This document shows, one piece after another, positions 1 through 64,000 of a stretch of 64,000 nucleotides of DNA. Made by a program: the position numbers and the translations under genes. A model generated the notes under the pieces. The model saw nothing but the letters and a program-made list of their open reading frames with translations, searched no databases and was not told the DNA's origin. The stretch comes from Haloarcula taiwanensis (lineage in GTDB: Archaea > Halobacteriota > Halobacteria > Halobacteriales > Haloarculaceae): NCBI GenBank assembly GCA_002844335.1, contig CP019154.1, positions 1,922,001-1,986,000 of the forward strand, read 5' to 3'. Positions within the stretch are counted from its first letter, which is position 1. Each line of letters begins with the position of its first letter.

Positions 1-890
1 TTCCGTATCGTGGCATTCACAAGTGCTTTCTGACCGTCTGATGGGTCTTCTTGCACCGACATGTTCCGTACTTCGAACACCGGGTCGCTCACGTTGCCAA
101 GTGCAAAGTTAATATAGATGGTCTCACCCGGCTCCGCTGAATTCGGAGTCACCGTGACGTACTTGTCGTCGTATGCGTCCTGTGCCCAGTCCGCCCACGC
201 GCGAGCGTAACTGCTGTTCTCGATTGTCAACGTAGCGTTGGTGACCTGTGACGGGGCACAGGTGGTGCTCGGCGAAGAAGAGTCCCACGAGCCGTTCCGT
301 ACGCCTTCGTATGTCGCCTCAGTGAATAGCGCCGTTTGAAGTGCTGCTTCGTGTGATCGGTTCGCCGTCGTGTTCGATTGAATCGCGACCGAACTCCCCC
401 CCATCTGGTGCCCAGAGATATTCGCGAACGAGACTGACAGCGCCCCTTTATCGTAGTTCACGGCCGGGGGCGACGACATCGTCGCGCCCGACTCGGTCAT
501 CCGCCATACACCTCCGCCTTGATAGCCAACTTGTTGGCCGTTTTCCTGATACTGAAGCGTCTGCAACGTCCGATTCCCCGTCGAACAGGTCGAGTTACGG
601 TTCAGCGTCAGGCTGTATGTCGCGTCGTCCGTCACAGCGACATCAGACCGAACCCGGTCCGGAAGCTTAACTGACTCACTGGTATCTGACCGCTGGAAGC
701 TCTGATCGACCGACAGCAGCACCTCCTCAGCGAGCTCGACATTCGCGTCGTCGTTGATATCTCCGATTGTCTGCTGGCCCGCCTGAACGATCAGTATGGC
801 ACCAATGATGACTGCACTCGCCAACAACACCACACCCAGAACGTGCGATACACCCCGGTCTCCAGCCCCCCGGCTGCCCCACTCGAACAT
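1..890 (-). CDS. DUF7289-like pilin-type surface protein (C-terminus cut off by window edge)
   Basis: An open frame starts at ATG 890 and runs off the left end, about 296 codons visible. The N-terminus reads GDRGVSHVLGVVLLASAVII: a charged stretch, then G-V-S and about 20 hydrophobic residues, as in archaeal type IV prepilins. Further on is YQGGGVWR followed by a SPP motif. Both are shared with the two larger proteins at 5031-6755 and 6903-8621, so this is a third paralogue. After the membrane segment the protein is rich in N-x-S/T sites, as expected for a glycosylated exterior domain. The missing C-terminus may or may not carry the beta-helical domain seen in the paralogues. Family function is unknown; the DUF number is from memory. 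Confidence 0.75.
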   Translation of the reverse strand, partial: MFEWGSRGAGDRGVSHVLGVVLLASAVIIGAILIVQAGQQTIGDINDDANVELAEEVLLSVDQSFQRSDTSESVKLPDRVRSDVAVTDDATYSLTLNRNSTCSTGNRTLQTLQYQENGQQVGYQGGGVWRMTESGATMSSPPAVNYDKGALSVSFANISGHQMGGSSVAIQSNTTANRSHEAALQTALFTEATYEGVRNGSWDSSSPSTTCAPSQVTNATLTIENSSYARAWADWAQDAYDDKYVTVTPNSAEPGETIYINFALGNVSDPVFEVRNMSVQEDPSDGQKALVNATIR

Positions 891-1408
891 ACTCAAATAC
901 ATACCAACTATTGCACATAAATGTACTGTTTCAATATAAATTAATGAAGATTTATCACGGACATCCAAGCATGACTATCACACATACAGTCTCAACCCAC
1001 CACAAATCCCACGCTACACGACTGGCGCTCCTGCTTTGCATTACAATATGTACAGCAACTATTCGGTAATCAGCCAAGACAATATGCTATTGTCTGTGCC
1101 ATTTTCACTCATGATAGCGTAAGTGGTGGACAATAACAATTTCACAAACAACACAGACTCTGGTTTGCTCAGTACCTGCATCCGAGGGGACTAGACGCTA
1201 CCTGCGAAGCCAGGACTGCAAACGCAACTTCTAATTGGAGAAAGACGTGTAATTACTGGTCTGCCCTTGTGGGTGACCGTACGTGTTCTTTACTGTTACG
1301 AACAGCGTTGTAAATTCGCTTATCTGGGCCGGTATCAAATCTGCCTGGCTGCACAGTTGACCCGTTGAGAGTCATGGTAACTCCTCAACCACAGTAGCAC
1401 AATAAGGA
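891..1408. other. Intergenic, AT-rich, no gene recognised
   Basis: About 520 bases with no convincing coding frame on either strand. Base composition is clearly more AT-rich than in the flanking genes. It contains the promoter of the minus-strand gene at its left side. No partial copy of the neighbouring tRNA 3' end and no transposase remnant was seen. Confidence 0.6.
935..940 (-). promoter_or_regulatory. Candidate TATA box of the 890 gene
   Basis: On the minus strand this reads TTTATA, 45-50 bp upstream of the ATG at 890, in an AT-rich stretch. The spacing suggests a short leader of about 20 nt. Confidence 0.45.
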
Positions 1409-1480
1409 TGGACTCGCCGGGATTTGAACCCGGGGCCTCTCCCATGCCAAGGGAGTGATCTACCCCTGATCTACGAGCCC
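1409..1480 (-). tRNA. tRNA-Ala (GGC)
   Basis: The minus strand folds as a cloverleaf. The acceptor arms are GGGCTCG and CGAGTCC, with the G3:U70 wobble that marks alanine tRNAs. The D arm is GATC...GATC, the anticodon stem is CTCCC/GGGAG with loop TTGGCAT (anticodon GGC), and the T arm is CCGGG-TTCAAAT-CCCGG. The discriminator is A. CCA is not encoded and no intron is present. Confidence 0.97.
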
Positions 1481-1512
1481 TTGTGTGCATTATCTGCTTC
1501 CCGATGGGATTG

Positions 1513-1518
1513 CTTAAA
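1513..1518 (-). promoter_or_regulatory. TATA box of tRNA-Ala
   Basis: The minus strand reads TTTAAG here, 33-38 bp upstream of the tRNA 5' end at 1480. This is the usual position and sequence for haloarchaeal tRNA promoters. Confidence 0.75.
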
Positions 1519-1690
1519 CCCATCGAAGCACCGGGACATAGGGAACCGGCCTCATGGTCGCAAACAGATCAGTATTGCATCGACTTCCAGGGGTGCGTGG
1601 AGATCTGGTAATTGGAGTTACAGTACGGCCACAATGGTTATAACGCCTGATACCATCCCTACAGTAATCTCAGTTCAGTGAATCAGGCTT

Positions 1691-2296
1691 ATGAACCGTA
1701 GGAAAAATGAGACGCAGTCTACCAACCGTCGTGTCGCCCGGGCACTCTGGATCGGAAGGCCCCAGCGCGGGCAGACGACACTGGACTTCGCAATCGGTAT
1801 GAGCTTGTTTTTGAGCGTCCTGATATTCATTTTCCTGTTCATTCCGGGACTTTTGTCGCCGTTTTCGGCAGGGGTTCAGGAGGAGACGGTCACGACTGAC
1901 AGAGTTGCCGACGGCCTCACAATGGGGATGCTTGGTTCGCCACAGCAGCCGTACGTTCTGGACGAACACTGTACGCGAGAGTTCTTCGCTGGAAACGCAC
2001 CACCGTCAGGATGTGGCTACGACTCCGGTGGGAGTACAGAAGAACGGGTTGGGCTTGATCCGGCTTTGGAGAACGTGAACGTCACAATTCGGGGGAATGC
2101 GACGGCAACGGCAGCCACCGACGAAACGCTCTGTTGGGATGGAACAGATGAGGAGCTCGTTGCGGCCAGTGGTGGCTGCGGAACGATACTCACGACTGGC
2201 GGGAATCCGCCGACAAACAACGACGCGTCGGTCACTGCGCTGCGAGTGGTATCGCTGAACGGGCAGGACGTCACAGTACGCGTGGTGATGTGGTAG
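1691..2296 (+). CDS. Pilin-like membrane-anchored protein (DUF7287-type)
   Basis: 201 aa. After a basic N-terminus comes RGQTTLDFAIG at residues 26-36, which resembles the cleavage context of class III archaeal prepilins (G|Q with an acidic residue at +5), then a hydrophobic helix at about 33-53. The remainder is a small exterior domain with several cysteines, which could form disulfides, and N-glycosylation sites. It is the first of five tightly packed plus-strand genes; the next ATG lies 2 bp after its stop. An internal start nearer the RGQ motif is possible. The assignment to DUF7287 is recalled, not searched. Its role in a pilus or secretion assembly is inferred from architecture and context. 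Confidence 0.7.
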   Translation: MNRRKNETQSTNRRVARALWIGRPQRGQTTLDFAIGMSLFLSVLIFIFLFIPGLLSPFSAGVQEETVTTDRVADGLTMGMLGSPQQPYVLDEHCTREFFAGNAPPSGCGYDSGGSTEERVGLDPALENVNVTIRGNATATAATDETLCWDGTDEELVAASGGCGTILTTGGNPPTNNDASVTALRVVSLNGQDVTVRVVMW

Positions 2297-2297
2297 C

Positions 2298-2885
2298 ATG
2301 CGTGCGCAGGCGCACACGCTCGAAGCCATCGTCAGCGGAATGCTGTTACTGGCAAGCCTGGTGTTTGCCCTCCAGATGACAGCGGTGACGCCGCTGTCTG
2401 CGAGTACGTCGAGCCAGCACATCGAGAACCAGCAGCAGGCAATCGGCCACGGAGTCCTCGCCTCGGCGGCGGCAGAGGACGCGTTAAAACCGGCTGTGCT
2501 CTACTGGGACAACAGCACGGCGCAGTTCCATAACACGGCCGGTGGTCGGGAATATTACACGAACGGGCCACCGGACAATCGGTTCGGAGAGTTGCTGGAG
2601 CGTGCGTTCGACCAGCGAGGAATCGCTTACAACGTCTACCTCAGGTTCCAGAATATGCAGGGGCGAACCGTCACGACTCGATACATCTACAGCGGTGAGC
2701 CGAGCGACAACGCAGTGCGTGCCAGCCACACAATCACGCTCATGGACGACGACCATCTGCGAGACGCGGATGGGACGCGAAACAGCACACGGCTTGGTGA
2801 CCCGGCGACCGATTATACGGTTTCGGACACCGGGACGAACGTCTACAACACGGTCAGCGTGGAGGTGGTCGCGTGGCGCATCTGA
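2298..2885 (+). CDS. Pilin-like membrane-anchored protein (DUF7288-type)
   Basis: 195 aa. It begins MRAQAHTLEAIVSG followed by a hydrophobic segment to about residue 30, giving the prepilin-like pattern of a short positive N-terminus, a polar Q/T/E motif and a helix. The rest is a soluble exterior domain with conserved-looking blocks but no enzyme motif. It starts 2 bp after the upstream stop and overlaps the next gene by 13 bp, so translation of the cluster is probably coupled. The DUF7288 assignment is from memory; function unknown. Confidence 0.7.
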   Translation: MRAQAHTLEAIVSGMLLLASLVFALQMTAVTPLSASTSSQHIENQQQAIGHGVLASAAAEDALKPAVLYWDNSTAQFHNTAGGREYYTNGPPDNRFGELLERAFDQRGIAYNVYLRFQNMQGRTVTTRYIYSGEPSDNAVRASHTITLMDDDHLRDADGTRNSTRLGDPATDYTVSDTGTNVYNTVSVEVVAWRI

Positions 2886-3856
2886 ACGACGACGACCGCG
2901 GACAGATAATTCTCATCGCCGCCCTGGCCCTGGCGGTGACGTTCATCGGGCTGGCGCTGGTCGTCAACTCCGCGATTTACACGCAGAACCTTGCCAGCCG
3001 GGGCGAGGTCGCCGGGAGCAACGACGCACTGGAGATGCGGGCAATTGTAGAGGCGAACGTCGAGCGGGGCATTATCGCGGCGAACAGGTACAACTACTCG
3101 ACGCAGACGACGCTCGAAGCCAGTGTGCGTGAGAGTGTTCGGACCGTCAGTACACAGACGGAGCGACAGCGGGTCACGAGCGGGGCACTGGTGAACGCGA
3201 CACTCACCGGTTCGCCGACATACGGCACACGGATCGCACAGAACGATACGTCACTGTTCGAATCCGGTGAGGCGACCCCGAGTGCCGATTGGATGGTCAG
3301 AGAGCGGGTCACTCGCCCGGGTGACGGCACGAACGCGACCAGAGGGTTCGTCATCAACGCGACGGACATCCCGACGGACTCTGCGGACGCGTTTGCTGTC
3401 ACAGCGAACGGTACCGGTGGCAACCCGAAATGGACGATGCAGGTCTGGGGGGATGTCGGACCCGGTGGGACCGTAAACGTGGAAGTCGACACACCGAGCG
3501 GCACACAGACGTGTACCGTCCCTATCGAGGAGCCGTATGCCCACATTGACGTGACTGACGGAACAGTGCAGAGCAAACCGTGCCTCGCGCTGCAGGGCGG
3601 GAGTTTCGACGGACGGTTCGCCCACGGTGTCGGTGACGAGTACAACATCACGTACGAATCGGGCGACCAGATCAGGGGGAACTACTCGCTGGTCGTCCGC
3701 GATAGCACGCCAGCAAGCACGCTCGATACAGCACCTGCGTCGCCGTTCAGCACGACCGCGATTTATAATACGACCGTCCGCTACCGCTACGACACCTCGA
3801 ACTTACGGTACGAGGCAAAGATACGGGTGGCCCCGGGTGAGCCGGATGCGTCGTAA
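2873..3856 (+). CDS. Pilin-like membrane-anchored protein (DUF7261-type)
   Basis: 327 aa from a GTG start inside the end of the upstream gene. The motif DDDRGQIILIAALALAV at residues 6-22 leads into a membrane helix that ends near residue 34. The long exterior domain is rich in Thr, Asn and Ser and has many N-x-S/T sites. No catalytic motif was found. The GTG start is chosen because it lies just upstream of the RGQ motif and an ATG is not available there. Assignment to DUF7261 is from memory. It is probably a structural or minor component of the same surface assembly as its neighbours. Confidence 0.68.
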   Translation: MAHLNDDDRGQIILIAALALAVTFIGLALVVNSAIYTQNLASRGEVAGSNDALEMRAIVEANVERGIIAANRYNYSTQTTLEASVRESVRTVSTQTERQRVTSGALVNATLTGSPTYGTRIAQNDTSLFESGEATPSADWMVRERVTRPGDGTNATRGFVINATDIPTDSADAFAVTANGTGGNPKWTMQVWGDVGPGGTVNVEVDTPSGTQTCTVPIEEPYAHIDVTDGTVQSKPCLALQGGSFDGRFAHGVGDEYNITYESGDQIRGNYSLVVRDSTPASTLDTAPASPFSTTAIYNTTVRYRYDTSNLRYEAKIRVAPGEPDAS

Positions 3857-4289
3857 CCGCGCTGTCTCGACGACGCTGAGCTACACGCTGAGCCTGGCCA
3901 TCGCCTCGATTCTGGTGTCTGGCCTCCTCATTGCCGGCGGGAACTTCGTCGAGGACCGGCAGGAGCAGGTTATCAGAGACGAGCTCGAAGTCATCGGACA
4001 GCAGGTCGCCGCCGACATCGGGCGTATTGATCGGCTGGTGGTCGCTGCCGACACCGACCCGACTGCGCGGCTGAATCACACGTTCCCGGCGCGGGTGAGT
4101 GGGTCCGGCTACCGGGTCTCGATTGCCCCCGCCGCCGATGAACTAACGCTCGAATCGACATCGCCGGAGGTGTCGGTGACTGTGTCACTCACAACCCGGA
4201 CAGACCTGGGAGACTCCACCGCTGACGGCGGTGTAATAACCGTGTTCTACGACGAATCGAGCGGGCAACTGGAGGTCCGAAATGGCTGA
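3846..4289 (+). CDS. Pilin-like membrane-anchored protein (DUF7266-type)
   Basis: 147 aa. The reading frame is open further upstream, but that part lies inside the preceding gene and is arginine-rich shadow sequence. ATG 3846 is chosen because it gives MRRNRAVSTTLSYTLSLAIA, a positive N-terminus followed by A-V-S and a hydrophobic helix. It overlaps the upstream gene by 11 bp and the downstream gene by 8 bp. The exterior part is about 110 residues with no recognised motif. DUF7266 is a recalled assignment. Confidence 0.68.
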   Translation: MRRNRAVSTTLSYTLSLAIASILVSGLLIAGGNFVEDRQEQVIRDELEVIGQQVAADIGRIDRLVVAADTDPTARLNHTFPARVSGSGYRVSIAPAADELTLESTSPEVSVTVSLTTRTDLGDSTADGGVITVFYDESSGQLEVRNG

Positions 4290-5022
4290 CCGCGCCGTCA
4301 GCGAGGTGTTGAGCTTCGCTCTGGTGTTCAGTCTCATTGTAGCTTCGATAATTCTTGTCTCGGTGAGCGGTCTGGGGGCGTTACAGAACGCCCGGGATGC
4401 GGAGCAGATAGAGAACGCTGAGCGGGCGTTTGACGTGCTCTCGGACAACATCGCAGACCTCCACAAACAGGGCGCACCGAGCCGTGCCACGGAGGTCAGT
4501 CTCGGTGAGGCATCGCTCAGGACGGGTGAAAACACGACAATATCGGTCCAGGTCCACGACGGGACCACTCCCAAAGACGTCGGAACATGGAAGATCCGCC
4601 CAATCATATACGCCGGCAATCAGGAACGAGCGCTCGTATACGAAGCCGGGGCAGTGTATCGGACGAACCGGGACGGTGGGGTACAGAAACGAACGCCGCC
4701 GATACTCGTCTCGGACGACCGCGCACTCATCACTGTGGTCGGTACGACCGCCAGTGAACAGCAGAGCCTGGGCGGCTCGACGGTGCTCGTCCGGACAACC
4801 CACCGCGACAGCAACGTGTCGTTCGCCGATACCGGTGGGAACATCGAACACGTCAACGTCAGTGTCGACTCAACCCCACAGCGTGAGGCACTCTGGCAGT
4901 CGTACTTCGAGAGTGAAGGGTTCAGCTGCGGGGCCAACGGCTGGTGTAACTTCACGTCGTCCGGCGGCATCCAGCGGACGTACGTCGTCTACCACGATAT
5001 TGCGGTTGACATCGACCAGTAA
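4282..5022 (+). CDS. Pilin-like membrane-anchored protein, DUF7289-like, last gene of cluster
   Basis: 246 aa starting MADRAVSEVLSFALVFSLIV. The R-A-V-S-x-x-L pattern and hydrophobic helix to about residue 31 match archaeal type IV pilin N-termini. The exterior domain has the sequence RALVYEAGAVYR, a weak echo of the YQGGGVWR block of the minus-strand paralogues, and a pair of cysteines near the C-terminus (FSCGANGWCNF). The ATG overlaps the upstream stop in ATGGCTGA. The gene converges with the 574-aa gene at 5031-6755, leaving 8 bp between the stops. Function unknown. Confidence 0.68.
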   Translation: MADRAVSEVLSFALVFSLIVASIILVSVSGLGALQNARDAEQIENAERAFDVLSDNIADLHKQGAPSRATEVSLGEASLRTGENTTISVQVHDGTTPKDVGTWKIRPIIYAGNQERALVYEAGAVYRTNRDGGVQKRTPPILVSDDRALITVVGTTASEQQSLGGSTVLVRTTHRDSNVSFADTGGNIEHVNVSVDSTPQREALWQSYFESEGFSCGANGWCNFTSSGGIQRTYVVYHDIAVDIDQ

Positions 5023-5030
5023 TGGATCGC

Positions 5031-6755
5031 CTATCCGCTGGTCACGTTAATCCGGTTCTCCGAGACGTGGAGGTACGTCAGCCGGATGATGTTCGTGTTC
5101 TTCGGGACGGCTCGCTCGTTTCTGAGCGCCCGGTCGTAATGGACCAGTCCGCCGTTATCCACCGTGACTGACCCAGCGACGAGGCCGCCGTACAGCTCTG
5201 CCTTTTTGAGCGAAACACTGCTGGCACCGACACCGCCGGCGGGTGCGTAAATCACGCCCTCGAACTGCGGGGTATCGGTATCCCCTTCGATGACGGCGTC
5301 GAAGTCCGACTGGCCGTACACCCAGAACTGCGTCGAGTTCTGCGCGGTATCGACATCGACCTCGCCGGTACGATAGATGTGGAAGTGGTGGCCGCTGGCG
5401 GACGTAGCTTCGCCTTTGACGTAGAGACGCACTTTCCCGGCACCGTTCACTTTGATCCGTCCGCCGTTCTCGATGTAGACGTAGTCTCGGACGGCGATGG
5501 TCACGTCGTCACCGCCTGTGTTAATCGTCAGCGTCTCACTGTCCAACGTCAGGTCTTCCAAGTAGTACGTGCCCGCGTCCAGCGTCTGGTCACCGGCGGC
5601 GAGCTGGTCGCCCGAAATGCTGCTGGTCGCACCGTTGTCATTGGTGGCACTTGCGTTGGCGACTCGCCGGGTCACCAGGCCGTCGATAGCGCCGGCTCCC
5701 TCAACGCCTGAAATCTGTCTGACATCGCCGTTGACAGTGCCCTTGATGTGCTTCGTGGTCGAGTATTCCACGTCACGGGTAACGACGCCGCTACCCTTGA
5801 CCTCGACCCGGTCACCGGACTGAACAGTGCCGTCTACCTCGCTGTTCCCTTTCACGTACACGTCACCGGCTGTGGTGATCGTTCCGAACGACCCTCGTGA
5901 TGTCGAGTAGTCGCCGACAGACGAGTTGTAGCTGTCCGTTCGAGCGGGGTCGGTGCCACTACCGGAGAGCGTAATCTGCCCGCCAGCGGACGTAGCCGCG
6001 ACGGCACTCGTCACTTCTCGCGGCCCTGTCGGCACGACTAGTGTCGTGGTCACGCTGTCGTTTTCGTGATCGTAGTACGCGTCGCCATCTGTCCGCTCTT
6101 CGAAGTAGCGCCCCCATGACCGGTAGTAGTCGCTCTCGACGGTGATATTGACCGTTCCGGTATCTAGCGGATTGACGTTTCCGGCCGCCTGGTCGGGGTA
6201 CACCTGCGTCGTGCCGTTCTTTGAGATGCTGGCTTGTGAGCCAAGCGAGCGGTCACCGCGGACGGTGATAAGCGGGAGCGTCAGCGTCGCGTCGCGATAG
6301 TAGAACTCCGGCGGTGAGACCATGACACTGCCGCTGCCAGAGCGCCGCCACACGCCACCGCCCTGATAGGCGACTTTCTGGTTCCCGTTCTCGTAGACGA
6401 CCGCGCCGAGTTCCTCCTCCATCAGCGTGACAGTTGTCGGGGGCGAAGCCGAGTGGTTGGTGATACTGACTGTCATCCGACCCGCTGTGTTGTTGGTTCG
6501 GTACGTGGATCTGTCCGTCCCGACGAGCGATACCTGCTGGCTGTCAGCGTTCCCAAGTGCCACCAGCGCCGCCTGTGAGTCCAGTTGGGTCATCCCCGTC
6601 TCCGCCCGGGAGACATCGAGCCCAGCCTCAGTATCGACCAGCGCTGTCGCTCCTAGACTGACAACGATGCTGGAACCGACGATGACGAGACTGAGGACCA
6701 GTATCAGCCCGAGCGGGGCGGATTGTGCGCGTTCCTGACCCCTGGGGGAGTGCAT
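5031..6755 (-). CDS. Pilin-anchored protein with DUF7289-like and DUF7305-like domains
   Basis: 574 aa. The N-terminus is RAQSAPLGLILVLSLVIVGS, a prepilin-like anchor at about residues 9-38. YQGGGVWR lies at 130-137, followed by SPPEFYYRDATLTLPL. The region from about 280 on repeats short valine/glycine strands (GDVYVKGNSEVDG, TVNGDVRQ), which looks like a beta-helix of the bactofilin or PilX C-terminal type. It ends in a G-x-V-x-Y-x-G-x-x-G-like block and the VHYDRAL motif I associate with DUF7305. It is clearly paralogous to the gene at 6903-8621 on the same strand; the identity of both halves suggests tandem duplication. It probably lies outside the membrane as a surface or periplasm-like structural protein. 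Function unknown. Confidence 0.72.
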   Translation of the reverse strand: MHSPRGQERAQSAPLGLILVLSLVIVGSSIVVSLGATALVDTEAGLDVSRAETGMTQLDSQAALVALGNADSQQVSLVGTDRSTYRTNNTAGRMTVSITNHSASPPTTVTLMEEELGAVVYENGNQKVAYQGGGVWRRSGSGSVMVSPPEFYYRDATLTLPLITVRGDRSLGSQASISKNGTTQVYPDQAAGNVNPLDTGTVNITVESDYYRSWGRYFEERTDGDAYYDHENDSVTTTLVVPTGPREVTSAVAATSAGGQITLSGSGTDPARTDSYNSSVGDYSTSRGSFGTITTAGDVYVKGNSEVDGTVQSGDRVEVKGSGVVTRDVEYSTTKHIKGTVNGDVRQISGVEGAGAIDGLVTRRVANASATNDNGATSSISGDQLAAGDQTLDAGTYYLEDLTLDSETLTINTGGDDVTIAVRDYVYIENGGRIKVNGAGKVRLYVKGEATSASGHHFHIYRTGEVDVDTAQNSTQFWVYGQSDFDAVIEGDTDTPQFEGVIYAPAGGVGASSVSLKKAELYGGLVAGSVTVDNGGLVHYDRALRNERAVPKNTNIIRLTYLHVSENRINVTSG

Positions 6756-6768
6756 TATCCGACAGTAG

Positions 6769-6784
6769 TTATCATAGCTGATAA
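6769..6784. promoter_or_regulatory. Inverted repeat upstream of the 6755 gene
   Basis: TTATCA-TAGC-TGATAA is a perfect 6-bp inverted repeat with a 4-bp centre, lying 14-29 bp upstream of the ATG at 6755. That is where a basal promoter or transcription start would be expected. Whether it binds a regulator is unknown. Confidence 0.35.
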
Positions 6785-6902
6785 GATTGCTGGCCGAATT
6801 ATCGCAGCCACCGCGCAGCGGCTGACTCTGTCGGCTGCACTGAATATCGTCCGAGTTTGGATACTACCCATTCTGATATCCGGTGGGCGACCGTGTTGGC
6901 TA

Positions 6903-8621
6903 TCAGCCGGATGTGATGTTGACGTCGTTCGTCGAGATGTGGACGTACGTAACAGACGGGATTGCCTGTGGAATCGTCGTTGTCTCTGTCCGCTGAAGTG
7001 CCTCGTCGTAGTGGATCCCGTAGTTGTTCGACACAAACGTCACGTCACCCACAACACCGCCGTAGACGTGGGCGTTCTGATCGAGTGTTATGTCCGCCCC
7101 ATCGTTGTCCGGTCCGTTCGGACCGTAGATAACGCCGGTGAACTCGGCGTTGTTATCGAACTCGACATCTGCGTCGGGATTCGTATACACCCAGAAGTTC
7201 GGGGCTTTATCATCTTCGACAGTGACGAGTGCTCCGTTCCGTTGATAGTAGTCGCCTTCAACGTAGACATTCACTCTGTTCCCGCCAACGACCGCTATTT
7301 GCTGGTCGTTCTGTATCGTGATCGTTCCGTTGACGACGATGTTGACATCGCCGCTGGAGGTGTCGATACGGGCGTTTTCACCACTGTTGAGTGTGATTTC
7401 CGAGAGGAAGTAGTCACCGGCCGTCAGTTCGCATGTCGACGCGCAGTTCTCAAGCCTGTTCGAGCTATTGTCGATGTCGACACTCGGGTCGGCGTTGTCG
7501 TTCGACGACGAGATACTCGACCGACGTGTATCGATGAGGCGCTCAACAGAGTCGGGTGCGGTGACTGAGGCGTTCTGTGCGCTCCAGCCACTGACACCGC
7601 CAGGGTAACCGCCACCGCTAGCTGTCCCCCCGTAAGAAAGGTTGCCACGGATTTCCCCGTTATTGCTTATTTGTACGTCGCCACCGGATTCGAGGTCTCC
7701 CTCAATGATGGCATTGTTCTCCACATCGACATCGCCAGCAGAGATGATTCGCGAATTCGAGCTGTCGGGGAACCCACTGTACGGACCCACCGAGGAGTTG
7801 TAGCTATCTGCCTCGGCATTGTTTTTGATTGTCATTGATGTCCCGGGTGTCCCAGCGACGATCCCGCCCTGTACTGGCGGATTGGTCGCAGGGACGAGCA
7901 ACTCGAGGGTGACAATGTTACTGCTGTGGTTGTAATCGACCGAGCCGTCGGTCCGCGTCTCGAAATACTGTCCCCACGCCCGGTAGTACTCACTCTGTAC
8001 CCGAACCTCGACTTTTCCCGACTCGAGCGGATTCACTGCCCCCGCTGATTTGTTGGGCCAGTACTGTTTCGAAGCGTTATGTGAGATAGATGCGCTGTCT
8101 CTGAGTGCCCCGGACCCACTCACCGTCACGAGCGGGAGCGTCAGCGTCGCGTCCCGGTAGTGGAACTCGGGCGGTGACACCATCACTGATCGACCGTCGC
8201 CGGTCGACCGCCAGACGCCACCGCCCTGATACGCGAGTCGCGTCGCACCGTTGCCGCGGTAGGCCACCTCGCCCATCGACTCGTTGACTACAGTCGTCCG
8301 GTTCCCGGACGTTGTGTTCCGATAGGAGACGTTCATCCACCCGGCGCTCCCGTCGATGTAATAGGTACTCGAACCACTCGCGGGAAGGGTGACTTGCTGG
8401 ACATCCGTCTGTCCCAGTGCTACGAGCGCGGTTTTGGAATTGAGTTCCGTCAGTGACTTTTCGGTTCGCTCCACATCGAGTTGCGTTTGTGTGCTCGTGA
8501 TCGCGTCCGCACCCAGCGCGACGACCGCCGTCGTCGACACAATCATCACCGCAAAAACCAGTGCTAGCCCGAGCGGAGCACTCTGGCCGCGAGTCCCGAG
8601 GCTCAGCCCAGCGCTACCCAT
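6903..8621 (-). CDS. Pilin-anchored protein with DUF7289-like and DUF7305-like domains, second copy
   Basis: 572 aa from ATG 8621. A longer frame exists, but the chosen start places TRGQSAPLGLALVFAVM close to the N-terminus and lies 28 bp from a TATA box. Shared blocks with the 5031-6755 paralogue include YQGGGVWR, VMVSPPEFHYRDATLTLP and a YYRAWGQYFE-like block. The C-terminus has beta-strand repeats (GDVDVENNAIIEGDLESGG) and the closing IHYDEAL motif. The paralogues differ most in the central Ser/Asn-rich linker. Like its neighbour it is likely an exterior structural protein held by a pilin-type helix. Function unknown. Confidence 0.72.
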   Translation of the reverse strand: MGSAGLSLGTRGQSAPLGLALVFAVMIVSTTAVVALGADAITSTQTQLDVERTEKSLTELNSKTALVALGQTDVQQVTLPASGSSTYYIDGSAGWMNVSYRNTTSGNRTTVVNESMGEVAYRGNGATRLAYQGGGVWRSTGDGRSVMVSPPEFHYRDATLTLPLVTVSGSGALRDSASISHNASKQYWPNKSAGAVNPLESGKVEVRVQSEYYRAWGQYFETRTDGSVDYNHSSNIVTLELLVPATNPPVQGGIVAGTPGTSMTIKNNAEADSYNSSVGPYSGFPDSSNSRIISAGDVDVENNAIIEGDLESGGDVQISNNGEIRGNLSYGGTASGGGYPGGVSGWSAQNASVTAPDSVERLIDTRRSSISSSNDNADPSVDIDNSSNRLENCASTCELTAGDYFLSEITLNSGENARIDTSSGDVNIVVNGTITIQNDQQIAVVGGNRVNVYVEGDYYQRNGALVTVEDDKAPNFWVYTNPDADVEFDNNAEFTGVIYGPNGPDNDGADITLDQNAHVYGGVVGDVTFVSNNYGIHYDEALQRTETTTIPQAIPSVTYVHISTNDVNITSG

Positions 8622-8648
8622 ACTACGCACAATTACCGCAGCAAATGA

Positions 8649-8655
8649 TTTAAAA
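8649..8655 (-). promoter_or_regulatory. TATA box of the 8621 gene
   Basis: The minus strand reads TTTTAAA, 28-34 bp upstream of ATG 8621. The spacing predicts a leaderless or nearly leaderless mRNA and supports this start over the upstream in-frame ATG. Confidence 0.55.
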
Positions 8656-8913
8656 CAGCGGGGCAAGTTATCAATTGCAATACTGTGCGGGTCGTTGCAG
8701 TGTCGACTCGTGAGCGGCATCGCTACTTCGAGGCGCGACCGGGAAGCGGAACGGTTTAGTCGCGCCCTCTCAGACAGGGAGATGGGAACAGCACGACCGC
8801 AAATCTGACTCGCTGTGGCCTTTCACAGCTCGGGATTGCGGCCGTGTTCGGCACTGTACAGTGCCAATACGCCTCGTAACGAGAGCGGTTCGTGCGGTTC
8901 CAACCAGATTACA

Positions 8914-9384
8914 ATGGCACGAATGCATACACGCCGTCGCGGTTCGTCCGACTCGGACAAACCGGCGGCAGACGAACCCCCGGAGTGGAGTGACGTCGAC
9001 GAGGACGCCATCGAAGCGCGCGTCGTCGAACTGGCCGAACAGGGCCACTCGCCCAGCGAGATCGGCCTGAAGCTGCGCGACGAGGGCGTTCAGGGCACGC
9101 CGATCCCTGACGTCTCGCTCGCGACCGGCAAGAAAGTCACCGAGATTCTCGAGGAGAACGAAGCCGAACCGGACCTGCCGGAGGACCTTCGGAACCTGCT
9201 CGAACGGGCCGTCCGCCTTCGCGACCACATGGACGAGAACCCCGGTGACTACCAGAACAAGCGTGCGCTCCAGAACACGCAGTCGAAGATCCGACGCCTC
9301 ATCGACTACTACCGCGGCGACGAGGTCGACGAGGACTTCACCTACAGCTACGACAACGCCGTCGAAGCGCTGGGTCTCGAATAG
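8914..9384 (+). CDS. rps15: 30S ribosomal protein S15
   Basis: 156 aa, the expected size for the archaeal/eukaryotic form with its N-terminal extension. The start MARMHTRRRGSSDSDKP is the familiar haloarchaeal N-terminus; the longer frame upstream is not needed. The C-terminal block with LRDHMDENPGDYQNKRAL and RRLIDYYR is the rRNA-binding S15 core. It is the first gene of an operon with the DHH-like gene, pcc1 and rps3ae; the next ATG follows its stop directly. It acts in small-subunit assembly by binding 16S rRNA. Confidence 0.96.
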   Translation: MARMHTRRRGSSDSDKPAADEPPEWSDVDEDAIEARVVELAEQGHSPSEIGLKLRDEGVQGTPIPDVSLATGKKVTEILEENEAEPDLPEDLRNLLERAVRLRDHMDENPGDYQNKRALQNTQSKIRRLIDYYRGDEVDEDFTYSYDNAVEALGLE

Positions 9385-10506
9385 ATGTCGGCGACCGGTC
9401 GGGAACCGACGCCAGCCACGTCGCCCAGTGACCTCGCCGGGTCGCTACGTGAGGCCACGTTCGTTCGCCTCGTCAGCGATGCGACCGGCGAGGCGCTGGC
9501 TGCGACCGGCCTGCTGGCGCGGGCGCTCGATGACACGCCGTTCCAGGCGAGCGTCGTCCGCCCGTTCGAGGACCCCGACCGGACCACCGAGACCGACATC
9601 ACTGTCGCCATCGGTCGCACGCAGCCGACCGCCGACGTGACGCTGACCGACCGCGCCGCCGCGACTGCCTTCGAGACCGCTCGCGAACTCGGCACGGCCG
9701 ACGCCGCGCTCGCCCTGGCTGGCACGATTGCCGCCGGGGACGTTGACGGGACTGTTGCCGAAGCCGCCGAGCAGGCCGGACTGGAACGCCGACCCGGCGT
9801 CGCCGTTCCGACAGCGGACCTCGCGGACGGGCTGGCCTACTCGACGCTGTTCGTCGCGCCTTTCTCGGGCGACGCCGACACAGTGCGGGCCGAACTCACC
9901 GAACTGGGCCTCGGCTCGGATTCGGTGCAAGCCGGTGATCTCTCGACAGACGACCACCGACGCCTCGCGTCGCTGGTCGCGTTAGCTGTCACCGAAGATG
10001 CACCGCCCCGGGCCGCTGAGACGGTCCAGCGCGCGCTCCGCCCGACGACGGGCGGCCCCTTCGAGACGGTCGGCGGCTACGCCGACGTGCTCGACGCCGT
10101 CGCCCGCGAACAGCCGGGCACCGGCGTCGCGCTCGCGCTCGGCCATGAGGCTGTCCACGATGACGCGCTGGCCGCGTGGCGGACACACGCCGCGCGCGCC
10201 CATGAAGCAGTGTCCGAGGCGGCCACAGGCCGGTACGACGGCCTGTTCGTCGCCCGCGGCGACGCGATGCCGACCGGCACCGTCGCCCGTCTGTTCGCGG
10301 ACTATCGCGCACCAGAACCGGTGACGCTCGTTGTTACCGACGGCCGGGCCGCAGCCCGCGCCACGGACGGGCAGGACGTGACAGAAACGATGCGCGCGGC
10401 CGCCGACGCTGTCGGCGGCGACGCCGTCGGGACGGGCGACCGGGCACGCGCCCGGTTCGACGCCTCGACGGCCGACTTCATCGAAGCGTTTCGGGAGGCA
10501 GTATGA
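9385..10506 (+). CDS. RecJ-like DHH-family protein, catalytic motifs degenerate
   Basis: 373 aa, no gap after rps15 and a 4-bp overlap with pcc1. Haloarchaea carry a gene annotated as RecJ-like exonuclease at this place. The fold-level pattern is visible, but the metal-binding residues are not. Where active members have D-x-D-G, this protein has SDATGEALAATGLLARAL, and no DHH triplet follows. A DHHA1-like end may be represented by FVARGDAMPTGTVARLF. In other archaea an inactive DHH protein (RecJdbh/Cdc45-like) joins the replicative helicase, so a structural replication role is possible, but this is an inference. A fully active relative lies at 18922-20835. Confidence 0.6.
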   Translation: MSATGREPTPATSPSDLAGSLREATFVRLVSDATGEALAATGLLARALDDTPFQASVVRPFEDPDRTTETDITVAIGRTQPTADVTLTDRAAATAFETARELGTADAALALAGTIAAGDVDGTVAEAAEQAGLERRPGVAVPTADLADGLAYSTLFVAPFSGDADTVRAELTELGLGSDSVQAGDLSTDDHRRLASLVALAVTEDAPPRAAETVQRALRPTTGGPFETVGGYADVLDAVAREQPGTGVALALGHEAVHDDALAAWRTHAARAHEAVSEAATGRYDGLFVARGDAMPTGTVARLFADYRAPEPVTLVVTDGRAAARATDGQDVTETMRAAADAVGGDAVGTGDRARARFDASTADFIEAFREAV

Positions 10507-10733
10507 GACGGGCCGAGATTCGGACGACACACGACTCGCCCGAACGCGTCGCACGCGCGGTGCGGCCGGACAACACCGACGAGATGACCACACGCGTCGA
10601 GGGCGACGCCGTGGTCACGACCGTCGAGCGCGATTCGACCGGCGGCCTGCAGGCGACCGTCGACGACTACGTCGTCAACATCCGGGTTGCAGCACAGCTC
10701 GCAGACCAACACACACAATCCAACCATGAGTGA
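10503..10733 (+). CDS. pcc1: KEOPS complex subunit Pcc1
   Basis: 76 aa, typical for archaeal Pcc1. It contains a beta-strand/helix pattern with NTDEMTTRVEGDAVVTTVER and ends in an ISx-like helix leading into the tail. Pcc1 is the dimerising subunit of KEOPS, which makes the t6A37 modification of ANN-reading tRNAs. The gene overlaps the upstream stop by 4 bp and overlaps rps3ae by 8 bp, the usual rps15-recJ-pcc1-rps3ae order in haloarchaea. Confidence 0.88.
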   Translation: MRRAEIRTTHDSPERVARAVRPDNTDEMTTRVEGDAVVTTVERDSTGGLQATVDDYVVNIRVAAQLADQHTQSNHE

Positions 10734-11367
10734 ACGAAGCGTTTCCAAGCGCACAGAACAGAAACGGTGGTACACCGTGCAGGCTCCCGAGCAGTTCGAC
10801 CGGGAGGTTCTCGGTAAGACACCGGCAGACGAACCGGACAAGGTGCTCGGACGCACCATCGAAACAACGCTCGGCGAACTGACCAACGACGCCAGCGAGA
10901 ACAACACGAAGCTAACCTTCAAGATCAACGAGGTCGCCTCAGACTCGGCGTACACGGAGTTCATCCGCCACGAACTCACGCGGGACTACCTCCGCTCGCT
11001 CGTCCGCCGCGGCTCCTCGAAGGTCGAGGCCTACATCACCGTGCTGACCACAGACGACTACCGCGTCCAGGTCCAGCCGGTCGCCGTGACGACGAAGAAG
11101 GCCGATGCCTCCCAGGAGAAGGCCATCCGCCGGACGATGATCGACCTCGTTCGCGAGACGGCCGAAGACCGAACCTTCGAGGAGCTCGTCGACAGCGTCG
11201 TCGAAGGGCGTCTCTCCTCGGCCATCTACGGCGAGGCCAAGGACATCTACCCGCTCCGACGCGTCGAAATCAAGAAGACAACGCTCGAAGCGCGCCCCGA
11301 AGAAGTCGCCGCGGAAGAGGAGACGGCCGTCGACGTGGACGAAGAGGACGTCGACGTCGAAGCCTAG
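10726..11367 (+). CDS. rps3ae: 30S ribosomal protein S3Ae
   Basis: 213 aa from ATG 10726 (MSERSVSKRTEQKRWYTV). It contains the S3Ae family blocks YTEFIRHELTRDYLRSLVRR and IYPLRRVEIKKTTLEARP, plus an acidic haloarchaeal tail. S3Ae is an archaeal/eukaryotic small-subunit protein (eS1). It is the last gene of the rps15 operon, whose coupled overlaps suggest joint translation. Confidence 0.96.
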   Translation: MSERSVSKRTEQKRWYTVQAPEQFDREVLGKTPADEPDKVLGRTIETTLGELTNDASENNTKLTFKINEVASDSAYTEFIRHELTRDYLRSLVRRGSSKVEAYITVLTTDDYRVQVQPVAVTTKKADASQEKAIRRTMIDLVRETAEDRTFEELVDSVVEGRLSSAIYGEAKDIYPLRRVEIKKTTLEARPEEVAAEEETAVDVDEEDVDVEA

Positions 11368-11553
11368 ACGTTCCAGCACCAACGGTCGATTTTTCTGCCG
11401 CAGTAAGAGACCGATTCACAGCGACGCAGCGGACCTGCCCCTCTCCTGTGACGCTGTTGCCGACGGTCGGAGTTAGCGACCGCTACCGCAAAACAGCGCA
11501 CAGACGACACACCCAGCACAGACGAGAGAAGCTCCGAAAAAGCGACAGCGATG

Positions 11554-11997
11554 CTACTCGCCGGTCGTCGCCGTTTCTGGATTTTCGGTTACAACGACGG
11601 TTCCGACCATCCCGGCCCGCTCGTGCGGGATGCAGAAGTAGGCGTACTCGCCGAGCACCTCGAAGGTGTGGGTGAAATCCTGACCCTCGTACATCGTCCC
11701 GCCAGAGGAACTCCCCCAGTTGTCGCGGGCGGCCTGTTCAGTGTCGAAGCCGCCGGAGGCGAAGTAGTCCGCCTCGTCTGGGATCTCGTCTTCGTAGGCC
11801 GTGACCGAGTGGCCCTGTTTGCTCGTGTTGAGCCACCGCACAGTCGTTCCTGGTTCGACAGCGATGCGAACCGGGCGAAACGCCTTCGCGGACATCCCCA
11901 CGTCGTAGTCGGTGTCAGCGCTCCCACCGCCGAGGCAACCGGCGAGCCCTGCGACTGCCGCCGGGCCGGCCGCACGGAGAAAATCCCGTCGCTCCAT
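11554..11997 (-). CDS. Halocyanin-like blue copper lipoprotein
   Basis: 147 aa from ATG 11997. The N-terminus RRDFLRAAG is a Tat motif, followed by LAGC at 18-21, a lipobox that would anchor the mature protein outside the membrane. The type 1 copper ligands are visible: H63 (GHSV), and C122, H125 and M130 in YFCIPHERAGM. Halocyanins carry single electrons in the haloarchaeal respiratory chain, probably between the menaquinol-oxidising complex and a terminal oxidase. The gene is a single unit downstream of purK on the same strand, with about 65 bp between. Confidence 0.92.
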   Translation of the reverse strand: MERRDFLRAAGPAAVAGLAGCLGGGSADTDYDVGMSAKAFRPVRIAVEPGTTVRWLNTSKQGHSVTAYEDEIPDEADYFASGGFDTEQAARDNWGSSSGGTMYEGQDFTHTFEVLGEYAYFCIPHERAGMVGTVVVTENPETATTGE

Positions 11998-12062
11998 ACC
12001 GCGACTCAGGACCGCATAGTCAAAGACCGCTCGGTTTTGGACCACGAATCAGCCGGCGGCGG

Positions 12063-13208
12063 TCACTCGAAGGTCAATCCGTCACGGAGTTCGCGGGCAT
12101 CGTCGAGCAGGCCGTCGCGGTCGTCGGCGGTCAGCGTCACGTGGCCCATCTTCCGGAGGGCGTACACCTCGCGCTTGCCGTACCAGTGCAGATGTGCTCG
12201 GGGCGTCGCCAGCACGCCGTCTTCCCCCTCCAACTCTGCCGGCTGCCGTTCCGCAACGTCGCCGAGGATGTTCGTCGAGACGGTCGGGAACCGCTGGTCG
12301 GTCGACCCCAGCGGCTGGCCGGTGACGGCCCGCAGGTGTTGCTCGAACTGCGAGGTGTGACACCCCTCGATGGTCCAGTGCCCGGAGTTGTGGGGCCGGG
12401 GCGCGATTTCGTTGAGCAAAATCTCGCCGTCGGTCGTCTCGAACAGTTCGATGCCGAACACGCCGCGGCCGTCCATCACGTCGAGCACGTCGTGAGCCAC
12501 TCCACGCGCGCGCTCACGAACAGCGTCCGACGCCCGTGCCGGCGCGACCGACTCCCGGAGTATTTCCTCGCGGTGGATAGTCTCGGTGACCGGGAACGTG
12601 TCCCGCTCGTCCACGCCGCGACAGCCCATGACCGCCAGTTCCCGCTCGAAGTCGACCATCTCCTCGACCATCGCGGGACCGGCGATGTCGTCGATAGCGT
12701 CCTCAACAGTCTCCGGCCCCTCGACGCGGATGTTTCCGCGACCGTCGTAGCCGCCGGTCCGGGCCTTGAGCATCGCAGGGTAGCCCAGTTCCGCACAGGC
12801 CTCCCGGAGGTCGTCAGCGGTGTCGACGGCGCGGAACTCGGGGACTGGAACGCCGGCCTCCGAGAGCCGGCGCTTCTGGACGAGTTTGTCCTGAATCGTC
12901 CGGAGCGTCTCGGGAGCGGGATGTACCGGCGTCCCTGTCTCCTCAGCGACCCGTTCGAGCACGTCCGGGTCGGCGAGTTCGATCTCGAAGGTGAGGTAAT
13001 CGGCGCGCTCAGCGAGTTCCCGCAGGGTCGCCGCCTCGTCGAAATCCCCGACGAGCTGGTCGCGGACGACCGACGCGGCCGGGCAGTCCGGCGTCGGGTC
13101 GGTCACGAGCAGTTCGAGGCCAAGCGGCGCGGCCGCCTCGCCCAGCATCCGGCCGAGCTGGCCACCGCCGACCACGCCGACGGTCGGCCCTGGTGACGTG
13201 AGCGTCAT
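12063..13208 (-). CDS. purK: N5-carboxyaminoimidazole ribonucleotide synthase
   Basis: 381 aa. The N-terminal VGVVGGGQLGRML motif and an ATP-grasp core (MLKARTGGYDGRGN, then GIELFETTDGEILLNEIAPRPHNSGHW) identify PurK. It converts AIR, ATP and bicarbonate to N5-CAIR in purine synthesis; the mutase PurE, which takes the next step, is at 26006-26656. ATG 13208 is preferred over an in-frame ATG five codons upstream. It follows agl23 on the same strand after 25 bp and may be cotranscribed with it. Confidence 0.95.
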   Translation of the reverse strand: MTLTSPGPTVGVVGGGQLGRMLGEAAAPLGLELLVTDPTPDCPAASVVRDQLVGDFDEAATLRELAERADYLTFEIELADPDVLERVAEETGTPVHPAPETLRTIQDKLVQKRRLSEAGVPVPEFRAVDTADDLREACAELGYPAMLKARTGGYDGRGNIRVEGPETVEDAIDDIAGPAMVEEMVDFERELAVMGCRGVDERDTFPVTETIHREEILRESVAPARASDAVRERARGVAHDVLDVMDGRGVFGIELFETTDGEILLNEIAPRPHNSGHWTIEGCHTSQFEQHLRAVTGQPLGSTDQRFPTVSTNILGDVAERQPAELEGEDGVLATPRAHLHWYGKREVYALRKMGHVTLTADDRDGLLDDARELRDGLTFE

Positions 13209-13233
13209 ACCGCGCGCTTCCACAGCAGCAGGG

Positions 13234-15207
13234 TTAACGGTTCGGTTCTCGGCCGTAGGACTCGTGGACCCACACTGTCATGTCGTTCGAGCTGTATTTC
13301 GTTCGCATCCGGTGGGTCTTGGGCGCGTACCCGGCGGCTTCGAGCTGTTCGTCAGGGACCGTGCTGTCAATCCGCTGGGTGATGATTATCGGCGGCTGGT
13401 CACTCTCCGCCTGCTCGACGAGCATGTCGGGCCGGTTCTCACACGAGACGTTCACGTCGTCGGCCGCGTAGTACCACGGCAGCGGCAGCGAGTTGTGCCA
13501 CTGCAGGCAGGTCGGTCTGGTGTTCCACCACGAGTCGTTCCACTCACCGCGGTCTTCCTTGACGTACGCGTCGTCGCCGTCGTATGCATCGCCGCGCTCC
13601 CCGTGATACATCACTACATCGGTGCCGTTCCCGTTGGCCGTCGCGATCCGGTCCATCTCGGCCAGATCCGCACGGAGCGACTCCTGTGGCTGAGCGTACT
13701 GGACCAGCGAGTTCTCCTCGAGATGCTCGTTTGTATACACCCGCGTTGCGCTCGTGTTGACGACGAGTACAGTGACGAGCAGAACGATGGCGGCGGCGAT
13801 GACAGCGCCGGTCACGTCGTCAGCCGACAGCGATTCGTTCCCCCATCGGACAACGGCGGCGAACCCGACGGCGGCTGGAATCGACAGCGGGACGACGACG
13901 TGGACGGCGAGCCACGGCGCGCCGATGTCGGTCCCGATGGGGTAGCCCAGAATCGAGACGTAGCCGCCGTAGGCCGCGAACGGGATGAGGTGACGCGGCT
14001 CGACGATTCCCAGTCGGTCGACCGCGTACCCGAAGACCGAGAACAGGAGCAGCGGTGCCGCAGTGTAGCCCAGCGCTTTCAGCAGTACCTCGTAGTGACC
14101 GTCGACACTCTCGTAGAACGTCTCGATAGACGCGACGAGGCCCGTTTCAGTGGTCGTGGCTTTCTCCGAGGCCGGCGAGAACCACTCGCTGTACTGGTCA
14201 GCGACGCGCTCCCAGGTGGTCTGGACGAGCTCCGGGAACAGCGATGGGTTCGTCACGCCGGACCAGAAGTTTATGTCGCCGCTGGCGGCCGGTGCTGGCG
14301 GATGTTCGATACCGGCGACACCAGCGCCGCGGGGCGCATAGAAGAACAGCGAGATGAGGCCGAACACCAGCGCGGCGAGGACGATATGACTCGCGTACGC
14401 CGCGAGGACGGAGGCGGCGCTGTCGTGGCGGTCGCGGAACGAGCGGACGGTGGTGACGACAAGCCCGACGTCCGCCCGAACGCGACCAGCGACGCGGCCC
14501 CAGATGGCACCGATACTCGGGACGGTTCGGAGGAAGGCGGCGGCGTCGCGGTAGCCGTTCGGGAGCACGAGTACCTTCGCCAGCAGGAGGCCGGTCGCGC
14601 CGAGCCACGTCAGTACGTAGACGATAGCGTTCTCCTTCGAGGCGAATCCGAATGCCATGAACGCCCCGGCGCCGTAGAGATAGCGCGCCTTCCGGGTGTC
14701 GACAAACCGGACGAGCAGGCCGAAGGCGGTGAACATGAACGCCGCGACCAGCACGTCGCTACGCATAAACCGCGAGAAGTACAGGAGAACTGGATTGAGT
14801 GCGAGAAAGGCGGCCATGAAGACTGTCTCGTCGGACCGGAGGTGTCGGCGAAAGAGCAGCGCTGTCAGCGGAAGCAGGCCACCGACAATCGCGACTGGGA
14901 GCCGCATCGTGAAATCGGTCGGCGCGGCGAGGGTGAACACCCAGCTATCGACGTGCTGGATGAACGGACCGTGGATGATGTATCGGTAGGCGAACGACCC
15001 GGAATCGCGGAGATGGAGCGCCCAGTAGGCCACGCGGCCTTCGTCGAAATGGGCGACGCGGCTCCCGAGTGCTGCGACTCTGAGGACGAGACCGAGAAGC
15101 GTCGCGGCGACGACGAGCTTCACGGTCGCGCGGGGGTCGTCCGCGAACCAGGACCGGCTCCGGTCCCGGACATCGCGGAGGGCGGACGGCAGGGACGGCT
15201 CAGCCAT
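13234..15207 (-). CDS. agl23: Agl23 / TIGR03663-type multi-spanning membrane protein
   Basis: About 657 aa with an N-terminal region like ArnT/PMT glycosyltransferases: ALGSRVAHFDEGRVAYWAL contains the acidic D-E motif of the first loop. Roughly a dozen membrane helices follow, then an exterior C-terminal domain. NCBI names this family flippase activity-associated protein Agl23, linked to lipid-linked oligosaccharide handling in N-glycosylation. The start is uncertain: an in-frame ATG at 15231 lies about 30 bp from a TTAAAA box, while ATG 15207 gives a more usual N-terminus. purK follows directly. Confidence 0.8.
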   Translation of the reverse strand: MAEPSLPSALRDVRDRSRSWFADDPRATVKLVVAATLLGLVLRVAALGSRVAHFDEGRVAYWALHLRDSGSFAYRYIIHGPFIQHVDSWVFTLAAPTDFTMRLPVAIVGGLLPLTALLFRRHLRSDETVFMAAFLALNPVLLYFSRFMRSDVLVAAFMFTAFGLLVRFVDTRKARYLYGAGAFMAFGFASKENAIVYVLTWLGATGLLLAKVLVLPNGYRDAAAFLRTVPSIGAIWGRVAGRVRADVGLVVTTVRSFRDRHDSAASVLAAYASHIVLAALVFGLISLFFYAPRGAGVAGIEHPPAPAASGDINFWSGVTNPSLFPELVQTTWERVADQYSEWFSPASEKATTTETGLVASIETFYESVDGHYEVLLKALGYTAAPLLLFSVFGYAVDRLGIVEPRHLIPFAAYGGYVSILGYPIGTDIGAPWLAVHVVVPLSIPAAVGFAAVVRWGNESLSADDVTGAVIAAAIVLLVTVLVVNTSATRVYTNEHLEENSLVQYAQPQESLRADLAEMDRIATANGNGTDVVMYHGERGDAYDGDDAYVKEDRGEWNDSWWNTRPTCLQWHNSLPLPWYYAADDVNVSCENRPDMLVEQAESDQPPIIITQRIDSTVPDEQLEAAGYAPKTHRMRTKYSSNDMTVWVHESYGREPNR

Positions 15208-15341
15208 ACCTGGCTCAAGCACATGGGGCATTAGAATCCTTCTGGTTTCTATAACAGGATTTTAATCCAGCCGTTCGGCACGGCGACCGGCCCCAGCTAC
15301 GGAACGGTAGTACTTTATTCGGCCCTCCCCGGGTGTCAGGT

Positions 15342-15755
15342 ATGGTGCAGCTCGGGCTGGTTGTCGCCCAGTACGACAAACACGGGGCCGTTATCGAGGA
15401 GATGGAGCACGGGGCTTACGAGGCCGCTGCCGACAGCGACGCCGAAATTATCGCGTCGATTGATGTCCCCGGGTCCTACGACACGCCGCTGGCCGCTGAC
15501 CGGCTCGCGCGCCGATCAGATGTCGACGCTGTCGCCGTCCTCGGCGCGATCATCAGCGGCGACACCGACCACGACCAGGTCATCGGCAACGCCGCTGCGC
15601 AGGGGCTGACCGACGTGTCCCTCGACCGCGACACCCCAGTCACGCTGGGCATCATCGGCCCGGGCATGAGCCAGGACGAGGCTGAGGCCCGAACCGACAA
15701 GGGGGCCTCGGCCGTCCGGAGCGCAATCGAACTCGCCACCGAACTCGAACAATGA
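15342..15755 (+). CDS. ribH: 6,7-dimethyl-8-ribityllumazine synthase
   Basis: 137 aa, the normal length. It contains VLGAIISGDTDHDQVIGNAA (substrate loop with the conserved G-x-x-I-x-G-x-T) and TLGIIGPGMSQDEAEAR near the C-terminus. It condenses the ribityl-uracil and dihydroxybutanone phosphate to the riboflavin precursor. A TACTTTATT box at about 15310-15318 lies 25-32 bp upstream of ATG 15342, suggesting a leaderless mRNA. The stop overlaps the start of the aminotransferase gene in ATGA. Confidence 0.94.
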   Translation: MVQLGLVVAQYDKHGAVIEEMEHGAYEAAADSDAEIIASIDVPGSYDTPLAADRLARRSDVDAVAVLGAIISGDTDHDQVIGNAAAQGLTDVSLDRDTPVTLGIIGPGMSQDEAEARTDKGASAVRSAIELATELEQ

Positions 15756-16912
15756 CTATGGACTTCGCTTCCCGCGTCGAACGTGTAGAACCGAGCGCGA
15801 CCCTCGCGATCAGCAACAAGGCCGCCGAACTGGAGGCCGAGGGCAAGGATGTCGTCGACCTGAGCGTCGGCGAACCCGACTTCGACACGCCGGAGAATAT
15901 CAAACAGGCCGCCAAGGACGCACTCGACGCCGGGCACACCGGCTACACGTCCTCCAACGGCATCCCCGAACTGAAAGAGGCTATCGCCGACAAGCTCCAC
16001 GACGACGGCCTCACCCAGTACGGCCCGGAGAATCTCATCGTCACGCCGGGTGGCAAGCAGGCCTTGTACGAAATCTTCCAGACCGTCATCGACGACGGCG
16101 ACGAAGTCGCCCTGCTCGACCCGGCTTGGGTGTCTTACGAGGCGATGGCGAAACTCGCCGGCGGCACGCTGACCCGCGTCGACACCGCCGCCCACGACTT
16201 CCAACTGGAGGGCGCACTCGACGACCTCGCCGACGCCGTCTCCGACGAGACGGAACTTCTCGTCGTGAACTCGCCGGGCAACCCTCACGGTGCCGTGTAC
16301 TCCCGTGAAGCGCTCGAGGGCGTTCGCGACCTCGCCGTCGAGCACGACATCACGGTCATCTCCGACGAGATTTACAAGGAGATTACCTACGACGGCGTCG
16401 AAGCCGCCTCGCTGGGCACGCTTGAGGGTATGGAAGACCGGACTATCACCCTCAACGGCTTCTCGAAGGCCTACTCGATGACCGGCTGGCGGCTGGGCTA
16501 CTTCGCGGCCCCGGAAGAACTGGTCTCACAGGCTGGCAAGGTCCACTCCCACTCGGTCTCGTGTGCCGTGAACTTCGTCCAGCACGCCGGCGTCGAGGCC
16601 ATCACGAACACCGACGACGCCGTCGAGGAGATGCGCCAGGCCTTCGCCGAGCGCCGCGAGTTCCTCATGGGTCTGTTCGAGGACCACGGTGTCCACGTCC
16701 CCGAACCCCAGGGCGCGTTCTACATGATGCCCGAAATCGCTCCGGACGGCGACGACACCGAGTGGTGTGACCAGGCCATCTCCGAGGCGCAGGTCGCCAC
16801 CGTCCCCGGGACCGCGTTCGGGACGCCCGGCTACGCCCGCATCTCCTACGCCAACAGCAAGGAACGACTGGAGGAAGCTGTCGACCGGCTGGCCGAGGCC
16901 GACCTCATCTAA
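15752..16912 (+). CDS. aspC: Class I/II pyridoxal-phosphate aminotransferase, probably aspartate aminotransferase
   Basis: 386 aa. It shows the fold-type I blocks VGEPDFDTPENIK, TPGGKQALYEIFQ, NSPGNPHGAV and ISDEIYKEITY, and the PLP-binding lysine in NGFSKAYSMTGWRLGY. The pattern fits subgroup I-gamma aspartate aminotransferases, but substrate choice cannot be fixed by eye. It is translationally coupled to ribH by an ATGA overlap; a link between the two pathways is not obvious. Confidence 0.9.
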   Translation: MTMDFASRVERVEPSATLAISNKAAELEAEGKDVVDLSVGEPDFDTPENIKQAAKDALDAGHTGYTSSNGIPELKEAIADKLHDDGLTQYGPENLIVTPGGKQALYEIFQTVIDDGDEVALLDPAWVSYEAMAKLAGGTLTRVDTAAHDFQLEGALDDLADAVSDETELLVVNSPGNPHGAVYSREALEGVRDLAVEHDITVISDEIYKEITYDGVEAASLGTLEGMEDRTITLNGFSKAYSMTGWRLGYFAAPEELVSQAGKVHSHSVSCAVNFVQHAGVEAITNTDDAVEEMRQAFAERREFLMGLFEDHGVHVPEPQGAFYMMPEIAPDGDDTEWCDQAISEAQVATVPGTAFGTPGYARISYANSKERLEEAVDRLAEADLI

Positions 16913-16989
16913 CCGTCGGCTCACACAGCCCTCTCTAGTCGCTCGAACCACGGCGAAAACCGGGAGAGGCCCGGAAACGGGCTGTTTTG

Positions 16990-17256
16990 TTACGTGACGA
17001 CGAACACCGTCACCAGCGTGAGGATGACGAGCGTCTCGGGCAGGACCGTGAGGATGAGTCCCCGGCCGAACATATCAGGGTCCTCGGCGATGGCCCCAAC
17101 GGCCGCCGCACCGATACCGCGCTCGGCGAATCCGGAGCCAAGCGCCGCTAACCCGACGGCGAGGGCCGCAAGTCCCCCGGCGAGATAGCTGGCTGCCTCG
17201 GCGGATATCGCAGGACTACCCGTCTGTAACATAGCCGCAGTTACGGTGCCTGACAT
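16990..17256 (-). CDS. atpK: A-type ATP synthase subunit K (c-ring proteolipid), isolated gene
   Basis: 88 aa with two hydrophobic helices joined by a polar loop (SGFAERGIGAAAVGAIAEDP). The second helix contains VLPETLVILTL with the ion-binding glutamate at E74. This is the standard two-helix haloarchaeal c-subunit. The normal atpHIKECFABD operon is not around it: neighbours are an aminotransferase and a lipoprotein gene. It could be a second copy or a relocated only copy. An internal ATG at 17232 is an alternative start. The key residue is intact, so it can be functional. Confidence 0.88.
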   Translation of the reverse strand: MSGTVTAAMLQTGSPAISAEAASYLAGGLAALAVGLAALGSGFAERGIGAAAVGAIAEDPDMFGRGLILTVLPETLVILTLVTVFVVT

Positions 17257-17475
17257 GGCGGCTTAGTATCCGAGGGGAGGGACAATCATCTGGCTGATAC
17301 ATTCCAAACTCTGGTGCTCATGGTCGCCTTTTAGGGTTATCGGTGGTGAAGGAACACGAATGTACACTTTTACCGGCTGAGGAGCGCTTGATTGTCGCCA
17401 CTCTGGACAACTCACCTTTCGAACTCGCCACAGGTCCGTGCGAACCGTTTTGACTCGACCGTTGGAACAGCCGGT

Positions 17476-17901
17476 ATGCGAACTCGGAGAACAATGCTTG
17501 CCCTCTCTGCCGGGACACTCTGTCTCGCCGGCTGTGGGGCTCCCGGCGGCTCGAACGGCGGTCTCACTATCGAAGTGGCAGATGCGACCGCCGCGCCAGG
17601 CGAGACAGCGAGAATCGCGGTACAGGCCTCGTCGGTCGGCGTCCTGACCTGGCAGTTGGCCGAGATTCCCGAGCGCTGGCAGGTGGCACACGAGAACTTC
17701 GAGCCGCAGCCGACCGCCGTGCGGGAGTCCTATCCGCCCGAGCTAGTCTGGGATCCCGTCGCCGAGTCAGTGACAGGCAGCTTGGCAGTCGCCGTCCCGA
17801 ACGGAGCGACACCCGGCGAGTACGTGCTTGCGGTCGAGGCCGGGACGGCCACCGCAGACGAGCGCGCCGTCTCGGAGGCGACAGTCACTGTCGAAGCGTA
17901 A
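17476..17901 (+). CDS. Small lipoprotein of unknown function
   Basis: 141 aa from ATG 17476. The N-terminus MRTRRTMLALSAGTLCLAGC combines a twin-arginine stretch, a hydrophobic core and a lipobox ending at C20. The mature part has an Ig-like or immunoglobulin-beta pattern (IEVADATAAPGETARIAVQA, then a strand-rich C-terminus). No enzyme or metal motif was seen. It stands alone and converges on ribL, whose stop is the next base. Function unknown. Confidence 0.75.
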   Translation: MRTRRTMLALSAGTLCLAGCGAPGGSNGGLTIEVADATAAPGETARIAVQASSVGVLTWQLAEIPERWQVAHENFEPQPTAVRESYPPELVWDPVAESVTGSLAVAVPNGATPGEYVLAVEAGTATADERAVSEATVTVEA

Positions 17902-18333
17902 TCACTCGCTCCGCTCGTCGAGAATCCGGTCGATGATGTCCCCCGTCGAGAGCAGTCGGTCGGACGCGTGGGCCTCCAGCGGGCTGGCCCGGCGGACCTC
18001 ACAGTCGATACCCCGGGCGGACAGCGCTGCTTCGAGTTGGTCGTCGTCGTGGTGCTGGTCGTACCCAAGCGCGATGATGTCCGGTTCGATGCGTTCGATC
18101 GGGACAAAGATATCTTCCGAGTGGCCGAGATGTGCTTTATCGACGGGTTTGAGTGCGCTGACCATCTCTCGCCGTTGCTCGTCCGGGACGACCGGCGGCT
18201 CCTTGTGCGTGACGTTGACCGACCGGGCCACGATGACGTGCAGTTCGTCGCCCATGTCGGCGGCGTCTGCGAGGTAGTGGGCGTGGCCTGGGTGCAGGAT
18301 ATCGAACGTGCCCTGTGCGACGACGCGGGTCAC
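17902..18333 (-). CDS. ribL: FAD synthetase RibL (cytidylyltransferase family)
   Basis: 143 aa from a GTG start. The [14 protein letters not shown] motif carries the HxGH signature of nucleotidyltransferases, and a later [13 protein letters not shown] block and the C-terminal STGDIIDRI (ISTS-like) complete the active site. The archaeal RibL family makes FAD from FMN and ATP; the sequence alone cannot exclude a CTP-using paralogue. The start overlaps the stop of the JAMM gene in GTGA, so the two are coupled. Confidence 0.9.
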
Positions 18334-18827
18334 TTGTCGAACTCCTCCTCGCGCAGTTCGGCGTCGATGTCGGCCTGGTCGAAATCGAAGAAGGACTCCT
18401 CGGGCGGCTCGACGTCCAGCACCGGGAGGTCGACCTCGCTCCCGTCGCTGTCGAAGGCCTGCCAGTCGTCGCGGCCGTACGGGTAGCCGACAATGATGTG
18501 GACGTCGCCGCGGCCGAACGTGGCCAGGTCGGCGTCGCTGGGCTGGAGGACGCCGTTCGGGTGGGAGTGAATCGATCCCGCCGCTCGCATGTCGTTTGGC
18601 ACCATGCTCGTCTTGACGGTCGCGCTGACCGGGTTCGACTCCGTTCCCGGAATGACTAGTACGTCGGTCAGCACCGTGCCGTCGTCGTCGAGCCCGAGCT
18701 TGCTGGCGTCATCGCCCCGGAGAAAGCCCATATATTCGTTGGGATGGGCCTCCTCGGAGGCTGCGAGCGCGAACTCGAGTGCGGACTCTGCGATCCCGAG
18801 TATCCCGCCCGTTCGGAACAACCCCAT
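18330..18827 (-). CDS. JAMM/Mov34 (MPN) metalloprotease-like protein
   Basis: 165 aa from ATG 18827. The JAMM zinc motif is complete: E31, then H87-x-H89 and S97-x-x-D100 in [16 protein letters not shown]. In haloarchaea such proteins include desampylases that cut ubiquitin-like SAMPs from their targets, so a deconjugating peptidase is the natural reading. The C-terminus is an acidic tail. It is coupled to ribL by a 4-bp overlap; the functional reason is not clear. ATG 18827 is chosen because upstream in-frame sequence falls in the promoter region of the divergent DHH gene. Confidence 0.88.
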
Positions 18828-18921
18828 ATCACGCAGTCGGGTCGGACGCTTTTTACGCGTTGTGTTCGGCCCTCCGCGGATTCCGAAGAGTACAAACGGG
18901 GGAGCACCGAAGGATTGACAA

Positions 18922-20835
18922 ATGTCTTCGCCAACTGGCACCGGTGACGGTGCGACGGTCCCCGACGGCGGGACCATCGTCTACGATCTCGCGGACCAAT
19001 GTACGTCCGATGATCTCGAAGAAGGCGCACTGTATCACGCAACTGTCAACGGCACCGTCGAATACGGCGTGTTTGTCGATCTCTCCGATGCTGTCTCCGG
19101 GCTCGTCCACGACTCTAATCTCTTGGGCCAGTACGACGTGGGCGACGACCTCATCGTCGAACTCGGCGAGATCCGCCCCGACGGCGACCTGAGCTTCGAG
19201 GAAGTACGGGTCGCCGACTACGAGGACGAGCGCGTCGTCCACGGCGACGCGACCACCGTCGCCGACCTCGCCGACGCGACCGGCGAGACGGTCATCATCG
19301 AGGGCCAGGTCGTCCAAATCAAACAGACCGGCGGTCCCACAGTGTTCCAGGTCCGTGACGAAACCGGCATCGTCCCGTGTGCTGCCTTCGAAGAAGCTGG
19401 CGTCCGCGCCCATCCCGACGTGGAGATCGACGACATCGTCCGCGTCTCGGGCCGGGCCGAAGAGCGCGACGACGGCCTGCAGGTCGAGGCCGAGTCGTTG
19501 ACTGTCCTCGACGGCGACGCGGCTGCCGACGTGGAGAGCGACCTCGACGCCGCGCTGGCCGAGGCCGCCGAACCAGCCGACGTGGAGCCGCTCGTCGAGT
19601 GGCCCGCTTTCGAGAAGCTGTGGGACGACCTTCGTGAAGTCGCGACGGAACTCCGAAAGACGGTGCTCTCGGGCCGTCCGATCCGGATGCGCCACCACGC
19701 CGACGGCGACGGACTCTGTGCAAGCGTCCCGCTACAGGTCGCGCTGGAATCGTTCATCGCCTCCCAGTACGAGGACGCCAGCGCGCCCCAGCACCTCCTC
19801 AAGCGCCTGCCGAGCAAGGCCCCCTACTACGAGATGGAGGACGTGACCCGAGACCTCAACTTCGCGCTAGAGGACCGCACCCGCCACGGCCAGAAGCTCC
19901 CGATGCTGCTGATGCTCGACAACGGCTCGACCGAAGAGGACACGCCGGCCTACCGCAACCTCCGGCACTACGACATCCCGGTTGTCGTTGTCGACCATCA
20001 CCATCCGGACCCGGAGGCCGTCGAACCGCTCATCGAACAACACGTCAATCCCTACCTCCACGACGAGGACTACCGCATCACGACGGGCATGCTCTGTGTC
20101 GAACTCGCCCGGATGATAGACCCCGACCTCACTGAGGACCTCGCGCACGTTCCCGCCGTCGCCGGCCTCTCGGACCGCTCGGAGGCCGAGGCGATGCGCG
20201 ACTACATCGACCTGGCGAGCGAGCAGGGCTACGACGAGACCGACCTGCGGGACATCGGCGAGGCACTCGACTACGCGACCCACTGGCTGCGCTACAACTC
20301 CGGCGAACAGCTCATCACCGACGTGCTAAACGTCGACTGTGACGACCGGGACCGCCACGGAGAAGTCGTCGACTTCCTGGCCGAGCGGGCCGAACGCGAC
20401 GTCGAGGACCAGCTCGACGCCGCCATGAGCCACGTCGAACACGAGCGCCTCGACAACGGCGCACACCTCTACACCATCGACGTGGAGAACCACGCCCACC
20501 GATTCACGTACCCCGCCCCCGGCAAGACCACCGGCGAAATCCACGACCGGAAGGTCGCGGAGACCGGTGACCCCGTCATCACCATCGGCTACGGCCCGGA
20601 CTTCGCTGTCCTGCGCTCGGACGGTGTTCGTCTGGACATCCCGCGGATGGTCACCGAACTAACCGAAGAAGTCGACGGTGGCGGCGTCTCTGGGGGCGGC
20701 CACCTCGTTGTCGGCTCCATCAAGTTCGTCAAGGGCCGCCGCGAGTCGGTCATCGACGCTCTCGTCGAGAAGATGGCCGAAGCCGAGATCGACGAGGACC
20801 TCGGAAGCTCGACGGCGCTGCCCGAAGAAGTATAG
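18922..20835 (+). CDS. S1/OB-fold DHH-family phosphoesterase (RecJ-like nuclease)
   Basis: 637 aa. Domains in order: an S1-like RNA-binding fold (about 30-100, with VEYGVFVDLSDAVSGLVH), an OB fold (about 105-190), then a DHH domain. The metal motifs are intact: MRHHADGDGLCA around residue 256-267, a D-x-G-S block (MLDNGSTEED), and VVVVDHHHPD around 354-363. The C-terminal DHHA1 part ends in GGGHLVVGSIKF. Archaeal relatives are RecJ-like 5'-3' exonucleases active on DNA or RNA. It is divergent from the JAMM gene and convergent with the phospholipase D-like gene. Confidence 0.9.
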   Translation: MSSPTGTGDGATVPDGGTIVYDLADQCTSDDLEEGALYHATVNGTVEYGVFVDLSDAVSGLVHDSNLLGQYDVGDDLIVELGEIRPDGDLSFEEVRVADYEDERVVHGDATTVADLADATGETVIIEGQVVQIKQTGGPTVFQVRDETGIVPCAAFEEAGVRAHPDVEIDDIVRVSGRAEERDDGLQVEAESLTVLDGDAAADVESDLDAALAEAAEPADVEPLVEWPAFEKLWDDLREVATELRKTVLSGRPIRMRHHADGDGLCASVPLQVALESFIASQYEDASAPQHLLKRLPSKAPYYEMEDVTRDLNFALEDRTRHGQKLPMLLMLDNGSTEEDTPAYRNLRHYDIPVVVVDHHHPDPEAVEPLIEQHVNPYLHDEDYRITTGMLCVELARMIDPDLTEDLAHVPAVAGLSDRSEAEAMRDYIDLASEQGYDETDLRDIGEALDYATHWLRYNSGEQLITDVLNVDCDDRDRHGEVVDFLAERAERDVEDQLDAAMSHVEHERLDNGAHLYTIDVENHAHRFTYPAPGKTTGEIHDRKVAETGDPVITIGYGPDFAVLRSDGVRLDIPRMVTELTEEVDGGGVSGGGHLVVGSIKFVKGRRESVIDALVEKMAEAEIDEDLGSSTALPEEV

Positions 20836-20850
20836 GGTCAGCGCTCGTTT

Positions 20851-22473
20851 TTACGCCTCGAAGGACACGCGGCGAGCGGCGAGTCCGGCGACCACGAGGA
20901 GACTGACCACCGCGGCGAGGACCCCGACCGGCGTGTCGAACCCGCCGGCTGCCCAGTCCGTGTCGAAGACCGCGCCGAAGTAGGCCGCCGCGTCGCTCCC
21001 GTGGAGTACCACCACGACCTCCCGGTTCTCCGTCGCCGCCTGCTCGTTCCAGTTGAGGCTGCCGACGACGACGCGCTCGTCGTCGACGACTGCGCCTTTC
21101 GCGTGTATCTTTTCGTAGCGGCCGTCGGGGTCGGCCACCTTGGCCGCCAGCGCCGCGTCGTTGCGCTTGGCCCACTCCCGGAACCGCTTTGCCGTCCGTG
21201 TGTTCTCCTCGCGGACGTACCACGCGTCACTGAGGAGCAGGCGGACCTCGACGCCGCGGGATGCCGCTCGACGGAGCGCCCGGAGTAGCGGGCTGTCCCA
21301 GTCCCCGACTGTCGGCTGGACGACGTCGACGGAGTCGTCCGCGCTGTCTATCGTCGCGACGAGCTCTCCCTGCGCGTTGTCCGGGGTGACTAGGAGGTCC
21401 GTCCGCCGGACCGTCACCGACTCTGCGGAAAAGCGGGTCTGATACTCCCCAGTTGCCGGCTCTCCGCGCTCGAACTGCCGGCCCCGACGGTACTGCCCCC
21501 ACGACTTGCTGTCCTGCCAGCCGGCGTCGGAACGGAACGTCCGGTTCAGCCCCGCGACGACCCGCGGCTGTGCCGTCACCACGCCCCAGCCCCGACTGCT
21601 GTTGCCGCCGGTACCAGCGGGCTTCCAGTTTTCCGTCAGCACGACGGCCTGCTCGTCGGCGACGGCGTACTTGGCGTGGTGGTAGCGGTATCTGGCGCGC
21701 GAGCCTGTCAATACCCGAACCGGGACGCCGGCCTCGGTCAGCCGGTCGAGGGTGCGGGCTTCCGCGGCGGTGCGGCTACCGACCGGTTCACCTTCGAGAA
21801 GGACGCGGACTGTCGCGCCGCGGCGCTGGGCGGCGATGAGGGCGTCGGCGACCCTGGCCGAGGAGAGTGTGTACCCGGCCAGGTACACCCGCTCGTCGGC
21901 GTCTCGGATCGGCCGAATCGGAGCAGCGGGTGTATCCGGCAGCGTGAACGCACGGACCTCGCCACCGGCGGCCCTGACGACGGGGCGGTCGGTCGCGCCA
22001 AGCGGCCGCCAGCGGACGACCGAGCCGTGCACGACGCCGAGTTCGCCCTCCGCCGGGTCGGCGTACCGGACGGCGTCGACGGTCCGGTTGCCGCGCTGGA
22101 GTCGGATACGCTCGCCGCTGTTTGCCAGCCCGAGGTGTCCACCGAGGCCCACGACCGGCCAGTCGGTGAGCGTCCGGGTCCGGTTCGGTGCCGTCGAGAG
22201 GACGACGCGCCCGCTGGCGGTCGTGTTCGGAACGGGGGCGGTGCTGTCGCCGTCGGTGACGGCGTACTCCCCGATGTTGGTCTCGTCAGGAATGCTGAGG
22301 ACGACGAACTCCCCCTCGTCGCCGCCGGCGACGGGGTCCGGGTACACCGCGTGAATCGACGGCTCGTCGGGACCGCCGGCCGTCGTCGCGGTCGAAGCGG
22401 CCTGTCCGGTGGCGGTCTGTGGGGCCGTGGCTACGAGGACGAGCACGCAACAGACGAGTGTGAGCGACCGCAT
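20851..22473 (-). CDS. Secreted phospholipase D-like protein, membrane-anchored at C-terminus
   Basis: 540 aa. It has an N-terminal Sec-type signal (MRSLTLVCCVLVLVATAPQT), then a lamin-tail-like beta domain, then two PLD half-sites. These are YHHAKYAVADEQAVVL and KIHAKGAVVDDERVVVGSLN, both HxKx4D. A final hydrophobic helix and a short basic end (ARRVSF) would anchor it, with the active site outside. PLD-family proteins can be phospholipases or nucleases; the tandem HKD plus GSxNW-like motif does not decide which. The gene stands alone. Confidence 0.88.
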   Translation of the reverse strand: MRSLTLVCCVLVLVATAPQTATGQAASTATTAGGPDEPSIHAVYPDPVAGGDEGEFVVLSIPDETNIGEYAVTDGDSTAPVPNTTASGRVVLSTAPNRTRTLTDWPVVGLGGHLGLANSGERIRLQRGNRTVDAVRYADPAEGELGVVHGSVVRWRPLGATDRPVVRAAGGEVRAFTLPDTPAAPIRPIRDADERVYLAGYTLSSARVADALIAAQRRGATVRVLLEGEPVGSRTAAEARTLDRLTEAGVPVRVLTGSRARYRYHHAKYAVADEQAVVLTENWKPAGTGGNSSRGWGVVTAQPRVVAGLNRTFRSDAGWQDSKSWGQYRRGRQFERGEPATGEYQTRFSAESVTVRRTDLLVTPDNAQGELVATIDSADDSVDVVQPTVGDWDSPLLRALRRAASRGVEVRLLLSDAWYVREENTRTAKRFREWAKRNDAALAAKVADPDGRYEKIHAKGAVVDDERVVVGSLNWNEQAATENREVVVVLHGSDAAAYFGAVFDTDWAAGGFDTPVGVLAAVVSLLVVAGLAARRVSFEA

Positions 22474-22515
22474 CGGGGCGTCTGGCCGCCCTTTCGCATA
22501 AAAAGGTTCCCGGGC

Positions 22516-23787
22516 TCAGGCGCTCGCCGCTTTCTCCGCCTCGGCCTGGACCAGATACGCGCGGTCGTCCGTATAGCGGGCGGCCTCGTCGAGGGCCGCT
22601 TCGGTCCCTATCTGTCGGAGCGCCCACGCGGCGGAGGCGCGAACTGAGTCGCTGTCGTCGGATTTGAGGACGTCGCTCAGCGGCTCGATAGCGCGAGTAT
22701 CCCCAAGTAGGCCGAGGGCCCGAGCCGCGACCGAGCGGACCTCCTCACTGTCAGCGTCGAGCCGATTGGCGACCGGCTGGACCGACTCCGCACTGCCGAT
22801 AGCGCCCAGCGCGCGGAGCGTGACCTTCTGGAGCGCGGGATCGCCGTCGCCGTCGATATAGTCGTGCAGCGTCTCGGTGGCGCGCTCGTCGCCGATTTTC
22901 CCCAGTACCTCGATGGGCCCCTTGTCGCGTTTCTGTGCGCGCTGGTGCATCGCGTCAAAGGCCGGCTCGGCGTCGCTCCCGAGGTTGTACAGGAGGTCGA
23001 CGATGTAGCCGTCGAAGAACTCCGACCCGAGTTTGTCGTAGGCGAACAGCACCTGCTCGAAGTCCCCTTCTTCGGCGTGGAGCTTTGCGGCGTTCCATTC
23101 TGGCGGGAAGTCTTTTCGGTTCTCGTTCGTCAGGATGTCGTAGAACCCACGCGCGTCGAGTTGCTCCTGCACTGTGAGGTCGTCCCAGACTTCGGCATCT
23201 TCGAGCCCCGTTTCTAGCGTCTCGGCCGCTTCGAGAAGGCCCTCGATAGTCTCAGCGTCCTCGTCGGGGTCGAGGTTTGCCGAGTCGATGGCGTCGGCGA
23301 CTGTACTCAGTGCGTCCCCGGCAGCGACGAAATCGCCGCCCGTGTCGGCGTCGTGGTCGACGAACTCCGCGCTTTCGTCGAGGAACGTCTCGACGGCGTC
23401 CTGAGCCTCGGCCTCTCCGTCGTCGGTCCACTCGCTGTCGGTGACAGTGTCGGCGGCGTCGGAAACGATGGCGACGACATCCTCGGCGTAGGGGCCGCGC
23501 TGTGCACCGAGATCGTCGCGGAGGTCGGAGAGCTGTGACTCCAGTTCCTCCCGGGGGTCATCGGCGTCATCGTCGTCCTCGTCGGGTTCGGGCAGGTCAG
23601 CGGCTTCGAGGTCGCTCTCGATGTCGTCGAGGGACGACTCAACGTCGTCGAGGTCGGCTTCCGTCTCTGCGGCCTCTAACGCGTCGCCGGCCTCTGTGAG
23701 ACGCGATTCCAGTTCTTCGGCGGTCACGTCGCTCCCATCTGCCTCGGCGTCGTCCGACGCGTCGGCCTCGTCGTCCCCGTTGCTCAT
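22516..23787 (-). CDS. HEAT-repeat protein with acidic N-terminus
   Basis: 423 aa from ATG 23787. Residues 1-160 are extremely acidic and predicted to be coiled or disordered (DDVESSLDDIESDLEAADLP). From about 260 on there are HEAT/PBS-lyase-like repeats of about 30 residues (LRALGAIGSAESVQPVANRL, ARALGLLGDTRAIEPLSDVL, AWALRQIGTEAAL). Such repeats bind proteins. It is divergent from the NCS2 permease gene, 124 bp apart. No enzyme motif was seen; function unknown. Confidence 0.85.
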   Translation of the reverse strand: MSNGDDEADASDDAEADGSDVTAEELESRLTEAGDALEAAETEADLDDVESSLDDIESDLEAADLPEPDEDDDDADDPREELESQLSDLRDDLGAQRGPYAEDVVAIVSDAADTVTDSEWTDDGEAEAQDAVETFLDESAEFVDHDADTGGDFVAAGDALSTVADAIDSANLDPDEDAETIEGLLEAAETLETGLEDAEVWDDLTVQEQLDARGFYDILTNENRKDFPPEWNAAKLHAEEGDFEQVLFAYDKLGSEFFDGYIVDLLYNLGSDAEPAFDAMHQRAQKRDKGPIEVLGKIGDERATETLHDYIDGDGDPALQKVTLRALGAIGSAESVQPVANRLDADSEEVRSVAARALGLLGDTRAIEPLSDVLKSDDSDSVRASAAWALRQIGTEAALDEAARYTDDRAYLVQAEAEKAASA

Positions 23788-23911
23788 GTCCAAGACTGTG
23801 TCGGAGCGGGCCAAGAGCGTTTTCCTTTCGCGGCGGCGGTTGCGTCCCGTCGCTGCCGGGCCAACGAGCAAAGAATATGTATCGGGAGTTGCAGTGCCAT
23901 GGGTAGCGAGC

Positions 23912-25534
23912 ATGACTGACGCGACACCACCGGACGACGGACAAAACCCGACCACACCGGAGGAACCGGAAACCGCCGGCTTCGTCGAGTACGGCATCGA
24001 CGACAAGCCGCCGCGAAAGCAGGCGATACTGCTCGGCGTCCAGCACTACCTGACGATGATCGGCGCGTCCGTGGCGATTCCGCTCGGACTCGCGGGCGCG
24101 ATGGGCATGTTCGAGGCCGCGCCGGAGCAGGTCGGCCGTCTCATCGGGACGTTCTTCGTCGTCTCCGGCATTGCGACGCTCGCCCAGACGACGCTCGGAA
24201 ACAGGTACCCGATCGTTCAGGGCGGAACGTTCTCAATGCTTGCACCCGGGCTGGCCATTATCGGCGTGCTGGCCCAGCAGGGCGCAGACTGGCAGACCAT
24301 GCTCGTAGAGCTACAGGGGGCCGTCATCGTCGCTGGTATCGTCGAGATGGTAATCGGCTACAGCGGTCTCATGGGAAAGCTGAAGCGGTACGTCGGTCCG
24401 GTCGTCATCGCGCCGGTCATCGCGCTCATCGGCCTCTCGCTGTTTAACGTCCCACAGATAGCGAACCCGAACTTCGGCGACCCGGGGACCGGTCAGAACT
24501 GGTGGCTGCTCGGGCTGACAATGCTCTCGATTATCGCGTGTTCACAGTACCTCGACCGACGCCACCGGGCGTTCAAGCTCTTTCCCGTACTCTTGGGTAT
24601 TCTGTTTGCGTGGACTGTCGCAGCCCTCCTCTCGGTCACCGGCGTCTTTACATCGGGTTCGGTCAGCTACGTCTCGCTCGGTTCGGTCGCGAGCGCACCG
24701 CTTGTCCAGCCCATCTACCCGTTCCAGTGGGGGCTCCCGCAGTTCACGCCGGGTTTCATCGTCGGGATGTTCGCTGGAATGCTCGCCTCCGTCGTCGAGA
24801 GCTTCGGCGACTACCACTCCGTCGCCCGCATCGCCGGCCGCGGCGCGCCGAACAGCCATCGGATCAACGACGGTATCGGCATGGAGGGAGTCGGAAACGT
24901 GTTCGCTGGCATCATGGGCACCGGCAACGGCTGCACCTCCTACACTGAGAACGTCGGCGCAATCGCCATCACCGGCGTCGCGTCCCGCTACGTCGTACAG
25001 ATTGGCGCTGCGGTGATGATTCTGGTCGGCTACTTCGGACCAGCGGGCCAGTTGTTCGCGACCATTCCGTCGCCAATCATCGGCGGCCTCTATATCGTCA
25101 TGTTCGGACAGATCGCCGCCGTGGGCCTCTCACAGCTCAAGTACGTCGACCTCGATGCCAACCGAAACGTCTTCATCGTCGGCTTCGCGCTCTTTGCCGG
25201 TCTCGCAGTCCCTGAGTACATGAGCCAGGTCGGCCAGGGGATGGACGTCGGCGGTGCAACGGCCCTCCAGCAGGGCCTCGCGGCCGTGCCGGTGCTGGGG
25301 AGCGTCCTCGGAACCGATGTGGTTGCGACAACGCTGTTCGTCATGGGCGGGACCGGGATGGTCGTCGGTGGCATTGTCGCCTTCATCCTCGACAACACCG
25401 TGCCCGGGTCCCGCGAGGAACGCGGCCTCGCGGCCTGGGCCGCGCTCACAGAAGACGACAGTGAATACGTCTCAGCAGCAGACCGGATCCGCGGCCGCGG
25501 CGGCGATCGTCCGTCCGCGGTGAGCGACGACTGA
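23912..25534 (+). CDS. NCS2-family purine/pyrimidine permease
   Basis: 540 aa from ATG 23912, with an acidic N-terminal tail of about 35 residues, then about 14 membrane spans. The family signatures are present: QHYLTMIGASVAIPLGL at the first helix, QGGTFSML, VESFGDYHSVARIAG (the conserved Q/E site region of uracil/xanthine carriers) and GCTSYTENVGAIAITGVASR. NCS2 carriers import uracil, xanthine or urate with protons or sodium. The precise substrate cannot be read here. A small membrane-protein gene follows 2 bp after the stop. Confidence 0.93.
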   Translation: MTDATPPDDGQNPTTPEEPETAGFVEYGIDDKPPRKQAILLGVQHYLTMIGASVAIPLGLAGAMGMFEAAPEQVGRLIGTFFVVSGIATLAQTTLGNRYPIVQGGTFSMLAPGLAIIGVLAQQGADWQTMLVELQGAVIVAGIVEMVIGYSGLMGKLKRYVGPVVIAPVIALIGLSLFNVPQIANPNFGDPGTGQNWWLLGLTMLSIIACSQYLDRRHRAFKLFPVLLGILFAWTVAALLSVTGVFTSGSVSYVSLGSVASAPLVQPIYPFQWGLPQFTPGFIVGMFAGMLASVVESFGDYHSVARIAGRGAPNSHRINDGIGMEGVGNVFAGIMGTGNGCTSYTENVGAIAITGVASRYVVQIGAAVMILVGYFGPAGQLFATIPSPIIGGLYIVMFGQIAAVGLSQLKYVDLDANRNVFIVGFALFAGLAVPEYMSQVGQGMDVGGATALQQGLAAVPVLGSVLGTDVVATTLFVMGGTGMVVGGIVAFILDNTVPGSREERGLAAWAALTEDDSEYVSAADRIRGRGGDRPSAVSDD

Positions 25535-25536
25535 CC

Positions 25537-25959
25537 GTGGGCGAGGACGGCGACGGCACGACCGCAGGCACCGAACTACCCGTCGACACCGAGCAGTACA
25601 CGGGCACACTCCGAACCGGCGGGACTATCGTCCTCGGTGCTGACCGCCTTGTGGTCGACCGCGATGACGAGCCGGTGGTCGTCGACCTCGACGACGTGGT
25701 CGAGGTGAGTCTGCAGGACATCGACTGGTTTCTCGCGGTGATGAGCGCCGCGCTGGTCGGGTTCGGCCTGCTGTCGCTCGGCCGGTCCGTCCTCCTCGGC
25801 GGGGCCTTCGCTGTCGCTGGTGCCGTCAGCCTCGCACTCACCTACCGCAAACGGTACGCACTCAGGATACGGGTCGCCGGCCGTGCCGACCCGCTCAGGT
25901 GCTTCCCCGCGGACCCACAGACGTTGCGTGCCGAATTAGAGCAGGTGCTGACCGACTGA
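25537..25959 (+). CDS. Small two-helix membrane protein, unknown
   Basis: 140 aa from a GTG start 2 bp after the permease stop. The N-terminal half has short strands (GTIVLGADRLVVDRDDEPVV), like a PH or GRAM-type fold. Two adjacent hydrophobic helices follow (about 68-105), then a basic strand-rich tail (YRKRYALRIRVAG). The close spacing suggests cotranscription with the NCS2 gene. No family recognised. Confidence 0.7.
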   Translation: MGEDGDGTTAGTELPVDTEQYTGTLRTGGTIVLGADRLVVDRDDEPVVVDLDDVVEVSLQDIDWFLAVMSAALVGFGLLSLGRSVLLGGAFAVAGAVSLALTYRKRYALRIRVAGRADPLRCFPADPQTLRAELEQVLTD

Positions 25960-26005
25960 CCGGAAACCGCCCACACTTACGCCGGTCCCCGTCACAGTGG
26001 GTCGT

Positions 26006-26656
26006 ATGTCCGCAGACAGCGTCCAGTCGCTCATCGACCAGTTACACGACGAAGCCGAGATGGACCGGCCGAACGACCTGACGCCCGACGTCGGCATCAT
26101 CATGGGATCTGACTCGGACCTGCCGACGATGGCCGGCGGGCAGGGCAAGCGGCCGGGAGCTTACGCCGCGCTCGCGGACGAACTCGGCTTCGAGGAACAG
26201 ACGGACTACACCGACGCGCCCGAGAGCCGCTTCACCTTCGAGACGTTCGTCTGCTCGGCCCACCGGACGCCAGATCTGATGTACGCGTACGCGGAGACGG
26301 CCGCCGACCGCGGTGTCGACGTTATTATCGCCGGTGCTGGCGGCAAATCCGCGGACCTGCCGAACATGACCGCCAGCATCGCCTATCCGCTGCCTGTCAT
26401 CGGTGTCCCAGTGCAGGAGAAGTCCGTCGACTCGGTCATCGGGATGCCACAGGGCGCGCCCATCACCGCGGTCGACGCCGGCAAGTCCTTCAACGCCGCG
26501 CTCTCCGCGGTACAGATTCTCGCACGACAGTACGACGAACTCCGTGACCGCCTCGTCTCATATCACGAGGGTCTGCAGACTGACGTCGGCGAGGCGTCAC
26601 GTGATCTCCACGAACTCGGGACGCCCGGATTCAAACGCGAGTACTGGGACGAGTGA
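26006..26656 (+). CDS. purE: N5-carboxyaminoimidazole ribonucleotide mutase
   Basis: 216 aa from ATG 26006. It has the PurE blocks IMGSDSDLPTM, SAHRTPDLMYAYAETA, IIAGAGGKSADLPNMTAS and GVPVQEKSVDSVIGMPQGAP. Between the first two blocks it carries about 25 extra residues compared with bacterial class I PurE. The N-terminus is also extended by about 30 residues. It rearranges N5-CAIR to CAIR; its partner purK is about 13 kb away in this window. Confidence 0.95.
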   Translation: MSADSVQSLIDQLHDEAEMDRPNDLTPDVGIIMGSDSDLPTMAGGQGKRPGAYAALADELGFEEQTDYTDAPESRFTFETFVCSAHRTPDLMYAYAETAADRGVDVIIAGAGGKSADLPNMTASIAYPLPVIGVPVQEKSVDSVIGMPQGAPITAVDAGKSFNAALSAVQILARQYDELRDRLVSYHEGLQTDVGEASRDLHELGTPGFKREYWDE

Positions 26657-26763
26657 ACAGCGGGGGGACACACCTGGGTGGTGTGGCGGATGCAGGGCAC
26701 TTTCGGTCTGAGAGCGCGTCGGCTCTTAAAGACCCACAGGGCCGAAAAACCGAACAATGAACC

Positions 26764-26770
26764 CTTATAT
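26764..26770 (+). promoter_or_regulatory. Candidate TATA box of the nuo operon
   Basis: CTTATATG-like AT-rich sequence 40-46 bp upstream of the nuoA ATG at 26810. It implies a leader of about 20 nt. Confidence 0.4.
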
Positions 26771-26809
26771 GCGAGTACTTCTAACCGACAGACGATAGGA
26801 GATACCGGA

Positions 26810-27223
26810 ATGAGTAATCCATGGATCGCCATCGGCGCGCTCGCGGTCGTGGCACTGGCCATCCCACTGACGATGATGGCAGTTTCGAGCCTCTTGCGGC
26901 CCAGCGTGCCGGAACAAGGCAAACGCACCACCTACGAGTCCGGTGAAGTGCCGACTGGCAGCAGTCGACAGATCAAGTTTAATATCCAGTACTACATGGT
27001 CGCGCTGCTGTTCGTCGTCTTCGACATCGAGACCGTCTTCATTTTCCCGTGGACGGTCATCTACAGCGACGCCGTCGCTGCGGTCGGGATGACCCAGGCA
27101 CTGCTACCGATGGTCGTATTCATCGGAATTCTCGCCGTTGGACTCGGTTGGGCCTGGCGTAACGGTGCAGTTCAGTGGGTGCGCAGTCCGCGCGCCACGA
27201 AGGGGGCAGACACATATGAGTAG
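26810..27223 (+). CDS. nuoA: NADH dehydrogenase-like complex subunit A
   Basis: 137 aa from ATG 26810. Three membrane helices; the loop after helix 1 has the family motif KRTTYESGEVPTGSSRQIKFN, and helix 2 has VVFDIETVFIFPW with the conserved acidic residues. NuoA is a membrane subunit at the quinone site of complex I. It is first in the nuo operon and overlaps nuoB by 8 bp. Confidence 0.95.
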   Translation: MSNPWIAIGALAVVALAIPLTMMAVSSLLRPSVPEQGKRTTYESGEVPTGSSRQIKFNIQYYMVALLFVVFDIETVFIFPWTVIYSDAVAAVGMTQALLPMVVFIGILAVGLGWAWRNGAVQWVRSPRATKGADTYE

Positions 27224-27908
27224 TGACCAGACACCACCGGCTGTCGAAGACGTATCGACACAGGAAGCCCGCATGGGTGACGGGGCCGACGACCGCTTCA
27301 ACTCGACGCTACGCGAGGCGTTCGGGTCGACGCCGTTCATCCTGACCAAGTTCGACAAGTTCATGAACTGGGTCCGGGGCTCCTCGATGTTCATGCTGCA
27401 GTTCGGGATCGCCTGCTGTAGCATCGAGATGATCCACACCTACGCGATCAAGCACGACCTCGACCGCTTCGGTTCGGGGGTGCCACGCGCGTCCCCGCGC
27501 CAAGCGGACGTTATCATCGTCCCGGGGACCATCGTCTCGAAGTTCGCCCCGCGGATGAAGCGTGTCTACGATCAGATGCCCGAGCCGAAGTTCGTCGTCT
27601 CGATGGGATCCTGTACCATTTCCGGCGGCCCGTTCCAGGAAGGGTACAACGTCATCAAGGGCGCGGAAGAGGTCATTCCGGTCGACATCCACGTGCCGGG
27701 CTGTCCGCCACGCCCCGAGGCACTCATCTACGGCGTCGCCAAGCTGCAAGAGCGCATCGCCGAGGGTGAGTCCTCGCCAGTGACCGTCAAGCCCTACGAA
27801 CTGGAGCAGTTCGGTGATCTCGAACAGGACGAGCTCGTGGACAAACTCGCCAGCGAAATCGACGAGGAAGACCTCGTCATGCGGTACAACTGGAACGACT
27901 CTCCATAA
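27216..27908 (+). CDS. nuoB: NADH dehydrogenase-like complex subunit B
   Basis: 230 aa from ATG 27216. The N2 cluster ligands are visible: the adjacent cysteines in [10 protein letters not shown], then [10 protein letters not shown] and [14 protein letters not shown]. Both N- and C-terminal tails are acidic haloarchaeal extensions. It sits between nuoA (8-bp overlap) and nuoCD and passes electrons to the quinone site. Confidence 0.97.
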
Positions 27909-27914
27909 CTTGCC

Positions 27915-29597
27915 ATGAGTTTAGAAAAACCATCACGCGATACGGCGCTCGATGTCGGCGTTACGGAGGACGGCCTCGATTACGACGCGCTCGCGGACTT
28001 GCTCGGGGGCCATGTCCTCGACCGCGAGGAGCACGTCAACGCCGAGGGGTTCGTCATCCGTCCCGACGAGGTCCAGGAAGTCCTCTCGACGCTGAAAGAG
28101 GAAGCTGGATTCGACCACTGCGCCTGTGTCACGGCACAGGAGTACGACGACCGGTACGAATCAATCTACCACCTGCGGAAGTACAACGACCCGACACAGG
28201 AACTGTCGATTGTCGTCCCGTCGCCGAAGGACGACCCGCACAACGAGTCGGCCGCTCGCGTCTACGACACCGCGGACTGGCACGAGCGGGAGGCCTATGA
28301 CCTGGTCGGCATCGACTACGACGACCATCCAGACCTCCGGCGCATCCTGCTGCCTGAGACCTGGCAGGGCCATCCCCTGAGCCAAGACTACAATCAGGAC
28401 CAGCCACAGATCGTCTCACTGCGCGAGCACGCGAACCCGTTGAAAGACGACAAGCGCAGCGAGGACGACCCGGACACGATGTTCGTCAACATCGGGCCGC
28501 ACCACCCGGCGACTCACGGCGTGCTCCACGTCGAGACGGTGCTTGACGGCGAGCAGATCGCCGACCTCGAACCCGACATCGGCTACCTGCACCGCTGTGA
28601 GGAGCAGATGTGTCAGCAGGGCACCTACCGTCACCAGATCATGCCGTACCCGGACCGGTGGGACTACATTTCCGCTGGGATCCTCAACGAGTGGGCGTAC
28701 GCGCGCGCCGCCGAAGACCTCGCGGATATCGAGGTCCCCGAGTACGCGCAGGTCATCCGGACGATGGCCGCAGAGATGTGCCGCATCGCCTCCCACGAAC
28801 TCGCGCTGGCGACGTTCGCGCTGGACGTGTTCGGCGACTTCACCGCCGTCTTCCAGTACGGCATCCGCGACCGCGAAATCGTCCAGAACCTGCTCGAAGA
28901 TCTGACCGGCCAGCGGCTGATGTTCAATTACCTCCGGCTGGGCGGGGTCGCCTGGGACCTGCCCGAGCCCCGCGAGGAGTACTTCGAGAAGATCCGCGAC
29001 TTCCTCGATGACCTCCCGCACAAGCTCGAAGAAATCCACGACCTCGTCACCGGGAACGAGATTTTCCAGATGCGGTGTGTCGACACCGGCGTCCTCTCCC
29101 CGGAGCAGGTCAAGCAGTACGGCGCGACCGGCCCCGTGGCACGCGGCTCCGGCGTCGACTACGACATCCGGCGCGATGACCCGTACGGCTACTACGACGA
29201 ACTCGACTGGAACGTCGTCACCGAGCAAGGCGGCGACAACTTCAGTCGCGTTCTCGTCCGCCTCCGCGAGGTCGAAGAGTCCGCCCGCATCATCGAGCAG
29301 TGTGTCGACCTGCTAGAGCAGTGGCCGGAAGACGACCGCGAGATTCAGGCCAACGTCCCGCGGACGCTCCGCCCGGACCCCGACAAGGAGATCTACCGCT
29401 CCGTCGAGGGTGCGAAGGGCGAACTCGGCATCTACATCCGCTCGGACGGGACGGACAAGCCGGCCCGGTTCAAGATCCGCAGCCCGTGCTTCTCGAACCT
29501 GCAGACGCTGCCGGAGATGTCCCAGGGCGAGTACATCCCTGACATGATCGCCTCGCTCGGGAGCCTCGACATCGTGCTCGGGGAGGTGGACCGGTAA
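27915..29597 (+). CDS. nuoCD: NADH dehydrogenase-like complex fused subunit CD
   Basis: 560 aa. Residues 1-175 form the NuoC part (YHLRKYNDPTQELSIVV, ERE-x-Y-DLVGIDYDDHPDLRRIL). From about 190 on is NuoD, with GPHHPATHGVLHV, GYLHRCEEQMC and the C-terminal RSPCFSNLQTLPEM. The fusion is usual in haloarchaea. NuoD holds the quinone-binding cavity. The stop overlaps the nuoH start. Confidence 0.97.
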   Translation: MSLEKPSRDTALDVGVTEDGLDYDALADLLGGHVLDREEHVNAEGFVIRPDEVQEVLSTLKEEAGFDHCACVTAQEYDDRYESIYHLRKYNDPTQELSIVVPSPKDDPHNESAARVYDTADWHEREAYDLVGIDYDDHPDLRRILLPETWQGHPLSQDYNQDQPQIVSLREHANPLKDDKRSEDDPDTMFVNIGPHHPATHGVLHVETVLDGEQIADLEPDIGYLHRCEEQMCQQGTYRHQIMPYPDRWDYISAGILNEWAYARAAEDLADIEVPEYAQVIRTMAAEMCRIASHELALATFALDVFGDFTAVFQYGIRDREIVQNLLEDLTGQRLMFNYLRLGGVAWDLPEPREEYFEKIRDFLDDLPHKLEEIHDLVTGNEIFQMRCVDTGVLSPEQVKQYGATGPVARGSGVDYDIRRDDPYGYYDELDWNVVTEQGGDNFSRVLVRLREVEESARIIEQCVDLLEQWPEDDREIQANVPRTLRPDPDKEIYRSVEGAKGELGIYIRSDGTDKPARFKIRSPCFSNLQTLPEMSQGEYIPDMIASLGSLDIVLGEVDR

Positions 29598-30637
29598 TGC
29601 AGTCGGCGCCGTTACCGGAAACGCTCGCGAACCTGCTGGGGCTGGATCCCAACAGCACGGCCGTGATGATCGTGCTGAGCCTCGTCGGGGCCGGACTCAT
29701 CGGGACACTCATGATGACGAACACGGCGCTTGCCGGCCCGTGGGCGAAGCGAAAGATTACGGCCGCGTTCACTGACCGCATCGCCGTCGACCGCATCGGT
29801 CCGTACGGGCTGTTCATCATCGTGGCCGACGCCGTCCGGCTGCTGTCGAAGGAACTCATCGTTCCCGAAGGCGTCGACCGACCGGCGTGGGACCTCGCGC
29901 CGCTGATTATCGCCAGTACCGCGCTGCTTGGCTTCGCCGTGATTCCGATGGGGAACGGCATCCACCTCGCCGACCCCGAAGTCGGGCTGGCGTACGTGTT
30001 CGCCGTGGCCTCGACCACGTCGATCGGTCTCGTGATGGCCGGCTACGCATCGAACAACAAGTACTCGTTCCTCGGCGGGCTGCGCGCCGTCGCGCAGAAC
30101 CTCGCCTACGAGATCCCGCTCATTCTGACGGGCGCGTCGGTCGTCATCTTCGCCGGCTCGCTCCAGATGAGCGAAATCGTCGCGGCCCAGCAGCAGTCGC
30201 TGATCGGCCCGCTGCCGTCGTGGTACGCGTTCGTGAACCCATTCGCGTTCGTGCTGTTCATGATCGCGAACCTCGCGGAGGTCGGCCGGAACCCGTTCGA
30301 CATCCCGGAAGCGCCGACCGAGATTGTCGCCGGCTACCAGACCGAGTACTCCTCAGTGTACTTCGTCCTGATCTACCTCGGGGAGTTCATCCACATCTTC
30401 CTCGGTGGGGCGATCATCGCTACGATCTTCCTCGGTGGACCGGCCGGTCCGGTTCTCCCGGGCATCGTCTGGTTCCTCATCAAGATCTGGGGCGTCTTCC
30501 TGTTCACGCAGTGGGCCCGCTCGGCGGTGCCCCGCGTCCGGATCGACCAGCTCATCGAAATCGGCTGGAAGGGAATGCTGGTGCTCTCGCTGGCGAACCT
30601 GCTGCTGACTGCCGTTATTGTCGGGGTGACCGTCTGA
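29597..30637 (+). CDS. nuoH: NADH dehydrogenase-like complex subunit H
   Basis: 346 aa, eight or so membrane helices. Family motifs include DRIGPYGLFIIVADAVRLL, EVGRNPFDIPEAPTEIVAGY with acidic residues near the quinone channel, and a TQWARSAVPRVRIDQLI loop. It joins the peripheral arm to the proton-pumping modules. The final A of its stop is also the first base of a 16-codon frame that leads to nuoI. Confidence 0.97.
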   Translation: MQSAPLPETLANLLGLDPNSTAVMIVLSLVGAGLIGTLMMTNTALAGPWAKRKITAAFTDRIAVDRIGPYGLFIIVADAVRLLSKELIVPEGVDRPAWDLAPLIIASTALLGFAVIPMGNGIHLADPEVGLAYVFAVASTTSIGLVMAGYASNNKYSFLGGLRAVAQNLAYEIPLILTGASVVIFAGSLQMSEIVAAQQQSLIGPLPSWYAFVNPFAFVLFMIANLAEVGRNPFDIPEAPTEIVAGYQTEYSSVYFVLIYLGEFIHIFLGGAIIATIFLGGPAGPVLPGIVWFLIKIWGVFLFTQWARSAVPRVRIDQLIEIGWKGMLVLSLANLLLTAVIVGVTV

Positions 30638-30687
30638 TGACGGCCACACGAACCGACCCGCGAGCGACCGGAGGTGACCTGTCATGA
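30637..30687 (+). CDS. Possible 16-aa small ORF bridging nuoH and nuoI
   Basis: An ATG in the ATGA junction with the nuoH stop opens a frame of 16 codons (MTATRTDPRATGGDLS) that closes in a second ATGA junction with the nuoI start. Both overlaps have the form used for coupled translation in this operon. A GGAGGTGA ribosome-binding-like sequence at about 30670-30677 lies just before nuoI, which could also explain the spacing. It may be a translated linker peptide or simply the Shine-Dalgarno region read in frame. Confidence 0.35.
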   Translation: MTATRTDPRATGGDLS

Positions 30688-31145
30688 TTGGAATCCTGAA
30701 ATCAATGGCGACGACGATGAAACACGCCCTCGACGGGGAGACGTTCACGGTGGAGTACCCGGACGTCGCCCCCGAGGTGAGTCCCCGCTTCCGCGGCGTC
30801 CACAAGTGGAGCCAGGAGCGGTGTATCTGGTGTCGGCAGTGTGAGAACGTCTGCCCGAACAACACCATCCAGATCGTGATGGACGAGCAGCGCAACGGCG
30901 AGCAGTACAACCTCCACATCGGCCAGTGTATCTACTGCCGGCTGTGTGAGGAGGTCTGCCCGACTGACGCGATTCTGCTGACCCAGAACTTCGAGTTCAC
31001 CGCGGACACGAAAGACGAGTTCGCCTACGACAAGGAGCAACTCAAGAACGTGCCGTGGTACAAGGATATCGACCCGCTGGAGTCCCGCGAACCCGACCGG
31101 GGCGCGTGGATCGGCGAGGGCGACGGCGAAGTGGATTACCAGTAA
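30684..31145 (+). CDS. nuoI: NADH dehydrogenase-like complex subunit I (8Fe-ferredoxin type)
   Basis: 153 aa. Two 4Fe-4S motifs are present, CIWCRQCENVCP and CIYCRLCEEVCP, which bind clusters N6a and N6b. The N-terminal amphipathic helix (ILKSMATTMKHAL) contacts the membrane arm. In haloarchaea the usual NADH-oxidising partners NuoEFG are missing, so NuoI is likely the entry point for electrons from another donor, perhaps ferredoxin or F420H2; the donor is not known from this sequence. Confidence 0.97.
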   Translation: MIGILKSMATTMKHALDGETFTVEYPDVAPEVSPRFRGVHKWSQERCIWCRQCENVCPNNTIQIVMDEQRNGEQYNLHIGQCIYCRLCEEVCPTDAILLTQNFEFTADTKDEFAYDKEQLKNVPWYKDIDPLESREPDRGAWIGEGDGEVDYQ

Positions 31146-31426
31146 TCCCTTTTGCGGCGGATTTTATCGGGCTTCTCTTAGGACAGGCGTCGCGGCTCCT
31201 TCGTCCGTACGTGCCGAGGTGACGTGCTGCTCAGCGAGGCTGGCTTTCCAGTAGTACTCCCAGAGTAGACTGTCTCAATCGCCCGAACCCATCTAGATAC
31301 TGATGCGTATTCTCCAGAAGGACAGAAGTGCCCCGAAATATGGGGGCCATACCGGCAAACAGTGGCTCTACTGGCGAGACGAAAGAGGAATCTTCAAAGG
31401 GACGCCGCAAAGAGTCTCCAAGTAAG
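31146..31426. other. Unusual gap within the nuo operon
   Basis: About 280 bases between nuoI and nuoJ1, while all other nuo junctions overlap or abut. I see no clear gene, no strong TATA box and no RNA fold. T-rich stretches occur just after nuoI (CCCTTTTGCGGCGGATTTTA), which could end transcription, so a second promoter for nuoJ1-N may lie in the gap. Confidence 0.5.
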
Positions 31427-31696
31427 ATGGCACTGGCAGAGTCAATTGCGTTCGCGCTGTTCGCTATCGTAACGGTGAGCAGCGCTGCGGGCGTCGTGTT
31501 AGTCCGGGACGTCTGGCACTCGGCGCTGTTACTGGGCGTTTCACTCGTCAGCGTCGCAGTGTTCTACGTAATGAACCAGGCGGCGTTCGTCGCAACGATG
31601 CAGATCCTGGTGTACGTCGGCGGCGTCCTCGTTCTCATCACCTTCGCGGTGATGCTGACCCGCGAGGACGAGTCGGTGATCGAGGTGACACCATGA
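31427..31696 (+). CDS. nuoJ1: NADH dehydrogenase-like complex subunit J, N-terminal half
   Basis: 89 aa from ATG 31427. Three hydrophobic helices with the NuoJ pattern SALLLGVSLVSVAVFYVMNQAAFVATMQILVYVGGVLVL. The frame is open upstream to 31328, but that part is polar and Lys/Ser-rich, so the ATG at the first helix is chosen. The C-terminal half of NuoJ is a separate gene, as usual in haloarchaea. GTGACACC-like overlap with nuoJ2 is 4 bp. Confidence 0.92.
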   Translation: MALAESIAFALFAIVTVSSAAGVVLVRDVWHSALLLGVSLVSVAVFYVMNQAAFVATMQILVYVGGVLVLITFAVMLTREDESVIEVTP

Positions 31697-32091
31697 CCAC
31701 AAAGCCCGAACTACAGACGGAGGGGAGTTTCGTCGCTGGACTGGCCGCAATCGCCCTGTTCGTCGTCCTCGGTGCAGTGTTCATGGGCGTCTCGTTTCCC
31801 GCGCCAGCGGGCTTTGGCGAGGGAGCAGCAATAACTAAGAGCCTCGGCGCGGCGATGTTCGACATCGCTCCGAGCGCGATTATGGGCGAGGGTGAGACGG
31901 CTGTTCCCGGTGAAGGGTTCCTCGTTGCCTTCGAGACTATCGACATCGTGCTGGTAGCCGCACTCGTTGGGGCCGTCATGCTTGCCCGACGAGAGGGTGC
32001 TGGCGAGTCAGTAACACTCGGTGTCGAAACCACGGATGACGACGACATGGCTGTTGCCGCTGACGGTGGCCCGGGGGGTGACGACTCGTGA
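31693..32091 (+). CDS. nuoJ2: NADH dehydrogenase-like complex subunit J, C-terminal half
   Basis: 132 aa. A first helix (FVAGLAAIALFVVLGAVFMG), a polar loop, then a helix with FETIDIVLVAALVGAVMLARRE, matching the last helices of NuoJ. It ends in an acidic tail. It overlaps nuoJ1 and nuoK by 4 bp each. Together with J1 it would make one NuoJ unit in the membrane arm. Confidence 0.9.
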   Translation: MTTKPELQTEGSFVAGLAAIALFVVLGAVFMGVSFPAPAGFGEGAAITKSLGAAMFDIAPSAIMGEGETAVPGEGFLVAFETIDIVLVAALVGAVMLARREGAGESVTLGVETTDDDDMAVAADGGPGGDDS

Positions 32092-32390
32092 TTCCGGCTG
32101 AGACGTACCTCCTCCTGTCGGCGGCCATATTCTGTATCGGTCTGTTCGGCATCCTCACCCGACGGAACGCGCTCATCTTCCTGATGTCCGTCGAGTTGAT
32201 GCTGAACGCTGCGAATATCAACCTCGTCGCGTTCTCGCTGCAACACGGGAACCTCACCGGCCAGGTGTTCACCCTGTTCACGATGGCACTCGCCGCCGCG
32301 GAGGTCGCCATCGGCATCGGTATCGTCCTGGTCCTGTACCGCAACTTCACAGACGTGGACGTGACGAAGGCGACGACGATGAGGTGGTAA
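32088..32390 (+). CDS. nuoK: NADH dehydrogenase-like complex subunit K
   Basis: 100 aa from a GTG start in a GTGA junction. Three helices with FLMSVELMLNAANINLVAFS, including the conserved glutamate of NuoK, and a second acidic site in AAAEVAIGIGIVL. These residues line the proton path. It is followed by nuoL after 3 bp. Confidence 0.95.
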   Translation: MIPAETYLLLSAAIFCIGLFGILTRRNALIFLMSVELMLNAANINLVAFSLQHGNLTGQVFTLFTMALAAAEVAIGIGIVLVLYRNFTDVDVTKATTMRW

Positions 32391-32393
32391 CAG

Positions 32394-34490
32394 ATGGCTG
32401 CATTCACATACGCTCCGGCGATTGTCCTGCTGCCGTTCGTATCGTTCCTCGTCGCGCTGTTCGCCGGCGACCGCATGCCGAAAGGCGGCGCGTTAGCTGG
32501 CATCACCGCGACGGGCGGGTCGCTCCTGCTATCGATCTGGGTCGCGCTGACGGTGGCTGGCGGTGAGGTTCACAACGAGATACTGTACACGTGGACCGCA
32601 AGCGTCGAGTCGCTCCGGCTGAACTTCGGCCTGCTGCTCGACCCGCTGTCTGCGCTCATGCTGCTTATCGTCTGTCTCATATCCTTCCTCGTCCACATCT
32701 TCTCGCTCGGCTACATGAACGACGAGGGCGAGACCGGTCTCCCGCGCTATTACGCCGGGCTCGGCCTGTTCACGGCGAGCATGCTCGGGTTCGTCGTCGC
32801 CAACAATCTCCTGATGGCGTTCATGTTCTTCGAGCTGGTGGGCCTGTGTTCGTATCTGCTCATCGGCTTCTGGTTCCGTCAGGACGGCCCGCCGAGCGCC
32901 GCGAAGAAGGCGTTCCTCGTCACCCGCTTCGGTGACTACTTCTTCCTCATCGGCGTCGTCGGCATCTTCGCCACCTTTGGGACCGGCCTCTTCGCCCCCA
33001 TTACGCAGGGCGGCGAAGTAGTTGCCGAGAGTTTCCCGATGCTAGCCGAACACGCTATCGTCGACGGCGAGGTCGAAGGTATCGCGATGCTGGAGACGGT
33101 CGGCATGGGACCACAGGCCTGGTTCACTGTGCTTGGCCTCCTCGTGCTGGGCGGTGTGGTCGGTAAGTCCGCGCAGTTCCCGCTGCACACGTGGCTGCCT
33201 GACGCGATGGAAGGTCCGACGCCGGTCTCGGCGCTGATTCACGCAGCGACGATGGTTGCAGCCGGTGTGTACCTCGTCGCACGGATGTACGGCTTCTACG
33301 CGCTCTCGCCGACGGCGCTGGCCGTCATCGCCCTTATCGGCGGCTTCACCGCACTGTTTGCGGCAACGATGGGCCTGGTCAAACAGGAAATCAAACAAGT
33401 ACTCGCGTACTCCACCATCTCCCAGTACGGGTACATGATGCTCGCGCTGGGGTCGGGTGGCTACATCGCCGCTGTCTTCCACCTGACCACCCACGCCGTG
33501 TTCAAGGCGCTGCTCTTCCTCGGCGCGGGGTCGGTCATCATCGCCATGCACCACAACGAGAACATGTGGGACATGGGCGGTCTGAAAGACCGGATGCCAG
33601 TGACCTACTGGACGTTCCTCGCCGGCTCGCTCGCACTGGCCGGTATCGTTCCGTTCGCCGGCTTCTGGTCCAAGGACGAGGTGCTGTACGAGGCACTCAT
33701 CCACGGCTTCGGTACTGAGGGCGGCCTCGGGACGGCCTACCTCGTCGCGTACGCGATGGGGCTGCTGGCCGTGTTCTTCACCGGCTTCTACACCTTCCGG
33801 ATGGTGTACCTGACCTTCCACGGCGACGCCCGCTCGGACACTGCACGCGACCCCGAGCCCGTCCGCTGGAACGTCAAGGGCCCGCTGACGGTCCTTGGCA
33901 TCCTCGCCACAACCATCGGGTTCATTAACATGGCCCCGGTCAAGAAGCTCACCGGCGCGGAAATCGACTTCCTCCACAAGTGGCTGACCGGGCCCGAAGA
34001 GGGCGGCTGGCCAGCCCTTCTCTCGACGGACCTACACCACTACGAGGAACTGCTCCACAATGTGCCCCACGTCGACCCAGCGTATCCGCTAGGTGGTGAG
34101 ACCGGGACGCTGCTGGTTTCAGCAGCCCTCTCACTCGGGCTGGCACTCACCGGCGTGCTCGTTGCTCGGAGCCTCTATGCCGGTGCCGACCCGGTCGAGC
34201 ATACGGACAAGCTTGGCGGTCTGAAGACGCTACTCATGCACAATTACTACCAGGACGAATATCAGGTGTGGCTCGCGACGGGTGTCACCTACCCGCTCGC
34301 CCGTGTGATGAACAAGTTCGACCAGGGTGTCGTCGACGGTGTCGTCAACGGCATCTCCAGCGTGAGCCTGTTCGGCGGCAGCCGCATCCGACGCATCCAG
34401 TCCGGCGTCGTCAGCAACTACGCGACGCTGCTGACGCTTGGACTCGTGCTCTTGCTTGCTGCCTTCGGCGTCATGGGAGGGTGGTTCTAG
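32394..34490 (+). CDS. nuoL: NADH dehydrogenase-like complex subunit L
   Basis: 698 aa, antiporter-like proton-pumping subunit. Signatures: FFELVGLCSYLLIGFW, HTWLPDAMEGPTPVSALIHA and KQEIKQVLAYSTISQYGYM with the key lysine and histidine residues of the channel. The C-terminal region includes extra helices and the long lateral helix zone (after about 500). It abuts nuoM: the TAG stop is directly followed by ATG. Confidence 0.97.
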   Translation: MAAFTYAPAIVLLPFVSFLVALFAGDRMPKGGALAGITATGGSLLLSIWVALTVAGGEVHNEILYTWTASVESLRLNFGLLLDPLSALMLLIVCLISFLVHIFSLGYMNDEGETGLPRYYAGLGLFTASMLGFVVANNLLMAFMFFELVGLCSYLLIGFWFRQDGPPSAAKKAFLVTRFGDYFFLIGVVGIFATFGTGLFAPITQGGEVVAESFPMLAEHAIVDGEVEGIAMLETVGMGPQAWFTVLGLLVLGGVVGKSAQFPLHTWLPDAMEGPTPVSALIHAATMVAAGVYLVARMYGFYALSPTALAVIALIGGFTALFAATMGLVKQEIKQVLAYSTISQYGYMMLALGSGGYIAAVFHLTTHAVFKALLFLGAGSVIIAMHHNENMWDMGGLKDRMPVTYWTFLAGSLALAGIVPFAGFWSKDEVLYEALIHGFGTEGGLGTAYLVAYAMGLLAVFFTGFYTFRMVYLTFHGDARSDTARDPEPVRWNVKGPLTVLGILATTIGFINMAPVKKLTGAEIDFLHKWLTGPEEGGWPALLSTDLHHYEELLHNVPHVDPAYPLGGETGTLLVSAALSLGLALTGVLVARSLYAGADPVEHTDKLGGLKTLLMHNYYQDEYQVWLATGVTYPLARVMNKFDQGVVDGVVNGISSVSLFGGSRIRRIQSGVVSNYATLLTLGLVLLLAAFGVMGGWF

Positions 34491-36026
34491 ATGTGGGTCG
34501 CTGCGCTTCTGCTCGTGACCCTGCTGGGAACCGGTCTCGTGTTCCTCTCGCCTGACCGGTACGCCGGAAAGCTCGCCGCTGCCGTCAGTGCGGTGCCAGC
34601 GCTTGGCAGCCTCTACATGTACTGGGTGTACCTCACGCAGTACGGCGGCACGGGGAACGCCCTGCTGTCGCCCGCCGACATCGCATTCGGCCAGCAGATC
34701 CCGTGGATCACGCTGGGTGAACTGGAAGTGTCGTACTACGTTGGCCTCGACGGCATCAGCATGCCGCTGCTCGCGCTGACGACGGTCCTGACGACGCTCG
34801 CAATCGTCTCGGCGTGGACGCCCATCGACGAGCGCCAGTCCCAGTTCTACGGATTGATGCTGTTCATGGAAGTGAGCCTCATCGGCGTGTTCTCCGCGCT
34901 CGATTTCTTCCTCTGGTTCGTCTTCTGGGAGGGCGTCCTCATCCCGATGTACCTGCTCATCGGAGTCTGGGGCGGTCCGCGCCGGAAGTACGCCGCCATC
35001 AAGTTCTTCGTCTACACGAACGTGGCGTCGCTGATCATGTTCGCGGGCCTGTTCGCGCTCGTGTTCAGTACTGGTCTCACGTCGCTGTCTCTGCCCGCGA
35101 TGGCTGAGGCGTTCCGCACCGCGAGCGGACTCCCGACCATCGCCGGCGTCAACCTGATGACCATCTCCTTCATCATGATGTTCTTCGGGTTCGCGGTGAA
35201 GGTGCCCGTCTTCCCGCTACACACGTGGCTCCCTGACGCTCACGTCGAGGCCCCGACACCGGTGTCGGTTATGCTGGCCGGGGTCCTCCTGAAGATGGGG
35301 ACCTACGCACTGCTGCGGTTCAACTTCACGATGCTTGCGGACACAGCACGGGCGCTTGCGGTTCCGCTTGCAATCATCGGCGTCGTCAGCGTCATCTACG
35401 GCGCGATGCTCGCGCTGGCACAGCGCGACCTCAAGCGAATCGTCGCCTACTCATCGATTTCGTCGATGGGTTATGTCATCCTTGGGCTGGTCGCGTTCAC
35501 GCCCTACGGCATGGGCGGGGCGACCTTCCAGATGATTGCCCACGGCCTCATCTCAGGGCTGATGTTCATGGCCGTCGGGGTCATCTACAACACGACCCAC
35601 ACGCGGATGGTCGGCGACATGTCCGGCCTCGCGGACAGGATGCCCTGGACGGTCGGCATCTTCGTCGCCGCCGCCTTCGGCTACATGGGCCTGCCGCTGA
35701 TGGCCGGCTTCGCCGGGGAGTACTTCATCTTCCAGGGCTCGTTCAACGCGCCGACGCTCGGCGGAGCCGCGCCGGTGTTGACTTCGCTGGCGATGTTCGG
35801 CATCGTCATCGTCGCCGGCTACCTGCTGTGGGCCATGCAGCGCACGCTGTTCGGTGCCTTCAGCCTGGAGACCGACTACGAGGTCAGCCCGGCCGCGTTC
35901 CACGACGTCGCGCCGCTGGCCGTGTTGCTCCTGCTGGTCATCGCACTCGGTGTCGCGCCGGACCTCTCCTTTGCTATGATACAGGACTCGATATCACCGG
36001 TTCTCGAAATCGGAGGTGGTGCATAG
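34491..36026 (+). CDS. nuoM: NADH dehydrogenase-like complex subunit M
   Basis: 511 aa with 14 predicted helices. It has FFLWFVFWEGVLIPMYLLIG, FPLHTWLPDAHVEAPTPVSV and RDLKRIVAYSSISSMGYVIL, the channel motifs shared with NuoL and NuoN. It begins right after the nuoL stop and abuts nuoN. It is a second antiporter-like proton channel. Confidence 0.97.
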   Translation: MWVAALLLVTLLGTGLVFLSPDRYAGKLAAAVSAVPALGSLYMYWVYLTQYGGTGNALLSPADIAFGQQIPWITLGELEVSYYVGLDGISMPLLALTTVLTTLAIVSAWTPIDERQSQFYGLMLFMEVSLIGVFSALDFFLWFVFWEGVLIPMYLLIGVWGGPRRKYAAIKFFVYTNVASLIMFAGLFALVFSTGLTSLSLPAMAEAFRTASGLPTIAGVNLMTISFIMMFFGFAVKVPVFPLHTWLPDAHVEAPTPVSVMLAGVLLKMGTYALLRFNFTMLADTARALAVPLAIIGVVSVIYGAMLALAQRDLKRIVAYSSISSMGYVILGLVAFTPYGMGGATFQMIAHGLISGLMFMAVGVIYNTTHTRMVGDMSGLADRMPWTVGIFVAAAFGYMGLPLMAGFAGEYFIFQGSFNAPTLGGAAPVLTSLAMFGIVIVAGYLLWAMQRTLFGAFSLETDYEVSPAAFHDVAPLAVLLLLVIALGVAPDLSFAMIQDSISPVLEIGGGA

Positions 36027-37577
36027 ATGGTCGCACTCCCTGACTGGATGGCGCTCGCCCCGGCACTCTCGCTGGCCTTCGCCTCCCTGGTGTTGCTGCT
36101 GTCGGACTCAGTCAACCCAGACACGACGAACACGGGGCTGCTGGCTGGTATCTCGGCGCTTGGATCACTGGTCTCCTTCGGCTTCGCCGGCTGGTTTATT
36201 ACCGCCGGCACCGGGATGGCAAACGGCACCGGCGTCGCGCTGTTCAATGACCAGCTCGTCGTCGACCAGATGGCCCTGTTCTTCATGGCCATCGTCGGTA
36301 GCGTCACGACCCTAGTCGTGCTCGCGAGCTACGACTACGTCGCTGAGCACAGCTACCAGGCCGAGTTCTTCGCACTGGTTCTGCTGTCTGCGACCGGGAT
36401 GAGTATCCTCAGTGCGGCCAACAGCCTGGCAACGGCCTTCGTCGCACTCGAGCTTGTGTCGCTGCCGTCCTACGCACTCGTCGCCTTCCTCAAGGAAAAC
36501 AAGGGCAGCGTCGAGGCAGGACTGAAGTACTTCCTCATCGGCGCGGTGTCCTCGGCAGTGCTGGCCTACGGCATCTCGCTGGTGTACGCTGCGACGGGCG
36601 TGCTTCGATTCGACGGCGTCGCAACAGCTATTTCCAGTGGCACGATCCAGACCATATCCGAGGGGTCGATACAGGCCCAGTCCGGTGAGCCAGCCGTCCC
36701 GATGGCTATCCTCGGCGTCGGTATCCTGATGATCATCGGTGGCGTCGCGTTCAAGACCGCCTCCGTGCCGTTCCACTTCTGGGCACCAGAGGCGTACGAA
36801 GGCGCACCAGCACCGATCTCGGCGTTCCTCTCCTCGGCGTCGAAGGCCGCCGGTTTCGTGCTGGCGTTCCGTGTCTTCGCTGTCGCCTTCCCCATTGGCG
36901 ACCTGCTCGCCGCTGGTGGAGCGATCAACTGGGTGATGGCGTTCCAGATCCTCGCCATCGCGACGATGTTCATCGGGAACTTCGCCGCCGCGACTCAGGA
37001 GACAGTCAAGCGGATGCTGGCCTACTCCAGCGTCGGCCACGCCGGCTACGTCCTCATCGGCCTCGCCGCCGTCTCTGGCTCCGGCGAGGGACTGAGCCTC
37101 AGCCTGAGCGCCGGGATGTCTCACCTGCTCGTCTACGGCTTCATGAACACGGGCGCGTTCCTGTTCATCGCGCTGGCCGAGTACTGGGGCGTCGGCCGAC
37201 GCTTCGAGGACTACAACGGCCTCGGCAAGGAAGCGCCAGTCGCCTGCGCGGCGATGACGGTGTTCCTCTTTAGCCTCGCCGGCCTGCCTATCGGCGGCGG
37301 GTTCTTCTCGAAGTTCTACCTGTTCTCGGCGACCCTCAACGTGGGCGCGTGGTCGCTGGCCGCCGCGCTTATCATCAACAGCGCACTCAGCCTGTTCTAC
37401 TACTCCCGCGTCGTCAAGGCGATGTGGATCGAAGAACCGAACGGCAGCCGGACCATCGAGTCCTATCCGATGGGACTGTACACCGCCGTGGTTGGTGCCG
37501 CGGTCGTGACTGTCCTGCTCGTCCCCGGCTTCAACCGCGTTTCTGAAATCGCGTTCCAGGCCGCGCAGTTGCTGTAA
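36027..37577 (+). CDS. nuoN: NADH dehydrogenase-like complex subunit N
   Basis: 516 aa. Motifs include ALELVSLPSYALVAFLKENKG, FHFWAPEAYEGAPAPISAFL and QETVKRMLAYSSVGHAGYVL. It is the third antiporter-like subunit and last gene of the operon. The order A-B-CD-H-I-J1-J2-K-L-M-N with no E, F or G is the known haloarchaeal layout; quinone here is presumably menaquinone. Confidence 0.97.
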   Translation: MVALPDWMALAPALSLAFASLVLLLSDSVNPDTTNTGLLAGISALGSLVSFGFAGWFITAGTGMANGTGVALFNDQLVVDQMALFFMAIVGSVTTLVVLASYDYVAEHSYQAEFFALVLLSATGMSILSAANSLATAFVALELVSLPSYALVAFLKENKGSVEAGLKYFLIGAVSSAVLAYGISLVYAATGVLRFDGVATAISSGTIQTISEGSIQAQSGEPAVPMAILGVGILMIIGGVAFKTASVPFHFWAPEAYEGAPAPISAFLSSASKAAGFVLAFRVFAVAFPIGDLLAAGGAINWVMAFQILAIATMFIGNFAAATQETVKRMLAYSSVGHAGYVLIGLAAVSGSGEGLSLSLSAGMSHLLVYGFMNTGAFLFIALAEYWGVGRRFEDYNGLGKEAPVACAAMTVFLFSLAGLPIGGGFFSKFYLFSATLNVGAWSLAAALIINSALSLFYYSRVVKAMWIEEPNGSRTIESYPMGLYTAVVGAAVVTVLLVPGFNRVSEIAFQAAQLL

Positions 37578-37597
37578 GCGCGGTTCGACGCGTCTTC

Positions 37598-38545
37598 TTA
37601 CGCCGACTCGTAGACGAACACCCCGCCGCTCTCGCGTTTCTCGACGCGGCCAGTGACTTCGAGTACGTCCAAGTGACCGACAGCCTCGCTCATCCCGGCG
37701 AAGTACTCCGTAGCTGGGAGATCGCCGAACAGCGCCGTCATCACGTCGCTGGGCGTCGTCGCGCCGCCGGAGACGATGTCTGCGACCTCTGCGGTACGCT
37801 GGTCGTGTTCCGCGAGGATGTCATCGATGCGTTCCCGCGGTGATTCGACTGGCTCGCGATGGCCGGTGAGAAAGCGGTCGTGACCCTGCTCACGGAGCCA
37901 CCGTAGCGAGTCGTTGAACGCCGGCAACACCCGCGGCCGCGTCCCGCTCTCGTCGGGCACCTGCAGGAACGGATTGGGCGTGATGTCGCCCAGCACGTTG
38001 TCGCCGACAATCGCTTCACGACGACCCTGCAAATCGTACGAGAAGATGATTTCGCCCGCGGAGTGGCCCTGCACGGTGTCGATGATTAGTTCTGTGTCGT
38101 CGACGGTGACGGTGTCACCGGCTGTGAGCGCGCGGTCGGTGTCGACACTCTGGGCATATGGCAGGAAGGCTTCCGGTAACTGTGTGACCGTTTCGGCAGT
38201 CTCGCGTGAGACACCGCACCGCTCGAAGAAATCCGCAAAGTAGGACTGTTCGGTGTGTAGTTGCGCCGCGAAATCACGCATGATCGCTGCCCCCGGTTCG
38301 CTGGCGAGGACACGCGCCCCCCGCTCAGCGAACCGGTTTGCCATACCGAAATGGTCCGGGTGCGGATGTGTGACTAGCACCTGCTCGATGTCGGCCGGTG
38401 ACAGCTCGCGCGCTTCGAGCGCCTCGATCAGACGCGACCACGCTTCCTCACTGTCGGGTCCCGGATCAACAATCGTTCGACGCGCGATGTATGCATTGAC
38501 TGGCCCGACCTGAAACGGCGTCGGAATCGACACCCGTGTGAACAT
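37598..38545 (-). CDS. Metallo-beta-lactamase-fold hydrolase
   Basis: 315 aa from ATG 38545. The zinc motif H60-x-H62-x-D64-H65 (THPHPDH) is followed by a further His in GHSAGEI and later GHREPVE. The C-terminal 70 residues form a helical or winged-helix-like domain (DVMTALFGDL... LDVLEVTGRVEKRE), as in the LACTB2/Hydroxyacylglutathione hydrolase-like group. It may be a thioesterase or an RNase; the sequence does not settle it. It converges on nuoN. Confidence 0.85.
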   Translation of the reverse strand: MFTRVSIPTPFQVGPVNAYIARRTIVDPGPDSEEAWSRLIEALEARELSPADIEQVLVTHPHPDHFGMANRFAERGARVLASEPGAAIMRDFAAQLHTEQSYFADFFERCGVSRETAETVTQLPEAFLPYAQSVDTDRALTAGDTVTVDDTELIIDTVQGHSAGEIIFSYDLQGRREAIVGDNVLGDITPNPFLQVPDESGTRPRVLPAFNDSLRWLREQGHDRFLTGHREPVESPRERIDDILAEHDQRTAEVADIVSGGATTPSDVMTALFGDLPATEYFAGMSEAVGHLDVLEVTGRVEKRESGGVFVYESA

Positions 38546-38693
38546 ATCGCCTCGTTGCAGGTGGCGGCGCAAAACAGTTCGTACCCGCACGACACGTTTA
38601 CTATCGTGGGCGCTCGCTGTCCCCCGGTTAGCCGTAGTTCTGCACTGTTTTCCGGGCACAAGAGATATATTCGTCCTTCGCGTAGGGACAGAT

Positions 38694-38963
38694 ATGAACA
38701 AGCACTTCGAAGACGCACGGTACTACCTGAAACGCGCCGGGGAGACCGCTACCAAAGGCGTCAAAGAAGAACTCGAACCGGTCGAGGAGCGGTTCCGCGA
38801 ACTCACCGGGAAGGAGGAAGAGCCCGAACCCAGCCGACTGGAGGCGGTCAAAGCGGACCTGAAGGAGCTACAGGAGAAAGCCGAAGGTGAGGCCGAGGAC
38901 GCCATCGCCGACGCCCGCAAGAAAATCGGCGAGTATCGCGGTGCCGAAGAGACCGAAGCGTAG
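38694..38963 (+). CDS. Small coiled-coil protein (DUF7553-type)
   Basis: 89 aa, almost entirely charged and helical (YYLKRAGETATKGVKEELEP, then LKELQEKAEGEAEDAIADAR). I recall this family as DUF7553, unverified. It resembles small stress or apolipoprotein-like helical proteins. ATG 38694 lies about 25 bp from an AGATATATTC box, giving a leaderless mRNA. It is followed by tRNA-Val. Function unknown. Confidence 0.75.
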   Translation: MNKHFEDARYYLKRAGETATKGVKEELEPVEERFRELTGKEEEPEPSRLEAVKADLKELQEKAEGEAEDAIADARKKIGEYRGAEETEA

Positions 38964-38974
38964 TCGGAAAGCAA

Positions 38975-38982
38975 TTCTTAAG
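38975..38982 (+). promoter_or_regulatory. TATA box of tRNA-Val
   Basis: TTCTTAAG lies 30-37 bp upstream of the tRNA 5' end at 39012, the usual tRNA promoter position. Confidence 0.7.
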
Positions 38983-39011
38983 GGATGCGCTCGAATAGAG
39001 TTGAGTGCGTC

Positions 39012-39086
39012 GGGTTGGTGATCTAGTTCGGTTATGATACCTCCTTCACACGGAGGAAGTCGGCGGTTCGAATCCGCCCCAACCCA
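39012..39086 (+). tRNA. tRNA-Val (CAC)
   Basis: Cloverleaf with acceptor arms GGGTTGG/CCAACCC, D arm ATCTAGTTCGGTTATGAT, anticodon arm CCTCC-TTCACAC-GGAGG (anticodon CAC) and T arm GGCGG-TTCGAAT-CCGCC. The discriminator is A, no intron, no encoded CCA. Confidence 0.97.
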
Positions 39087-39241
39087 TCCGTTCGCTTCAC
39101 ACTTTTGACCGAGACCAGTCCTCTCGAAGCAGGTCCTGCCACAGCGACGTCCACGTGAATCCCGACCTGCCGCCGCACAGACTGTCGGATATCCGCCGGC
39201 GATAGTAACTCACACGGACGAGCGGAGCGTACCCGACCGCT

Positions 39242-39257
39242 TTTACCGCTCGGTAAA
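39242..39257. promoter_or_regulatory. Palindromic operator candidate before the pirin gene
   Basis: TTTACCG-CT-CGGTAAA is a perfect 7-bp inverted repeat, ending 11 bp before the pirin ATG and thus at the transcription start region. The core TTACC-N4-GGTAA recurs at 40080-40093. A TetR-family gene lies nearby at 41215-41829, and TetR factors often bind such palindromes. Confidence 0.6.
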
Positions 39258-39268
39258 CTATAGAGGGT

Positions 39269-40018
39269 ATGACCAGCAGCGAGTCCCACGCGTCGGCCGA
39301 CGGCCCCGTCGCCGGGGAGACGGTCCGCCACGGGACGGGCGTGAACTCGAACCGCGCGTTCCCGACGGAGGGGTATCCGCACAACCTCGACCCGTTCGTC
39401 CTGTTCGAGCAGTTCTACATCGACCCCGACGAGGGGTTCCCGATGCACCCACACCGCGGCTTCGAAATCGTCTCGTACATGATTGAGGGCGGCATGGAAC
39501 ACGAGGACTCCCTCGGGGTCACGAACACCGCCTACGAGAACGACGCGATGCGAATCACCACTGGCAGTGGGATACGCCACTCCGAGTTCCCCGCCGACGG
39601 GCGGGCCTGTACGGGCCTCCAGCTCTGGGTGAACCTGCCGTGGGCGCAGAAGGTGGTCGACCCGGACTACGTCGACGCGAGGGCCGAGGAGCTGCCGACG
39701 GCCCAGCGGGACGGCGCGACGGTCACGACGGTCGTCGGCGACGGCTCGCCTATCGGCCTCCAGACGCCGATGGAGTACCTGGACGTGACCGTCGCCGGCG
39801 CGTGGACGTGGTCGGTGCCCGACGAGTGGGCCGGGTTCGTCTACGGCGTCGACGGCAGCGGGACGGTCGAGGGACGGCCCCTCGCCGCCGGTGACATCCT
39901 GCCGGTCACTGACGCGCGGTCGGTGACGCTGCGGAGCGACGAGTCGCTCCGGGCCGTCGCCGTCTCGGGCCGCCCGCACGGGGAGCCGATTCGACAGCGT
40001 GGTCCGTTCGTCCTGTGA
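39269..40018 (+). CDS. Pirin family protein
   Basis: 249 aa, bicupin. The metal ligands of the N-terminal cupin are present: MHPHRGFEIVSYMIEGG (two His) and GSGIRHSEFPADG (His and Glu). Pirins are iron-dependent cupins; some act as quercetinases, others as redox-sensing coregulators. The gene has its own promoter with a palindrome over the start site and is followed by a small flavoprotein with a matching palindrome. Confidence 0.92.
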   Translation: MTSSESHASADGPVAGETVRHGTGVNSNRAFPTEGYPHNLDPFVLFEQFYIDPDEGFPMHPHRGFEIVSYMIEGGMEHEDSLGVTNTAYENDAMRITTGSGIRHSEFPADGRACTGLQLWVNLPWAQKVVDPDYVDARAEELPTAQRDGATVTTVVGDGSPIGLQTPMEYLDVTVAGAWTWSVPDEWAGFVYGVDGSGTVEGRPLAAGDILPVTDARSVTLRSDESLRAVAVSGRPHGEPIRQRGPFVL

Positions 40019-40079
40019 GAGCCGCCGTGGTGACTCGCTGACGGCCGAGAGCGGGTGTCCGTTCGAGGCTGGACACGTT

Positions 40080-40093
40080 TTACCAAATGGTAA
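40080..40093. promoter_or_regulatory. Palindromic operator candidate before the small flavoprotein gene
   Basis: TTACCA-AA-TGGTAA is a perfect 6-bp inverted repeat 32-46 bp upstream of ATG 40126, at or next to the basal promoter. It shares TTACC-N4-GGTAA with the site at 39242-39257. Confidence 0.6.
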
Positions 40094-40125
40094 GACTCTT
40101 TTGCGGGCGACCCCTGCCGTGACAT

Positions 40126-40686
40126 ATGGCAGATGTTGCAGTTGTCGGCGGTGGTCCCGCCGGTCTGAGTGCGGCACAGTACGCTGCGAAAAACGACCTC
40201 GAAACGATCGCCTTCGATACGGACGAGTCGTGGATGCACAAAGCGCACCTGTTCAATTACCCCGCCGTCCGGTCCATTAGCGGCGAGGAGTTCCTCACCA
40301 TCGCCCGCGGGCAGGCCCGCGACCGAGGTGCGACGCTCCACGAGACGGAGGTCACCGGCATCGGGCAGACCGACGACGGGTTCGTCCTGACGACGGACGA
40401 GGACGAGTACACCGCGGAGTACGTTGTCCTGGCGACCGGCGGCGACCGGAGCCTCGCCGAGGACCTCGGCTGTGCGTTCACCGACGAGGACGTCGTCGAC
40501 GTGACTGTCGACATGGAAACGTCCGTCGAGAACGTCTACGCGACCGGTGCGATGGGCCGAGCGGAGAAGTGGCAAGCGGTCATCGCAGCCGGTGACGGCG
40601 CGGCCGCCGTCCTCGACATTCTCTCGAAAGAGAAAGGCGAGTACTACCACGACTTCGACATGCCGTCAGACGTGCCGGAACTCTAA
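40126..40686 (+). CDS. Small FAD-binding thioredoxin-reductase-like protein
   Basis: 186 aa. The N-terminal GGGPAGLSAAQYA (residues 8-20) binds FAD, YVVLATGG closes the fold and NVYATGAMGRAEKWQAVIAA is the second FAD block. Compared with thioredoxin reductase (about 310 aa) the whole NADPH domain with its CxxC pair is missing. So it must receive electrons another way, or serve as a sensor. The stop overlaps a 31-codon small frame in TAATG. Confidence 0.85.
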   Translation: MADVAVVGGGPAGLSAAQYAAKNDLETIAFDTDESWMHKAHLFNYPAVRSISGEEFLTIARGQARDRGATLHETEVTGIGQTDDGFVLTTDEDEYTAEYVVLATGGDRSLAEDLGCAFTDEDVVDVTVDMETSVENVYATGAMGRAEKWQAVIAAGDGAAAVLDILSKEKGEYYHDFDMPSDVPEL

Positions 40687-40781
40687 TGATGCAGTCAGAT
40701 TCGGCTCCCACAATGAATGCCGCTACTATCCCAAATCGCACTGTTGGAAACGCTCGCGTGCCGTCGGTGGTGAGCGCCTGA
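40686..40781 (+). CDS. Possible 31-aa small ORF linking the flavoprotein and DoxX genes
   Basis: A frame of 31 codons opens in a TAATG junction with the upstream stop and closes in a TGATG junction with the DoxX start. The two exact junctions suggest translational coupling. The peptide (starts MMQSDSAPTMNAATIPNRTV) has no recognisable domain. It may be a real small protein or just a spacer kept open by chance. Confidence 0.35.
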   Translation: MMQSDSAPTMNAATIPNRTVGNARVPSVVSA

Positions 40782-41194
40782 TGACACCCGAACTCAACGT
40801 CGTGTTGCTCGTTGTCGGTCGTGTCCTCTTCGGCGGCGTCCTCGCCTTTACTGGCCTGAGTCACTTCACGCAGACCGAACAGATGGCCGGTTACGCCGAG
40901 TACAAGGGGCTCCCAGCGCCGCGACTCTCCGTCCTCGCGTCAGGTGGGCTCCTCATCCTCGGTGGGCTCGGTGTAACCGTGGGCGTCTTCCCAGTCGTCG
41001 CGGCGGTCTGTCTCGCCGCGTTCCTCATCGTCTCGGCGGTCGCGATGCACGACTTCTGGGCCGTGCCCGACGAGGACCGACAGGACGAACTGAACAGTTT
41101 CCTGAAGAACGTGACACTCGCGGGCGGGGCACTCGTCGTCGCCGCGTCAGCAACTGGTACATGGGCGCTCAGCGTCGGCATCAGCCCCCTCTGA
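40781..41194 (+). CDS. DoxX-family membrane protein
   Basis: 137 aa with four hydrophobic helices. The first contains VVGRVLFGGVLAFTGLSHFT, the typical DoxX/DoxD start, and the third loop has AVAMHDFWAVPDEDRQDEL. DoxX proteins are associated with oxidative or thiol stress and sulfur metabolism. Together with the flavoprotein and pirin genes it forms a likely redox-related group. It converges on the TetR gene. Confidence 0.85.
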   Translation: MTPELNVVLLVVGRVLFGGVLAFTGLSHFTQTEQMAGYAEYKGLPAPRLSVLASGGLLILGGLGVTVGVFPVVAAVCLAAFLIVSAVAMHDFWAVPDEDRQDELNSFLKNVTLAGGALVVAASATGTWALSVGISPL

Positions 41195-41214
41195 CGCTGG
41201 CTGTTCGGCCCAAT

Positions 41215-41829
41215 CTACTGAGACGGGTACAGTGAGTCGAGAATGAAGTCGTTGACGGCCCGCTTGGCTTCGTCGGGTGCGTCCTCGTGGCCGAGCGCGA
41301 TCCGTCGGCCGCGGGCCGCGTGAATCACGTCCGTGATGAGCTGGCCCATCAAGTCAGCATCGACATCGCGAAACGCGCCCTGCTCAACTCCGTCTTCGAT
41401 GACAGTCGAGATGCTTTCTCGAAGGCGGTCGTAGTGCTCGTTGAACAGCGCTCGGTGCTCCGCGTCGTTTTGCGCGTAGGCGTACAGTTCGTGGTACACC
41501 TTCATCCGGTCCCAGTGCGAGAAGTCCTCGAACTCCGGACCGAACAGACATCGATCGATGCGGACATCAAGCTCCGTCCGGGGGTCGGTTTCGTCGTCAA
41601 CCTCGACGCTGCCCTCGTACTGGTCGATAATATACTCCAAAAACGACGAAATCAGGTCGTACTTGCCGTCGAAATGGTAGTGGATCACCTGTCGGGACAT
41701 CTCCATTTCCTCGCCGATATCCCGGACCCGCAAGTCCTTGTAGCCGTGCTTGCTCAGCGCCCGAAAGGTTGCCTCCATGATGACCTCTCGGGTGTCCTGT
41801 GGCGTGCTCTGCCCGTCCGATTCGCTCAT
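41215..41829 (-). CDS. TetR/AcrR-family transcriptional regulator
   Basis: 204 aa from ATG 41829. The N-terminal helix-turn-helix is clear: EVIMEATFRALSKHGYKDLR, then VRDIGEEMEMSRQVIHYHFD. The rest is a helical ligand domain of usual size with no recognisable ligand site. The gene is the natural candidate to act at the TTACC-N4-GGTAA palindromes upstream. An in-frame ATG eight codons earlier is an alternative start. Confidence 0.92.
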   Translation of the reverse strand: MSESDGQSTPQDTREVIMEATFRALSKHGYKDLRVRDIGEEMEMSRQVIHYHFDGKYDLISSFLEYIIDQYEGSVEVDDETDPRTELDVRIDRCLFGPEFEDFSHWDRMKVYHELYAYAQNDAEHRALFNEHYDRLRESISTVIEDGVEQGAFRDVDADLMGQLITDVIHAARGRRIALGHEDAPDEAKRAVNDFILDSLYPSQ

Positions 41830-41932
41830 GCCCTGTTTTATCGTGGTAGGCACATATCGGTTTCTCCATCCGGCGGGATTGCTGAGCCAGCGTCAGACCG
41901 ACGCGTGCTCCACCGGGAGTGTCCGCCGCTGC

Positions 41933-42280
41933 TCACGCACGTTCGACGAACCGAGCGTCGGCGGAGGTGTGGCCCCGGTTGAACGACAGCACCTTCGCCC
42001 GGATCACGTCCCCAGCAGACACCGACGACGGCACGTCCTCCGTGAACAGGACGAATCCCTCGACTTTCCCGACGGCGACGCGGTCGCCGGAGTGGTGGTC
42101 GCTGAATTCGCTGATGCCAAACTCGTAGGTCTCACCGATCTCTACAGGTGGTTCTCGTTCCTTTGCGGCCTCGTGAGCGCGTTTCGATGCGCTGCTCTCT
42201 GAGCGACGGGTGATCGCGAACGCCAGCACGAGGCCCACAGCGAGGGCCACCCCGCCGGCGACGAGCCAGGTCGGTTCCAT
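41933..42280 (-). CDS. Membrane-anchored TRAM-domain protein
   Basis: 115 aa. One N-terminal helix (WLVAGGVALAVGLVLAFAI), a short basic linker, then a TRAM-like OB fold (VEIGETYEFGISEFSDHHSG, DVIRAKVLSFNRGHTSADARF). TRAM domains bind RNA, and the helix would place it at the inner membrane face. Function unknown. It is a single gene with its own promoter region. Confidence 0.82.
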   Translation of the reverse strand: MEPTWLVAGGVALAVGLVLAFAITRRSESSASKRAHEAAKEREPPVEIGETYEFGISEFSDHHSGDRVAVGKVEGFVLFTEDVPSSVSAGDVIRAKVLSFNRGHTSADARFVERA

Positions 42281-42333
42281 GCCAAGCGTTGCAGGACGGA
42301 CGGATTAATACCTTTCAGACTCCGGCGACAGCG

Positions 42334-42711
42334 TTACAGTCCGAGACGGTCCAGGATTCCGCCGCTGGAATCCGAGTCCCCGCTCCCTGAGTCCCACTCT
42401 GTTGGTAGCTCTGCCGCGAGCGAGGCGACCTCGTCGTCGCTGAATCGTGGGTCCGCCGTCGCGTCGTCGAGCCAGTCCGCCCACTCCTCAGCCGTCATCT
42501 GCCCCTGTGAATCGACCTCCCACTGGTCGACCAGCGCCTCCCGGTCACGGAACGGGATGTCCATGCCGCTGTCGCCCCAGTATAGCGGGGAGAGCGCGAA
42601 CTCGTGGGTATCGTCCTCCAGCCAGACGAGCCGGTAGGGGTAGTCATTGTAGCAGAACACGTCGTCCGCCGAGACGACGTCGCCGTTGGGGAGCTCCAGG
42701 GTCCGGGCCAT
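42334..42711 (-). CDS. Conserved haloarchaeal protein, unknown
   Basis: 125 aa from ATG 42711 (MARTLELPNGDVVSADDVFC). It is acidic, with strand-like N-terminal repeats, an unusual share of Trp (YRLVWLEDD, PLYWGDS, DQWEVD, EWADWLDD) and a Ser/Asp/Gly-rich tail ending in ILDRLGL. No family recognised by me. The Trp-rich fold suggests a small compact domain that binds a partner. Confidence 0.7.
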   Translation of the reverse strand: MARTLELPNGDVVSADDVFCYNDYPYRLVWLEDDTHEFALSPLYWGDSGMDIPFRDREALVDQWEVDSQGQMTAEEWADWLDDATADPRFSDDEVASLAAELPTEWDSGSGDSDSSGGILDRLGL

Positions 42712-42764
42712 CACGCACACATAGGAGCTACCGACGTTTCAGCGTTGTGCGCGAACCAACACCG

Positions 42765-44006
42765 CTACGTGATCGGGTCGCACAGCGCCCACTCGTCCGC
42801 CTCTGGGTCGAGGTTCGATGGTTCCGCGCCGCGGGCTGTCACGATGCCAGCGTGGTAGTACATCGCCTTCAGTTGGAACACGGTGGGTGAGTGATAGACG
42901 CTGCCGTCGGTCAGCTCTGCGCGGCGGAGGTCCCCGTCGCCGGTCAGCACCCGCTGGCGGACCGCCTCGTCGCCGCGGAGGAACAGTTCGACGGTGAACT
43001 CCGGGTGGAGCGCGTGGAGGTACTCGACGAACTCGACGAGCGTCGGGGCCTCGTAACCATCTCGATGGCAGGCATAGAGCCCGTCAACCAGGAGTTCCGT
43101 GGCGGGGTAGTCGGAGACGACGCGGCGAACAAGCTGCCCCCACTGTGGGGCGATATCGATGAAGCGCCGGCGGGACCGCTGCCAGTCCTCGAACCGCTGC
43201 AGAGCGGCGTCGAGGTCGCCGACCGTCCGGAGCGCGAACCTGACCACCTCCCGCCCCAGCGGTGTCAGCGTGGGTGTGCCCTGACCGGTCTCGATCAGAT
43301 TCAGAAACGCCGCTCCGGCGATAGCCCCGTCGACGGCACCGACGACGTGGGACGCAAGCAGGTCCCGTGCGTCATCGTCGTGGTAGACCGTCAACGGCAC
43401 CGCGATGTAGTTCTTCGGATGGTTGAGTCCGAAGTTCTGATCGGCGACACCCTGGGCACTGGCCTGAAACCGGACCGCCGAAGCGGCATCCATCGACCCG
43501 TGGCCGACCACGCGTGGCCGTTCCAGAACCGCGACTGAGCCGCCGGATTTGACGCCCAGCACACCGACGTTTAGCTCGCGGGCCATCGTCCGGGCGGCGG
43601 TTGAGATACCGCTCTGAGGCGCAGCCAAGAAGGCCACGTTGGCCTCGTTGAGCCGGTCGTGTGCCTGCACAACCCCGCGCTCGGTGTCGATGGCACCGTC
43701 ACCGGTGTAGCCCTTCGCCTCGACGGCGATGAGCGGCGGCCGGTCACCGAGTCGGTCGACGGACAGCAGGTCCGTCGAGAGCGTCTGTACGCCAACGAGG
43801 TCGGGATAGCCGGTCCCGACCCGGACGTGGTTGAACGGCGCGAGCGTCGCCTGTACGGACGCCTCGATAGGTGTGTCGTCCAGCCAACGCTGCTGTGCGA
43901 ACTGCGTGTCCGCGACGACGTAGGCGTCCTCGCGGTCGGTAAATAGCCTCTCTTTCGTCCGGGCGAGTACCTGTGGCTCGGAGAGTCCCGACGCCGCTGT
44001 GGCCAT
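42765..44006 (-). CDS. Putative PD-(D/E)XK nuclease-like protein
   Basis: 413 aa from ATG 44006. The N-terminal domain reads GYPDLVGV at 66-73 and PLIAVEAKGY at 91-100. The P-D and E-A-K spacing matches the PD-(D/E)XK nuclease core, and NVAFLAAPQSG after it fits the next strand. The C-terminal half looks like a winged-helix region (PTLTPLGREVVRFALRT) plus a helical domain. It could be a repair or defence nuclease, or an inactive relative. No methylase or other defence gene adjoins it. Confidence 0.55.
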   Translation of the reverse strand: MATAASGLSEPQVLARTKERLFTDREDAYVVADTQFAQQRWLDDTPIEASVQATLAPFNHVRVGTGYPDLVGVQTLSTDLLSVDRLGDRPPLIAVEAKGYTGDGAIDTERGVVQAHDRLNEANVAFLAAPQSGISTAARTMARELNVGVLGVKSGGSVAVLERPRVVGHGSMDAASAVRFQASAQGVADQNFGLNHPKNYIAVPLTVYHDDDARDLLASHVVGAVDGAIAGAAFLNLIETGQGTPTLTPLGREVVRFALRTVGDLDAALQRFEDWQRSRRRFIDIAPQWGQLVRRVVSDYPATELLVDGLYACHRDGYEAPTLVEFVEYLHALHPEFTVELFLRGDEAVRQRVLTGDGDLRRAELTDGSVYHSPTVFQLKAMYYHAGIVTARGAEPSNLDPEADEWALCDPIT

Positions 44007-44113
44007 AGACGGCGTTCGCACAGGGCGGACATGAGTGTTCTGTCCCCGTTCGAAGCCCCTGTTCTGGGTCTCACCGGCAGTACTGTTATTATCTGATACG
44101 ATAAGGGGATGAT

Positions 44114-44572
44114 ATGACTGTCCCACTTCCAGACAGCGTACAGGACCGGTTCTGGGCGCGGCATTCGAATCCCAAGAGCGGCTGGTCGCGTGTGCCGACC
44201 GGCGCTGTCATCGTGTACGCCGTGTATCAGCGGGACTGGCGGCTCCTGGCTGCGGCCTTCCTGTGGACGCTGGTCAACCCAGTCCTATTCGCGCCGCCCG
44301 AGACTGAGGACGCCTGGATGACCCGTGCTGTGCTGGCAGAGCGGTGGTGGCTCAGGGAGCAGGACAGCGGAACGATGGGCCTCGATTATCCGAACGCCTG
44401 TAACACTGCCGGCGCGCTGGCGTCGATTATCGCCCTGTACGCTGCCTGGCGTCGTCGGCCGGTCAGCGCTGCAGTCGCAACGGTTGCGATGGGGGGATTG
44501 AAGCTCTGGTGGCTCCGCGAACTCGTCCAGAAGTACGACGCGCGTGAGGGAGAGACCAACGGACATAGGTAG
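44114..44572 (+). CDS. Membrane protein (DUF6653-type)
   Basis: 152 aa with three or four hydrophobic segments (RVPTGAVIVYAVYQ, RLLAAAFLWTLVNPVLF, GALASIIALYAAW). It has a conserved-looking NPVLFAPPETEDAWMTRAV block and RWWLREQDSGTMGLDYPNA. I recall this as DUF6653, unverified. It is divergent from the PD-(D/E)XK-like gene. Function unknown. Confidence 0.72.
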   Translation: MTVPLPDSVQDRFWARHSNPKSGWSRVPTGAVIVYAVYQRDWRLLAAAFLWTLVNPVLFAPPETEDAWMTRAVLAERWWLREQDSGTMGLDYPNACNTAGALASIIALYAAWRRRPVSAAVATVAMGGLKLWWLRELVQKYDAREGETNGHR

Positions 44573-44646
44573 GGTAGTGGCTGCCTGTTCGCGTCCGACA
44601 GGGGCCTGCGGATGCGACCGCAAAAGAGGAATGTCTCTGTTGGTCG

Positions 44647-45702
44647 TCAGTACTGGTGGAGCGGCTGCTGGCGGATCTTGGCTCGCAACTCCCCAATAGA
44701 GGGATCGCCGTCGCCGCCGAACTGCTGTGTCACCGAGTGGACCTCCTCGCGGGAGATCTTGACGTTGCCCTGCTCGATAACGTCGGCAGGTCGCTCACGG
44801 AGCTCACGAATCGTGCCGACCGCGAGCAGGAACGGAATGGCCCACGCAGAGAGCGTGTTGCCGCGGGTTTCGGGCATGGCCTCGAGCCACGCCTGTGCGT
44901 CGTCGAGGTAGCCCTCCGCTCGCTCGGTTACCTGCTCGATGACGGGGACCAGCGAGTCGACGTTGTCCGTGTTGCTCACGTCGCTGTGATCGAGTCCTTG
45001 CTCGTGGAGCAACTCCAGCGGGAGGTAGACGTTGTTCTCCTCTTCCATGTCCGTCGCGGCGTCCTTGGCGACGTTGACGAGCTGGAGTAGCAGGGCGAAC
45101 GACCGGGCGTTTTCCTCCATCTGGGCGATCTGCTCGTCGGTGGCTTCGTGGGAAACCAGTCCGGTCACCAGCGTGCCGACGGTGCCCGCGGCGTACCAGC
45201 AGTACTCTTCGAGTTCGTCGAGCGTCTTGATTCGAAGCCCGCCGGCCTCGGCGTAGCGGTCGACGAACATCGCCATCCCATCGACGAGTTCCCGGACCGG
45301 CCCGCGGATCGTCCGCGTGGAGTGGTCGTCGAGCGTGTGAAACACGTCGACGATGCGGCCCGCGTTCTCGACGACTTCCCAGTCGGCGTTCGTCGTCGTG
45401 GGGATCCACTCTTCGACAGCGTCGTGGAACGACGACACGGTCGTCCCGCTCGATGGTTCGAGCGAGCGGCTGTACGTCTGCAGGAGTTCAGTCTGTACCG
45501 CTGGAGGGAGATGACCGGCGTCCTCGATAGTGTCAGCCACACGACAGAGGAGGTAGCCCAGACAGATGTCCCGGGCCATCGGTTCGTTGAGTTCCGAAAT
45601 TGTGAGACTAAACGTCCGCGACACACGATGGACGGCATCGTAGCACCACTCGATGTCTTCCGAAGACGACCGGTCTGTGTGGTTCTGAGACATTCCCGAC
45701 AT
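44647..45702 (-). CDS. Squalene/phytoene synthase family protein, probably squalene synthase
   Basis: 351 aa. The two metal motifs DxxxD are DTIED at 57-61 and DAATD in VNVAKDAATDMEEENNVY. The YCWYAAGTVGTLVTGL block is closer to squalene synthase than to phytoene synthase. It would join two farnesyl diphosphates to give squalene for the neutral lipids of haloarchaeal membranes. ATG 45702 sits 20-28 bp from an ATTTTTATC box, consistent with a leaderless mRNA; ATG 45693 is an alternative. Confidence 0.85.
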   Translation of the reverse strand: MSGMSQNHTDRSSSEDIEWCYDAVHRVSRTFSLTISELNEPMARDICLGYLLCRVADTIEDAGHLPPAVQTELLQTYSRSLEPSSGTTVSSFHDAVEEWIPTTTNADWEVVENAGRIVDVFHTLDDHSTRTIRGPVRELVDGMAMFVDRYAEAGGLRIKTLDELEEYCWYAAGTVGTLVTGLVSHEATDEQIAQMEENARSFALLLQLVNVAKDAATDMEEENNVYLPLELLHEQGLDHSDVSNTDNVDSLVPVIEQVTERAEGYLDDAQAWLEAMPETRGNTLSAWAIPFLLAVGTIRELRERPADVIEQGNVKISREEVHSVTQQFGGDGDPSIGELRAKIRQQPLHQY

Positions 45703-45721
45703 CCGGGGTAGGGCATACGAT

Positions 45722-45730
45722 GATAAAAAT
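45722..45730 (-). promoter_or_regulatory. TATA box of squalene synthase gene
   Basis: Minus strand ATTTTTATC, 20-28 bp upstream of ATG 45702. Confidence 0.5.
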
Positions 45731-45844
45731 GGGACGGCTACGGTGTCAGTCTCGACCCGGTCACGGGTCGGTGTTCCGACAGACTCAGGAGTGTCCGAGC
45801 CTAACTCGACGTATGAACGGCACAGCAACGTGGGGGCTGCGACC

Positions 45845-46072
45845 GTGAACAATCGGGATACAGCAGTGTTGGTGCTGACGGTCGTTGCTGCGATTATCCT
45901 CCCGGGACTCGCAAACTGGGGCTTCAGCACACTTGGCTACCCCTGGGTCGGGAGCGCTGTCTGGGCGCTGGGGTACGGCCTCGGCGTCGTCTTCATCTGG
46001 TACGAGTGGGTCCGGCCGCTCGATATCACCGGCCCAGAGGGCGTTAGCGGGAGTGAGGACTCAAGCGAGTGA
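45845..46072 (+). CDS. Small two-helix membrane protein, unknown
   Basis: 75 aa from GTG 45845: NNRDTAVLVLTVVAAIILPG, then ALGYGLGVVFIWYEWVRPLD and an acidic tail. The frame is open upstream, but that part overlaps the promoter of the divergent squalene synthase gene and is polar, so the GTG before the first helix is preferred. No family recognised. Confidence 0.65.
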   Translation: MNNRDTAVLVLTVVAAIILPGLANWGFSTLGYPWVGSAVWALGYGLGVVFIWYEWVRPLDITGPEGVSGSEDSSE

Positions 46073-46183
46073 CGTGCTGTTCGGCTCCCTGACTACACAC
46101 TAGCAGTTTTTTTCGCCATGTCTGCTCCCGGAAACACACGTATTGGAAAATTCTCATACAACACCCGTGGTACCCGCCTGACA

Positions 46184-46193
46184 ACATTTATAG
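46184..46193 (+). promoter_or_regulatory. TATA box of the GH68 gene
   Basis: ACATTTATAG lies 24-33 bp upstream of ATG 46217, which suggests a leaderless mRNA. Confidence 0.55.
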
Positions 46194-46216
46194 CCGTGGT
46201 CGGCCCAACGTGAGGT

Positions 46217-47548
46217 ATGACAAACGAGGCACTCGGCGAGAGCCGTCCCGGAACGAGGGGACGCGCCGGGTGGACACGCGAGCAGGCGAGTCGGATCGCG
46301 CGCACCGACGACACCGTTGCCCCCATCGTCTATCCGCCGGAAACCGAACAGATTCCCGAGGTTCATATCTGGGACACCTGGTTCCTCCGCAACCGCGACG
46401 GCACGCTGGCGACAGTCGACGGCTACCGGGTCTGTTTTTCCCTGACGGCTCCGTCCGACTTGCTACCCGGCAAGCGCCACGACGTGGCGACCATCCGCTG
46501 TTTCTACTCTGACGACGGTCGCAACTGGCACAACGCTGGCCCGGTGTTCGAGGACGCACTGGGGCAGCGCCAGTGGGCCGGGTCCGCCCTGTATGACGAC
46601 GACGGCAGCGTCTATCTGTTCTACACTGCGGCCGGCGAGGAGAGGGCCGAAGACCTGACATACACCCAGCGTATTGTCGGTGCAGGTGGCGGCAGCATCG
46701 ACACGACAGACGGGTTCGAACTCTCGGGTCCGTGGACCCACCACGAACTGCTACAGCCCGACGGCGAACGCTACGAGCGCGAAGACCAGTCCCGCGGGAT
46801 GATATACACCTTCCGCGACCCGTGGTTCTTCGAGGACCCGGAGACGGGCGAGACGTGGCTCCTGTTCGAAGCAAACACGCCGGTTCTGGAGGGGAGCGAC
46901 ATCTGTGGTGGCGACGACGCGTTACAGGAGTTCAACGGAAGCGTGGGCATCGCTCGCTCGCCGACCGGCGACCCGCTGGCGTGGGGGCTTGAAGACCCAC
47001 TGCTGGACGCTGTGGGCGTCAATCAGGAACTCGAACGGCCACACATCGTGTATCAGGACGGCCTGTACTACCTGTTTATCTCCAGCCACCTCCACACCTT
47101 CGCGCCGGGCCTCGAAGGGTTCGACGCGCTGTACGGCTTCGTCGCTGAGGAGCTACGGGGCGAGTACGTCCCGCTGAACGAGTCGGGGCTCGTCGCCACG
47201 AACCCCGAAAACGCGCCGTTCCAGTCCTACTCGTGGATGGCGTTTCCCCACGACGGCGAGGTGCTTGTCCAGAGCTTCTTCAACTACTACGACTTCGACG
47301 GCGAGACGCTGGACGAAATCGCCCATCTGTCCGAATCCGAGCAGATGCGCCGGTTCGGCGGCTCGCTCGGCCCGACGCTCCGGCTCGATGTCGAGGGGAG
47401 CCGAACGCGCATCATCGGAACGCTCGGGCACTGGCACATCCCGCTGGACGGCGAGGGACTGCCGCCGACAGACCGGGAACTGATTCGGCGCGGGCAACGG
47501 GCCGACGCCGGCACCGGGAGCTACGGCGCGCGGACGGGGTCAGAGTAA
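46217..47548 (+). CDS. Glycoside hydrolase family 68 fructosyltransferase (levansucrase or inulosucrase type)
   Basis: 443 aa. The catalytic triad is readable by comparison with levansucrase: nucleophile D53 in HIWDTWF, transition-state stabiliser D201 in TFRDPWFF, and acid/base E273 in QELERPHIVY. The QWAGSALYDDDG and SWMAFPHDGEVLVQSFFNYY blocks also fit. The family transfers fructosyl units from sucrose to make levan or inulin. No signal peptide or Tat motif is visible at the N-terminus (MTNEALGESRPGTRGRAG), although most GH68 enzymes are exported. It converges on a GH32 gene with 30 bp between the stops. Confidence 0.9.
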   Translation: MTNEALGESRPGTRGRAGWTREQASRIARTDDTVAPIVYPPETEQIPEVHIWDTWFLRNRDGTLATVDGYRVCFSLTAPSDLLPGKRHDVATIRCFYSDDGRNWHNAGPVFEDALGQRQWAGSALYDDDGSVYLFYTAAGEERAEDLTYTQRIVGAGGGSIDTTDGFELSGPWTHHELLQPDGERYEREDQSRGMIYTFRDPWFFEDPETGETWLLFEANTPVLEGSDICGGDDALQEFNGSVGIARSPTGDPLAWGLEDPLLDAVGVNQELERPHIVYQDGLYYLFISSHLHTFAPGLEGFDALYGFVAEELRGEYVPLNESGLVATNPENAPFQSYSWMAFPHDGEVLVQSFFNYYDFDGETLDEIAHLSESEQMRRFGGSLGPTLRLDVEGSRTRIIGTLGHWHIPLDGEGLPPTDRELIRRGQRADAGTGSYGARTGSE

Positions 47549-47578
47549 CCGACACAGCGGCGTTTTCGCGGATACCGC

Positions 47579-49696
<2,118 letters not shown>

Positions 49697-49710
49697 TTAT
49701 CCCTGCCTGA

Positions 49711-49720
49711 AATATAAAAA
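49711..49720 (-). promoter_or_regulatory. TATA box of the GH32 gene
   Basis: Minus strand TTTTTATATT, 21-30 bp upstream of ATG 49690. Confidence 0.55.
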
Positions 49721-49923
49721 CATTCGGCAATCGTTTTTGAGTGAATGTGCACGATATTGTGTATTGCGGCGTTGCTGTGGGCAGCACCCATCCGGCAGCC
49801 CACTGGCTGCCTACAGCGTAGCCTCACCCCGCTCAGCGACAGTGTACAGAGACAGTCAGGGAGGGCTAACAGCCAGAGCAGTAGCTGACAGCGGACTATC
49901 GATGAAAAAGCGAGCAGAGCCGG

Positions 49924-50058
49924 TCAGTGGACGCGAGCGTTGCGGGCCTCGGCCTTCCAGTCGATGACGGTCTCATGACAACTGGGACAGACGAACTCGG
50001 TGAGCTTTGTCGTCTGATCGTTGTATGACATCCGCGTGCCACAGTTGGTGCAATCCAT
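49924..50058 (-). CDS. Small zinc-ribbon protein, 44 aa
   Basis: From ATG 50058: MDCTNCGTRMSYNDQTTKLT and then FVCPSCHETVIDW. The two CxxC knuckles form a zinc ribbon. A minus-strand TTTATA at 50086-50091 lies 28-33 bp upstream and fixes the start; the longer upstream frame is AT-rich promoter DNA. Haloarchaea have many such micro-proteins, often of unknown role; some affect biofilm or swarming. Confidence 0.75.
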   Translation of the reverse strand: MDCTNCGTRMSYNDQTTKLTEFVCPSCHETVIDWKAEARNARVH

Positions 50059-50268
50059 TATAATTGTATATATTCTACTATGGGATATAAATTTTCTCCT
50101 GCACATGGTCGGCCCGGGCGGGAGACGGCCTGACACGGCTGAATTGTGCTATCTCCTCACATGGATCGGATCAGAAGCTCCCGTCTGTGTCGACAGCGCC
50201 ACCGCGACACAGTTCTCCAGAGCGAACAGACAATCGACGGGTAGCTGAGAGCGCGTGGCTGGCTGGGA

Positions 50269-51756
50269 CTACGACCCGCCGTGTCCCGTCGGGTCGATTT
50301 TCGGGTCGGTGCTACCGTCCTCGATATCCGAGCGGTCGGTCGTGTCAGTCGGCGACAGCGAGCGCTCGTCAGCGGTCGTTATGTCCGGGTCCGGCGTCGT
50401 CTCAGTCCCGACGAAGCGGTCGTCCACGTCGACGGGGTCGCCATCGAGTCTGGCTTTCGCCCTCGAAAGCCGCTGTTCCACGGCATCGAGTTCCGCTTCC
50501 AGGTGGTCGATGGCGTCCGGATAACAGTCTCTGGCGTCTGCGAGGGCAGTTTCGAACGCCGCTTTTGCCGTCTTGTACTCCGCTAACGCGGCGTCGGGCT
50601 GGCTGGCGTCGGCGTACCAGTCCCCTGCCTCCATCGCGTCCGTCGCAACCGCCCGTCGCGCGGTGACGAGGTGCTCCGCGACGGTCCCCAGTCGGTCCCG
50701 GACCCGCTCAGGGTCGCCAGCGAACCGGCGTTCATCCGCCCCCCAGTCGAGCTCGAGGACGTTTCGGTAGGCTTCGAGCGCCTCGGCCCAGTGTTTGGCG
50801 GCAACAGCGGGGTCCTGCGCCGCGACAGCCTCGTTGTCGGCTGCAGCCGCAGTGCGCAGCGGCGACTGTTCGAGGTCATCGATGACCGTTTCGAGTCGGT
50901 CACGCTCGGCACGGATGTCGGCAAGTTCTGGAACGCCCTCGGTCGGAAGTGAGAGAATCTCGTCATACTCCGCTCGCGCCACCTCGTAGGCGTCGTACGC
51001 CGCCTCGAATTCGCGCCCTCGCCAGCGCTGCTCACCGGTGTCGACTGCCCGTCGAGCGCGGCTGCGACGGACCTCCGCGAGTGTCGCAGTGTGGCGTTCT
51101 CGCACCGTGGTAACGCGGTCTTCGAGCGCGTTCGCATCGTCGGACGGCCCGAACTCCGTGGCCGTTTCACCGGCCACGTCAAGGCGGTCCCCGGCTTCCA
51201 GCACCGTCGCCAGTGCCTGCTCGTAGTCCCCTTGATCGCGCTGTTCTGTTGCTCTCACGAGCATCCGCTTGACCTCGTCCAAGATATTCTCGACGCGAAC
51301 CCACGCCTGTGACGCATGGGAAAGATACGCGGTCAGGTCGACGATTCCCTGTTTGCCACAGTGAACCCGCCACTCCGTCCCACCACACCGCCGGAGCGTG
51401 ATCTGACCGTGGCCCAGCGAGTGGTCTCCCGCGACCTGATCGATATCGACGTGTGGGACGGCGAACCGCCTGTCGCCGTCGTCGTTTCCCACTAGCACGA
51501 TGAGTCGCCTGTCCGTCACGACGCCGATCATGCGGTAGTTGCTGCCCGGCTGCACCGTCTCGCCAGACTTCGACGTACCGAGTTCGACGCCGTGTTTGCG
51601 GCTGGTGAGAGCGAACCGTGGGGTCTCGTCGTCGTCGACGGCTGCCAGTGCTGGCTCGTCGTGGAGATAGCCGGTCGAGAAGAGCCCGCCCGGACCGGTG
51701 CGGGTGAGGATATCAGGTGGATCCTCCAAATTATTTAATTTGATAATTTTTCCCAT
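50269..51756 (-). CDS. PH-like domain protein with long helical repeat region, unknown
   Basis: 495 aa from ATG 51756. Residues about 30-140 have the pattern of a bacterial PH fold (MIGVVTDRRLIVLVGNDDGD, RFAVPHVDIDQVAG, QITLRRCGGTEWRVHC). From 145 to about 430 follow alpha-helical TPR- or coiled-coil-like repeats (QGDYEQALATVLEAGDRL, REFEAAYDAYEVARAEYDEI, AKHWAEALEAYRNVLEL). The tail is acidic and disordered. It may bind partners at the membrane. No known haloarchaeal name recalled. Confidence 0.7.
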   Translation of the reverse strand: MGKIIKLNNLEDPPDILTRTGPGGLFSTGYLHDEPALAAVDDDETPRFALTSRKHGVELGTSKSGETVQPGSNYRMIGVVTDRRLIVLVGNDDGDRRFAVPHVDIDQVAGDHSLGHGQITLRRCGGTEWRVHCGKQGIVDLTAYLSHASQAWVRVENILDEVKRMLVRATEQRDQGDYEQALATVLEAGDRLDVAGETATEFGPSDDANALEDRVTTVRERHTATLAEVRRSRARRAVDTGEQRWRGREFEAAYDAYEVARAEYDEILSLPTEGVPELADIRAERDRLETVIDDLEQSPLRTAAAADNEAVAAQDPAVAAKHWAEALEAYRNVLELDWGADERRFAGDPERVRDRLGTVAEHLVTARRAVATDAMEAGDWYADASQPDAALAEYKTAKAAFETALADARDCYPDAIDHLEAELDAVEQRLSRAKARLDGDPVDVDDRFVGTETTPDPDITTADERSLSPTDTTDRSDIEDGSTDPKIDPTGHGGS

Positions 51757-52148
51757 TACCGGAGCAAAATACACCTGAAGACTTGAGTTTGACTTATGAA
51801 TTCTGATACTGGTGTAGTAAATTACTGCAGTCTTCACCTGAATTGCGCTGTCGCGTTCCCGTCAGGCCGCGGCCGTCGATATCCCGCGTATCTCGCCACG
51901 CCGTCCGTCAGCCGGCAGACGGCTGTCTGACTTGACTTTAGGTGTCATGCTCGCATAGCCGAGCATATGCCACGTACTCGTCTCAGCGGGAGTCCGTCTC
52001 AGAAGCGACGGGGTGGTGACCTCGCAACTGACGCGACCGGCCTCGGAATCGACACTGACGTATTCGAACTGCTCTCGACTGGTCGCGGTCACAAAATGGC
52101 ACAGTCCGAGCCCAGAATCGCACAGTGGCTGGACTGCTGGCGGAATCC
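51757..52148. other. Intergenic region with repeats, no gene recognised
   Basis: About 390 bases. The left part is AT-rich promoter DNA of the 51756 gene with ACCTGAA at 51773-51779 and 51836-51842 (direct repeat) and GAAGACT/AGTCTTC (51777-51783, 51829-51835, inverted). The right part is GC-rich and lies downstream of the actin-like gene. A plus-strand frame from 51967 to 52152 is open, but has no recognisable features and no promoter support. Confidence 0.5.
51947..51966. repeat. Hairpin, 7-bp stem
   Basis: ATGCTCG-CATAGC-CGAGCAT, perfect stem with a 6-nt loop, about 180 bp downstream of the actin-like gene stop. It could be an RNA structure or a protein-binding site; too short to call a terminator. 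Confidence 0.4.
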
Positions 52149-53243
52149 CTAGTTGGTCTCGACGAGACGCGCCGCGATCCGCTGTGCGCCGATAGTCGGT
52201 GCGATGTCCGGTTCGTCGGCGGCGATGACTTCGATATCGCGGTTCAGTTCCGCGCTGAGTCGCTCCTCGAACTCGTCGACGATACCGGGAATGCAGGCCA
52301 TGCCGCCGGTGATGGCGATCGGCCGGTCCAGTGCTAGCTGGTACACTTTCATGTAGTCGTTTGCCAGCTCCGGCAGGAACGTGTTCGCCAGTTCGTCGAC
52401 GGCGTCGTCGAGGTACTCGTTGACCGCGTCCATCACAGAGCGCTCGATGGTGAACTCGTGTGAGCCGCCGCCGGGCTGCTGGATGATGTCCGTGAACGGC
52501 TCGAAATCGACGAAGTCGGCGTGCTCCTCCTTGTATTCGCGAGCAGTCTGGTTGTCTATGTTGACACGGCCCTGCGTCTCTTCTTCGACGTAGTTGGCGA
52601 TCATCCGGTCGACCTCGTTCCCGGTCACTGCGCCCGTCGTGAACGGCGAAAGTTGTTCGCCGCGGCGGTACGCAGAGGCTTCGAGGTTCGTCGACCCCAT
52701 GTTGACAGCGACGAAGATCTCGTCGATGGCTTCGAGGTCGTCGCCGAAGGCCGGGATGGAGCCACACAGTGACTCTGGATAGCTCTCGACGAGTTCCAGC
52801 CCGATCGAGGAGTTCTCGATGACGTTCTGGAGGTTCTCCAGCCCAGTCGGATTGTCGATGGTCGGAATAGCGTACACGACGCCGCTGTTTGCCGGGATGT
52901 CGTGTTCCTCGATGATCGCCTCGAAGAACGTCTTGGTCATCTCGGCCCGGTCGGCGTCCTCGGGCAGTCCCGACCGGAGCATGTACTCGACGCGATCCGG
53001 ATACTCGCGGGCCGCTTCCTCGCCGTAGAGGATTTTCTCCTCACCGGTCAGGGCGTCCTCGTACGTCGCCATGCAGGTCAGTGTCTTGATGATCCGGTTC
53101 TCCGTGCCGTGTTCGCCCGGCAGGGCAATGACGGTCCGGGTACTCCCGAGCTTGACCCCGACCGGAACGGCGGCAGCGCCGCTTGACGACACACCGGCGT
53201 CTGATTCGGACCCGGTGTCGTCGTCCGCATCCTCGTCACTCAT
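52149..53243 (-). CDS. Actin-superfamily protein (salactin/volactin-like candidate)
   Basis: 364 aa. An acidic, disordered N-terminus of about 25 residues precedes an actin/MreB-type core. Phosphate-1 loop: PVGVKLGSTRTVIAL at 27-41. Connect/phosphate-2: IFVAVNMGSTNLEASAY at 177-193. ESYPESLCGSIPAFG fits the E-P-x-A helix, and PIAITGGMACIPGIVDEF the adenosine motif. The usual Mg-coordinating Asp residues are K31 and N181 here. Haloarchaeal actin relatives salactin and volactin form dynamic filaments that affect cell shape; which type this is cannot be told by eye. A GATATATATC box at 53269-53278 lies 26-35 bp upstream. The next gene upstream is an ArlD/E-domain protein. Confidence 0.75.
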   Translation of the reverse strand: MSDEDADDDTGSESDAGVSSSGAAAVPVGVKLGSTRTVIALPGEHGTENRIIKTLTCMATYEDALTGEEKILYGEEAAREYPDRVEYMLRSGLPEDADRAEMTKTFFEAIIEEHDIPANSGVVYAIPTIDNPTGLENLQNVIENSSIGLELVESYPESLCGSIPAFGDDLEAIDEIFVAVNMGSTNLEASAYRRGEQLSPFTTGAVTGNEVDRMIANYVEEETQGRVNIDNQTAREYKEEHADFVDFEPFTDIIQQPGGGSHEFTIERSVMDAVNEYLDDAVDELANTFLPELANDYMKVYQLALDRPIAITGGMACIPGIVDEFEERLSAELNRDIEVIAADEPDIAPTIGAQRIAARLVETN

Positions 53244-53268
53244 ATACGGTCGTCCTTGTCGACCGCCC

Positions 53269-53278
53269 GATATATATC
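53269..53278 (-). promoter_or_regulatory. TATA box of the actin-like gene
   Basis: GATATATATC, 26-35 bp upstream of ATG 53243; near-leaderless transcript expected. Confidence 0.55.
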
Positions 53279-53383
53279 CTCTCCCTAGTATTCAGGACTG
53301 ATAGCTGCCCCCTCGGGTGACTGATACTGCAGCATCCTCGATATCAGGAATGTGACGGAAAGAACTGCTGCTGAAAACGAGCG

Positions 53384-53869
53384 TTATGTCATCGCTGTGA
53401 GCTTCGCGATGTAGACGAGGCTCAGCATGTGGTCGTCGACGCTCAGCTCGTTGTCGTCGTTGGTCGCCGACTCGTCGATGCCGAGCAGATAGTCCGAGAG
53501 GTCGTCCTGTACGTCCTCGGTGATCCAGTCGATAGAGCGGTAGTAATCGAGCGCTTCGTCGGCCCCCTGATACCCGGAGTGCATCAGCAGGAACTCCAGC
53601 CACTCGAAGACCACGAACTCTGCGGCGTAGGTCTCGGGCAGCGCTTCGAGATAGGGTTTCTCCTGTGCGTCACCACCGAGGAACGGCAGGAGTTCACGGT
53701 AGAGCCCGGAACGGAACGAACTCCCCGCAAGCACCTCTTCGTCGGAGTCGTCGAGCCCCATGTCGAGATCTGTCGGGTCCGGAACGTCCTCGTCGCCCAT
53801 CCCGTTGCCCCGCTGACGAGCCATCTTCCGTAACTCGTCGAGGTCGTAATCACGCGGGTTGATGGTCAT
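53384..53869 (-). CDS. ArlD/E (FlaD/E)-domain protein of the archaellum/chemotaxis type
   Basis: 161 aa. After a polar N-terminus of about 70 residues comes the FlaD/E domain: PYLEALPETYAAEFVVFEWL, EFLLMHSGYQGADEALDYYR, SIDWITEDVQDDLSDYLLGI. In archaella ArlC/D/E link the motor platform to the chemotaxis adaptor CheF. No archaellin or motor gene is next to it here. Its neighbours are an actin homologue, ParA and CheW. A minus-strand GATTTATG at 53896-53903 serves as TATA box. Confidence 0.8.
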   Translation of the reverse strand: MTINPRDYDLDELRKMARQRGNGMGDEDVPDPTDLDMGLDDSDEEVLAGSSFRSGLYRELLPFLGGDAQEKPYLEALPETYAAEFVVFEWLEFLLMHSGYQGADEALDYYRSIDWITEDVQDDLSDYLLGIDESATNDDNELSVDDHMLSLVYIAKLTAMT

Positions 53870-53895
53870 GATACTGACCCTTCAATCTACACAAT

Positions 53896-53903
53896 CATAA
53901 ATC
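53896..53903 (-). promoter_or_regulatory. TATA box of the ArlD/E-domain gene
   Basis: Minus strand GATTTATG, 27-34 bp upstream of ATG 53869. Confidence 0.5.
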
Positions 53904-54000
53904 TTGCACACCGTCAGACGGCCGTCATGCACACGCTCGCGGGCATTTCGGTCTCGTCCGCGTTCCGTCCCCCAGTTGCGAGGTTGATAATCGGGACCAC

Positions 54001-54010
54001 ATTTTTATAG
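54001..54010 (+). promoter_or_regulatory. TATA box of the parA-cheW operon
   Basis: ATTTTTATAG, 30-39 bp upstream of ATG 54040. Confidence 0.55.
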
Positions 54011-54039
54011 TGGCTCGGAGTCGACCTGTGGATACTTGG

Positions 54040-54945
54040 ATGATGAACCGGCAATCAGAAACCGGTCCAGCCCGCTTCTGTGTGACCAACGCGAAAGGCG
54101 GGACCGGAAAGACGACAGTTGCTATCAACGTAGCCGGTGCACTGAACGACCGCGGCCGGGACGTCCTCTTTATCGACCTCGACCCACAGGGCAACGCCAC
54201 GGAAGGCGTCGGTCTCGTCGAGGCGTACGACGCCGACCCGCCGACGCTGTTCGACGCACTGACTGGTGACCCATCGGCGCTGGGTGACCTCATCTGCGAG
54301 GGTGAGGAGATGGACGTGATCCCCTCCAGCATCGATATGCTCCAGGCCGAGCACGAACTGACCATCGCCGACCTCATCGCCCGGGTCAACACCCAAGGCG
54401 GGGATATCGACCAGGCCGCGCTGGCCTCGTTCGCGATCAACATCACGCCAGAGATGGTCACGGGGTCACACGCGCTCGACACGCTCGACCGGGCGCTGTC
54501 GACGCTCGACGCCGAGTACGACTACGTTATCATCGATTGCCCGCCGTTCTACGGGAAGCTGACCGACACCGGAATGTACGCCGCACAGAACGTCCTCATT
54601 CCCGCGCTGACTGAAGCGACCTCCGAGCGAGCCATCGAACTGCTGATGGACCAGATGGCCGCGATGGAGCGCCAGACCGACGCGTCGATCAACACGCTCG
54701 GCGTCGTCGCCAACCGGGTCGAAACGACATCCGAGGACGAGACGATGCTCGAATGGTTCAACATGGCATTCCCGGACAGTCCCGTCTGGGAGGTCCGCAA
54801 GCGGGTCGCGCTCCAGCGCGCGTTCAGCGCCGGCCAATCGATTTTCGCGACAGAGGAATCGTGTGATATGGCGGCTGTCTTCGAGGACATCGCCGCAGAA
54901 CTCGACAAGCAGTTCGGCTTTACCGACACAGAGGTACCAGCATGA
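54040..54945 (+). CDS. parA: ParA/MinD-family ATPase, cotranscribed with cheW
   Basis: 301 aa. The deviant Walker A motif is CVTNAKGGTGKTTVAINVAG, followed by FIDLDPQGNATEGVG (switch I) and YDYVIIDCPPFYGKLTD (Walker B/switch II). It lacks the long amphipathic C-terminal helix of MinD. ParA ATPases place cargo by making gradients on DNA or membranes. The stop overlaps the cheW start in ATGA, which suggests that chemotaxis arrays are the cargo, as for bacterial ParC and PpfA. The ATG 54043 is an equal alternative. Confidence 0.88.
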   Translation: MMNRQSETGPARFCVTNAKGGTGKTTVAINVAGALNDRGRDVLFIDLDPQGNATEGVGLVEAYDADPPTLFDALTGDPSALGDLICEGEEMDVIPSSIDMLQAEHELTIADLIARVNTQGGDIDQAALASFAINITPEMVTGSHALDTLDRALSTLDAEYDYVIIDCPPFYGKLTDTGMYAAQNVLIPALTEATSERAIELLMDQMAAMERQTDASINTLGVVANRVETTSEDETMLEWFNMAFPDSPVWEVRKRVALQRAFSAGQSIFATEESCDMAAVFEDIAAELDKQFGFTDTEVPA

Positions 54946-55922
54946 GTGACGACGAACGTATGGACAGAGCGGAGCGCATCCGACAGATGCGCGAGGGGAA
55001 CAAAGCAGAGACTACCGACGACACCGAGGAGACGGACGATGACTCCACGGATGGGTCCAGTGACCACTCCGACGACAGCGGAAACGAGGAGACGCCGGTC
55101 AGGGCCGGTGACGCGGAACCGTCGGCCGCCCAGAGCGACGACGCGCCTGAGGAAGCGGCGGCCGATGGACAGACTCCTGACGACAACGGCAGCGACACGA
55201 ACGCCGACGGCGCAACCACTGCCCAGACCGATACTGACGCGATGGCCGCCGCACAGCGAGCGGCCGAGGCCTCCGCACAGATGACCAGTGAGAACGTCGA
55301 CGCCGGTGTTGCCGACCAGCCGACAGACGACCTTTCGGCCTCGGCCAGCCCGATGCAGGGGCCGACCGGCGTCGAGTTGCCGGACCAGGAACTCATCGAG
55401 GAGGCGATGGCGTCGGACAACACCGCCACGACCGAAGGTGGCGCTCGCGCCGCGGCTATCGATGACGACGCGACCCAGACAGAAGAGCTGGTCCGGGTAC
55501 TCGAGTTCGCGCTCGGTGACGAGTACTACTGTCTCGACATCGACTACGTCGAGGAGATCGTCAAGCGCGAAACGGTCACTCGCGTCCCAAATACCGAGGA
55601 CTACGTCGAGGGCGTCGTCGACCTCCGGGGCCAGATTACGACGATTCTCAACCCCAAGGTGATGATGGACATCGACAGCGACGGGACCGAGAATCTCATC
55701 GTCGTCTTCGACGCAGGCGTGTTCGAGGAACAGGGTGCGATGGGCTGGATCGTCGACGAGGTCCGGCAGGTCGTCCCCGTCGCCGAGTCCGAAGTGAACA
55801 CCGCCCCGGTCGACGGCGAGTACATCAACGGCGTCGTCGACCGTGACGACGAGGACGAGTTCGTCATCTGGATCGAACCCGACGACGTTCTCGGGAACGC
55901 AACCGCGGACGGCGAGGACTGA
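54942..55922 (+). CDS. cheW: Chemotaxis adaptor CheW with long disordered N-terminal extension
   Basis: 326 aa, about twice the usual CheW. Residues 1-180 are disordered and acidic, except for a basic start (ERMDRAERIRQMREGNKAE). The CheW domain begins near 183: VRVLEFALGDEYYCLDIDYV, VPNTEDYVEGVVDLRGQITT, MGWIVDEVRQVVPV. CheW links receptors to the kinase CheA. Coupled to parA by ATGA. Confidence 0.92.
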   Translation: MSDDERMDRAERIRQMREGNKAETTDDTEETDDDSTDGSSDHSDDSGNEETPVRAGDAEPSAAQSDDAPEEAAADGQTPDDNGSDTNADGATTAQTDTDAMAAAQRAAEASAQMTSENVDAGVADQPTDDLSASASPMQGPTGVELPDQELIEEAMASDNTATTEGGARAAAIDDDATQTEELVRVLEFALGDEYYCLDIDYVEEIVKRETVTRVPNTEDYVEGVVDLRGQITTILNPKVMMDIDSDGTENLIVVFDAGVFEEQGAMGWIVDEVRQVVPVAESEVNTAPVDGEYINGVVDRDDEDEFVIWIEPDDVLGNATADGED

Positions 55923-56075
55923 CGCTACTGTTTTCAGCTTGATTGCATCCCCTCATGACGGAATAGCTGCCGGACCGCAGAGAGTCCGCCCAGCACAGCG
56001 GCTCCGCTTCTCATGTCGGAGACCTTGAATCGGCTACTCACTGACCGACAAGAACGGGGTTCGCGAGACGCGCCA

Positions 56076-56393
56076 TCAGGACTCGCGCCACTTGTGGCCG
56101 CACTCGACACAGGTGAATAGCCGAACCTCGTAGGAGCCGCCCGGCTTCGGCAGCATCTCGTAGTAGGCCTGGTCGCTGTCGCAGTCGTCCGCCGGACAGG
56201 GCTCCTGCATCGTCTCGGTAGCGTCCTGCGTCGCGTCGGCCACGGCGGGTGCCCCGTCGTCCCGCTGTGCATCCTGGGTCGCCATCGCCGCTTCTGCCTG
56301 CGAGTCCCGGGGTTCCTCGTTTTCACAGGAGCGACACACCCAGGTGTCGCCCTCCGTGTGCATTACCGAGCCACACTCGTCACAGAATTGCAT
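56076..56393 (-). CDS. TFS-like transcription factor (TFIIS/RPB9-type zinc ribbon), divergent
   Basis: 105 aa from ATG 56393. The N-terminal zinc ribbon is MQFCDECGSVMHTEGDTWVC with R-S-C following; the C-terminal ribbon is CPADDCDSDQAYYEMLPKPG ... FTCVECGHKWRES. Canonical TFS has an Asp-Glu pair at the tip of the second ribbon hairpin that enters the RNA polymerase active site for transcript cleavage. Here that stretch is PKPGGSYEVRLF, without D-E. It may be a paralogue that binds but does not stimulate cleavage. It stands alone between cheW and ndh. Confidence 0.82.
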   Translation of the reverse strand: MQFCDECGSVMHTEGDTWVCRSCENEEPRDSQAEAAMATQDAQRDDGAPAVADATQDATETMQEPCPADDCDSDQAYYEMLPKPGGSYEVRLFTCVECGHKWRES

Positions 56394-56528
56394 ATAACGT
56401 CGGGATACACGGGTGTCGGATATATGTGTTAACTTCCGCTCCCCCGTGGGTTTCAGGTACCCGCTCATGCTGACGGCCGTGAAAATCTCGCGTCTTTGAG
56501 AGGGGTATCCGGGCCGTTTTCCCGCCCC

Positions 56529-57674
56529 TTACTCACTGTCCGGCTTCTCGCCGTGGAGGCCCAGTTCTTCGCTGACGAGATCGACCGCGTTCTGGACGGC
56601 ACCCACCGTCCCGAGATAGCCTGCGCCCACGGTCGTCTTGAGCGCCAGCGCGGCCCCGCCGGTGAGGACAGAGGGGCCGACCTTCGCCACGGCGTCGTCG
56701 CCGACCGAGACGAGCCAGCCCGGCACGTTGAACTGGTACTGGGTCAGCCGGGGCTGGAACTCGCCGTGGCCACCCTGTGACCGTTCGACGAGTGTTCCGA
56801 TGTTGTCAGCGGCGACGCGGGCCTCGCGGATGGCCGCCGCCGCGCTCGCCGGCACGGCCTCGCCGTCGCTGTCGACGACCCGGGCCGCGTCGCCGACCGC
56901 GAAGGTGGACTCGCCGAGTCGGAGGTCCGCCCGGACGACGGGCCGGTCGGAATCGAGCGCCGGTGACCCCTCGATACCGCCGGTCCAGACGAACTGGTCC
57001 ATCGGCAGGTCCGAGCCGTCCGCGAGCGAAATGGCGTCGGCGTCGGCTCCAGCCACGCCGGTCCCGGTCATGACTGTCACGCCGGCGTCGACCAGCGCGT
57101 CGTGGACCGCCGACTGAAACGACGGGGGGAACGACGGTGCCACGGCGTCTTCCTGTTCGAGCAAGCGGATCTCGATATCACTGTCCTCGCGCATCTCGGC
57201 CAGTTCGCCGGCCACCTGCACGCCCGACAGGCCAGCGCCGCCGACGACCACGCGGTCGCCGTCACTGAGGGTGTGGAACCGCTCGCGGATCGCGCGCGCG
57301 TCATCGAGGCGCTTCAGCGGCGTCGCGTGCTCGCGCACACCCGGGAGGTCATAGAACGCCGTCTGCGCGCCGAGACACACCGCCCCCACGTCGTAGGACA
57401 GCGTCTCCGACTCGTCCAGCGTCGCAACGCCGGCATCAGGGTCGACATCGGTGACCGTCGCCTGTCGGATTTCACAGTCCAGAACGGCGTCGAGGTCGAC
57501 GGTAATTTCCTCGGCTAGCGACGGCCGCCGGACGACCCGGTGGAGTTCGTGCTGAACGAGATGCTCGGACTGTTCGTCGACGACGACCAGCGAGACGCTA
57601 TCGGGGAGTATCTGTTGGAGCTTTCTGGCGAGCGTGAGCCCGGCGTACCCGGCTCCGAGAACGGCGACACGCAT
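56529..57674 (-). CDS. ndh: Type II NADH dehydrogenase / FAD-dependent oxidoreductase
   Basis: 381 aa. The N-terminal MRVAVLGAGYAGLTLARKL binds FAD, VVVGGAGLSGVQVAGELAEM binds NAD(P)H, and TFAVGDAARVVDSDGEAVPA is the second FAD block. The layout is that of NDH-2, which passes electrons from NADH to menaquinone without proton pumping; since the Nuo-like complex lacks its NADH module, this enzyme may be the real NADH entry point. Divergent from a histidine kinase gene with 109 bp between. Confidence 0.85.
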   Translation of the reverse strand: MRVAVLGAGYAGLTLARKLQQILPDSVSLVVVDEQSEHLVQHELHRVVRRPSLAEEITVDLDAVLDCEIRQATVTDVDPDAGVATLDESETLSYDVGAVCLGAQTAFYDLPGVREHATPLKRLDDARAIRERFHTLSDGDRVVVGGAGLSGVQVAGELAEMREDSDIEIRLLEQEDAVAPSFPPSFQSAVHDALVDAGVTVMTGTGVAGADADAISLADGSDLPMDQFVWTGGIEGSPALDSDRPVVRADLRLGESTFAVGDAARVVDSDGEAVPASAAAAIREARVAADNIGTLVERSQGGHGEFQPRLTQYQFNVPGWLVSVGDDAVAKVGPSVLTGGAALALKTTVGAGYLGTVGAVQNAVDLVSEELGLHGEKPDSE

Positions 57675-57768
57675 ACCGTTCGATTGGAGCTAGACGCTGA
57701 AAGGCCTGCCTCCATGGGACAGACAGGCGAGCGATCATCATACCATTTATATTCATGCACTCTTCTGA

Positions 57769-57782
57769 TTAGGCTAGCCTAA
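57769..57782. promoter_or_regulatory. Palindrome resembling a DtxR/IdeR iron box
   Basis: TTAGGCTAGCCTAA is a perfect 14-bp palindrome directly before ATG 57784. The arms TTAGG/CCTAA match those of metal-dependent DtxR-family operators. A TTTATA box at 57746-57751 lies 33-38 bp upstream of the ATG, so the palindrome covers the transcription start. Haloarchaea have DtxR-type iron regulators, so iron control is plausible but unproven. Confidence 0.5.
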
Positions 57783-57783
57783 A

Positions 57784-59004
57784 ATGGACGACGGTGCCGA
57801 GTTACTTGTCGGCGAACTGTTTGCGTCCCTTGCTGAGGAGGGGCGGACAGAGACACGTGAAGCGTTGTTGGAAGTGTACCAAGACAGCGCGGTCCGGGAG
57901 CGGGAAGCGCTTTCGCGGACGTTACTGTCTGAACTACTGGCGCTGTTAGACGCCCGACTCGACCGCGATGCGGAAGTCGAGATACTGGCGAACTCGGTCG
58001 GCTCGCTGGTAGAACGGTTTTCGGCTATCGTGCAGTCAATCCCTGCCGCGGTGGTCGTAATCGACGCGGACAGGTCGATTCAGTTCTGGAGCGACGGTGC
58101 CGAGCGACTGTTCGGCTGGAACGAGAGTCGGGTGACCGGCCGTTCGTACGCCGAGACGCTTGCGGAGTCGCCAGCGACACTCGACGACCTGCTATCCTCT
58201 CTCGTCTCCGGAGAGTCGCTCACCGGCGTTGAATCCTCCCACCGGCACGCCAACGGGTCGACGCTCGACGTGCAGTTGTGGGGAGCGCCGCTCGCCGGCG
58301 AGAGTACAGACGGTGCGTCGTTGTTTGTCACCGACATCTCGGAGCAGAAACAACGCGAGCAGCGGCTCATGGTCCTCAACCGCCTGTTTCGGCATAACAT
58401 CCGTAACGACGTGACTGTCATCCGCGGGCATCTGGACCTGCTCAGCGACGAACGCCAGAGTGAACATATCGATATCATCGCGGACCGTATCGAAGATATC
58501 CGTAGTCTGAGCGAGGCCGCACAGCAGATTGAGCAACTGCAACACAGCGACGAGACGGAACGGCGAACCTTCGACCCGAGCGCACTGCTCTGTGACCGGA
58601 TCGGCCGTCTGCGGACCGAGCAAGCGACCCTTGCCCTTCGGCAAGACGTGCGCGTCACGGGCCGCGTTGTCGGTCACGAACTGCTCCCGTATGCGCTCGA
58701 CAACGTCCTCGACAACGCAGTGGAACACAACGACGCTGAGACGCCCCGTATCGATGTGACTGCCGAGCCAGCGAGCGGAAGCGACCGCGTCATCTTCCGG
58801 ATAGCTGACAACGGTCCGGGGCTTCCGGATACGGAGCAGTCGGTCCTCACAACTGGAACAGAGACACCGCTCGCGCACAGCACGGGCACGGGGCTGTGGC
58901 TCACGCAGTGGATCGTCCGGGAGTCTGATGGGTCGATCTCGGTTTCGGAGAGCCGGTTCGGCGGGACCGAAGTCGAGATCCGCCTCCGGCGGCCAGTCGA
59001 CTGA
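57784..59004 (+). CDS. PAS-domain sensor histidine kinase
   Basis: 406 aa, soluble. N-terminal helical region (1-75), PAS domain (about 80-195: SIPAAVVVIDADRSIQFWSD, LFGWNESRVTGRSYAETL), then the phospho-acceptor box with H204 in NRLFRHNIRNDVTVI and the ATPase with DNVLDNAVEHND, ADNGPGLPD and GTGLWLTQWIV. This H-N-I-R-N-D form is the common haloarchaeal type. No response regulator adjoins it. The promoter carries an iron-box-like palindrome. Confidence 0.92.
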   Translation: MDDGAELLVGELFASLAEEGRTETREALLEVYQDSAVREREALSRTLLSELLALLDARLDRDAEVEILANSVGSLVERFSAIVQSIPAAVVVIDADRSIQFWSDGAERLFGWNESRVTGRSYAETLAESPATLDDLLSSLVSGESLTGVESSHRHANGSTLDVQLWGAPLAGESTDGASLFVTDISEQKQREQRLMVLNRLFRHNIRNDVTVIRGHLDLLSDERQSEHIDIIADRIEDIRSLSEAAQQIEQLQHSDETERRTFDPSALLCDRIGRLRTEQATLALRQDVRVTGRVVGHELLPYALDNVLDNAVEHNDAETPRIDVTAEPASGSDRVIFRIADNGPGLPDTEQSVLTTGTETPLAHSTGTGLWLTQWIVRESDGSISVSESRFGGTEVEIRLRRPVD

Positions 59005-59005
59005 C

Positions 59006-59980
59006 TCAGAACAGCGCCTCGTCCTCGTCGAGAATCTGTGCGGGGCCGCCGACCTCCCAGACGCGGGTGTCGACGCCACAGTCGGCGACCGCCTCTTCGA
59101 CGCGGCCGACATACTCATCAGTCGTATTGATGTAGACGCTCGCGCCGGTGTCGACGGAGAAGTACACCGGCACGTCCTCGGCATTCCGGAGTTCCCGGAC
59201 GGCGTTGAATATCTCGATGGTGCGGGGCTGCCAGTACACCCAGCCGGCCGGTCCGGTCATCGTCGCGGCGGCCAGCGAGAGCGAGTCCTTCTCGGCGAGG
59301 TCGAAGACGGCGTCGAAATCGCCGTCGTACAGCGCGTCGCGCATGTCCGAGATCTGGCCGTGGATGTGGGCCATCCGCGACTCGAACATGTGGCTCTCGG
59401 CAGCCTCCTTGTGGGCTTCCTCGGTTTCCTTGTAGGAGGGGACCATCCCGGCGACGATCCGCAGGTCGTCTTCCAGGTCCGTCTCGATGCGCTCGCTCCG
59501 GCAGTCTTTGTCGTTCATCCCGGTCCGGAGGTGCGAGAACGCGCCGGTCACGGCACGCGCGGCCGACGAGGACCCGCGGCGCGCGACCGTCGAAATCTCA
59601 GGCCGCGTCATCTCGAGGCCTGCCGCCTCGACGAGAGCCATCGCCGCGGCGGCAAAGCCCGACGAGGAGGAGCCAAACCCGATGTTCGTCGGGAAGTTGT
59701 TCGCCGACTCGAAGCGGACACCGTGGTCGATGCCAGCGAGGTCGCGGACGTGGTCCACGACGGCGTCGATACGTTCGGCTCCGCGGCCATTGACCTCCTC
59801 GCCGTCGATGACGTACACGTCTTCCTCACGGTCCGGGTCGAAGGCGGCCGTCGTCTTCGAGTGGCTCGGTGCGGTACAGACGGAGATGCTGTCGTGGTAC
59901 GGCAGTCGCAGTTCCTCGTCGCGCATCCCGTGGTACTTGACCAGCCCCTGAATCGGATGTGCCTTCGCGGTCGCTTTCAT
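59006..59980 (-). CDS. mvaD: Phosphomevalonate decarboxylase
   Basis: 324 aa. GHMP-fold features: AHPIQGLVKYHGMRDEELRL, and the ATP loop NFPTNIGFGSSSSGFAAAAM. A long serine run (RRGSSSAARAVTGAFSHL) matches the decarboxylase signature, and VYFSVDTGASVYINT the C-terminal D-x-G block. Haloarchaea use it on mevalonate 5-phosphate to give isopentenyl phosphate for lipid synthesis. It converges on the histidine kinase gene with one base between stops. Confidence 0.93.
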   Translation of the reverse strand: MKATAKAHPIQGLVKYHGMRDEELRLPYHDSISVCTAPSHSKTTAAFDPDREEDVYVIDGEEVNGRGAERIDAVVDHVRDLAGIDHGVRFESANNFPTNIGFGSSSSGFAAAAMALVEAAGLEMTRPEISTVARRGSSSAARAVTGAFSHLRTGMNDKDCRSERIETDLEDDLRIVAGMVPSYKETEEAHKEAAESHMFESRMAHIHGQISDMRDALYDGDFDAVFDLAEKDSLSLAAATMTGPAGWVYWQPRTIEIFNAVRELRNAEDVPVYFSVDTGASVYINTTDEYVGRVEEAVADCGVDTRVWEVGGPAQILDEDEALF

Positions 59981-60049
59981 ATCTCACCCTTCCGGGCCGG
60001 TCACTTTGCTATTGCGAACCGCCGGCGCCGGCGTGGTCGGCAAACGGCG

Positions 60050-60586
60050 TCAGTACTCGGGGTTTTCCTCGCGGATGCCCTCGCGCTTGTTGACGAGGCG
60101 GGCGAGCGTGAACAGGGCGTCCGAGAGCCGGTTCAGGTAGATGATAGCCGTCTCGTTGACGCCGGCCTCCTCGGCGGCAAAGGAGACGCAACGGCGCTCG
60201 GCACGGCGACAGACCGCGCGGGCGTGGTGAAGCTTCGCCCCCGGCTCCGACCCGGAGGGGAGGATGAACGATTCGAGCGGGTCCAGCTCCGAATCGGCCT
60301 CGTCGATGAGATCTTCGAGCGTCTCGACGTGGGACTCCTGTATCCGTGGGTCGTCCTCCTCTGGGCTGGGGTTGGCGAAGTCGGCCTGAACGATGTGGAG
60401 GTGGTTCTGGATGACCCGGAGCTTTTCATCGATATCGTCGTGGCCGGTCGGCCTGACGACACCGACCAGCGCGTTCACCTCGTCGACAGTGCCGTACGCC
60501 TCGATACGGCGGCTGTCCTTCGATACCCGCTCCATGTTCCGGAGATCTGTCTGGCCCTGATCGCCGCGACCGGTGTAGATAGTCAT
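60050..60586 (-). CDS. Cob(I)alamin adenosyltransferase, PduO type
   Basis: 178 aa from ATG 60586. Signature blocks: MTIYTGRGDQGQTDLRNMER (ATP-binding N-terminus), AYGTVDEVNALVGVVR, FILPSGSEPGAKLHHARAVCRRAERR and YLNRLSDALFTLARLVNK. It adenosylates cob(I)alamin to coenzyme B12. It stands 60 bp or so upstream of mvaD on the same strand. Confidence 0.95.
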   Translation of the reverse strand: MTIYTGRGDQGQTDLRNMERVSKDSRRIEAYGTVDEVNALVGVVRPTGHDDIDEKLRVIQNHLHIVQADFANPSPEEDDPRIQESHVETLEDLIDEADSELDPLESFILPSGSEPGAKLHHARAVCRRAERRCVSFAAEEAGVNETAIIYLNRLSDALFTLARLVNKREGIREENPEY

Positions 60587-60686
60587 AGCTGAATCTGGCA
60601 CTGCCAGCGTCTTATAGCCGTGGGCGAATCATTGGGGAGCGCGGGCGCCCGAGCCACGTGCCGACTCTGGGCTCTCAGCCCCGCGC

Positions 60687-61355
60687 TTAGAGCCGGCGGC
60701 GGACCTCAGAGAGCGCAGCCGGAGAGATATCCAGCTGGGCAAACAGCGCCTCACGTTCGTCGTCGTCCCCGTGGCCGGCGACGAAGCCGTTGAGCCGGGC
60801 GGCGACCGTCGAATCGACGAACGCATCGCCGTAGATCTCTTCGAGTTCGTCGGCGACCACTGGCGTCGAGCGGAGTTCGTACTTCTGGTGGTACCCCTCC
60901 GCCAGATAGAACCGGTCGAGGGTTTCGATTGCCGTCTCGACGGACTTCCCGGTCTGCGATTCCAGTTCCTCACGCGTCCGCGCTGCGGTTTCGCGCTGCC
61001 GGTCGTCGTGGGCTAACACCACACCGCGATACTGGCGCTTCAGGGGCGCGGAGAACGGCGCATGGTTCGCCCAGAACACGTTCAGCAGGGCCTCGTAGCT
61101 CACCGTTTCCGGGTCGTACTCGACCTGCACGACCTCTGTGTGGTCGCCCAGCGAGTAGTAGCTGGGCTCCGGCTCGGTTCCACCGGCGTAGCCCACTCGC
61201 GTCCTGACCACCCCCGGCATCGCGCCGAAGCGGGCGTCTGGGCCCCAGAAACAGCCCATACCGAACGTCGCTGATGCTGTCGCCGCCGGCCCCGGTGCCT
61301 CGGCATCGACAGCCAGTGCTGTGGGATGGGTTGGCTCGTACGCACTCGGAGTCAT
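60687..61355 (-). CDS. msrA: Peptide methionine-S-sulfoxide reductase
   Basis: 222 aa. The catalytic cysteine is C35 in FGMGCFWGPDARF; GVVRTRVGYAGGTEPEPSYY, HTEVVQVEYDP and FYLAEGYHQKYELRS complete the MsrA core. It repairs oxidised methionine. An N-terminal extension of about 25 residues (Ala/Pro-rich) is unusual but not signal-like; a later start is not available as Met before the core except M33. Confidence 0.95.
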   Translation of the reverse strand: MTPSAYEPTHPTALAVDAEAPGPAATASATFGMGCFWGPDARFGAMPGVVRTRVGYAGGTEPEPSYYSLGDHTEVVQVEYDPETVSYEALLNVFWANHAPFSAPLKRQYRGVVLAHDDRQRETAARTREELESQTGKSVETAIETLDRFYLAEGYHQKYELRSTPVVADELEEIYGDAFVDSTVAARLNGFVAGHGDDDEREALFAQLDISPAALSEVRRRL

Positions 61356-61446
61356 ACTTGAAGACAGGGCTTCGAGCCGTTTGCCTGCTTCGACGCCCCG
61401 TGTGGAACCGGGAAATTCAACTGTACCCCCATGGAAACAACTCAGT

Positions 61447-61617
61447 ATGAGCCTCGAACTCGAACACTACTGTCCTGAATGCGAAGAGTACCGCGATTTC
61501 TGGAAGGTCGCGAGCACGACGATGCATCTGGGGACCAAGGTCAAGTGGCACTGCCCGGAGTGTGACTACGGGTTCGTCCGCATCGACGGCGAAGTCGACA
61601 CCGGACAGGCGGCATAG
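61447..61617 (+). CDS. Small zinc-ribbon protein (DUF7838-type)
   Basis: 56 aa from ATG 61447: HYCPECEEYRDFWKVAS and then VKWHCPECDYGFVRIDGEV. Two CPEC knuckles form one zinc ribbon. I recall this family as DUF7838, unverified. Divergent from msrA. Function unknown. Confidence 0.78.
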   Translation: MSLELEHYCPECEEYRDFWKVASTTMHLGTKVKWHCPECDYGFVRIDGEVDTGQAA

Positions 61618-61685
61618 CTCTCCGGAGCGGTATAGAGACCTCTTAGCAGCCGTTTTACACTGTCACCGAGAAGCATCTGTTACCG

Positions 61686-61889
61686 ATGAGCCTCAACCCG
61701 GACGGTGCAGGGAGCGCAGCCACCGAGCGACCGCAGGCCCCGCACGAACTGTCGATGACCGTGGTTGAGTACACCAGTGAACCGGACCGGTGCACCGTGT
61801 CACCGCGGGGGCTCTCCGGCGTCGCCAAGCTGTCGACGTGGATGACCGTGGATAAGTCGGTCGTCGTCGGTCTCGATGCGATGCGGTGA
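61686..61889 (+). CDS. Small conserved haloarchaeal protein (DUF7511-type)
   Basis: 67 aa. Conserved-looking core LSMTVVEYTSEPDRCTVSPR, then GLSGVAKLSTWMTVDKSVVV. I recall the pattern as DUF7511, often found beside response regulators and HalX genes, unverified. The response regulator gene follows 38 bp downstream. Confidence 0.7.
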   Translation: MSLNPDGAGSAATERPQAPHELSMTVVEYTSEPDRCTVSPRGLSGVAKLSTWMTVDKSVVVGLDAMR

Positions 61890-61927
61890 CCGAGAGTTTT
61901 TACCGGGGAACCACGGACCTAGAACCG

Positions 61928-62296
61928 ATGAGCATCGAGGTTCTACTGGTAGACGAAGACGTAGACGTTCTGGAAATTGTCGGGACGTTTCTGGGACAGG
62001 AAGACGGGTTCGAGATAACGACGGAGGCCGATCCGGAAGCGGCACTGGACCTGGCAACTGACGGTGATTTCGACGCCGTCGTCAGTGACTACAAGATGCC
62101 CCGGCTCGACGGAATCGAGTTGTGCGCCGCGCTCCGCGAAAACGGTGTTGACATTCCGTTCCTGCTGTTCACGGCGCGCGAACACGACGATGTCGCAGAT
62201 GCCGCCACCGAAAACGGCGTCACTGCCGTGGTCCAGAAAGGAACGGGCACGGAGCAGTACGGCGTGCTCGCCGACCGGATTCGAAACACCATCTAG
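61928..62296 (+). CDS. Single-domain response regulator (CheY-like receiver)
   Basis: 122 aa from ATG 61928. Receiver features: acidic pair in VLLVDEDVDVL, phospho-acceptor D54 in AVVSDYKMPRLDG, Thr in LLFTAREH and Lys in AVVQKGTG. There is no output domain. It converges on a histidine kinase gene; both stops lie in the same CTAG. This pair is a candidate two-component system. Confidence 0.92.
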   Translation: MSIEVLLVDEDVDVLEIVGTFLGQEDGFEITTEADPEAALDLATDGDFDAVVSDYKMPRLDGIELCAALRENGVDIPFLLFTAREHDDVADAATENGVTAVVQKGTGTEQYGVLADRIRNTI

Positions 62297-64000
62297 CGGT
62301 CTATCTTTGGCAGTTCCAGCGTGACGACCGCCCCACCGTCCGGACCGCTACCAAAGTTCACTGTGCCGCCGTAGGTTTCGGCTACCCAGACGACCAGCCA
62401 CAGGCCGAGTCCAGTTCCGTGGCGCAGTTGCGTAATCGGCTCATCACCGGTCACGACATCGAGTTCGTGCTGTGGAATTCCCGGACCGTCGTCGGCGACC
62501 GTGATCGAGACGGTTCGCTGGTCTGTCGTCACCTCGATGCGGACCGACGGGTCGTCGCCGGAGTGTTCGAGGCTGTTTTCGATGAGTTCGCCCAGGATTC
62601 GATGTAACCGTCCATCGCCCGCTGTCACCGACGTATCCGGAAGGTCTGTTTCGATTCTGCCGGCGTGCGTGTCGCGATATGATGAGACGATATCCGTGAC
62701 AGCCGCGGACACGTCGACCGGGTCCGTGCCGAACTGGTCGCGGCGAACGGACCGCTCCATGTCTCGTGCCCGCTCGCTCAGTGATGCCATCTCTTCGGCC
62801 TTTCGCTGGAGTCTGTCGAGAATGGCGGCGCGCTCGGCGTCGTCGATTCGGTCTTCCAGTGCATCAGCCATGCCAAGGACGACAGTCAGGTCGTTCCGGA
62901 GGTTGTGCCGGAGGACGCGGTTGAGCAGTTTCAACCGACGCTCGCGCTCCCGCTGGTCGGTGATATCAGTGTAGATTCCGAATCCACGGACGCTGTCGCC
63001 GTCCCGGCTGTACGGCACGCCCCGGAAGAGGAAGTCACGGAACCCCGTCTCGGTCATCAGTCGGAGTTCGGTCTGGAAGGGGTCGCCGTTCGGCTGCTTG
63101 CCGTCGAACCGAGGTAGTTCATCGCGACTGGTGTCCGGTGGGCGGAGGAGGTCGGACAGAGGACTGTCGACGGCTGTCTCCTGACCATACCCGAACACGT
63201 CGGAAAAGGCAGGGTTGACTGACCTGACGACCGGGTCGCCTGCAACTGTCTCCGTCTCGATGACGGCGTCTGGAAGCATGTTAAACAGGTACGAGAACCG
63301 GTCGCGTTCGTCTTCCAGCTCCGCCCGCGCCTGTTTGAGTTCGGTCAGGTCACGGACGACGCCGACGGTGCCACGGAACTGCTCCGCATCGAGCAGCGAC
63401 ACGTCGATTTCGACCGGCCGCCGCTCCCCGGCGGCCGTCTCAAGGGTCGTTTCGAGTTGGATACCGCCGGTCCCGTCCCGCTGACGGAGGTCGGCGATGC
63501 GGCGGGCGAACTCGTCGACAGCGTCCTGTTCGAGGACCACGCTCGGATGCTGGCCGAGAAGCGTCGCCCGCTCGTAGCCGAGCCACTCCGCGAGCGGTTC
63601 AGTGACCAACTGGACCCGGCCTTCGTCGTCGAGGACGTACATCATGTCGCGGACGTTCTCGACGACCGACTCGTACCGCAACAGGCTCCGCTCGCGCTCG
63701 ACGCGGTCGAACGCGGCGGCCGCGTTGGAGGCAAGGATTTCTGCCACGGAGATGTCCGAGTCGGTCAGCTCCATCCCGTCTTGTGCGCCGATGCTCACGG
63801 CCCCGTGATCACCCATCGGGAGGTACATCGTTGCCGACAGGGCGTCGGAGTCGTAGTTGTCCACCCGGTCGAACTCGTCGATGACCAGCGGGTCGCCGCG
63901 CTGGAACGCGTCGCCGGGGAACCCCTCGTCGGCATCGTACACCGGCCGTTCCGGGACCTTATCGCTGGCGGCGGCGGGTCTGAGGGTGTCCGTTGCCTCG
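62293..64000 (-). CDS. Multi-PAS/GAF sensor histidine kinase, N-terminus beyond window edge
   Basis: At least 569 codons; the frame stays open to the right end. Visible domains from the N-terminal side: end of a GAF domain (ALSATMYLPMGDHGAVSIGA), PAS 1 (MYVLDDEGRVQLVTEPLAEW), PAS 2 (MLPDAVIETETVAGDPVVRS), phospho-acceptor box NRVLRHNLRNDLTVVLGMA, and ATPase with ENSLEHSGDD, VADDGPGIPQHE and GTGLGLWLVVWVAE. No membrane helix in the visible part. A GTG at 63942 could be read as start, but the GAF domain continues upstream of it, so the true start lies outside. The adjacent receiver gene may be its partner. Confidence 0.92.
   Translation of the reverse strand, partial: EATDTLRPAAASDKVPERPVYDADEGFPGDAFQRGDPLVIDEFDRVDNYDSDALSATMYLPMGDHGAVSIGAQDGMELTDSDISVAEILASNAAAAFDRVERERSLLRYESVVENVRDMMYVLDDEGRVQLVTEPLAEWLGYERATLLGQHPSVVLEQDAVDEFARRIADLRQRDGTGGIQLETTLETAAGERRPVEIDVSLLDAEQFRGTVGVVRDLTELKQARAELEDERDRFSYLFNMLPDAVIETETVAGDPVVRSVNPAFSDVFGYGQETAVDSPLSDLLRPPDTSRDELPRFDGKQPNGDPFQTELRLMTETGFRDFLFRGVPYSRDGDSVRGFGIYTDITDQRERERRLKLLNRVLRHNLRNDLTVVLGMADALEDRIDDAERAAILDRLQRKAEEMASLSERARDMERSVRRDQFGTDPVDVSAAVTDIVSSYRDTHAGRIETDLPDTSVTAGDGRLHRILGELIENSLEHSGDDPSVRIEVTTDQRTVSITVADDGPGIPQHELDVVTGDEPITQLRHGTGLGLWLVVWVAETYGGTVNFGSGPDGGAVVTLELPKIDR

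Follow-up and report, generated by a model that had tools for sequence, protein, structure and literature searches.

The locus of Haloarcula taiwanensis analysed here consisted of two recurrent gene pairs, arlD-salactin and parA-cheW2, which suggest how haloarchaea may site their motility machinery. The window, i.e., the whole stretch of DNA analysed, comprised 64,000 nucleotides of a 3.72 Mb genome. Salactin, an actin-like filament protein of 364 aa, was encoded on the minus strand (52149–53243), 140 bp downstream of arlD, the gene of an archaellum switch/base protein of 161 aa on the same strand (53384–53869). On the plus strand, parA (about 54040–54945) encoded a ParA/Soj-type ATPase with the deviant Walker A motif KGGTGKTT (AAA_31, 127 bits), and its end was overlapped by 4 bp by the start of cheW2 (54942–55922). 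The divergent starts of arlD and parA lay about 170 bp apart, and the partly A+T-rich intergenic region between them (53870–54039) may be a two-way promoter. A preliminary description had recognised an actin homologue, an ArlD/E domain, a ParA and a CheW side by side; all four genes were found at these coordinates, and the profile matches agreed. The same set was also present at about 30 other Haloarculaceae loci, the linkage being widespread in haloarchaea and not confined to the H. taiwanensis genome; this recurrence ruled out a chance neighbourhood. No description of an arlD-salactin/parA-cheW2 linkage was found in a literature search of open-licence papers.

The gene located 3′ of salactin (50269–51756, minus strand) recurred at that position in Haloarculaceae. 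Its product gave no family match over the cut-off in the profile search and was predicted to contain a PH-like barrel and helical repeats; it might conceivably be a third member. Elsewhere in the window, two convergent genes (46217–49690) looked by eye like putative GH32-type fructan hydrolases, and a small zinc-ribbon protein (56076–56468) resembled transcription factor S, with a score below the TFS cut-off.

Adjacency of arlD and salactin was counted on individual loci, in 40 loci over 28 genera and, separately, in 80 named haloarchaeal loci. An ArlD/E gene and salactin adjoined, or nearly so, in 31 of the 40 loci (28 genera), 26 of these having arlD upstream and codirectional, and arlD lay directly upstream of salactin on the same strand in 68/80 of the named loci; since the loci have a common ancestry, these counts do not represent independent events. 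The remaining 12 named loci comprised four Halosimplex loci in which arlD lay 4.9 kb upstream, two beginning near a contig edge, two with salactin within a duplicated archaellum operon, one with an ArlD/E gene downstream and three without any. The flanks of the pair varied widely from genus to genus, while the pair itself stayed constant, and arlD is the most constant haloarchaeal neighbour of salactin. In Haloferax, Halobellus and Halogeometricum, arlD-salactin followed cheY-cheC-cheD within the arl/che cluster. In the genera g28 and g43 (family f9), arlD was found within the arl cluster and salactin stood alone; both genera appear Halobacterium-like from their gene order, so the link between the two genes may be exceptionally invisible in Halobacterium salinarum.

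Several other arrangements were recorded. In Halovenus carboxidivorans and strain SHR40 (L047, L048, L111, and L114), arlCE and arlH of the archaellum operon were duplicated, and two salactin genes were interleaved with these copies. A third ArlD/E subfamily was observed in Haloferax (L184, 17815–18387; L124, 15063–15503; L063, 8675–9154), and in H. mucosum a gene of this subfamily was located just downstream of a second salactin gene.

The co-occurrence of both genes was also analysed in 293 Halobacteriales genomes. Salactin was detected in 124, all of which contained ArlD/E, while 109 genomes had ArlD/E alone and 60 had neither (Fisher 2.8e-17, not corrected for phylogeny). Volactin, used as the control actin, occurred even where ArlD/E was missing from the genome, and no volactin position in the sample adjoined an ArlD/E gene; in the source genome it was encoded on the second contig (G000:C2:77194–78156), away from the ArlD/E genes. 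A general link between haloarchaeal actins and ArlD/E was ruled out by the volactin result. Outside Halobacteriales, salactin occurred also in genomes lacking ArlD/E and was not near an ArlD/E gene in the genomes having both, which ruled out a link across all archaea. Furthermore, salactin adjoined an ArlD/E gene in Halocatena (H. marina, L144), though this genus lacked the archaellum core genes tested: FlaC was absent, and ArlI was represented by just a distant homologue. Hence, archaellum placement cannot be the only use of the pair in this genus.

Salactin was found with other partners outside Halobacteriales. In genomes that resemble Archaeoglobi in size and gene content (family f15; at about 9–11.5 kb in L261–L266, L268, and L269), a salactin orthologue was followed by a coiled-coil protein of 170–245 aa and then by a ParA/MinD ATPase, a second meeting of salactin with a ParA/MinD partner; in L264, genes for a type IV pilus-like ATPase and a T2SSF protein lay just upstream of this group. 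In family f19 (L256, L257, and L259), salactin was followed by a membrane protein gene, whose L256 copy matched the archaeal type IV prepilin (A24) peptidase; the membrane proteins of L257 and L259 looked similar.

The identity of both proteins was supported by several results. The window salactin exceeded the cut-offs of the NCBIfam equivalog NF053533 (599 vs 400 bits) and of PF25229 (620 vs 27 bits), and it was 99% identical to the salactin of Haloarcula vallismortis. The arlD product contained the Arch_fla_DE domain (PF04659, 105 bits) at its C-terminus and no FlaC domain, preceded by an N-terminal motif, NPRDYDLDELR, and a variable linker. The more general form of this motif, [ND]PxxYDxxELR, was frequent at ArlD N-termini and was not found in any of the ArlCE proteins examined. 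ArlD/E-domain genes usually numbered two per genome where any occurred (65 sampled genomes), and the source genome likewise had two, the 161-aa arlD and, in the archaellum cluster, arlCE. That cluster, arlCE-arlF-arlG-arlH-arlI-arlJ beside cheD, cheC, and cheY at about C1:2550000, lacked arlD and was located 574 kb away from it. In the tree, the window ArlD grouped with the family f9 arlD genes that adjoin arlCE, apart from ArlCE (SH-aLRT 82, with few columns). A paralogue foreign to the archaellum was ruled out because no other ArlD was present in the genome and the tree placed the protein with cluster-encoded arlD; by sequence, the 161-aa gene is the sole ArlD of the source genome. Its predicted structure was helical (mean pLDDT 76) and had no match in the PDB; searching the PDB by sequence, for salactin as well as ArlD, returned nothing useful. 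The FlaD of H. volcanii is needed for archaella, and ArlD localises to the pole.

The parA-cheW2 pair had a narrower distribution. The ParA orthologue was detected in 54 of the 293 genomes (E below 1e-60), 49 of them Haloarculaceae, and cheW2 followed parA in every Haloarculaceae locus checked, including those of genera with arlD and salactin elsewhere. The window CheW2 consisted of an N-terminal Arg-rich peptide, RMDRAERIRQMREG, a long acidic linker (about 180 residues before the domain) and a C-terminal CheW domain at residues 186–317, well above the Pfam cut-off (PF01584, 76 vs 23.5 bits). The peptide M[ST]D..RMDRAxRIRxMRxG, or one near it, was observed in 42 of 43 CheW2 proteins, with 100–250 variable acidic residues between it and CheW. 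In genus g71, of another family, the gene after parA encoded a CheW protein in which RAxRI-type segments were repeated. A search of papers found no CheW2 with ParA1. ParA/MinD ATPases are commonly activated by partners whose N-terminus is short and positively charged (PMC7993993). In Vibrio ParP, a CheW-like domain is combined with an N-terminus that binds ParC (PMC5706961). CheW2 may therefore be read as a tag, a linker and a cargo domain.

The nearest other relatives of the CheW-linked ParA were haloarchaeal plasmid ParAs. In ten plasmids, the gene coupled 3′ of parA had a small product in which an Arg-rich tag at the N-terminus and a low-complexity linker preceded a common C-terminal domain, which by its appearance and context is probably DNA-binding; pNRC200 had no such small partner gene after parA. 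The motif R[AS]xR[LI], picked after the partners had been viewed, occurred in 10 of 12 partner N-termini (one of them from the window) and in 4 of 702 other predicted N-termini. In the ParA tree, the CheW-linked proteins fell within a well-supported group (99/96) nested among plasmid ParAs. Because this group also includes three ParAs with a plasmid-type partner, several numbers and directions of cargo-domain swaps would fit the tree. Reading the window parA-cheW2 itself as a plasmid partition system was rejected, CheW replacing the plasmid-type C-terminal domain.

From the observed gene content, recurrent linkage, tag conservation and ParA phylogeny, we infer the binding, anchoring and placement steps of a tentative model that falls a little short of an even chance: two polar-positioning modules side by side, ParA-CheW2 for arrays and ArlD-salactin at the archaellum base. 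ParA would place chemosensory arrays, with CheW2 as its cargo adaptor and activator. The Arg-rich peptide of CheW2 would bind ParA and trigger its ATPase, the acidic linker would supply reach, and the CheW domain would plug into receptor arrays. The ancestor of this module would be a ParA of haloarchaeal plasmid partition, with a partner that bore the same kind of tag on another cargo domain. Salactin would form pole-based filaments, and ArlD at the archaellum base may anchor or nucleate them, or may be the load that they place. The outcome would be a joint inheritance of pole, archaellum and arrays.

The ArlD-salactin module is supported by an adjacency that persists amid changing flanks, by its presence inside arl/che clusters, by ArlD/E in all 124 salactin genomes, by the unlinked volactin, and by the polar ArlD together with salactin growth from poles. 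The coupling of parA and cheW2, the conserved tag common to plasmid ParA partners and the nesting of ParA support the other module. Counting against the model are the normal motility of a Halobacterium salactin mutant (see below), the pair in Halocatena and the lack of linkage outside haloarchaea. Moreover, arrays and archaella localise independently of each other in H. volcanii, where MinD4/MinD2, ParA/MinD ATPases, already affect the position of both (PMC11588486). The array- or archaellum-positioning system proposed in the preliminary description was supported in part. Gene content fitted it, and CheW2, with its tag, linker and CheW domain, was built as a cargo adaptor of ParA would be; its four genes proved to be two separable modules, arlD-salactin across families and parA-cheW2 mostly in Haloarculaceae, and the Halobacterium phenotype spoke against it. 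A single pole-inheritance machine, in which the actin would be tied to the archaellum base via ArlD and to which Haloarculaceae would have added a ParA-CheW2 re-aimed from plasmid partition by cargo swap, placing archaella and arrays, seems rather doubtful.

Array placement by ParA-CheW2 appears to be the better supported half of the two-module model, while three readings seem live for the ArlD-salactin half: archaellum placement, a polar anchor for DNA work, and shared expression. In Halobacterium salinarum (Hbt. salinarum), Δsalactin cells have normal motility and a DNA-partition phenotype at low ploidy, the neighbours of salactin are DNA replication and repair genes, synteny was reported as poor even within Halobacterium, and DNA segregation was proposed (PMC10746226). 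Salactin filaments grow from polar foci. Salactin could therefore segregate chromosomes as published, with ArlD merely its polar anchor; the filament would gain a foothold at the archaellum pole without moving the archaellum, and the pair kept by Halocatena without the archaellum genes tested would fit as well. However, several genera have salactin inside or next to archaellum/chemotaxis clusters, and in Halobacteriales the gene is restricted to genomes with ArlD/E; overall this explanation is judged somewhat unlikely. Shared expression only, with arlD, salactin, and parA-cheW2 all being motile-phase genes without physical partnership, is unlikely. It would agree with H. volcanii, in which ArlD/HVO_1202 forms a transcription unit whose response goes along with those of the archaellum and che units (PMC13286277), HVO_1202 being presumably a salactin homologue from the Haloferax gene order. 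Nevertheless, the pair outlasts every other neighbour, even at a distance from arl genes and in Halocatena, where the arl genes tested are lacking, and co-expression alone would rarely keep one specific pair so long.

An alternative was also considered for the ParA half, in which CheW2 is a signalling tuner competing with CheW1 at receptors and ParA controls its availability or is no placing device. The CheW2 of Hbt. salinarum binds transducers dynamically without fishing CheA, and it has been proposed to compete with CheW1 (PMC3579733); its gene, however, lies near fla genes and may not be the orthologue of the window cheW2. A ParA ATPase whose adaptor carries a tag and a long linker has the build of cargo-placing systems, and this alternative is considered quite unlikely.

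Salactin had been read as a DNA-segregating actin without an informative gene neighbourhood, and the broad sample now shows arlD there, a candidate anchor for its polar origin that makes the link testable. For the placement of archaeal arrays, ParA-CheW2 is a concrete candidate, and it would be an example of a plasmid-moving machine re-aimed at a new cargo via one domain change. If the single pole-inheritance machine exists, the Archaeoglobi-like genomes, which have salactin in an operon together with a ParA/MinD ATPase, would point to an old archaeal theme.

Compared with known systems, the window salactin belongs to the same family as that of Halobacterium salinarum by curated models, but it follows arlD, whereas poor synteny was found in that study (PMC10746226). 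The window ArlD shares its domain with the ArlD (FlaD) of haloarchaea (PMC6509185) and groups in the tree with cluster-encoded arlD, but its gene is far from the archaellum cluster and adjoins salactin. The window ParA, a ParA/MinD ATPase like MinD4/MinD2 of Haloferax volcanii, belongs to a different subfamily, and no CheW partner gene is described for those two in the available portion of the source (PMC11588486). The plasmid ParAs with a small partner (e.g., pHS4 and pNG300) are the closest ParA kin outside the group and have the same gene coupling and the same kind of N-terminal tag, but their partner ends in the common plasmid-type domain and the window partner in CheW. Finally, Vibrio ParC-ParP (PMC5706961) likewise combines a ParA-type ATPase with an adaptor in which a long linker separates an N-terminal domain from a CheW-like one. 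In contrast, the window pair is found at a separate locus, outside a che operon, its linker is acidic and not Pro-rich, and its tag resembles those of haloarchaeal plasmid partners; the likeness rests on layout and is claimed as working alike, not as sequence kinship.
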